A stretch of DNA of 30,938 nt from a virus: positions 1 through 30,938 of the IMG/VR virus record IMGVR_UViG_3300042907_001290, one strand, 5' to 3'. Below are positions 1 to 30,938 of the stretch, piece after piece. The notes beneath the pieces were generated by a model. That model ran no database searches. It saw only the letters and a program-made list of their open reading frames with translations, and had not been told where the DNA came from. Numbering within the stretch: the stretch's first letter is position 1; each line of letters opens with the position of its first letter. A program made the position numbers and the translations under genes.

Positions 1-1
1 G

Positions 2-751
2 TACATTGGCTTCTTAAAGAAAGCAATGCACGAAATTACGGGTGTACCTGAAACAGCATTAGGTCAGTTCCAGCCAGTTTCAAACACTTCTGGTGTAGCA
101 CTTTCTATTCAATACCAGCCAATGATGAACCGCTTCAACATGAAGCGCATTCACTTTACTAAGGGCCTGGAAAAGATTAACGAACTAATCATCCGTACTT
201 GTGCGGTGTTTGAACCTGAAACCCTCATGTATAACCCGACCTTGGGAGAACCACCAGAACAAGATCAGCTTTCACAGCTAGATCCAGCTGACCCTCTTAC
301 ATACCGCACTCAAACACATTGGCCAGAACCACTGCCAATTGACGTGCTTATTAAGCTTAACGAAGTACAAGCCAAAATGGCTTTGGGACTTGAATCCAAA
401 GAAGGTGCACTCCGCACATTGGGTGAAGAGTTCCCACGTGAAAAGCTTAGTGAAATCTTTGAAGAGCTACGTGACGACGCGGTTGATCAAGGTGCCTTAG
501 ACATGCTTAGGGCACAAATCAATCAAGCTGTAATGATGGCTACAGGTTTGTTACCAGGTCCTGGTGGATCATCAGTGCCTGCACCTTCTGAAGGTGCTAA
601 TGTAGCAAATGCAGGGAACCCGCAGGACCCACAAGGCCCCCTGCCTGGTACAGACGTAATGGGTGGACCAGTTGCGGGAATGGTAAACAATATAGTTGCA
701 AAAGCATACGGAGCTAGGTTTGCCCAAAGAAGGGTTCCTGACGAAGAATAA
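2..751 (+). CDS. Portal protein, C-terminal part (5' end outside window)
   Basis: The reading frame is open from the first bases of the window, so the gene begins upstream; the first in-window ATG at 26 is internal. The 249 visible residues have the character of the C-terminal half of a phage portal protein: a segment reading ITGVPETALGQ, then a long helical stretch (RFNMKRIHFTKGLEKINELIIRT without interruption by charged loops), then an acidic tail rich in Pro, Gly and Ala. Portal proteins form the dodecameric ring at the packaging vertex through which DNA enters and leaves. The position directly before scaffold and major capsid genes fits the usual head-gene order. The assignment rests on overall character and context; the clip and wing domains are not visible. 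Confidence 0.8.
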   Translation, partial: YIGFLKKAMHEITGVPETALGQFQPVSNTSGVALSIQYQPMMNRFNMKRIHFTKGLEKINELIIRTCAVFEPETLMYNPTLGEPPEQDQLSQLDPADPLTYRTQTHWPEPLPIDVLIKLNEVQAKMALGLESKEGALRTLGEEFPREKLSEIFEELRDDAVDQGALDMLRAQINQAVMMATGLLPGPGGSSVPAPSEGANVANAGNPQDPQGPLPGTDVMGGPVAGMVNNIVAKAYGARFAQRRVPDEE

Positions 752-800
752 TAAGTACATTAACTCAGTCCACATAAGCCCAACCAATAGAGGTAAAGAC

Positions 801-1580
801 ATGTCAGTTCAAAGCAGTGAAGACGGTATTACAATCCCTGTAATTCAAGAGCAAGCTCCTGTGCAGGAATCACGTGCCGAAGAGAAGTACTTTTCTGAAG
901 ATGAAGTCCAGAAGATTCGTCAGCAGGAAAAGGGCAAGATGTACAAGCGTCTTGAAGATGCTGACCATCGTGTCAAGTCAATGGAAGAGCAGTTGAACGT
1001 ACTCAGTTCTGAGCGTGAAAAGGCAATCAAAGAAGCTGAGGAGCGCGCTCGTAAAGAGTCAGAAATCCTCCGTCAGCGTGAAATTGAAGAGCTTTCCGCA
1101 AAAGAACTTCTCGCAAAGCGTGAAGACGAGTTCAACAGCCGTATTAACCAGGTTGAGCAGGAGTGGGGCCAGAAGTTCTCTGAACTTGAAAAGCAACGCC
1201 AAGCTCAAGATGCACTCCTTGAAAAAGAGCGCAGTCTTCAACAACTTGAGTCATACCGCCAACGACGTTTGCAAGTTGAGCAAGAAACAATTATCCCTGA
1301 ATTACGCGATCTGATTTCAGGTAACACTGAAGAAGAGATCGACAATAGCATTGCAGTACTTCGTGAACGAAGTAATGCTATAATCGAATCAATCCAGAGG
1401 ACGAGCCCACCAGCTCGCCCTAAGGGGGCGTCTTTAACGGCTCCTCCTTCTGGACCACTGGATAACCAATCGGAATATCAGACGTTAAGTGCGGAAGACA
1501 TCCGCAACATGCCGATGGATCAATACGTGAAGATGCGTGACAGGCTAATGAATGCCCGCCCTCAACGAGGTCGGTTTTAA
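801..1580 (+). CDS. Capsid scaffolding protein
   Basis: A 259-residue, very hydrophilic protein with a long predicted coiled coil (about residues 30-190) made of Glu, Lys, Arg and Gln heptads, ending in a basic tail after a short MPMDQYVKMRDRL segment. Phage scaffolds have this composition and use the C-terminal basic helix to bind the inside of the coat. It lies between portal and major capsid genes, the standard scaffold position. The frame is open further upstream to an ATG at 696, but that would overlap the portal gene by over 50 bases and lacks a ribosome site; the ATG at 801 has GAGGT 8-9 bases upstream. No protease domain is visible, so any prohead protease is probably encoded outside this window. 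Confidence 0.8.
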   Translation: MSVQSSEDGITIPVIQEQAPVQESRAEEKYFSEDEVQKIRQQEKGKMYKRLEDADHRVKSMEEQLNVLSSEREKAIKEAEERARKESEILRQREIEELSAKELLAKREDEFNSRINQVEQEWGQKFSELEKQRQAQDALLEKERSLQQLESYRQRRLQVEQETIIPELRDLISGNTEEEIDNSIAVLRERSNAIIESIQRTSPPARPKGASLTAPPSGPLDNQSEYQTLSAEDIRNMPMDQYVKMRDRLMNARPQRGRF

Positions 1581-1618
1581 CTAAAACCCAATAAACCTAT
1601 CCATCGGAGGATATTAAT

Positions 1619-2707
1619 ATGGCATTACCCGCCCCCCAAGGAGGTGCGATTACCGGAGCAGGACTGGCGTCAATTTCGACGACTGGCTACTCAAGTGATA
1701 GCACCCTTTCACCCGCAATCCAGCAGATCTGGTCCAAGGAAATCTTGTTCCAGGCTATGCCGGTTCTTCGTTTTGAACAGTTCGCTGTCAAGAAGACCGA
1801 GCTTGGCGTTCAGCCTGGTTTGACCATCAACTTCATGCGCTACAACAACTTGGCAGTCAGCGAAACCGCTGGCGCAGCCTTGTCAGAAGGTGTGCGTATG
1901 GAGCCGGTAGCCCTTTCGGCTAGCCAGATCCAGATCACCGTGTCAGAACACGGACAGGCTGTTGCCGTTACCGAATTGTTGCTCAACGCAGCATTCGATG
2001 ACGTTATGGCTTCGTCTTCACGTTTGCTCGGTCGTCACATGGCACAAAGCATGGACATCCAGGCTCGTAACACCCTCTACTCGAATGGTGTTCCGTTTGC
2101 TGGTGGATCAGCTGTAGCTCCGAGCGTTGTATTCGGTCGCAAGACCTTGGGTTCAACCCGTGGCTCAATTGCTCCGTACGATGCTGGCACCCTTGGTGTC
2201 GCTTCGTCGCCTGGCTACCTCAGCCCCGCATCAATCAAGGACGCAGTTGAAGTCCTCGCTGGTCAGAACATCCCGCGTTTGGGCGACACCTACGTGTGTT
2301 TCGTCCACCCGTCGCAGAGCCGCTCGCTCCGTGACTGGCCGGAATTCATTGAAGTCACGAAGTACGCCGCTCCCGGTAACTTCATGCTCGGTGAAATCGG
2401 TCGTTTGTACGACGTAGTGTTCATTGAGACCACGCAGGTCAAGCAGGGTCTCACGATTCCTGCCGACATTGACTCAGTGACCGCAGGCGCTCAGGCCCCT
2501 GACGCTTCGTCATACAGCGCAATCATGATTGGTGACAACGCATTCGGTCACGCTATTGCCCTCCCGGTTGAACTCCGTGACGGTGGTGTCATTGACTTCG
2601 GTCGTGAGCACGGCTTGGCTTGGTACGCAATTTGGGGCTTTGGTGTTATCACCCACGAATCCCGCGTCATCATCAACACCAAGGGTGGAGCAATTTCGTC
2701 CACCTGA
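1619..2707 (+). CDS. Major capsid protein
   Basis: A 362-residue protein with features of the HK97-fold coat family, closest in feel to the N4 gp56-like group: an N-terminal arm rich in Gly, Ala and Ser, then the segment LSPAIQQIWSKEILFQAMP, a long central helix with MAQSMDIQARNTLYS, and a C-terminal beta-rich region. It self-assembles into the icosahedral shell around the scaffold. The start has a strong GGAGG site 8 bases upstream. Codon use is clearly different from its neighbours: it favours C-ending codons (AAC, TTC, GTC, ACC, ATC) and AAG, and is richer in G+C, as expected of a very highly expressed gene. A hairpin follows 23 bases after the stop codon. Confidence 0.88.
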   Translation: MALPAPQGGAITGAGLASISTTGYSSDSTLSPAIQQIWSKEILFQAMPVLRFEQFAVKKTELGVQPGLTINFMRYNNLAVSETAGAALSEGVRMEPVALSASQIQITVSEHGQAVAVTELLLNAAFDDVMASSSRLLGRHMAQSMDIQARNTLYSNGVPFAGGSAVAPSVVFGRKTLGSTRGSIAPYDAGTLGVASSPGYLSPASIKDAVEVLAGQNIPRLGDTYVCFVHPSQSRSLRDWPEFIEVTKYAAPGNFMLGEIGRLYDVVFIETTQVKQGLTIPADIDSVTAGAQAPDASSYSAIMIGDNAFGHAIALPVELRDGGVIDFGREHGLAWYAIWGFGVITHESRVIINTKGGAISST

Positions 2708-2730
2708 GTTATCTAGTAAGAATGATGTAG

Positions 2731-2762
2731 TATGGTGGGGGTGGTTAATCACCCCCACCATA
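2731..2762 (+). terminator. Strong hairpin after the capsid gene (terminator, attenuator or processing site)
   Basis: A perfect 13-bp inverted repeat (arms 2731-2743 and 2750-2762) with a 6-base GTTAAT loop lies in the gap between the capsid gene and the next gene. The arms are GC-rich. The 3' flank is T-rich but lacks a run of consecutive Ts, so full intrinsic termination is uncertain. A partial terminator or an RNA-stabilising stem that raises capsid expression over downstream genes would fit. Confidence 0.65.
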
Positions 2763-2791
2763 TTCATTTATGTACCCAATAAGGAGAAATC

Positions 2792-3058
2792 ATGGCATCA
2801 ATTAAGAAGCCCGCAGCATTCACTGCTGAACAAGTTGAAGATCAAGACGAGTTTGATTCGGAAAACGAAGTTGTTGTTGCAGAACCAGTGACAGTAATGT
2901 CTGCAGACAGCAATTACGTAAACGCCCGTGTTAAGGGAACATGGAAAATGTTCTGGGGCAGCGATTCTTTTGATTTTGTTGATGGCAAGCGTTACAAGCT
3001 CCCCAAGGATTTGTATGCCTACCTTCGCAAGAGCAGCAACATCTACGACACCCTCTGA
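2792..3058 (+). CDS. Small hypothetical protein, possible head or neck component
   Basis: An 88-residue protein preceded by AAGGAG 7 bases before ATG. The first 35 residues are acidic and probably disordered. The second half is compact, with alternating aromatic and charged residues (GTWKMFWGSDSFDFVDGKRY, then a short helix ending in NIYDTL). I do not recognise a family. Its place directly after the capsid gene, separated from it by a hairpin, is where decoration or head-completion proteins are often found, which is the only basis for suggesting a structural role. The stop codon is 8 bases before the next gene. Confidence 0.7.
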   Translation: MASIKKPAAFTAEQVEDQDEFDSENEVVVAEPVTVMSADSNYVNARVKGTWKMFWGSDSFDFVDGKRYKLPKDLYAYLRKSSNIYDTL

Positions 3059-3066
3059 GGTAACCG

Positions 3067-4416
3067 ATGGCCTATATCATTCCCAACGCAACTGATACCA
3101 CTTCAGGTAACAAGTATGCAGTTCTAGACCAGGCTGAGCCAGACTCAATTGACTTTGAGATTCTTGGCAATGATAAGACTGGTGTTATTAGCGGTTGCTC
3201 TGTAACTGTTACTACTGCTGGTAGTAACTCTGCGGTATCAGTTGCTGGGGGTGTGGTCGTACTTAATAATGTGGTCTACACAGTTGATGGAAACAGTTTC
3301 TTAAATATTCCACAACCACCAACTACTTCTACCTTTGGGCGATTTGACTTGATTGTAGCTCGTCTTTCTGGTTCTGTAATGGTTTTAACTGGCCTTTACG
3401 GAACAGAGTCTGCGTCAAACCCAACTCATCCTAAATCCTCTAGTCGTTTGGTTTCTACACTTGGAGTAGACGTTTTGTCTTACTTCAACCCTACTACCGA
3501 CGTAGTTTTGGCTTCTGTGTACCGTGCTCAAGGTATTCCAACGATTCTTGCATCACACATTGTTGATAAGCGTCGTGATATCAATACTCCAATTGCTTAC
3601 CGTGCAGCTGCTTATCCGGCGGCTACCACAGGTGATATTGGTGACCTTTACTTGCGTACATCTACGCTTTTAACTGGCGAATCTGGTGTCCACGTAAAGC
3701 GCGATGCATCTACGTGGATTCAATTAGCAATTACCCCTATTGATCCAGGTGTACCGATTGGTACTGTTATTACCTGGGTATCTCCAGTTGCACCTAATGG
3801 TGCTGTTTGGATGGAGTGTGACGGTGATGCAATTAGCCGTACTACTTATGCTTCTCTATATACAGTGCTTACAAACAGTGGAGCTACATTTCCTTATGGT
3901 AACGGTAATGGCTCAACAACTTTCAACCTCCCAGATTTTCGCGGTTTCTATATGGCTGGCCTACCATCTGCTGGTGGAGCATTAGGAACTGCTGCTGGCA
4001 ACTTTGATAATACAATTGATATTGGATTAATCAACATACCTTCCCATCAACACAGCATTGACCATGGGCATACTGGAACTGCACAAGAGGGTGGAGTCCA
4101 CACTCACACCTCAAGCAATAGTGATCAAGATTTTGCTACTCGTTTGCGAAGTACTTATCCGCCAAATGGTTATCTTGCTTTGTACGATAGTGATCAAAAT
4201 GGTTACGGTGATGGTGTAACTTACGCAGGTGGTACAACTCCAGGTATGGCAGTTAGCTATGCAAATGAAACTTCACCTGCTCCAGAACACACTCATACAG
4301 TTAACATACCTGGTTCAAGTGGTTTGGTATCTGGTTTTGCTGGACAGACTACTCCTACTTCTATCAACATTCAGCCAAACACAATGTACGTTAAGTACTA
4401 CATCCGTTACGCATGA
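3067..4416 (+). CDS. Tail fibre / receptor-binding protein with collar domain
   Basis: A 449-residue protein. Residues 1-150 form a beta-rich N-terminal domain. Residues about 231-300 match the phage tail collar domain (IGTVITWV, then WMECDGDAISRTTYASLY, then FNLPDFRGFYMAG). The C-terminal 125 residues carry repeated H-x-H motifs (HQH, HGH, HTH, HTH), like the metal-coordinating histidines in the T4 gp12 receptor-binding region, and end in IQPNTMYVKYYIRYA, typical of collar proteins. It would trimerise and bind the host surface. The start has GAGGT 5 bases upstream. Odd: it is encoded between head and neck genes, far from the other baseplate genes, which suggests acquisition as a movable host-range cassette. 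Confidence 0.85.
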   Translation: MAYIIPNATDTTSGNKYAVLDQAEPDSIDFEILGNDKTGVISGCSVTVTTAGSNSAVSVAGGVVVLNNVVYTVDGNSFLNIPQPPTTSTFGRFDLIVARLSGSVMVLTGLYGTESASNPTHPKSSSRLVSTLGVDVLSYFNPTTDVVLASVYRAQGIPTILASHIVDKRRDINTPIAYRAAAYPAATTGDIGDLYLRTSTLLTGESGVHVKRDASTWIQLAITPIDPGVPIGTVITWVSPVAPNGAVWMECDGDAISRTTYASLYTVLTNSGATFPYGNGNGSTTFNLPDFRGFYMAGLPSAGGALGTAAGNFDNTIDIGLINIPSHQHSIDHGHTGTAQEGGVHTHTSSNSDQDFATRLRSTYPPNGYLALYDSDQNGYGDGVTYAGGTTPGMAVSYANETSPAPEHTHTVNIPGSSGLVSGFAGQTTPTSINIQPNTMYVKYYIRYA

Positions 4417-4556
4417 GTAACCTCCCTAAACCTACAAACATCCCTGCTGAGCAGGTAGTTTTAAAGCGCACTGTTTCAAGTGCACGCCATCGAGAGACAC
4501 AACCCGCTTACAATCAGCCTAAACAGGACACTCTTCCGCCATCCAGCAACATCTAG
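4413..4556 (+). CDS. Very small ORF, hypothetical
   Basis: A 47-residue ORF starting at an ATG that overlaps the stop of the tail fibre gene (ATGA), so it is probably translated by coupling. The product is rich in Pro, Gln, Ser and Thr, has no predicted membrane segment, and looks disordered. It fills the gap between the fibre and neck genes almost exactly, ending 12 bases before the next start. No family is recognised. It could be a real small protein or a residue of a longer gene. Confidence 0.5.
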   Translation: MSNLPKPTNIPAEQVVLKRTVSSARHRETQPAYNQPKQDTLPPSSNI

Positions 4557-4568
4557 TACACTATAGAC

Positions 4569-5366
4569 GTGGCCACTTTTGCTGATATAAGCACAATTGC
4601 TCGTACTTACCTACGAGACTTCCCAAGGTTCTTTCAAGTAACCTTTGATGCCGCTGGGCGTACCTATGAGCTGGGTCATGTCAACATTGACACATCCAGT
4701 ATCTGGATCGCAACATATACATCTGGTGGGGCTACCACAGAACTTGCTTCAACAAGTTATGTACTTGATGAGCGTAATGGTATTTTACGCCTTGCTACTT
4801 TGCCAGCTTCTGGATCAAAGATAATGATTGAAGGGTACTACTACGAGTGGCTTACTCCTGCTGATCTTGACTTCTATTCACAGCGCGCTTTAGAAAAGCA
4901 CATCCGTGACCTTGGAGTAGGTATTGACGGGATGTCTGAAGTACTCATTAACGCAATTGGTATTGCCGCTATCTGTGAGTCTTTGTGGGCTCTAATGACC
5001 GAGTTCAGCCGTGATATTGATGTAATTACATCTGAGTCTGTGCATATTCCTGCCAGCCAACGTTTCCGCATGGCTCAATCTCTTCTATCCCAATGGGAAG
5101 GGGAGTATCAGCGTCACGCTACTGCTCTTAACATTGGTATTGACCGCATTGAAGTCTTTAGTTTGCGACGTACATCACGTACAACTAACCGGCTTATCCC
5201 GCTATATAAGCCTAAGGAATTTGGTGACTACTCACCCATGGAACGCCTGTGGCCAGATGTTGACCCTGGCATCATGAACCGCGAGGTGCTTGAAGACGAC
5301 TTGCGCACAGATGTGTACATTGACACTACCCCAAGGTCTGGGCAGACCACTAACGCCTATTACTAA
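4569..5366 (+). CDS. Neck / head-to-tail adaptor protein (candidate)
   Basis: A 265-residue protein starting at GTG; a stop codon lies in frame 15 bases upstream and the first internal ATG is 86 codons in, so GTG is the only reasonable start, although no clear ribosome site is visible. Residues 1-95 are beta-rich; residues 95-200 are helical, with a hydrophobic core. Position after the capsid genes and before the tail terminator, plus size, suggest the adaptor that docks on the portal or the neck ring. The assignment is from gene order. The stop overlaps the next start (TAATG). Confidence 0.6.
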   Translation: MATFADISTIARTYLRDFPRFFQVTFDAAGRTYELGHVNIDTSSIWIATYTSGGATTELASTSYVLDERNGILRLATLPASGSKIMIEGYYYEWLTPADLDFYSQRALEKHIRDLGVGIDGMSEVLINAIGIAAICESLWALMTEFSRDIDVITSESVHIPASQRFRMAQSLLSQWEGEYQRHATALNIGIDRIEVFSLRRTSRTTNRLIPLYKPKEFGDYSPMERLWPDVDPGIMNREVLEDDLRTDVYIDTTPRSGQTTNAYY

Positions 5367-5902
5367 TGGATGTCCGTAGAGAACTTGACATTATTAATAA
5401 ACATTTTCGTAGGCACCATAAGGTAGCCAACGAAACTGTAGTTTGGTATGAGTTTAATATCCTTGGTTCTGCCAGCGTAAATAGCATTTATGATGATGTT
5501 TACGACGAAGGTATTCGTGGAACTGGTGGAAGATCCTATAAAGATGGCGTAATTATTCCAATTATGTTGGGGTCTGAAAATGAAGATCAAAAGAGAGCCA
5601 TTCCAGAAGCTCGCCAACCAGTTCAAACAATGGACATTTTTGTGTCAATTAAAGATTTACGCGATGCCGGTATATCTACACCATACGAGTATCGTAATCA
5701 TTTAAATGATTTATTTTTGTATGACGGTCGGTACTACGCGGTGTATGACTACAAAGTTAGGGGTCGTCTAAAGGACGATATCTTTGTACTTATTTCAGGT
5801 CAAGAGACATTCATTAACCAAGAGTTCCTAAATGACCCAGGCCCTGGTGCGCTTGGTTTAGACAACTTTCCTTGGCCTGCAACACTTCCAATAATAGAGT
5901 AG
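5366..5902 (+). CDS. Neck / head-closure protein (candidate)
   Basis: A 178-residue, soluble, beta-rich protein beginning one base inside the stop of the previous gene. It has an early segment KVANETVVWYEFN and a middle region with VQTMDIFVSIKDLRDAGI and DGRYYAVYDYKVRGRL, compatible with a small beta-barrel connector of the head-closure type. No catalytic motif is visible. The role is inferred from its place in the portal-to-sheath interval of contractile-tailed phages, where two neck proteins, a completion protein and a tail terminator usually occur in that order. Confidence 0.55.
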   Translation: MDVRRELDIINKHFRRHHKVANETVVWYEFNILGSASVNSIYDDVYDEGIRGTGGRSYKDGVIIPIMLGSENEDQKRAIPEARQPVQTMDIFVSIKDLRDAGISTPYEYRNHLNDLFLYDGRYYAVYDYKVRGRLKDDIFVLISGQETFINQEFLNDPGPGALGLDNFPWPATLPIIE

Positions 5903-5911
5903 AATAGGAGT

Positions 5912-5929
5912 ACTCAACGAGCGTTGAGT
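5912..5929 (+). repeat. Short perfect inverted repeat before a tail-completion gene
   Basis: Seven-base arms, ACTCAAC and GTTGAGT, flank a GAGC loop. The hairpin lies 32 bases before the preferred ATG at 5961 and directly after an AGGAG sequence at 5906-5910, and it overlaps an alternative GTG at 5928. It could shape ribosome access to this gene. Confidence 0.5.
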
Positions 5930-5960
5930 GCCCCAACTGCCCAGACTCGGAGAGTGCGCC

Positions 5961-6341
5961 ATGCGATTGGCTTCCTCAAAACCTTCTTCTTTGAGTCTTT
6001 CACTTGCTGCTCTTTTAATTGGTTCTACCGGTCTTGATAAGCAATTTACTAAATCAACTGGCGTAAATACTAAAACCCGTAAACTTGCAGCTAAATACCA
6101 GGCTGAAGTTCGTAAGTACGCCAAGACCCAAGAGGGTTGGTCTGAAATTGCTGATTCTCTTAAAGTTTCTATTTCAAATAGTAATTCTGTAAAAGTTTCA
6201 ATTGATGGTTCAAAAGAAGTTAAAGAAAAAGCCAAGATGCTTGAGTACGGTACTGGTGAAAAATCACCTAACGCTCTTATTAGGACATTTGAATCTAAGT
6301 TTAATGATGATGTACAAATGTCACTTAGGGGTTACAAATGA
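5961..6341 (+). CDS. Tail-completion protein (candidate, HK97 gp10-like)
   Basis: A 126-residue basic protein. The frame is also open from a GTG at 5928, but ATG at 5961 has CGGAGAG 7-8 bases upstream and avoids starting within a hairpin, so it is preferred. The C-terminal region KAKMLEYGTGEKSPNALIRTF resembles the pattern of HK97 gp10-type proteins (a 'LEYGT...P.P.lR..F' core), which join head and tail. It is the third gene of the neck cluster and overlaps the next gene by four bases (ATGA). The family call is based on this short motif and the location only. Confidence 0.5.
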   Translation: MRLASSKPSSLSLSLAALLIGSTGLDKQFTKSTGVNTKTRKLAAKYQAEVRKYAKTQEGWSEIADSLKVSISNSNSVKVSIDGSKEVKEKAKMLEYGTGEKSPNALIRTFESKFNDDVQMSLRGYK

Positions 6342-7042
6342 GTAACCCTGGATTCCTCCTGGCAGAAGATGCTGCTGTAAAAGCCAGGTTTGCCAACATT
6401 GCTGTTTCGGATGACCGAGAAGCAACTCGCGTTGCTGATGTGTTCTTTAGATATCCGGATGGTGAAAAAGAAAAAAACTACCCATTTATTACCATTGAAA
6501 ACGTAGGCATTACCCATAATAGGGCGTTACAGCATTCTGAACAGAACTATTACTACAGTAATGACTTTGCTGGAGCTTCACTTTCGCCGTCCTTTATTGA
6601 CTACTTTCCATCAGAATTAGATGCTGCTGGTATGTCTACTGCGCTTGGTGCAGGTTCTTACTTAAAAATGGATTCCTTTGTGCCGGTTACCTTGATCTAC
6701 CAGGTATCTACATACGCACGAAGTGCTTTACATGACCGTCAACTTACATCAAAAATTATGCGCCGAGTAGTCCCTTTGCGCAAAGGTTTTATTGATGTCC
6801 CAGAGGATGGGACAATCCGTAGGTTTGACCTCATGTCTTGGGGTAACAGTGACCTTCTTGATGGAGAAGCTGGTTACCGTAAGAGAATCTTTAGAAAAGT
6901 GTACACAATTCACATGTCAGCCGAGATACCTGCTTCAGATATGACCACCCTCAAGCACGTCACCTCTGTTATTGGTAAGATAACAAACATAAACAATTCG
7001 AGTAATTCTGTATTCATCCCGCCGTTTCAGGAGGTCTTTTAA
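6338..7042 (+). CDS. Tail terminator protein (candidate)
   Basis: A 234-residue protein immediately upstream of the sheath gene, overlapping it by one base (TAATG) and overlapping the previous gene by four. It has mixed alpha and beta character, with the segments YPFITIENVGITHNRA, VPVTLIYQVSTYARS and RKRIFRKVYTIHMSAEIP; this alternating strand pattern is compatible with the small alpha/beta fold of tail terminators that cap the tube and sheath and attach to the neck. No clear sequence signature is present; the call is from gene order. Confidence 0.55.
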   Translation: MSNPGFLLAEDAAVKARFANIAVSDDREATRVADVFFRYPDGEKEKNYPFITIENVGITHNRALQHSEQNYYYSNDFAGASLSPSFIDYFPSELDAAGMSTALGAGSYLKMDSFVPVTLIYQVSTYARSALHDRQLTSKIMRRVVPLRKGFIDVPEDGTIRRFDLMSWGNSDLLDGEAGYRKRIFRKVYTIHMSAEIPASDMTTLKHVTSVIGKITNINNSSNSVFIPPFQEVF

Positions 7043-8601
7043 TGCCCACATATTCAACCCCAGGTGTATACGTAAGTGAATCAACGTTAGTTAACAGCAC
7101 ACAACGTTCTAACAACGCTAATTCAACTGCCGTATTCTTTGGAACCGCCCCGCGCGGTCCACTTGCTGCAACTTTAATTAACTCATGGAGTGGCTTTAAG
7201 TCACTTTATGGTGACATTAGTACTAACCATGAACTTGGTTACGCTGTTTACCATTTCTTTGCAAATGGTGGTCGTGAAGCCTACATTGTTCGTGTATTGA
7301 GTTCATCGGCAACAACTGCCACGGCAACGCTTATGTACTACCCAACTGGTTCTGGTGCCTCTACAGCGTTATTGACGATGAGTGCAGAAAGCCCAGGAGC
7401 ATGGGCTGATGGTACGGCTTCAGGAAAGGGCTTGTCAGTTAAAGTTAACTCAGATAACCGTACTGGAGCAATAACAGCAACAGGCACGGTTATTCCTAGT
7501 TTTAACTTGACGGTTTATCTTGATGGTGTTGAAGTTGAACGTTGGAATGAAATTTCAACAGATCCTGCAAATAACCGATATGCGCCTACTGTATTAAATA
7601 CCTACTCGCAGTACATTACTAACTCTTATGTTGGTGCATCAGTTGGTGCCGTGACTTCAGCAAGTGCTTCTTGGGCTTTTGTTACAACCGAAAAGAAGTT
7701 TTCCGCAGCAGTTGATGGAAGTGCAGTTGTTGATGGAGACTACACGACTGCTATTAACAATAGACTTGAAACAATTGAAGGTGTCCTCATTTTGAATGCA
7801 GTTGGACAAACTAGCGTTAGTGTTGTAAACGCCCTTATTGCTAAGGCCACAAATCGTGGTAATTCCTTTGTTGTTATTGACCCATCAACTTCTACAGACC
7901 CTGCCACCATTGGTGCAGGTACTGTAATGGGTTACACCTCTTCGTCATACGCAGCGGTGTACTACCCAATGCTTAAGATGGCCGATCCAACCAAGACTGG
8001 ACCTGCTGCAATTCGTGACACCTACCCAGGTGGAGCGGTTGTTGGAGCGTACATTCGTTCAGAAGTAACTCGTACGGTTGCTAAGGCACCTGCAGGGTAT
8101 GGAACTGATGTTCGCAATGCAATTGGCCTTACTACTACATTTACACCAACAGACGCAGACACTCTTTACGCAAACTACGGTATTAACTTGTTTAAGTCAG
8201 TTCCTGGAGCAGGAGTTATCATTAATGGTACTCGCACCCTTGACAAGCTTTCACCCGGCAAGTACATCCCAATCCGCCGTTCGCTCAACTACATCAAGCA
8301 GTCCCTCAAGGACGCAACGCAATTTGCAGTGTTCGAGCCCAACGATCAGCGTCTGTGGGACCGTATCAGCATGACAACGGCTGCTTTCCTTGGAGAGTTC
8401 TGGCGTGCAGGTGGTCTTAAGGGTGCAAACTCTGCAGACGCTTTTTACGTTACTTGTAACAGCACCAACAATACGTCAACCACTATCAACAACGGTGAAG
8501 TACGCCTTGAGGTTGGAGTAGCCCTACAATACCCAGCCGAATTTATTGTAATTAACGTCAGTCAATGGACTGGCGGCTCTAACACCGTATCGAATCTCTA
8601 A
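7042..8601 (+). CDS. Contractile tail sheath protein
   Basis: A 519-residue sheath subunit. The N-terminus begins MPTYSTPGVYVSE, the typical start of phage sheath proteins, followed by TAVFFGTAPRGPL and a domain reading FFANGGREAYIVRVL. The central region (about residues 90-250) is variable and threonine-rich, as expected of the outer domain. The C-terminal region (about 390-510: RSLNYIKQSLKDATQFAVFEPND, then EVGVALQYPAEFIVINV) is the conserved interlocking domain. Hexameric rings stack around the tube and contract on infection. The 8220-8400 part of the gene uses more C-ending codons than the rest, matching the conserved segment of a highly expressed protein. Confidence 0.93.
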   Translation: MPTYSTPGVYVSESTLVNSTQRSNNANSTAVFFGTAPRGPLAATLINSWSGFKSLYGDISTNHELGYAVYHFFANGGREAYIVRVLSSSATTATATLMYYPTGSGASTALLTMSAESPGAWADGTASGKGLSVKVNSDNRTGAITATGTVIPSFNLTVYLDGVEVERWNEISTDPANNRYAPTVLNTYSQYITNSYVGASVGAVTSASASWAFVTTEKKFSAAVDGSAVVDGDYTTAINNRLETIEGVLILNAVGQTSVSVVNALIAKATNRGNSFVVIDPSTSTDPATIGAGTVMGYTSSSYAAVYYPMLKMADPTKTGPAAIRDTYPGGAVVGAYIRSEVTRTVAKAPAGYGTDVRNAIGLTTTFTPTDADTLYANYGINLFKSVPGAGVIINGTRTLDKLSPGKYIPIRRSLNYIKQSLKDATQFAVFEPNDQRLWDRISMTTAAFLGEFWRAGGLKGANSADAFYVTCNSTNNTSTTINNGEVRLEVGVALQYPAEFIVINVSQWTGGSNTVSNL

Positions 8602-8611
8602 GGAGTAATAA

Positions 8612-9205
8612 ATGGCACGTTCAGCTGCAACAGACCCAATTCGTAACTTTAAATTCCAGGTTACGATCAATACCTCAGGCGCTCTTGGTGCCGCTACTAC
8701 AGGACTAGGCAGCATCGGTTTTGCCGCTATGTCTGGTCTCTCAGTTAACAACGAAATGGTTGGTTACCGTGAAGGTGGAATGAACACCCACCCGCACAAG
8801 TTCATTGGTCAATCAGACTTTGCTCCGGTTACCTTTAGCCGTGGTGTATTTGCAAAGCAAGACCAGTTGTACAAGTGGCAGCAATTCTTGCATTCGTGGA
8901 ACCAAGCTTCAGGTGGTTCAACTAGCGCAGACAATGATTATCGTTGTGACATTTTGGTCAAAGTATTTGATCACCCTGTTTCTTCTGGCAGCTACAGCAC
9001 CCCTGGTGATGTAAACGGAAACGTAGGCAACGTTGGTGACGCTCGCTTTGGCTTCAAGCTGTTTAACTGCTTCCCTGGAACCTATTCATTGAACGACCTT
9101 AACGCTGGTGACAGTGGTATCATGGTCCAACAAATGACTCTTAACCACGAAGGCTTTGTGATAGCCTGGAATAAAGAAGACGTAGACAAACTCTCATCAA
9201 TCTAA
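8612..9205 (+). CDS. Tail tube protein (T4 gp19-like)
   Basis: A 197-residue protein 10 bases after the sheath stop, with a GGAG site before ATG. It shows the tube family's features: DPIRNFKFQVTIN at the start, a glycine-rich segment GFAAMSGLSVNNEMVGYREGG, then THPHKFIGQSDFAPVTFSRGV and LYKWQQFLHS. These match the pattern of gp19-like or XkdM-like tube proteins, in which a 'sGl....e...yreG' loop is followed by 'p....p..vt..rG'. It builds the hexameric inner tube through which DNA passes. It lies directly downstream of the sheath gene, as usual. Confidence 0.93.
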   Translation: MARSAATDPIRNFKFQVTINTSGALGAATTGLGSIGFAAMSGLSVNNEMVGYREGGMNTHPHKFIGQSDFAPVTFSRGVFAKQDQLYKWQQFLHSWNQASGGSTSADNDYRCDILVKVFDHPVSSGSYSTPGDVNGNVGNVGDARFGFKLFNCFPGTYSLNDLNAGDSGIMVQQMTLNHEGFVIAWNKEDVDKLSSI

Positions 9206-9227
9206 TACTTAAACATAGGATTACAAA

Positions 9228-10028
9228 TTGACAATTAAAGCAGATGCAGATGCGGTTAACTCCGCTATTCGTGAACCAGTTCCTGAACTACACGCCCCAG
9301 AGACAGTCTCAGCAACCCTTCAGCGTGGTCTAATTGACCCTGCTACGGGGTTGTGGCAGGTTGACTCAGAAGTGCGTGAAATGACCGGCGCTGATGAAGA
9401 GTACATGGCTTCCTTGGAATCAAAGAATGCCGTAACTTACGGTGAATACATGGCTACTTTGCTTAAGCGGACTGTTGTTCGTGTTGGTTCAATCAACATT
9501 AGCGACAACCCTTCAGCATTAGACAACCTTACAATCGGTGATCGTGACATCCTTTTCTTAGGTGTTGTCAAAGCAACTTACGGTACCTCAAAAGATTTTC
9601 AAGTTGCATGTGGTAGTTGTGGAAAAAGTAATGACATTGTTATGAATCTTGATGAGGATTTTCCAATTCAAACACCAAACGTAGATTTACGTGGTACAAC
9701 AAGTCACACCCTTCGTAAAGGTAAAGTTGTTAAATTGCGTGTTCCTACATCAGCAGACAACATGCAAATTGCCAAAAACGCACAATCTGCTTCAGCCCAG
9801 AACACCCTTATGATTGCAAAGTGTGCGGTCTGGGAAGATGGGGAAACGGCACCTACTGACGTTGAGGCATGGGCTAAGTCCCTTAACGTTGCCGACCGTA
9901 ATAACCTTGTTCGCAGCCTCCTTGAAATCAAAGCTGGCCCGAAAATCGAGGCGGTGAATGTCCCGTGCGCTCACTGTAACGAAGAAATGGTTATAAGGAT
10001 CGACTGGATCTCACTTTTACTTAGCTAA
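9228..10028 (+). CDS. Tail assembly chaperone / baseplate hub assembly protein, zero-frame product
   Basis: A 266-residue protein starting at TTG, with AGGA 7 bases upstream; no ATG occurs in frame for about 50 codons. It carries two C-x2-C pairs (C128, C131 and C247, C250), a probable zinc site. It lies between tube and tape measure genes, where myovirus tail assembly chaperones or T4 gp26/gp51-like proteins occur. The end overlaps an open +1 frame that continues for about 44 codons and contains a family-like tail, so a fraction of ribosomes probably shifts frame to make a longer product (see separate feature). Confidence 0.7.
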   Translation: MTIKADADAVNSAIREPVPELHAPETVSATLQRGLIDPATGLWQVDSEVREMTGADEEYMASLESKNAVTYGEYMATLLKRTVVRVGSINISDNPSALDNLTIGDRDILFLGVVKATYGTSKDFQVACGSCGKSNDIVMNLDEDFPIQTPNVDLRGTTSHTLRKGKVVKLRVPTSADNMQIAKNAQSASAQNTLMIAKCAVWEDGETAPTDVEAWAKSLNVADRNNLVRSLLEIKAGPKIEAVNVPCAHCNEEMVIRIDWISLLLS

Positions 10029-10161
10029 CATCAAATATACTTATTGGGAATACGAACTGATTGCTTCTGTTTACAAAGGGTTTAACCTCTCGGATTTACG
10101 GTCAATGACTGTACGCCAAAGGGACTTCTGGTTCCGTATGGCAAAATGGCGTAATACCTAA
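9228..10161 (+). CDS. Frameshifted tail assembly chaperone, long product
   Basis: The zero frame ends at TAA 10026-10028. In the +1 frame (equivalent to -2) there is an open stretch from 9997 to TAA 10159-10161, without a credible start codon, reading FYLANIKYTYWEYELIASV then RQRDFWFRMAKWRN. This 'YLAnI.ys..Ey' type of segment is what C-terminal extensions of myovirus chaperones look like. The shift must occur between 9997 and 10025; the run of four Ts at 10015-10018 next to CTT TTA CTT is a plausible slip site, but the exact position is not determined. Dual products at a set ratio are known for tail chaperones in many phages (often -1; +1 and -2 also known). The tape measure starts 12 bases later with its own GGAGG site. 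Confidence 0.65.
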
Positions 10162-10172
10162 CGGAGGAACCT

Positions 10173-12803
10173 ATGGCAGATAAACCAATCATTGGCGATG
10201 ATGGTGCAGTAGTATCCAAAAACATCCAAAAAGTAGAACGTGAAATGACGTCTGCCCTTAATAGGGTTCTAGACACTGTTGAAAAACGCCTAGACAAAAT
10301 TGGTCAAAAGTTTGCTGAAACAGTTAGTGGTGCGGTAAACGACTCTGCTGGTGGCAAGGTTGGTGGTGCTGGCACTAAATTTGCTGGTGGAATATTCCAA
10401 CCAACAAGTTCCGCAATTGGCAAGGGTGCCGAATCTGATGCGGAAAGCATCGGTGGAGTAGGTGGCATGCTTGGTAAGACCAAGATGATGGGTAACCTCA
10501 GTGCTACTGCAATGAATCGCATAAATATGGGTGTTACGGCAGTCAATATGGGCATTGACGCTGCAAACTCTAGGTTTGATCGTGGGCGAGAAGGTGTGCT
10601 TGAAGCAGACCGCATGTCTGTTCTTTATCAACAAATGACTGGTAAGAGCCAACTTGGTGTTAGCTCTACCTACAGAATGCCCCTTACCAACTACCGCCTA
10701 GGTGCAGGTGGTATTAATGCTTTGATGGGCTTAGAAGCCGCTACAGGCATCAGTGGTCGCCAACAGGCTTCAAGTGTTGAAGCTTTCCGTACCATGTCTG
10801 GCTACACCATGGGTGCTGGTGAGGCAACTGGAATGATCGGAAACTTAGCAAGTGCCTCAACTGTAAACCGTATGTTTATGATGGGCGGAACATCTCTTGT
10901 TGGTATTGGTGGAAAACAAAACTCGGCAATGGATGTTATGAAAGGAATTGTTAAGTCAGCAGGGCTTGATAATCCAGCAACCCTCAAAGGGGCATTGGCT
11001 CCAGGTTCAATTACTCGTTCAAAACTTTCAATGATGGGCGTACCTGAGGAAATGCAGACCCAAGCAATCCAATACGCTATGCAAAACCAAACCTTTCAAG
11101 GTAAGGGTGGCAAAGGTATGTATGACCCCAGCAAAGAAGCTGACCGTCGTAAAATGGGCATTGAGGAAAACTTTGCTACTCAAGTTGAAGAAACACAACG
11201 ACTAGAGACAAAGCGTGACGAAAACTTCTACCGTCGTCAAGTAGACAACTACGCCCACCTTGAGCGCCAAACACAAACCTTAACTAAAGCTTTTGGTGCG
11301 TTAGAAGATCAACTTTCTGGAATCCTTGGAGCAGTTGGATCTAATAAAATTGGAACATCAATTTTTCAATCTTTAACGGGCCCATTAGGAGACCCTGATG
11401 GTTCAAGCGGCCCGTCGAGTACGCCTATGCCTCAAAATGTTTCTGCAGCAGCGGCTCAAACATCTTTTAGTAACCTTAACGCTCAGTTTAAAGAACGACT
11501 TACCAGGATGATGAAAGATAACCCAAATGTTACATTTGGGCAAGGTGTTCGTTCATCAGCTGATCAGCGGACAATGTTCTTATCTCGTTATACCAAAACA
11601 AACTCACCAACAAGTGCTGACGGTAAAAAGAACTGGGAATGGGATGGGGCTTACTGGGAGCACACAAGTGGTGCTCCAGCAGCACCTCCAGGACGCTCTA
11701 TGCACGAAATTGGACTTGCAGCAGACCTTGGTGGAGACTTGGAATGGGTTGTTAGGAATGCCCATAAATATGGATTAAAACACTTTGGTGATGTTAACGG
11801 TGAAAACTGGCACGTACAGCCTGCCGAACTACCGAATGGTAGAGCTGCTTATGAAAAAGGTGGCGCTATTTGGGGTAAGGGTCCGGCAGGAGCTGCACCA
11901 TTTGACCCAAATTCTGACTTTGGTGATTCATTAGACCACGCAACTAGTGGCAGGTCGTCAGCCAAAACTACCTCTTCTAGTCCACGTTCAGGCACTAGTA
12001 GTGGGAGTATTAGTGGGAGTATGCGCGCCCCAACAATTTCTGAAAGAGTTGCAGCACAATTAAGTCCAATTGGTGCTGGCGGTTCTAGTGCTCCATCTGG
12101 ACGTAGGGTAATATCTGGTCGAGTTAAGGGGGCTAGTGGCACTGCCGTCATTACATCTTCAAACTTGCCTTTTGGTGGGCAAGCACCATCTGGCGTAAAC
12201 ATCACGCAATGGTCTACTGACTTTTTAAATAGGGTTGGAGCGCCGGTTACTGAGTCAAACCTTCAAGCAATGGCATCGTGGATTGCCAGTGAAGGAACTA
12301 GGGCTGCTTTTAACCCTCTTGCTGTGCTTGGAAACCCAGATGCTGGAGAACTTGGTTGGACTGAATTTAATGCTTCTGGAGTAACTAACTTTACAAGTTA
12401 CGAACAAGGTCTGGAATACAACGTTAGGCATATGACTAAACATGGTGTAGGCGTTATTAATGCTTTAAAAAATAAAAGCAATAATCCTTATGATATTGCT
12501 ACCTCAATTGAAAACGCTTACTTTCAGGGTAGCGGTTCAGATAAAAACACCCTTGTGCGTCAAAACCTGCAAGCACGCCATATCCCTGAACCTTCAGGAG
12601 ACCCAGTGGGTACAAGGATGAGTGGAGGCGGTGGCGGGGGTGGAAATGTTTCCCTTTCAGGTGGACACACTTTTAATATCAATCCAACCATTAATGTTTC
12701 TGGTGGTGGCACTGGTTATCAAATTGACATGCAAAAAATTGCACATGAAATAGCAGTTTTAACTCGCCGTGAATTAGAACTTGAAATGTTAAGGAGTAAC
12801 TAA
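10173..12803 (+). CDS. Tape measure protein with M15 peptidase and lysozyme-like domains
   Basis: An 876-residue protein in the tape measure position, preceded by GGAGG. Residues 1-410 are helical, glycine- and methionine-rich, compatible with the length-determining part. Residues about 435-560 look like an M15 (VanY-type) D,D-peptidase or L-Ala-D-Glu endopeptidase: R460 in GVRSSADQ, H511 and D518 in SMHEIGLAADL, and E544 with H547 in ENWHV, the usual zinc and catalytic residues. Residues about 680-790 resemble tail-associated lysozyme-like domains (WIASEGTRAAFNPLAV with candidate catalytic E707, then FTSYEQGLEYNVRHM). Thr/Ser/Gly linkers and a poly-glycine stretch follow. It would set tail length and open the peptidoglycan. 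The stop overlaps the next start. Confidence 0.82.
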   Translation: MADKPIIGDDGAVVSKNIQKVEREMTSALNRVLDTVEKRLDKIGQKFAETVSGAVNDSAGGKVGGAGTKFAGGIFQPTSSAIGKGAESDAESIGGVGGMLGKTKMMGNLSATAMNRINMGVTAVNMGIDAANSRFDRGREGVLEADRMSVLYQQMTGKSQLGVSSTYRMPLTNYRLGAGGINALMGLEAATGISGRQQASSVEAFRTMSGYTMGAGEATGMIGNLASASTVNRMFMMGGTSLVGIGGKQNSAMDVMKGIVKSAGLDNPATLKGALAPGSITRSKLSMMGVPEEMQTQAIQYAMQNQTFQGKGGKGMYDPSKEADRRKMGIEENFATQVEETQRLETKRDENFYRRQVDNYAHLERQTQTLTKAFGALEDQLSGILGAVGSNKIGTSIFQSLTGPLGDPDGSSGPSSTPMPQNVSAAAAQTSFSNLNAQFKERLTRMMKDNPNVTFGQGVRSSADQRTMFLSRYTKTNSPTSADGKKNWEWDGAYWEHTSGAPAAPPGRSMHEIGLAADLGGDLEWVVRNAHKYGLKHFGDVNGENWHVQPAELPNGRAAYEKGGAIWGKGPAGAAPFDPNSDFGDSLDHATSGRSSAKTTSSSPRSGTSSGSISGSMRAPTISERVAAQLSPIGAGGSSAPSGRRVISGRVKGASGTAVITSSNLPFGGQAPSGVNITQWSTDFLNRVGAPVTESNLQAMASWIASEGTRAAFNPLAVLGNPDAGELGWTEFNASGVTNFTSYEQGLEYNVRHMTKHGVGVINALKNKSNNPYDIATSIENAYFQGSGSDKNTLVRQNLQARHIPEPSGDPVGTRMSGGGGGGGNVSLSGGHTFNINPTINVSGGGTGYQIDMQKIAHEIAVLTRRELELEMLRSN

Positions 12804-14533
12804 TGGGTTACCGCGAAGATGGGATGTTTGGGTTTGTTGATAAGTACCCAATTAGTAGTGGGATTACAAACCCAAACTTTACTTACCCCACTAGAAGCAT
12901 TAGGTTTCTTGAAGCCCAGGCAGCACTTGACAAAGTAAAAGATAGTTACAAGCTACATCGTGGGTATATTAGAAACTTAGATCAACCTGCTTTAGGTAAA
13001 GATTTTCCCGTAAGTAAGTGTAAATTTCAATTTAATCCGCAAGAAATTCGTCAAGACGTACAAATGCGTCAAGACGTTTACCATGCAATTTTGCAAGACC
13101 CTGCACAACTTACTCAGCCACTTGGTGCTGAAACAAGTTTTTCTTTTGATCTAGTTTTTGATAGGTCAATGGAACTTTCGTCAGGTAAATACAGTAAAAA
13201 CGTTGGTGGATACGGCATATCCTCTAACCCAACTACAGATATAAATGGGTCAAACAGTCTAAATGACGTCTATGACATTGGTGTTTTGGCAGACTTAAGA
13301 GTTTTTTACGCAGTAATTGGTCAAGGTTTCTCAAAAGAAATGCTTGAATTTCAAACTGCAGCAGCTAAAAAAGCTTATGAAACTGCAGAAGCTTCAGGAG
13401 CGTCAGCTGGTTCTCCAGCAGTTGAATATCTTTATGATGATGAAGAAATTAAAAAAACATTAGAAGTTAATTATGGTAACTCAGCGTTCTTAATGCCAAA
13501 CCCAGTTCGTGTTATGTTTTCTTCGTTGTTTATGGTAGACGGTTTTGTTACTGCAACAAGTGTTGCTTTTTTAAAGTTCAACACAAACATGGTTCCTATG
13601 CAGTGCAAAGTAACTATTTCAATGAGTGCTATGTACATTGGGTTTGCAAAACAAGATACATTCCTAACAACTAGCTTTAAGGATGCAGCTGAACAAAAAC
13701 GTACGGATGATGCTGAACTTGCCGCAACAAAACAAGAAATTAATACAGCAGCAGCTAAAACACTTAATATTTTTAAACTTGCTGCTGATGGTAGGGATGC
13801 GGATAATTCAGGCAGTGGTACATGGGATAAGCCCATTGTAAATGATGCCCCCTCCTGGGCATTTGGTATTAAAGACTCAATTGAAGCATCAAACAGTGAT
13901 GGATTTAGAACTTTTTATGCAGGTTTTCCAAGTGTTGAACCAAAACCAGGTGGAAAAACAACAAATACAAATGGTGTTGACACTCGCGTTGGAAATGACA
14001 TTGATTCAATTTTAAAGTTATATGAAGCTGGTTCAAGTCCGACTATTGAATATAGTTGGTCATTAAACATTTATGGGCCAGGCGCTGGGGCAACAGCAGG
14101 AATGTCACAAGCTACTGCAGCTGCTGCAGTAGCAGCTAAGTCATACCCAAGTGACACCATTAAACTAATGGGTGCTTACGCAGCATCAGAAACTGCTTCT
14201 TCTCAAGACGAATGGGGTTATGGCGACTCTAGTCCAGGAGATGGGGCTGAAAGGATCAGGAGAAAAACATACCTTCCTAAAGAATCTTGGATGCCTGCTA
14301 ACTCGGCTAGCGACGCATGGGTTGAACGTGCCTACAACGATGTGCCTGACTACATTAAAACTTCTTATTATATTGTTGACATAGCCATATCAGTATCGGT
14401 GCGTGCTGGCACAGAAGTTGCGACTACAAAAAATGCAAATAAAAGTCTTGTTGTATATGGGCAAGACACAATTGGTGAACATAAGTTTTCGTTGGCTTGG
14501 CTTGCAAGTACCCCTGTAATAATTGTTGGGTGA
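12803..14533 (+). CDS. Tube initiator / baseplate hub-adaptor protein (CIS tube-like)
   Basis: A 576-residue protein. Residues 70-150 contain KCKFQFNPQEIRQDVQMRQDV and ETSFSFDLVFDRSMEL, the pattern of the tube-like N-terminal domain found in contractile injection system proteins (XkdP/Afp7 type: a F.FNP.e motif followed by a F.l.fd strand). Later regions are charged and helical (alanine-rich 285-325). It is followed by a separate 80-residue LysM-like protein, matching the arrangement of tube-domain plus LysM in other contractile systems, here split in two genes. It probably joins the tube to the hub. The start overlaps the tape measure stop (TAATG), with AAGGAG upstream. Confidence 0.7.
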   Translation: MGYREDGMFGFVDKYPISSGITNPNFTYPTRSIRFLEAQAALDKVKDSYKLHRGYIRNLDQPALGKDFPVSKCKFQFNPQEIRQDVQMRQDVYHAILQDPAQLTQPLGAETSFSFDLVFDRSMELSSGKYSKNVGGYGISSNPTTDINGSNSLNDVYDIGVLADLRVFYAVIGQGFSKEMLEFQTAAAKKAYETAEASGASAGSPAVEYLYDDEEIKKTLEVNYGNSAFLMPNPVRVMFSSLFMVDGFVTATSVAFLKFNTNMVPMQCKVTISMSAMYIGFAKQDTFLTTSFKDAAEQKRTDDAELAATKQEINTAAAKTLNIFKLAADGRDADNSGSGTWDKPIVNDAPSWAFGIKDSIEASNSDGFRTFYAGFPSVEPKPGGKTTNTNGVDTRVGNDIDSILKLYEAGSSPTIEYSWSLNIYGPGAGATAGMSQATAAAAVAAKSYPSDTIKLMGAYAASETASSQDEWGYGDSSPGDGAERIRRKTYLPKESWMPANSASDAWVERAYNDVPDYIKTSYYIVDIAISVSVRAGTEVATTKNANKSLVVYGQDTIGEHKFSLAWLASTPVIIVG

Positions 14534-14546
14534 GTAAAGGATTATT

Positions 14547-14789
14547 ATGGCAAATTACACAGTTTCAAGTAGGTATCGTTTGTCTAATGGTGGACGTACT
14601 GCAGATAGGGTTGTGAACCCTGGGGGAAATTATTATCAGTACACTTCACGTGAAGGGGACACCTTTCCAATACTTGCTGCAAAGGTATTGAATGATAGTT
14701 CTAGGTATTGGGAAATTGCTGATATAAATCCGCAACTCCAATGGCCAGATGTTATCCCAACAGGAACAGTACTTAGGATCCCAACGTGA
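14547..14789 (+). CDS. LysM-like small baseplate protein
   Basis: An 80-residue protein with AAAGGA 6 bases before ATG. Residues 30-80 form a LysM-type unit: YTSREGDTFPILAAKVL, then RYWEIADINPQL, then PTGTVLRIP. The pattern 'G.t...la....n....w..i...N......i..G..l.iP' is shared by LysM proteins and P2 gpX-type baseplate proteins. It may bind peptidoglycan or, more likely, stabilise the hub in the baseplate. It overlaps the next gene by four bases (GTGA). Confidence 0.8.
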   Translation: MANYTVSSRYRLSNGGRTADRVVNPGGNYYQYTSREGDTFPILAAKVLNDSSRYWEIADINPQLQWPDVIPTGTVLRIPT

Positions 14790-15952
14790 TAGTTCATAGT
14801 GGCAATCCACTTTCACCAAAAGTTGTTGTGAGATTGAATGATGTAGAGGTTAACTACAAATCAATTGCAAAAATTGTTATTGACTTAGCAGCAAACAAAC
14901 ACGATGTTGTTTCTCTGCACGTAGCTGGTATCCCACCCAAGGCAATTACCGATTATATTGACGCAGCAGTTAGTGTGACTGTAACTTTAGGTCCTGGAAG
15001 AACAACTGAGTTTCGTGGCTATGTACTATATGTAGAACCTGAATCTATTAGCGGATCGTCAATTGTTAATAACAGCCCATTTCAATTGACACGTATTGTG
15101 TGTTTTGGTGCATCTTTAAATATGAAAGGCACTAAAACGCGCATATGGGAAAACGCTTCTGTTGTAACCATTGCTAAAGATATGGCAACAACTTACGGAT
15201 TTAGCTTAGATGTACTTGACGACGGTTTTAAACTACCTAGAGTTGTACAAACTAAACAATCTGATTGGGAATTTTTAAATATGTTTTGTAGTACATACGG
15301 ATATTCAATTTCCGTGAGTGCTACACATATGCATATCTGGGACCCATTTAAAGCTATTGGTAGGCGCCCTTCTTATGAGACCCTTACAGCACCCATTAGC
15401 TCGTCTAACCCATCGCCAGGAACAATTTTAAAGTTTAATGGCACTTTTGGTTATCTAACTCCAGAAGGTGTTTCTTGGAACTACTCAGTTAATTCTATTG
15501 ATGACACCGGAACAATCAACACATCAGTAGGAGACCACACTGACCCAGAATTTTCATGGTCTGGCGTTGGTCACGGCTCAAAATACAACTCAGCTTTACG
15601 TAGTTCAGCTTTATCTGTTGGTGAAGCTCAAAAACTAGTAGCTGCTGAAATACGTAAGAAACTACCGTTTAATGCCGTGGTTGAGGCTAACTCAACAATA
15701 GGAACAGTACCTGGTGGTATTGTTAATATTGAAGGTTATAAGTCTAATTTTGAAGGGTTATGGTACGTAAAGTCAGTAAAACATACAATTGGTGGCGCTA
15801 GTTGTGTAACAACTTTAAATATATCTAGAGATTTTAATACAACTTCTGAATACATTGTCCCACCTACAGAGTTGGCAGACAACCCCCCAGATTCAAAATA
15901 CGTAAACAACAGATGGCAAAGTAGCGTTGAAAGAATGCATATATATGTATGA
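14786..15952 (+). CDS. Baseplate hub protein (gp27/gpD-like)
   Basis: A 388-residue protein starting at GTG, with AGGA upstream and a four-base overlap with the LysM gene. It has the composition of VgrG/gp27/gpD-type hub proteins: an N-terminal beta domain (VVVRLNDVEVNYKSIAKIVID), a helical middle with SVVTIAKDMATTYGFSL and the segment QTKQSDWEFLNMFCSTYGYSISV (the family's 'q..esdwefl..la..~g' motif), and a C-terminal beta domain (ANSTIGTVPGGIVNIEGY, then LWYVKSVKHTIGGASCVTTLNI, as in late control D proteins). It forms the trimeric hub connecting the tube to the spike. Confidence 0.85.
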   Translation: MIVHSGNPLSPKVVVRLNDVEVNYKSIAKIVIDLAANKHDVVSLHVAGIPPKAITDYIDAAVSVTVTLGPGRTTEFRGYVLYVEPESISGSSIVNNSPFQLTRIVCFGASLNMKGTKTRIWENASVVTIAKDMATTYGFSLDVLDDGFKLPRVVQTKQSDWEFLNMFCSTYGYSISVSATHMHIWDPFKAIGRRPSYETLTAPISSSNPSPGTILKFNGTFGYLTPEGVSWNYSVNSIDDTGTINTSVGDHTDPEFSWSGVGHGSKYNSALRSSALSVGEAQKLVAAEIRKKLPFNAVVEANSTIGTVPGGIVNIEGYKSNFEGLWYVKSVKHTIGGASCVTTLNISRDFNTTSEYIVPPTELADNPPDSKYVNNRWQSSVERMHIYV

Positions 15953-16172
15953 CGGAATGAAATTATACAGAGGCGTTGTTTCTTACAGCGCAGGTACTTC
16001 AATTTACGTTCAAATACCTGCCTTACTTGGAACAACGGTATCACTGCCAGTATCAACTATTATTAACACACCAACAGTGTCTACTGGTGACCAAGTTATT
16101 GTTGCTGTTGAAGACTCAAAAGTTTCAAACGTACACATAATTTCTTGGCCTGGAATTGGTGGAGGAGCGTAA
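15945..16172 (+). CDS. Baseplate spike / gpV-like OB-fold protein
   Basis: A 75-residue protein. The frame is open from a TTG at 15927, but ATG at 15945 overlaps the stop of the hub gene and has GAAAGA about 9 bases upstream, so it is chosen; ATG at 15957 is a second option. The product is beta-rich (KLYRGVVSYSAGTSIYVQIPALLG, then GDQVIVAVEDS), which is the OB-fold pattern of gp5/gpV baseplate proteins ('y.G.V.......v.V.ip...g'). It is short and lacks the C-terminal needle, so it is probably the OB domain alone. Stop overlaps the next start (TAATG). Confidence 0.7.
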   Translation: MYDGMKLYRGVVSYSAGTSIYVQIPALLGTTVSLPVSTIINTPTVSTGDQVIVAVEDSKVSNVHIISWPGIGGGA

Positions 16173-16582
16173 TGAAATCAATAAAAGTGCCTTTTAACTT
16201 TAGTGGTGGACGTGTAGCTACAACGTCTTCCCCAACGGTTGCTGCTGAGCAAAAAATTATAAATGTATTGACTACCAATAAATACGAACGTGTTATGCGC
16301 CATCGTTACGGAGCAAATATTAATCAATTGTTATTTGACGAAATTGACGATCTTTCAATTGCTGACTTTGTTGTTGATGCCAAACAAGAAGCAACTGACA
16401 ATATTAGTAGAACTGCAGTTTTAGATATAAAGTTAACTCCAACAAACACTGTTGCTTCATATACCAATAGTGAAACAACATTAGGTATAACAGTTGTTTA
16501 CAGAATCCCATTAGGAGCACCTCAGGTTGTATCCTTTAAGGTAGCAGCACCTGGAATCACTACTGAAGACACCCCAATTTAG
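16172..16582 (+). CDS. Baseplate wedge protein, gp25/gpW-like
   Basis: A 136-residue protein with a strong GGAGGAG site. ATG at 16172 is used rather than an in-frame start further upstream inside the spike gene. It shows gp25-type features: an early 'pf.fs.Gg' (KVPFNFSGGRVATT), then VAAEQKIINVLTTNKYERVMRHRYGANINQLLFDEIDD, in which the 'e..i...lttn.gerv~.p.yG......~fe.~' pattern is well conserved, and a C-terminal strand pair. gp25-like proteins are core wedge components that initiate sheath polymerisation. Confidence 0.88.
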   Translation: MKSIKVPFNFSGGRVATTSSPTVAAEQKIINVLTTNKYERVMRHRYGANINQLLFDEIDDLSIADFVVDAKQEATDNISRTAVLDIKLTPTNTVASYTNSETTLGITVVYRIPLGAPQVVSFKVAAPGITTEDTPI

Positions 16583-16590
16583 GAGCAATC

Positions 16591-18039
16591 ATGGCTTTAA
16601 ACACACCTGGTTTTGACTTTGCAAGTCGTGACTACACAAATATTCGAAATGACTTAATGCTCCGAGCAGGTCGCGTTACCCCAGAATGGGTTGATCGTGA
16701 CCCTTCTGACTTTGGCGTACTCATGGTTGATCTTTGGGCCTACATGGGCGACATCCTCCATTACTACATTGACCGTGCTGCTGGAGAAGCTTTTGTTTCT
16801 ACTGCTACACAAAAAGAAAGCATGTTGGCTTTGGCTAACCTGTTTGATTACACCCCATTTACACGCACATCGTCTACTGCCATTGTGTATGTTTCAAATA
16901 CATCTTCAGCTTCTGTAACTATCCAAGCAAACACAGTGTTTATTGGTCTTGGCGAATCTGACAACTTAGAATTCTTTTCTAATTCAGCAGTTGTTGTTAA
17001 CTCGGGTGCATCTAATATTGCAATCCCAGTAACCCAAGGAACAAAGGTTATTGAAGAAGTTTTAACAACTTCTGCATCTGGTCAAGTTGGCCAAAAGTAT
17101 TCTTTAGCAAAAACTTCAGCAGTTCCAACAAGTGCACAAATTTATGTTTATGAAGATGGGGTAACACCTACTGCATGGAATAAAGTTACAGATGTTTCCT
17201 TAGCCCCAACTTCAAGTAGTGTTTATTCAGTAAACGTTAACGCTAATAACGAAACTCAAATTGTATTTGGTAATAGGATTAGCGGTAGAGTTCCTCCAAC
17301 AAACGCAAAAATTACAGCAACCTATAATGTTACTAATGGTGCTGAAGGTAACTTAGGCCAAAACAAAATAACCTCTTTTAAGTTATCGCAACCATTTGGT
17401 ATTGCAATTACCTCTTCTAGCGCAGCAGTTGGTGGTAGTAGTGGAGAGACTGTTGACTCAATTAAAACATCACTTAAAGCAGTTATTAAATCACAAAACC
17501 GTGCTGTAACCCTTCAAGACTTTGTTGACCTTTCGTTAATTATTCCTGGTGTATACAAAGCTGTTGCTAAATATGATCCGTCTGCAACTAGTGGTGGAAG
17601 TGTAACTGTGTATGGATTACCATATATTTCTTCATACACTTCATATTCAGCTGCTTCTGTTGGTGTTCCAGCTTCTGTTCAAAGTGAGATTGTAAGTAGC
17701 ATTCAACCTTTAGCAACTTTGGGTGTAACTGTTTTAGCAGGAAGTACAATTACATTAATTCCAAAAAATATTACTGCAACAATTTATGTTGATGAAAGCT
17801 ATGTTGCCTCTTCAGTAAAATCTGCAGTCTCTAGTGCTTTAGATACTTTGTTTGAATTAAATGGAATTGATTTTGGTGAAGATCTTAAAATTGGAGATGT
17901 TTACAGAGCAATTCATAATATTGAAGGAGTGCTATATGGAACTGTTACTATTTCCGGCAGTACTCCTACAAATATTCAATTAATGAAAAAAGGCACATAC
18001 ACCCTGACCACCTCTGGTGGCATTACTACATCGAGCTGA
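16591..18039 (+). CDS. Baseplate J-like protein (gp6/gpJ family)
   Basis: A 482-residue protein preceded by TAGGAG that uses the stop codon of the previous gene. The N-terminal 90 residues match J-like proteins (a start in DFASRDYTNIRNDLM, then WVDRDPSDFGVLMVDLWAYMGDILHYYIDRAAGEAFVSTATQ), and the middle and C-terminal parts are beta-rich with 'gVppt.a.it.tYnvt.Ga.GNl' and QNRAVTLQDF, which are conserved in the family. It forms the wedge dimers around the baseplate. The stop is one base before the next gene. Confidence 0.92.
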   Translation: MALNTPGFDFASRDYTNIRNDLMLRAGRVTPEWVDRDPSDFGVLMVDLWAYMGDILHYYIDRAAGEAFVSTATQKESMLALANLFDYTPFTRTSSTAIVYVSNTSSASVTIQANTVFIGLGESDNLEFFSNSAVVVNSGASNIAIPVTQGTKVIEEVLTTSASGQVGQKYSLAKTSAVPTSAQIYVYEDGVTPTAWNKVTDVSLAPTSSSVYSVNVNANNETQIVFGNRISGRVPPTNAKITATYNVTNGAEGNLGQNKITSFKLSQPFGIAITSSSAAVGGSSGETVDSIKTSLKAVIKSQNRAVTLQDFVDLSLIIPGVYKAVAKYDPSATSGGSVTVYGLPYISSYTSYSAASVGVPASVQSEIVSSIQPLATLGVTVLAGSTITLIPKNITATIYVDESYVASSVKSAVSSALDTLFELNGIDFGEDLKIGDVYRAIHNIEGVLYGTVTISGSTPTNIQLMKKGTYTLTTSGGITTSS

Positions 18040-18040
18040 T

Positions 18041-21000
18041 ATGGCACGTAAATCTTTTACACTTCAAAAACTGTCAACTGAAGAAGGTAGCTATCTTCAG
18101 TATGCCACCAATAAAGAAGCAACTGTAACCAACACCTATTACGACCCAGACACAGCCTCACATAGTTACATAACATCTACGCCTCACGGTTTTGCAGCAG
18201 GTGACACTGTTACTATTGCTGGTACAACTCCTAGTTCATACAATTATACCGGTGTTATAACTGGTGTTGGTATTACTTCATTTTATTTTGTGTATGTTAA
18301 TAGGAACCCAAGATCCGCACTTGGGACTGATGGCAGTACAACATTTGGCAACGTTTCTGGAACTAGTGCTTCTGTTACGGGAACTTGGTCTGGAGTTTCT
18401 GGAACTACTAATTACTCTGGTAGTGGAGCAGTATTTACTATTCAGAAAACTGGGTCAGGTACTAATTACGCTGGTAATACAATAATTACAGTAACTAATG
18501 GTGGGTCTAACTACGCCGTAGGTGATGCAATCACCATTCCTGGTGCAAGTCTTGGTGGTACAACACCAACCAATAACTTAAGTTTTCGTGTTGCAACCAA
18601 ATCCGATGGTCTTTATGTATCTGGTGGAAATGTAAGTAGTGAAATACTTGGGTTAGATCTTCGTGTTGACTCATCTGGTGCATTCATTGATGACTCCAAG
18701 CTTAAGGCAGACGGTTTATTAGTTGCCCCAATTTTAAATACCCCAGTTAGATCTGGGTCACTTCTACCTTACGCATCATTTTTTTCTGCAGAGGTTAGTG
18801 ACTACGAGGAAATTATCCTTACGTGGGACGCCCCTCTTAACAACCTTGCCCTGGCACCAACAAGTTCAACGGTAGTAGCTACTGCTTTATTAATCTCTTA
18901 TTCTGAAGATGGAGAACCCCCTACAGTTAGTGACGGAACTGTAATAGTTTCTGACGCAACTTCAAAAGTTTATTACCATCAAGTGCCGTTTGGTAGATGG
19001 GCCTATTACACAATGTTTGTAAAATTTGAATCACGCGATGGTGACTTGTACTACGAACCAACTGCAAAACTTGCTGTGCTAACACCAAATAAATACAACA
19101 GTGTTGATGACCTTTACAGAAAGATTCCAGAGTATTATCGAAATCTTGATGACAATATGTCAACAGGTCTTGGTGGCCCACTTTATCGTTATTTAAGTAT
19201 TTTTGGATTTGAAATTGACAAAGTTCGTACAGAACTTGACTTTATGATTTCAATGAAAGACCCACAACTTGCTAACAGTGAAGTGCTTGATTACCTTGCA
19301 CAAGACCTTGGAGTTGATTTACAATCACATGAACTTGGTGCTGGGCGTTTGCGCAACCTTATGAATATTATTGGATACCTTCGCCGCTCTGAAGGAACCA
19401 TTGGAAGTCTTGAATATGCAATGCAAGCAATTACTGGGTCTGACATTGAGATTGATACAGTTAATAAAGTAGTTAAAGTGTTTGCACAACGAGTAAACCT
19501 CTTAAAAGATCCAAACCTAGACAGAATTATTGCTGGTTTGTTTGACGGTGGTTCGCCATCCTCGTCTGTTTTTTCTCTTGAACTAGACGCAGGTGTTGCT
19601 GGTACTTCTACCTTTACAACAACCTATGATGGTGGTACCCCTGATGCTACTGGTGGATCAACCACTGGAGATGAACTTTGGAATTACGATCCAGATTTAT
19701 CATCTGGTGGTTCTATAAGTGTTTTGCAAACTATCTCAAATTACATACCAGTAACTATTGATGATGACTTGTATTTTTCTGTGCAGTCAGGCACAACCTC
19801 ACCAGCACAAGATAGTATTACAAAAGTTGCATTATATGCAAACGGCCCTTATGGTTCTACTGCCCCTTTGCCTGTTTGTGTTGCACAATCTACAACTCCA
19901 ACAGAAGTATCAGGAACAAAATATTGGAAACTTTCAGTACCAGGAACACGTACAAATTTAATAACAAACCCATCGTTTGGAACTAATACAACAAATTGGG
20001 CTTCTGCTCAAAGTCCTATCAGTGCTTCTTCAACTGTAAGTTATGTGGGAACAAATTCTCTGTTAGTACCAATGTCATCAACATCTGATACAAATGTGCT
20101 TTACACAACACCAAGTGTAACTACGGCTGGTAGATACGTATTTTCAATGTATTGTTACATTCCTGCTAGTTCAACTCTTGCAGGTAGAATTATTAGCGTA
20201 AACAGAGAAGGTGGCACTGCAACAGTTTCAACTGTGTTGCAAGTTAGTCCAACTCTTGTTGCTAATTCGTGGGTTCGTGTATCAGTAACATTAGATGTAG
20301 CAGTTGCTGGCAGTATAATTTTGGTAATTCGTCTTACTGGATCATTAAACACTGCTGTAACCCGCACTAATTTAATTGTAAACCCCTCTTTTGAGGTCAA
20401 TACGGTCGGGTGGTCTCAAAATGGCTCGACAAATACAAGAGTACCGGCAACCTGGGGCACAGGTAATTACGCATACCAAATAGTGCATACGGGCACAGGC
20501 TTAGGCGGCGCATACTCTGACTATGCGTCGTTTGTAGTTACTGCTGGCCAACAATATACGGCAAGTTTTTACGCCAAATCTATTTCAGGTACTTTACGTA
20601 CGGTGCAAATTGCTATCTCTTGGTATAACGCTGTAGGTGCTCTCTTAAGCTCATCGACGGCTAATAAAACATTAACCACAAATAGCCAAAGGTGGTCGGT
20701 CACGGCGACAGCACCAGCTACGGCGACGTCGGCGCTCATCTATGCTTACACGACGGGTACCGGTTCTATCGGTGACACGTGGCAAATGGACAGCGTGCTA
20801 GTTGAGGCCCATAACGTTTTAGGTGACTATTTTGACGGCTCAACTAACTCTGACACAAGTTGGACAGGGACAGCAAACAACTCAACTTCCACATATGCAG
20901 CTCAAAAACTTTATTTTGATGCCGCCATGCTTGAGCAGAGTAATACTATTAACGACTACTTTGATGGTTCAATGACTAGTTACGCATCTTGGTCAGGAAC

Positions 21001-21439
21001 AGCACATGCATCAACTTCTATTGGTGGTCCATCTTTAGGTACATACAAAAACACGTATCTTGCTATATTCCAAGAATCGGAAGTTGACGCACAACAACAC
21101 TTTAATTCCATGTTGTTAGAGCGTGCGGCAAACGGTAACTACTTTAACGGAGACACATCTTTTGGTGGGTGGCTTGTAGACGGAAATACTATTTCTGACT
21201 ACAGATGGTACAACCCAGCTGCCCCTAATAGCGCCTCAGCTGGTTTGGCAATTGAGAACTTCTCGGTGTACAACTCCAACTACCAAAAGACAAGAGCAGT
21301 AGCAAATAGGTTTCTAACTAACTTGTTACCCGTAACACAACTTACAACTGGAACTGCTCCGGTGTATAGTAACGGCACTGTTCCAGATCCAGAGTGGACT
21401 ATTACGTTTAACCACATACCAGGAGTCACATACCCATAA
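18041..21439 (+). CDS. Baseplate/tail protein with gpI-like domain and carbohydrate-binding modules
   Basis: An 1132-residue protein; ATG at 18041 is preferred over an in-frame GTG at 18017 inside the J gene, although neither has a strong ribosome site. Residues 40-190 contain beta repeats with GGSNYAVGDAITIPGASLGG, a pattern common in T4-like baseplate proteins. Residues about 350-470 match the P2 gpI-like tail protein domain (YRNLDDNMSTGLGGPLYRYL, then LDYLAQDLGVDL and LRRSEGTIGSLEYAMQAITG). The C-terminal half (about 637-1040) carries jelly-roll carbohydrate-binding-like modules beginning TNLITNPSF and TNLIVNPSF, each ending with a DYFDGS-type unit. The second module appears to be inserted inside the first (20360-20905) and is richer in G+C. 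It probably joins wedge assembly with surface glycan binding. Confidence 0.82.
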   Translation: MARKSFTLQKLSTEEGSYLQYATNKEATVTNTYYDPDTASHSYITSTPHGFAAGDTVTIAGTTPSSYNYTGVITGVGITSFYFVYVNRNPRSALGTDGSTTFGNVSGTSASVTGTWSGVSGTTNYSGSGAVFTIQKTGSGTNYAGNTIITVTNGGSNYAVGDAITIPGASLGGTTPTNNLSFRVATKSDGLYVSGGNVSSEILGLDLRVDSSGAFIDDSKLKADGLLVAPILNTPVRSGSLLPYASFFSAEVSDYEEIILTWDAPLNNLALAPTSSTVVATALLISYSEDGEPPTVSDGTVIVSDATSKVYYHQVPFGRWAYYTMFVKFESRDGDLYYEPTAKLAVLTPNKYNSVDDLYRKIPEYYRNLDDNMSTGLGGPLYRYLSIFGFEIDKVRTELDFMISMKDPQLANSEVLDYLAQDLGVDLQSHELGAGRLRNLMNIIGYLRRSEGTIGSLEYAMQAITGSDIEIDTVNKVVKVFAQRVNLLKDPNLDRIIAGLFDGGSPSSSVFSLELDAGVAGTSTFTTTYDGGTPDATGGSTTGDELWNYDPDLSSGGSISVLQTISNYIPVTIDDDLYFSVQSGTTSPAQDSITKVALYANGPYGSTAPLPVCVAQSTTPTEVSGTKYWKLSVPGTRTNLITNPSFGTNTTNWASAQSPISASSTVSYVGTNSLLVPMSSTSDTNVLYTTPSVTTAGRYVFSMYCYIPASSTLAGRIISVNREGGTATVSTVLQVSPTLVANSWVRVSVTLDVAVAGSIILVIRLTGSLNTAVTRTNLIVNPSFEVNTVGWSQNGSTNTRVPATWGTGNYAYQIVHTGTGLGGAYSDYASFVVTAGQQYTASFYAKSISGTLRTVQIAISWYNAVGALLSSSTANKTLTTNSQRWSVTATAPATATSALIYAYTTGTGSIGDTWQMDSVLVEAHNVLGDYFDGSTNSDTSWTGTANNSTSTYAAQKLYFDAAMLEQSNTINDYFDGSMTSYASWSGTAHASTSIGGPSLGTYKNTYLAIFQESEVDAQQHFNSMLLERAANGNYFNGDTSFGGWLVDGNTISDYRWYNPAAPNSASAGLAIENFSVYNSNYQKTRAVANRFLTNLLPVTQLTTGTAPVYSNGTVPDPEWTITFNHIPGVTYP
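20360..20905 (+). repeat. Inserted carbohydrate-binding module within another module
   Basis: This 546-base, in-frame segment encodes a full module from TRTNLIVNPSF to TSTYAAQ. The sequence before it (module start TRTNLITNPSF near 19950, ending SLNTAV) lacks its last strand, and the sequence after it (LYFDAAMLEQSNTINDYFDGS) supplies exactly that strand, so the module sits inside its relative. Codons such as TCG, ACG, CGG and GGC are much commoner here than on either side. Confidence 0.7.
20825..21157 (+). repeat. Three DYFDGS-type repeats
   Basis: Three related units start at 20825 (DYFDGSTNSDTSWTGTA), 20954 (DYFDGSMTSYASWSGTA) and 21137 (NYFNGDTSFGGWLVDG). Such units close phage carbohydrate-binding-like modules. 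The third is the most diverged and marks the end of a further, partial module. Confidence 0.65.
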
Positions 21440-21693
21440 TGCTTTTATTGATCTGTTCCCTTGCTGTTTACAAAACCGTACAAACAATTGACGCTCTTTT
21501 ACCAAAAGAACCAATGCCATGGGTAAAGCTTTTAGCAAGCATCGTACTTGGTTACGGTGCTGCTGCAATTTGCCAACTTGATGACTTAATAATTTCAGGT
21601 TTAGCTGTTACCGCGGTTGCGGGTGGGGTGCACACCCTATTAAGATTACTTACGCTAGCGGGTGATCTCGCTCAGCGTAAGAACCTACGATAG
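21439..21693 (+). CDS. Small membrane protein, holin-like
   Basis: An 84-residue protein whose start overlaps the stop of the baseplate gene (TAATG). Three hydrophobic segments are visible: about residues 1-18, 28-46 and 50-72, with a basic C-terminal tail (RLLTLAGDLAQRKNLR). Size, three membrane spans and positive end fit holins, which form the membrane lesions that end infection. The location after the tail genes also fits a lysis role, but no endolysin lies next to it in this window, so a holin call is tentative; a virion or superinfection-exclusion membrane protein is possible. Confidence 0.6.
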   Translation: MLLLICSLAVYKTVQTIDALLPKEPMPWVKLLASIVLGYGAAAICQLDDLIISGLAVTAVAGGVHTLLRLLTLAGDLAQRKNLR

Positions 21694-21701
21694 GAGAAAC
21701 C

Positions 21702-22433
21702 GTGAGAGAAGCATATGGTGTTGTTGGTGCTGGTATTGCGCCACGCAAAGTTATTGAGGCGGGGCTAAACGACATTGGTGTTTCATCAGTATTTATTATC
21801 CCCTGGTATGGAAAAATGACAGACGGTTTAGAAGTTGTCTACGACTGGGTGTTGGATAACGGAGCAATCTTTTCAATTGTTGCAAAAGATGAAGTTAAAG
21901 AACCCCCCAAAGTTTTAGCAAGTAAAGCAACCTCAGTAATGGTCGTTCAGGATGTTGACGCACACATTGTGCGCACTCTTAAAGAGCGTGAAGTACAAGG
22001 TATGGTTCTTGTGTTATGGGACCAAGACAAAGAGAAATACTCTGTTGAAATTGCCTCAATGGCCATTGACCTCAAACTTCCTACCCTAGAATTAACTAAC
22101 GGGCTTGTTCCGATTATTTTAAATGATTCAGAAGAAACGGTTGTTGAAGATGAAATGCCAGATCTTGGTGAAGCATCGTATGACCGTGAAACACTTGAGA
22201 TGATGCCCTCAGCACTAGTTAAGCGCATGGCTAAAGATAAAGGGCTTACCCCAAGGTCAAAAGAAGAAGCCGTTGAGATGCTTTCCCCAGCTGATCAGAA
22301 GCTTGACGAAAAGAGTTTAATTGGTTCCGTTATCTTCTTGATGCGTGACGGCTCAGAGGTCGGGTTCAATGGAACTCAAGAGTTACTTCAAAAGATATTT
22401 GATGTGGTGTCAGAGCATACTAGTGCTTGGTGA
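21702..22433 (+). CDS. Hypothetical protein, Rossmann-like N-terminus
   Basis: A 243-residue protein starting at GTG, with TAGGAG 7 bases upstream overlapping the previous stop. The first 140 residues have alternating strand and helix character (YGVVGAGIAPRKVIEAGL, VFIIPWYGKM, FSIVAKDE, SVMVVQDVDAHIVRTL, VLVLWDQDKEKY), which suggests a nucleotide-binding alpha/beta fold; a GxGxxP sequence occurs near the start. Residues 175-200 (SALVKRMAKDKGLTPRSKEEAVEML) resemble a small SAP/HeH-type helical unit that often binds nucleic acid. I do not recognise the family. It is the last gene of the rightward structural transcription unit and is followed by a terminator. Confidence 0.7.
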   Translation: MREAYGVVGAGIAPRKVIEAGLNDIGVSSVFIIPWYGKMTDGLEVVYDWVLDNGAIFSIVAKDEVKEPPKVLASKATSVMVVQDVDAHIVRTLKEREVQGMVLVLWDQDKEKYSVEIASMAIDLKLPTLELTNGLVPIILNDSEETVVEDEMPDLGEASYDRETLEMMPSALVKRMAKDKGLTPRSKEEAVEMLSPADQKLDEKSLIGSVIFLMRDGSEVGFNGTQELLQKIFDVVSEHTSAW

Positions 22434-22449
22434 ACTAACTACATAAAAG

Positions 22450-22475
22450 AAAAGGCCCCCTCACGGGGGCTTTTT
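22450..22475. terminator. Bidirectional intrinsic terminator between convergent transcripts
   Basis: A perfect 6-bp GC stem (22455-22460 with 22465-22470) and a TCAC loop, extended by an A-run on the left pairing with a T-run on the right (TTTTT at 22471-22475). Read on the plus strand, it ends the structural genes; read on the minus strand, the A-run becomes a U-run and ends the leftward operon. The placement between convergent genes confirms this. Confidence 0.9.
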
Positions 22476-22509
22476 CATTTGCAATGGTAACTACCATTTA
22501 TTTAAGACT

Positions 22510-22623
22510 TCACTTCTTCTTGGCTACTGCTTTCTTTGCAGGAGCTGCTTTCTTCTTTGCGGGTCCCTTGCCATAGCCAGGGTCCTTCTTGTCCTTAAGA
22601 CCACATCCACATGCTGTGCACAT
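22510..22623 (-). CDS. Very small lysine-rich protein with CxxCxC motif
   Basis: A 37-residue ORF on the minus strand. The start is supported by a strong GGGAGG site 7-8 bases upstream, within the 3' end of the preceding gene. The N-terminus is cysteine-rich (MCTACGCG, three cysteines at 2, 5 and 7), and the remainder is a basic tail of PAKKKAAPAKKAVAKKK type, as in histone H1 tails. It may bind metal and nucleic acid. It is the last gene of the leftward operon, 35 bases from the terminator. Confidence 0.7.
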   Translation of the reverse strand: MCTACGCGLKDKKDPGYGKGPAKKKAAPAKKAVAKKK

Positions 22624-22624
22624 A

Positions 22625-22789
22625 CTACTTACCTCCCTTCTTAGACGCTTTCATATTGTCAATAAGATTAGGATAGGTGCGACCCGCAACTTTAGCAGAG
22701 GCTTTTGCTTTTGCTTTTTGCTCAGGGGTTAGTTTCTTATCAGACTTAGTGGGATCTTTAGTTTCCCAAACTTTCTTTTTAGCAGCCAT
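22625..22789 (-). CDS. Small basic hypothetical protein
   Basis: A 54-residue lysine- and alanine-rich protein (early KLTPEQKAKAKASAKVAGRTYPNLIDNMK). It begins one base inside the stop of the upstream gene (TGATG), which implies coupled translation, and ends two bases before the start of the 37-residue gene. Short proteins with this 'k.LtpeqK.kAk..Ak.aGR.yPnliDNm' character are common in environmental phages. Function is unknown; the high positive charge suggests nucleic-acid contact. Confidence 0.75.
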   Translation of the reverse strand: MAAKKKVWETKDPTKSDKKLTPEQKAKAKASAKVAGRTYPNLIDNMKASKKGGK

Positions 22790-23088
22790 CAGCAATCCCA
22801 AGCGCGCAAAGACTTGTTAATACGAGAGTTAGGGTCGTTGGCTGTCTTGGATGAAGTGTTCTTCTTTTTCATACCTTCCATGCGTGCACAGAAAGAATCA
22901 CGACGTGCTGCTGATTTGTCAGACTTAGCCGCCTGTTCTTTCTTTACCGGTGGTTTAAGGTTGCTTCCAGGGTGTTCTTTTTCGTAAGACTTGCGTCCCT
23001 TTTCATTAAGACCACCTTTTGGGTCTTTGCCTTCTGAACGTGACCATGCAGCTGTTTTCTTAGCCGGTGCTTTCTTTTTCTCTGCCAT
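22789..23088 (-). CDS. DUF6321-like small basic protein
   Basis: A 99-residue, strongly basic protein with a good AAAGGAG site. The middle and end match a phage-enriched family of unknown function that I recognise as DUF6321-like: W.R.EGK.PKGGLN.KGR.SY, then SNLKPP, RRDSFCARMEGMKK, and the closing ANDPNSRINKSLRAWDC. A KKKAPAKKTA N-terminal stretch is added here. No function is established to my knowledge. It sits between the methyltransferase and the two tinier basic proteins. The stop overlaps the next start. Confidence 0.8.
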   Translation of the reverse strand: MAEKKKAPAKKTAAWSRSEGKDPKGGLNEKGRKSYEKEHPGSNLKPPVKKEQAAKSDKSAARRDSFCARMEGMKKKNTSSKTANDPNSRINKSLRAWDC

Positions 23089-23098
23089 GTTTGCTCCT

Positions 23099-23608
23099 TT
23101 ATTTAAATTTGGCTAGGTAAGAACCTGTTACATTAAAAGCTTGACTGTCTACAATGTTACTAAACGTTTCTAAAACTTCTGAATGCGTCCAGTCGTCTTT
23201 GATGTGTGTTTCATAAGGGTTGCCTTCCGACTCCCCTTGTGGGTAGTGAATAATTGGAATTGATATAAGAGCGTAAGCTGCTTGGCTTTTAACTTTTTCC
23301 CAAAGAACAACGGCATCTTCTTTTGACATATGCTCAAGAATGTCTCCAAAGATAACTAAATCATAGGTGTAGCTAGTGTGTTCCCTAGCATCCCGTACGT
23401 ACAACCGATCATAAATTGAATGCAATTTAAATTGTTCTAGGTAAGGTTCCCAAATTTCTATAGCGTCAACTACGGTTTGCGGGAAACCTTCTTTAATCAA
23501 CTTTCCATACGCCCCAGCTCCAGGGCCAACATCAAGGACCGTTTTTGGTGCAATCTCTGTAACTTTAGAAAGAACCCAACTTCTATTTTCTGCGTCAGAA
23601 TAAGGCAT
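23099..23608 (-). CDS. Class I SAM-dependent methyltransferase
   Basis: A 169-residue protein with a clear methyltransferase motif I (VLDVGPGAGAYG, residues 24-35), an acidic residue at the end of the second strand (VVDAIEIW), and a motif IV-like YDLVIFGDILEHMSKEDAV segment, typical of the Methyltransf-11/23 groups. The substrate cannot be predicted; small-molecule, glycan, protein or nucleic-acid targets are all possible, and no DNA-target-recognition region is present. It starts three bases after the Dps stop with no clear ribosome site, so it is probably coupled to Dps. Short for the family but complete in the core fold. Confidence 0.85.
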   Translation of the reverse strand: MPYSDAENRSWVLSKVTEIAPKTVLDVGPGAGAYGKLIKEGFPQTVVDAIEIWEPYLEQFKLHSIYDRLYVRDAREHTSYTYDLVIFGDILEHMSKEDAVVLWEKVKSQAAYALISIPIIHYPQGESEGNPYETHIKDDWTHSEVLETFSNIVDSQAFNVTGSYLAKFK

Positions 23609-23611
23609 GAG

Positions 23612-24046
23612 TTACTTGGTTGATGCTCGTAGTTGCCAAGACCATTTTTTATGCATGTCAATGCGGCCTGCAATAAAATCCGCAATACCTTGTTCGTTGG
23701 CTTTTGTTGCTTTATCAAAAGAATCATTTAAAGTTTTAATAACAGATTCATTTGCTGTTGCAAGCGCCTTTGCCATTGCTTTGGGAGATGGCTCAACATC
23801 CTTAAAAGTAACGGTAGTTAGTTCCATGTACTTTTTTAGACTGAATGGGGCGTAGTCATCAAGCTTACGAATGTTTTCTGCAATGGAGTCAATTGATCCG
23901 TAGGCATCTTCGTAGATGTCAGCAAAAAGAGAGTGGTACTGACTAAAGTCTTGGCCTTCTACGTTCCAGTGATATCCGTGGGCCATGAAATAAAAAGTTA
24001 CTACATCTGAAACAAGCACCTTAAGTGACTTGATTAATTCGTTCAT
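23612..24046 (-). CDS. Dps-like ferritin (DNA-protection / iron storage)
   Basis: A 144-residue four-helix ferritin-like protein. The segment FYFMAHGYHWNVEG then HSLFADIYEDAYGSIDSIAENIR is the Dps signature. H26, H38, D53 and E57 have the same spacing (12, 15, 4) as the Dps inter-subunit ferroxidase residues (Listeria Dps H31, H43, D58, E62), so the site appears complete. The C-terminal helix IADFIAGRIDMHKKWSWQLRA also fits. Dps dodecamers oxidise and store iron and can protect or compact DNA. It is slightly short, with no long lysine-rich N-terminal DNA-binding tail. AGGAG lies before ATG. It is the first gene of the leftward operon. Confidence 0.92.
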   Translation of the reverse strand: MNELIKSLKVLVSDVVTFYFMAHGYHWNVEGQDFSQYHSLFADIYEDAYGSIDSIAENIRKLDDYAPFSLKKYMELTTVTFKDVEPSPKAMAKALATANESVIKTLNDSFDKATKANEQGIADFIAGRIDMHKKWSWQLRASTK

Positions 24047-24062
24047 TAGGTCTCCTAAAAGG

Positions 24063-24111
24063 GCAAACGCCAGGGTAATAAGGATTGTACCCCATTGACC
24101 CCGGCGTTTGC
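24063..24111. repeat. Inverted repeat flanking the leftward promoter region
   Basis: Perfect 9-base arms GCAAACGCC (24063-24071) and GGCGTTTGC (24103-24111) enclose 31 bases; after one mismatch the pairing continues for four bases (GGGT with ACCC). It lies just upstream of the Dps gene and spans a candidate -10 element. It could be an operator or, if transcribed, a 5' leader stem. Confidence 0.6.
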
Positions 24112-24112
24112 T
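24084..24112 (-). promoter_or_regulatory. Candidate leftward promoter for the Dps operon
   Basis: On the minus strand a TACAAT -10-like hexamer occupies 24089-24084. The sequence 17 bases upstream is a poor -35 match (AGCAAA), so this is weak by itself. It is supported by being the only good -10 candidate within the short gap before the first gene of the operon. A GGGGTCA half-site resembling the origin repeats lies within its spacer. Confidence 0.3.
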
Positions 24113-24190
24113 GACCTACAACCAGGTAGGAGAACCACCAACTTCCCGGTGCAAAGAGTGTACCAGCGTCAAATTATATTTGCAACGCCG

Positions 24191-24219
24191 TTGCTAAGTA
24201 CCTCAAAAGTGTGTACAGT
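24191..24219 (+). promoter_or_regulatory. Rightward promoter for the replication genes
   Basis: TTGCTA (24191-24196) and TACAGT (24214-24219) are separated by an ideal 17 bases. Transcription would start near 24226-24229, at or next to the ATG at 24229 of the initiator gene. As no ribosome site is visible before that ATG, a leaderless mRNA is likely. Confidence 0.5.
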
Positions 24220-24228
24220 TTCCGACCC

Positions 24229-25455
24229 ATGACCACCAACCATTTCCAGGGGCCATTCTTGGCAGTTCCGCTTTGGGCGCATGAAATAATACGTGACTCT
24301 GGGCATTCTAGGGACATGCAAGTCCTATTATCTCTTATCGCTCTTATGGAGCGCCGTACCAAAGAAGTTAGTGCTTCCGTACAACAGATTGCTGATTACT
24401 CTGTACTCTCCAAAGAGACTGTCAAGCGTTCCCTTAGGTGGCTAGAAGAGTCAGGTGTGGTTACAATTGGACGCCGTAAAAAGCCGTCAGTGAATGTTTA
24501 TACAATTAACTATGCACCAGCAGATGGGGTCAGCGGTGACCCCATTAGGGCTGTGGATAAGTGGGTAGATAGGGTCACTGGTGACCCTATGATGGGGTCA
24601 GCCGTGACCCCATCAAAACCACGTTTGGCCCATACTGCTTGCGGATTACGTGACTCTTCTATAGAAGTATTAAATATAGATACTAATAAGGTAAAGAAAG
24701 CCGCAAGCGGCCTGGAGGAAGAAATGATCTTAGGTGGAGACCCAGAGGAGGCCGAAGTGGAGGTAGAAACAAAAGTTAAAAAGAAGAGTCAAAGGAACGT
24801 CAACAGTTTGGTCACCCAGTTTATAAGTGACCCACGTACGATTATGAGCCACAGTTATTCTTATAAGGAAATTATTATCTTACGTAAGACCCTTAACACC
24901 CTTAGAGACTCGGGCCTTACGGAGTTCACCGTTTCACAAATGATCAAGCGATTCCTTGACGTTGAGCACTGGCGTAATTCAGAAACACCAGTTTTAGTTT
25001 TTACCAACAAGGCAGTACAGCAAAAACTCATGGACCAAGTTGACACCGAGGTTGTTACAGAAGACCCAGTTCTTGCTTTGATGATGAGCGACTTTGAACG
25101 TGTCGGCATTAATTTGCCGTGGGATTATACAAACGATCAATTACTAAAGCGTGAAGTTATTCGTCATGGCATTGACATCTGCTACCGCTACCCTGAAGTT
25201 GTGGCAGAACTAATTAAAATCCACAATGGTGTACCAAGTACAAACTTTACTGCAACCTTGCGTGCGCTAAACTCTCTTGTAAGAGTTTTATCGGGCGAAG
25301 AAGATGGTGACTTAACCGAACTTCACGCTGCGGTGTCTTCTGTGAGTCTTCCACCAGAACTACACAAAACTTCAAAGAAAGACCTGCGCCCTGCGGCAGG
25401 GTCTCTACTTGAAGCCGTGTACAACTATCGGAGGAGTACCCATGGACGAAAGTGA
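24229..25455 (+). CDS. Replication initiator-like protein with winged helix and internal origin
   Basis: A 408-residue protein. Residues 31-94 form a winged helix (LSLIALMERRTKEVSASVQQIAD, then LSKETVKRSLRWLEESGVV, a 'iA..s.lS..TvkRslr.Le..G.v' pattern), ending in a basic wing. Residues 99-200 are a low-complexity linker encoded by the candidate origin; the rest is helical, with acidic patches, and ends in a basic tail. This order (DNA-binding domain, origin-encoding linker, C-terminal partner domain) matches lambda O-type initiators, and the downstream loader, helicase and primase genes agree. A GTG at 24211 is in frame but would lie within the promoter; ATG at 24229 is preferred and has no ribosome site. 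A general transcriptional regulator is the alternative. Confidence 0.72.
   Translation: MTTNHFQGPFLAVPLWAHEIIRDSGHSRDMQVLLSLIALMERRTKEVSASVQQIADYSVLSKETVKRSLRWLEESGVVTIGRRKKPSVNVYTINYAPADGVSGDPIRAVDKWVDRVTGDPMMGSAVTPSKPRLAHTACGLRDSSIEVLNIDTNKVKKAASGLEEEMILGGDPEEAEVEVETKVKKKSQRNVNSLVTQFISDPRTIMSHSYSYKEIIILRKTLNTLRDSGLTEFTVSQMIKRFLDVEHWRNSETPVLVFTNKAVQQKLMDQVDTEVVTEDPVLALMMSDFERVGINLPWDYTNDQLLKREVIRHGIDICYRYPEVVAELIKIHNGVPSTNFTATLRALNSLVRVLSGEEDGDLTELHAAVSSVSLPPELHKTSKKDLRPAAGSLLEAVYNYRRSTHGRK
24524..24545. repeat. Origin dyad repeat 1
   Basis: ATGGGGTCA and TGACCCCAT, two perfect 9-base arms around GCGG. Centre at 24534.5. Confidence 0.75.
24552..24560 (-). promoter_or_regulatory. Perfect DnaA box
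   Basis: TGTGGATAA on the plus strand is TTATCCACA on the minus strand, an exact match to the consensus high-affinity DnaA box. It occupies the place where a further dyad repeat would be expected from the spacing. Confidence 0.7.
24569..24590. repeat. Origin dyad repeat 2
   Basis: ATAGGGTCAC and GTGACCCTAT, two perfect 10-base arms around TG. Centre at 24579.5, 45 bases from repeat 1. Confidence 0.75.
24591..24614. repeat. Origin dyad repeat 3
   Basis: GATGGGGTCA and TGACCCCATC, two perfect 10-base arms around GCCG. It directly abuts repeat 2; centre at 24602.5, 23 bases from repeat 2. Confidence 0.75.
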
Positions 25456-25798
25456 ACCTATGTATGTTTTTGAGAACATAAACGACATTTTGATCTTTGC
25501 TCAATGGGTGCATGAGAACTTTGAATCCCCCGAAGAGTACGAAGGCTGGTTTGAGCACTCCCTTGACTCAGCAGTTCCTTCAGAAGTTTTTTGTACTCGC
25601 CCACAAAAGAAAGTGGAAAAGATGCATGTCTGTGTAGAGTGCAAAGCCCAGTTCACAACAAAGTCAGGATTAAGCGTTCATCAAAATGTTGTTCACACAC
25701 GCAAGTTGGATAACGCAGAATTCTGGGACATAATCAAGACCACTTACAACGATCACAACGAGGACCACAATGAGCCAAACATTTCAGACACCGACTGA
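25442..25798 (+). CDS. C2H2 zinc-finger protein
   Basis: A 118-residue acidic protein. ATG at 25442 has a strong GGAGGAG site; the open frame extends a little further upstream but only within the initiator gene. It overlaps the initiator end by 14 bases. One classical C2H2 finger is visible, with C64, C67, H80 and H85 (C-x2-C-x12-H-x4-H) and the hydrophobic residues expected between them (F71, L77). The remainder is acidic helical sequence without known domains. It may be a replication accessory factor or transcription regulator. It overlaps the loader gene by 29 bases, so it is tied to the replication operon. Confidence 0.82.
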   Translation: MDESEPMYVFENINDILIFAQWVHENFESPEEYEGWFEHSLDSAVPSEVFCTRPQKKVEKMHVCVECKAQFTTKSGLSVHQNVVHTRKLDNAEFWDIIKTTYNDHNEDHNEPNISDTD

Positions 25799-26354
25799 TT
25801 GGAAGTCAGCAGCTTGGTGGCGTAACCGTTCTCCAGAAGAACGTGTATTTCATTCTAAAATACCTCGCAGATTCGCTGACTGCGAAGATATCACTAACCC
25901 AAAGATTGCAAAATGGGTTATGGATTACAAACAAGGCGACAGCATTCTCATTCAGGGAAAGCCAGGAACTGGCAAATCAACAATGGCCCAGGCTGTACTT
26001 AGGGCGCTTGTTTTAGATAACCCTCTGTCAGGTCGCTTTGTCACATCCGATAGGTACATTGAGATGCTCAAAGACCAGTTTGATAACGACAACCTTCTTC
26101 CAGAGATGTACTCAAGTCCATACTTGATTAAATACATCCAGGGGGTCTTTGACATTGTTGTCCTTGATGGTGTTGGCCAAGAACGTGAAACAGAATTCTC
26201 AATCCATGAAATTGGTAGTTTGATTCGGCGTCGTCACGAAGACATGCGCACGACAATCATTACAACAACTCTTGGAGTCTCTGACTTTACACGTCGCTAC
26301 GGTGACCGTGTTAAAAGTGCCGTGCTTGACATGGTGGAAGTCAAGGTTGTGTGA
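25770..26354 (+). CDS. DnaC-like helicase loader (AAA+ ATPase)
   Basis: A 194-residue ATPase. Walker A is GKPGTGKST (residues 63-71), Walker B DIVVLDGVG (128-136, D133). Sensor-1-like TTIITTTLG and a closing YGDRVKSAVLDM segment with the expected arginine resemble DnaC/IstB proteins. It would load the DnaB-like helicase onto the opened origin. It lies three genes after the initiator and directly before the helicase pair, with overlaps on both sides (29 bases and TGATG). Slightly shorter than DnaC (about 245 residues), with a reduced N-terminal helicase-binding part. Confidence 0.85.
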   Translation: MSQTFQTPTDWKSAAWWRNRSPEERVFHSKIPRRFADCEDITNPKIAKWVMDYKQGDSILIQGKPGTGKSTMAQAVLRALVLDNPLSGRFVTSDRYIEMLKDQFDNDNLLPEMYSSPYLIKYIQGVFDIVVLDGVGQERETEFSIHEIGSLIRRRHEDMRTTIITTTLGVSDFTRRYGDRVKSAVLDMVEVKVV

Positions 26355-26794
26355 TGGAGGCTGGAGACATTGGAGTTGGCTCACGCATTGGGCAAGCATG
26401 TGTTTTTGAGGGCGTACTAGCATCACCACCTGTAGGTGTTGCACTTGTTAAAGAGAAGTACCACATTCGCCGTGGCTCTTGGGACGATGCATTAAAGCTT
26501 TGGACACCTAACGAACTTCCACTGAAGTCTTTAATTGACTCATCCGAAAGGATGGGTATTGCTACCGACATCATCACATTCCTTGACGCAGACGCAGTTG
26601 AACCGATGTACAGGTGGCTTGTAAGAAAAGGAATACACCTAGCGGTAGTTCACTATGACACACCCGAACTGTACGCTGAAGACCTTAAGTACAATCGTGG
26701 CGTAAAGGTTGTCTACACACCCAACAAAGAAATTGCTTACACACTTGGCATGCGAGCCACAGTAGTTAGCCCTAAATCTGCCTGGAGACTCTGA
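26354..26794 (+). CDS. Hypothetical protein in the replication operon
   Basis: A 146-residue protein starting one base inside the stop of the loader gene (TGATG); a GTG directly before gives the same product with one more residue. It has alternating strands and helices (SLIDSSERMGIATDIITFLDAD, HLAVVHYDTPELYAEDL, VKVVYTPNKEIAYTLGMRATVVSP) and could be a small Rossmann- or HAD-like fold, though no catalytic motif is clear. It sits between the helicase loader and helicase genes and also overlaps the helicase start (TGATG), so a replication role, perhaps as a mediator or a nuclease, is inferred from position only. Confidence 0.7.
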   Translation: MEAGDIGVGSRIGQACVFEGVLASPPVGVALVKEKYHIRRGSWDDALKLWTPNELPLKSLIDSSERMGIATDIITFLDADAVEPMYRWLVRKGIHLAVVHYDTPELYAEDLKYNRGVKVVYTPNKEIAYTLGMRATVVSPKSAWRL

Positions 26795-28047
26795 TGGCAT
26801 CTAGCGAACTTTACTTAGTTTCAAAAATCATTCTTGAAAAAGAAACAAACATACCTATTCGTGCTGGACTAAAGCCAGACCACCTAACTGGTGAATGGCA
26901 GGGAGTGTGGCAATGGATTTTAGAGTTCCAACGTGCACACGGTTCTGTACCTACTGAGCGCGTGTTCATGCAACAGTTTGGTGGAATCACCTTGCATGAC
27001 GTTAAGGACGAACCATTCTCAAGATTGCTTGATGAAATCTTTGATGCTTACCGTAAGCGTTGCATGTTGGACGCCCTACAGCCAGCAATCAATGCACTTA
27101 ACGATGATGACATTGACAAAGCAATGTCAACACTTGCATCAGGTTTGCAGAAAGCAAGTGTTGAAGCTTCTAGGTTGCGTGACGTAGACATTATTCAAAA
27201 CTACGAAAACCGTCTTAACCGCTATGAAGAGATGCGCCTACAACCAAACGCACTACGCGGAATCCCTACAGGATTTCATGGTCTTGACAAGATCACGCAT
27301 GGCCTACGCCCACAGCAGTTCATTGTCTTTGCAGGTGAGCCTAAGCGTGGTAAATCTTTGTTTGCTTTGATCGTTGCTAACTCAGCGCACATCTACGGCA
27401 AGCGCCCTCTCTTCGTGTCCTTTGAAATGAGTATTGAAGAACAGGAGGCTCGCTACGACGCTTTGATTGCAAAAGTACCGTATGGCCGAATCCTTGCTGG
27501 AGATCTCACGAACAAGGACATGGAGAAAATTCGTAAAGCATTATCCATCCGCAAGCACATGCAACCGTTTGTGTTCAGTGAGGACACCGCTTCTCTAACA
27601 ACTGTTAGCGGGCTTGCTGGAAAAGTACAAGAGTATCAACCGGACCTGCTAGTCGTGGACGGCGTGTACTTAATGGATGACGAAGAGGGCGAAGCAAAAG
27701 GTTCACCTCAAGCACTCACCAATATCACTCGTTCACTAAAACGACTTGCACAAAGGTTTGACATCCCTGTAGTTGCCACAACCCAAGTACTGTCTTGGAA
27801 ACTAGGGAACAAGAAGACGCGTGCAGTAACAGCAGACGCAATTGGTTACACCTCCTCATTCGCTCAAGACGCCGACTTAATCCTTGGTGTTGAGCGCAAC
27901 CCAGACATGGATGACCAAGCAATCATCAGAGTCGTACTTGCAAGGTCTTCGCCAAATGGTGAAGTACACATCAAGTGGGATTGGACAACAATGGAGTTTG
28001 AGGAGGTATACGAGAATGGCGCAGACTTCGACCCCTCTTTCGACTGA
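26794..28047 (+). CDS. DnaB-like replicative helicase
   Basis: A 417-residue hexameric-type helicase. Residues 1-120 form a helical N-terminal domain; residues 160-410 are RecA-like, starting at IPTGFHGLDKITHGLRP. Walker A is GEPKRGKS (residues 181-188), followed by the H1a-like PLFVSFEMS; Walker B is LLVVDGVYL with D289, and the H3 region QRFDIPVVATTQVL carries the conserved glutamine. It unwinds the fork 5' to 3' and recruits the primase encoded next. The start is coupled to the previous gene, with GGAG upstream. The primase start overlaps its last 32 bases. Confidence 0.93.
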   Translation: MASSELYLVSKIILEKETNIPIRAGLKPDHLTGEWQGVWQWILEFQRAHGSVPTERVFMQQFGGITLHDVKDEPFSRLLDEIFDAYRKRCMLDALQPAINALNDDDIDKAMSTLASGLQKASVEASRLRDVDIIQNYENRLNRYEEMRLQPNALRGIPTGFHGLDKITHGLRPQQFIVFAGEPKRGKSLFALIVANSAHIYGKRPLFVSFEMSIEEQEARYDALIAKVPYGRILAGDLTNKDMEKIRKALSIRKHMQPFVFSEDTASLTTVSGLAGKVQEYQPDLLVVDGVYLMDDEEGEAKGSPQALTNITRSLKRLAQRFDIPVVATTQVLSWKLGNKKTRAVTADAIGYTSSFAQDADLILGVERNPDMDDQAIIRVVLARSSPNGEVHIKWDWTTMEFEEVYENGADFDPSFD

Positions 28048-28933
28048 TGTTGCTCTAATCCTTGAAACAGCAGGAGTAGAGATATCTAAGATTGGTGACA
28101 GGGAAATTACAGGCAAGTGCCCAGTCCACATCCACACAACTGGCCGTGCTGACAACTCTCCGTCATGGAGCATTAATTCCTCTAGTGGTTTATGGATCTG
28201 CTTCTCGTGTGGCGCCCGTGGAACCTTGTCGTCATTGCTCTACCAGCTAATTGGTGATAGCTCCATATCGGCACAGCAGTTTCTTATTAATGCTGGAATG
28301 CAGCGGTTGACAGATGGGCCAAAGCCACTTGAACTAACTCCACTTGTAAACCCAGATGCGTTTTTAAAGTTTGATCGTGTATCTGATAAGCGTTGTTTAT
28401 CTAAGAACTTAAACCCAGAACTGGTTTACAGGCATGGTGTTAGGTGGAACACATCTAATAAGACATGGGCCTTGCCGATTATTTCAGCTACTGGGCAACT
28501 CAAAGGCTGGCAGGAGAAAAAACCAGGATGGGTTCGCAACTTTCCTGTTGGTGTAGAAAAGGGCAAAACCCTGTTTGGCATTGAAAGGTTCCGTGGACGA
28601 ACAGCCGTTCTGGTAGAGTCTCCTTTAGACATTGTTAGGTTTGCAGATGTCTTTTTTAAACCAAGTGCTCTAGCTTCATTTGGTGCACAAGTTAGTAGGG
28701 CTCAAATGGATTTACTTTTACATGTTGCTGATTCAGTTGTTGTTGCAATGGACAACGACCAGGCAGGTGTTGAATCAAGCAAGAAGCTTTACAAATTTAT
28801 GGGCACCCCTCGCAAAGGCATTAAGTGGTGGAACTACAGCAACACCGAAGCTAAAGATATAGGCGACATGACAGACGAAGAGATTGAAGAAGGGCTACTA
28901 ACAGCAACAGTAGTACCTCCCTGGATTGGCTAA
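28016..28933 (+). CDS. DnaG-like primase with CHC2 zinc finger and TOPRIM domain
   Basis: A 305-residue primase. ATG at 28016 has a near-perfect AGGAGGT site 8-9 bases upstream, inside the helicase gene; starts further upstream in frame lack one. The zinc finger has C35, H38, C62 and C65. The TOPRIM domain shows AVLVESPLDIVRFADVF with E201 and VVVAMDNDQAG with D246 and D248, the metal-binding residues. It makes RNA primers for fork synthesis. It is about half the length of bacterial DnaG, lacking the C-terminal helicase-binding domain; contact with the helicase may be provided otherwise. TAATG overlap joins it to the next gene. Confidence 0.92.
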   Translation: MAQTSTPLSTDVALILETAGVEISKIGDREITGKCPVHIHTTGRADNSPSWSINSSSGLWICFSCGARGTLSSLLYQLIGDSSISAQQFLINAGMQRLTDGPKPLELTPLVNPDAFLKFDRVSDKRCLSKNLNPELVYRHGVRWNTSNKTWALPIISATGQLKGWQEKKPGWVRNFPVGVEKGKTLFGIERFRGRTAVLVESPLDIVRFADVFFKPSALASFGAQVSRAQMDLLLHVADSVVVAMDNDQAGVESSKKLYKFMGTPRKGIKWWNYSNTEAKDIGDMTDEEIEEGLLTATVVPPWIG

Positions 28934-30480
28934 TGTTTAACGGAAAGCTTTACCCATATCAAGAAGAATCAGTTGATCGTATGGTTGACCGTGGCCAGAT
29001 GCTCTTAGGTCTTGTTATGGGCGCAGGTAAGACAGTCACAACTATCGCTTGCATTGAGCAGCTCATGGAAGCTAACGAAGTTGAAAAGTGCCTAGTCATA
29101 GTTCCGTCATCCCTCAAGTACCAGTGGAAACGCGAGATTGAACGTTTCACAAACTCACGAGTCATTGTCATTGATGGTACGCCCAAGGCCAGGGAAAAGG
29201 CATGGAGAGCAACCCTCTCAGCTAAGTACATTATTGTTAACCCTGAGACACTTATACGAGATTCGTCTCACTGTCTTAAAGTCAACTTCCAATCAGTTGT
29301 TGTTGACGAAGCAACAATCATTAAGTCCAGGGTCAGCAAACGCTCAAAGATGATTAAAAAGATTGGCAAAAGGGTGCATTATAGGTTTGCTCTAACTGGT
29401 CAGCCAATTGAAAACAGGCCAGAAGAGTTGTTCTCAATTATGGAGTTTGTTGACCCAGATGTACTTGGTCGGTTTGACCTGTTTGACAGGACGTTTATTG
29501 TTAGGGACCACTACGGTAAAGCAACTAGGTACAGGAACTTAAAATCTTTGCACGAGTCAATGAGCGAATGTATGGTTCGTAAAACACGCGAGGACATCGC
29601 AGACCAACTGCCAAACATTATTCACCAAACCATCCCAGTTCCTTTTGATGCGGCAGGGGCCAGCCTTTACAGAACCATATCAACTGACCTTCTTAATGAA
29701 CTTCAAAAGGTTCTTAATACCCATGGTGCTGGGTTTAACTTGTGGAAACACTATAACGACCCAGCTTCTAATGAGGCCCAAGGTCAGATTATGTCTCGCC
29801 TAACCGTTTTGCGGATGTTATGCGATAACCCCCATTTAGTAACAAGGTCAGCTGCAGCATACGCCGACCCCAACAGACCTAACCAAGGCAGTGCTTATGC
29901 AGACGCAATTACTAAAAAAGGTTTTGTAACACCAAACCTTGGTTCTCCAAAACTAGATGCCGTGATGGATTACATCACTCAAGTCCTTGATGAAGACCCA
30001 AAAAACAAGGTAGTTCTTTTTTCATTTTTTAAAGAAAACTTAAAGCTTTTAAAAGCAGCGACTGCCCGCATCACTAACAGTGTTCTTTTTACAGGGGACA
30101 TGTCATCAGAAGAGAAAGACCAAGCTAAGCAACAATTCTCCAATGACCCTAACACTCGGCTCTTCTTATCATCAGACGCTGGTGGTTACGGTGTTGACCT
30201 ACCTATGGCCAACTACTTAATCTCTTATGACCTTCCCTGGAGTAGTGGAAAGCTTGAACAAAGAGAAGCTCGTATCATTAGGTTGTCTTCTCAGTTCTCT
30301 CATGTTACGATTGCCACGTTCGTCATGCAAGGTTCCATTGAAGAAAGACAATACGAGATGCTTCAGCAGAAGCGTTCAATCAATGAAGCTTTCGTTGACG
30401 GAAAACATCACGACATTCGTGGTGGATTTGACATCATGTTAGGTAGTCTTACGTCCTTCCTAAGAGAATCACAGGTTTAA
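28933..30480 (+). CDS. SNF2-type DNA helicase/translocase
   Basis: A 515-residue superfamily 2 ATPase. Motif Q-like LYPYQEESVDRM, motif I GLVMGAGKT (29-34 region), motif II VVVDEATIIKS (DEAT, 125-128), motif III LTGQPIEN (154-161), motif V GGYGVDLPMANYLISYDLPW, and motif VI QREARIIRLSSQ (about 445) are all in order. SNF2-like proteins move along duplex DNA and can remodel protein-DNA complexes or branched intermediates; T4 UvsW and other phage helicases do related jobs in recombination and replication restart. It directly follows the primase (TAATG), so it belongs to the replication operon. Confidence 0.92.
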   Translation: MFNGKLYPYQEESVDRMVDRGQMLLGLVMGAGKTVTTIACIEQLMEANEVEKCLVIVPSSLKYQWKREIERFTNSRVIVIDGTPKAREKAWRATLSAKYIIVNPETLIRDSSHCLKVNFQSVVVDEATIIKSRVSKRSKMIKKIGKRVHYRFALTGQPIENRPEELFSIMEFVDPDVLGRFDLFDRTFIVRDHYGKATRYRNLKSLHESMSECMVRKTREDIADQLPNIIHQTIPVPFDAAGASLYRTISTDLLNELQKVLNTHGAGFNLWKHYNDPASNEAQGQIMSRLTVLRMLCDNPHLVTRSAAAYADPNRPNQGSAYADAITKKGFVTPNLGSPKLDAVMDYITQVLDEDPKNKVVLFSFFKENLKLLKAATARITNSVLFTGDMSSEEKDQAKQQFSNDPNTRLFLSSDAGGYGVDLPMANYLISYDLPWSSGKLEQREARIIRLSSQFSHVTIATFVMQGSIEERQYEMLQQKRSINEAFVDGKHHDIRGGFDIMLGSLTSFLRESQV

Positions 30481-30481
30481 A

Positions 30482-30904
30482 ATGTCAGACAAAGTTGATA
30501 AAGACACTATTAGTCGGTTAATTGAGGAATACAAAAACTCAAGGCACATGGCAGACAAAGTTCAAGCACGAGTTGATGAGTTTAAAAAAGAACTAACTCG
30601 TTTAGTAAAAGCACATGGCAAACCTGACGACAAAGGCCACCTATGGCTCCCTGGTTTAGAGAATCAGGTAAAGCATGAACGTCGCGTAAGCAAATCCTTT
30701 GATCTTCAGTCCGCAAAAGAATGGGCTAAAGAAATTGGAATTTGGGATGAAGTCAAAGAGGTAGTTGAAACTACCAGCGAAGACCAGATCTTAAAGTACG
30801 TGTGGTCACACCCAGAGCACGAGTCTACACTTGCCTCTTTCTATAGCGAGAAAGAGTCATGGGCATTTAAAGTAGTTGAGCAAAAGAGTTATGACGATGA
30901 GTAA
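30482..30904 (+). CDS. Hypothetical protein of the replication operon
   Basis: A 140-residue charged protein two bases after the helicase stop, with only a weak AGG upstream. The first 60 residues form a long amphipathic helix rich in Lys, Glu and Asp (SRLIEEYKNSRHMADKVQARV), then a short beta hairpin (GHLWLPGLENQVKHERR) and a second helical region. It resembles small phage proteins that accompany helicases or nucleases, but no family is recognised. Tight spacing suggests coordinated expression. Confidence 0.75.
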   Translation: MSDKVDKDTISRLIEEYKNSRHMADKVQARVDEFKKELTRLVKAHGKPDDKGHLWLPGLENQVKHERRVSKSFDLQSAKEWAKEIGIWDEVKEVVETTSEDQILKYVWSHPEHESTLASFYSEKESWAFKVVEQKSYDDE

Positions 30905-30938
30905 TCTGTACAATCCATACACAAAGCCAAAAAAAGAA
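30897..30938 (+). CDS. Start of a further gene (3' end outside window)
   Basis: An ORF opens at ATG 30897, overlapping the stop of the previous gene, and runs to the edge with 14 residues, MSNLYNPYTKPKKE. AAAGAG lies about 10 bases before it. An ATG at 30891 in the same frame is an alternative. Too little is visible to name it; the overlap with an operon gene supports its being real. Confidence 0.55.
   Translation, partial: MSNLYNPYTKPKKE

Follow-up and report, generated by a model that had tools for sequence, protein, structure and literature searches.

Origins of replication that lie inside the initiator gene and combine iterons with an AT-rich tract are a well-established kind, represented by lambda and pSK41. 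In lambda the origin occupies the middle of the initiator gene O and consists of inverted-repeat iterons bound by dimers, with an adjacent AT-rich tract of about 40 bp, and the number of iterons in origins of this type varies between relatives (4 versus 6) (PMC7466680, PMC5043065, PMC6022878). In pSK41 (RepA_N), a winged-helix N-terminal domain binds Rep boxes central in rep (PMC5703833), and the domains of RepA_N proteins resemble DnaD (PMC5703833, PMC7145576). In the RepA mycobacteriophages Miko, Rachaly and Jeeves, an HTH initiator suffices for replication and a cis-acting origin is presumed in or next to repA (PMC7157519). How initiators open DNA is described as still to be understood (PMC5043065).

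The stretch of DNA analysed here (the window) comprises all 30,938 nucleotides, on one strand, of positions 1-30,938 of the IMG/VR record IMGVR_UViG_3300042907_001290. Positions 24524-24711 are very probably a phage replication origin of the lambda type, inside the gene of its own initiator; an earlier note on this DNA had proposed such an origin, and the sequence supports it through conservation, suppressed synonymous change and a recoding control. The features of the region are as follows.

24211-25455, plus strand: initiator gene, 414 amino acids, with an N-terminal winged helix, a disordered linker that is encoded in its first part by the origin region, and a helical C-terminal domain (Pfam, PHROGs, AlphaFold model)
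24524-24545: iteron 1, a 22-bp dyad, core 24527-24542
24552-24560, minus strand: TTATCCACA, DnaA-box-like, the window's sole perfect TTATNCACA, in the gap between iterons 1 and 2
24569-24590: iteron 2, a 22-bp dyad, core 24572-24587
24592-24613: iteron 3, a 22-bp dyad, core 24595-24610
24660-24699, plus strand: probable unwinding element, an AT-rich tract (82.5% AT, the gene's AT-richest 40-mer) containing plus-strand TAG/TAA
24700-24711: GC hairpin GCCGC-AA-GCGGC, abutting the AT tract on its downstream side; absent from the earlier note
25770-26354, plus strand: DnaC-like helicase loader (phrog_50, 2.3e-22)
26794-28047, plus strand: DnaB-like replicative helicase (DnaB_C 1e-34; phrog_19 5.3e-63)
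27998-28933, plus strand: DnaG-type primase with zinc ribbon and Toprim (Toprim_2 1.8e-8; phrog_47 9.5e-32); frame taken from 27998 with a provisional start codon, the mechanical ORF starting at 27884
28933-30480, plus strand: SNF2-type helicase, after the primase (Pfam, PHROGs)

The loader, helicase and primase that had been read downstream of the initiator are recognized by Pfam and PHROGs as DnaC-like, DnaB-like and DnaG-type, and the proposed assignment to the myoviruses fits, since the window encodes tail sheath and baseplate wedge PHROGs. Upstream and divergent from the initiator, on the minus strand, 23099-24046 contains a Dps/ferritin-like gene (Pfam Ferritin, phrog_3636) and also a methyltransferase-like ORF (judged by eye), and a small protein with weak C2H2 zinc-finger matches is encoded between initiator and loader (25436-25798).

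Like the lambda origin as described in the papers above, the locus carries repeated inverted-repeat sites (assigned here by sequence) inside the initiator gene, near an AT tract of about 40 bp; unlike it, the locus has a different iteron sequence, iterons that skip some steps of an approximately 11-bp ladder, an AT tract 49 bp away and, in some lineages, a DnaA box, and the place of a P-type loader that hijacks the host DnaB is taken by a DnaC-like loader, a DnaB-like helicase and a primase that the phage encodes itself. As in the RepA_N plasmid pSK41 (PMC5703833), the origin encodes the linker (here by sequence and model), but PF06970 is not among the nine Pfam families at E<=0.1 for the window initiator, most RepA_N iterons are described as converging on a poly-A tract, the repeats of the PLE RepA system lie in a non-coding region (PMC5703833, PMC7145576), and staphylococcal RepA_N members use antisense RNA for copy control (PMC5703833). 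The hybrid Rep of the pPR9 type likewise has an N-terminal domain resembling phage replication proteins (pfam13730, HTH_36; PMC5703833), and HTH_36 is matched by 14 of the 55 proteins of set A3 (the window protein and 54 ORFs of the DNA scan below, the entries of L051, L055 and L062 not being the initiator frame); pPR9, however, is a plasmid, and the comparison covers its Rep protein (PMC5703833). Phased iterons, an AT-rich region and DnaA sites are shared with the plasmids P1, R6K and RK2, whose iterons are mostly direct repeats bound by monomers of another initiator class (PMC5043065), and unlike in those plasmids the DnaA box is found in a minority of the window-type lineages. Miko, Rachaly and Jeeves differ in being prophage plasmids, and no repeated motifs are reported from the stretches near repA that their authors examined (PMC7157519).

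The array and its initiator

The array consists of three cores of the form GGGTCA-N4-TGACCC, and a motif scan found no other perfect match in the 30,938 bases. The iterons had been claimed as three perfect dyads of about 22 bp; the cores, the positions and the perfect 9-nt arms of these inverted repeats (22 bp in total) stand, but the 4 central bases are unpaired, so that the dyads are not perfect over the full 22 bp. Their centres measure 45 and 23 bases apart, as claimed. The array lies within codons 105-135 of the 414-codon gene, about 310 bp inside the ORF and in a linker that is disordered in the model, which agrees with the location given before, and the AT-richest 40-mer of the gene lies downstream as described, although it starts 49 bp beyond the last iteron core and not some 40. 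Shuffles of the window say little about the array, as 12 of 100 had as many dyad matches when 3 mismatches were allowed. The spacer from the array to the AT tract (24614-24659) is nearly unchanged between the window and locus L096 and differs in L097.

Pfam places an HTH at residues 39-88 of the initiator, which matches replication-initiation PHROGs (best phrog_270 at 7.3e-11) and, weakly and mainly over the winged helix-turn-helix (wHTH), O-like PHROGs (2e-6 to 5.5e-5). The AlphaFold model has wHTH elements at 21-99, pLDDT <50 at 1-13 and 105-193, and C-terminal helices at 198-410; modelled alone, the C-terminal domain has a mean pLDDT of 88. As the linker peptide is predicted to be disordered, the stretch encoding it would be free to act as a DNA signal. 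Among PDB structures the whole model matches generic wHTH proteins, and its wHTH resembles MarR/CRP types. The RepA_N N-terminal domains 4pql and 4pt7 each score Z 9.8 against the wHTH (102 residues; rmsd 4.7 and 4.3, respectively), in a tie with such generic proteins. The C-terminal domain matches the DnaD domain 2i5u first (Z 5.3, rmsd 3.3, 69 residues), a weak match tied with 8w7s_N, and its second half has nothing above Z 4 among the structure matches listed and, in the viral library, no significant match beyond one close homologue.

Recurrence of the iteron site

A scan of the viral collection by DNA alone, for two GGGTCA-N4-TGACCC dyads with 0-30 bases between them (spacings 16-46), returned 55 stretches, 51 of them in winged-helix ORFs (a sorting made partly by eye, with many near-identical contigs), two (L055 and L062) beside or at the end of such an ORF and two (L037 and L051) neither; a control scan of the same collection with one permuted dyad pair returned 0. 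G+C at these loci ranges from 36% to 67%, and in the outer lineages the initiator falls to 18-28% identity with the window protein while the iteron site is common to both. As the site recurs in very different phages, a search by DNA alone can find candidate origins. Bacterial genomes gave 17 stretches with dyads, 3 of them of the initiator kind: L080 and L089 lie in wHTH genes and L079 is seemingly the same contig as L055, while the other 14 had no wHTH ORF among up to three longest ORFs. On that Evansella contig (L055:1829-1891 / L079) the iterons are found beyond a short wHTH ORF, which has the look of a truncated initiator gene.

By contig, the spacings in the DNA scan are 22-25, 33-34 and 45-46, with exceptions of 18 (L050/L053), 31 and 40, the last two being just the two non-initiator stretches. 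We worked further with 25 lineages and with subsets of 12, 13, 14, 17 and 23, all picked by eye from near-identical groups. The 25 lineages give 62 spacings, at 22-25, 32-34, 45-46 and 57 apart from single cases of 18, 88 and 102, and these follow a period of about 11.3 bp with a broad peak near 11.2 (R 0.89, a value as high being found in 0 of 5000 uniform sets; R 0.91 at 11.2-11.4 for spacings >25 alone). The spacings are not locked to 3 (remainders 16/24/22). Over 87 iterons the half-site consensus is GGGTCA, in part imposed by the search, with weak preference outside it.

A protein profile (A4) built from the proteins of the DNA scan led to 42 loci, many near-identical and some incomplete, and including contigs absent from that scan (L099, L100, L121 and L128). 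All 42 relatives have 3-4 dyads in the linker (<=2 mismatches, at least one perfect); their available flanks are free of perfect dyads, a one-mismatch dyad occurring in one flank, that of L121. The initiator-linker site is also the only place with perfect dyads, 2-4 per record, in 19 longer records (40-94 kb). Among cultured phages, the window protein, L057 and L018 had no match at E 1e-5, while L064 matches 7 records and L046 matches 15, the best places covering 26-37% of the length. L046, which has GGGTCA iterons, matches O proteins of Escherichia/Shigella lambdoid phages (37% over 86 residues) and by this similarity is a link between the GGGTCA-iteron group and the lambdoid O group.

The recognition helix keeps T-x-K-R in all 42 relatives. 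Where the window type has SKETVKRSL, L158/L161 (L158:2255-3493) have SPKTVQRSL in the same slot, together with iterons of the form AGGTCA-N4-TGACCT, and retain the AT tract and the GCCGCAAGCGGC hairpin; the L158 and window proteins are identical at 228 of 414 positions. This joint change of helix and iteron is one event in one lineage, and the Microbacterium phage Gingerbug has AGGTCA-type iterons yet retains KR (lysine).

Constraint on the DNA and the elements downstream of the array

The linkers of 13 genes were recoded synonymously, 20,000 times each, with the codon usage of each gene itself. The recoded window linker has a mean of 0.016 dyads, and three dyads appeared in 0 of 20,000; over the 13 genes the averages are 0.01-0.2 dyads versus 1-4 observed, and the observed number was never reached in 11 genes, twice in 20,000 for L110 and in 907 of 20,000 for L121, whose one perfect dyad is unexceptional on recoding. 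Between the window and L096, synonymous changes fall in 1 of 20 codons of the array and 1 of 32 over the 38 codons that follow, versus 100 of 293 elsewhere (Fisher 0.0035 and 5.6e-5, each against the rest). The direction is the same in all 10 pairs compared, which share members, but significance is not reached for either part in L099/L100 and L110/L114 (sequences too alike), for the array in L103/L108 and L103/L113, or for the downstream part in L096/L098. Every pair shows lower amino-acid identity over the array, or over the 38 codons that follow it, than over the remaining codons, by a small margin in alike pairs. A drop in silent change at a place where the protein is less constrained is how a DNA signal within a gene shows itself. 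Conservation of the dyads beyond coding need, a check set beforehand, is thus upheld by the 42 of 42 relatives, the suppression of synonymous change and the recoding.

The AT-richest 40-mer immediately follows the array in 13 of 14 genes of the family (in L110 it is elsewhere). Of 13 loci from outside the family, 7 have it after the array, the others being L027, L035, L055, L056, L062 and L089. Summed over 17 representatives, plus-strand TAG/TAA (TAR) occurs 104 times versus 51 (sd 5) on recoding, and the reverse-strand motif 54 times versus 44 (sd 5); two TAR in a row are found 23 times on the plus strand and 5 times on the minus strand. This test only partly separates TAR from general AT enrichment (1035 AT bases versus 931 on recoding), and L110 and L115 run opposite to the excess. 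DnaA-trios are described as 3'-[G/A]AT-5', i.e. TA[G/A] (PMC10797057), and we note that the TAR tract resembles them in sequence, polarity left aside.

Counted from the last iteron, the hairpin lies at +89 to +98 in 36 of 43 members, paired even though its arms differ (GCCGC/GCGGC, GACCGC/GCGGTC, GTCGC/GCGAC, GGCTG/CAGCC, GTCCCC/GGGGAC, AGGCCG/CGGCCT and GGCC/GGCC); it is missing at this offset in L110, L111, L112, L114, L122, L123 and the incomplete L131. Ten of 12 representatives have it versus 2.0 (sd 1.2) on recoding, and 8 of 12 have stems of at least 5 versus 0.6 (sd 0.8), neither value being reached in any of 400 recodings, for which the offset of 85-100 was fixed after viewing the data. 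In lines with other initiators (L018, L046, L053 and L064) the top hairpin lies at +41 to +59, and among 23 loci no perfect stem of at least 5 lies within 130 bp in five (L103, L122, L027, L056 and L089), while the hairpin is weak in L035 and L055. By eye, a steady T run is lacking on the minus-strand side of the hairpin. Lambda also has an inverted repeat beyond its AT-rich tract.

Readings of the site

We hypothesize that winged-helix dimers would bind each GGGTCA-N4-TGACCC iteron and, as the observed iteron spacing is of about whole turns, would be aligned with each other and cause the DNA to bend or wrap. Such bending or wrapping could melt the AT tract 49 bp downstream, and the hairpin, whose conservation is observed, may mark where the melted region ends on the far side, or fold in single-stranded DNA into a landing or stop signal. 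Gene order suggests that the DnaC-like loader would then place the phage's DnaB-like helicase and primase. The dyads may also have a regulatory role in cis, and hence a double role. A switch in cumulative GC skew, another check set beforehand, was not seen at the site in any of four related records of 73-94 kb, in which skew is weak and which are possibly incomplete.

The earlier note had placed a perfect DnaA box in the gap where a fourth repeat would fall, and TTATCCACA is indeed present there, its centre (24556) one base off the midpoint (24557) of the 45-base gap, in the slot of the missing repeat. That the origin is composite, requiring host DnaA at TTATCCACA alongside the phage protein, is a possibility that we regard as rather less probable than its opposite. 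The same 9 bases are kept in 8 of 8 aligned near-clade sequences, and initiator genes are enriched in them (4 in 26.7 kb versus 2 in 220 kb elsewhere, 0.24 expected, Fisher 0.0017), in a count that includes the L062 array beyond its ORF and uses representatives and a pattern chosen after seeing the data. L062, with G+C 67%, independently has within its array, between iterons spaced 46, 57 and 88, two adjacent inverted DnaA-type boxes, TTGTCCACA and TTATCCACA (L062:5717-5735). Against a requirement, TTATCCACA is in the initiator genes of 4 of 25 lineages (the window, L099, L057 and L062) and inside the array in 2 of them, the window clade and L062, and it is missing from L097/L098 (64% identical, with the same 45/23 spacing). 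Combined use of host DnaA and phage initiator, as had been suggested, is not supported as a general feature; we read the box as a recurrent minority add-on that, in this clade, may possibly bring host DnaA into the complex from the gap between iterons 1 and 2.

Autorepression is improbable. Here the dyads would be an operator or roadblock by which the winged-helix protein represses its gene, and replication would start elsewhere. Palindromic sites within the gene of a wHTH protein are what an autorepressor would show, and the wHTH resembles MarR/CRP types; yet the array lies well inside the ORF and not at its start, a constant AT tract and hairpin follow it, replication genes come next and the best PHROG profiles of the protein are initiators. 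A partition or packaging site is less probable still, for although phased repeats occur at centromeres too, this array sits in an initiator gene with an AT tract, a hairpin and replication genes. That the repeats merely reflect a low-complexity linker peptide and codon bias can practically be dismissed, since, although GVxxDP / GSxxTP peptides recur and L121 is unexceptional on recoding, the other 12 of 13 genes reach their observed dyads in 0-2 of 20,000 recodings, the spacings are not locked to 3 and synonymous changes are fewer where amino acids vary more.

Taking the site as an origin within its initiator gene, we tentatively suggest, as a wider proposal that is possible but may well be wrong, that one origin cassette read by one winged-helix class is common to phages and prophages of distant hosts. 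It would comprise iterons on a ladder with a step of about 11.3 bp, some slots of which may be empty and open to host DnaA boxes, a plus-strand TAR tract that the initiator may read single-stranded, much as DnaA reads DnaA-trios, and, closing the bubble, a covarying hairpin; conservation of the DNA site would exceed that of its protein reader. In the literature searched, which left out most subscription journals, we found no description of the breadth of the GGGTCA iteron class, its spacing ladder, the hairpin or the TAG/TAA-rich tract; GGGTCA in one published paper falls within primers. To our knowledge, the origins of most environmental phages are unknown. A DNA pattern that by itself points to origins, with 53 of 55 matches in or beside initiator genes, would thus allow candidate origins to be called in fragmentary contigs, and a site that outlasts the sequence identity of its presumed reader, the change of iteron and helix in L158 and the covarying hairpin offer direct tests of DNA opening.

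The O-like gene of the Escherichia phage PhiR29_2 (L136:1738-1860) has 15-bp tandem repeats of the TCAAAATCTGACCCG type, not dyads of 22-23 bp. The Arthrobacter phages Bolt007, Altadena and Bumble, which have a RepA-like/HTH protein, resemble the window in carrying repeats of 22-24 bp after the wHTH and, by eye, an AT-rich stretch and an inverted repeat too, but their iteron is CCCCCCCTCAAAACCGCG and not GGGTCA, with a core reminiscent of the lambda iteron. The 22-24 bp repeats in Arthrobacter phages lie at L132:2839-2886, L133:2815-2862 and L135:2801-2869, and CCCTCAAAAC occurs in two of the three.
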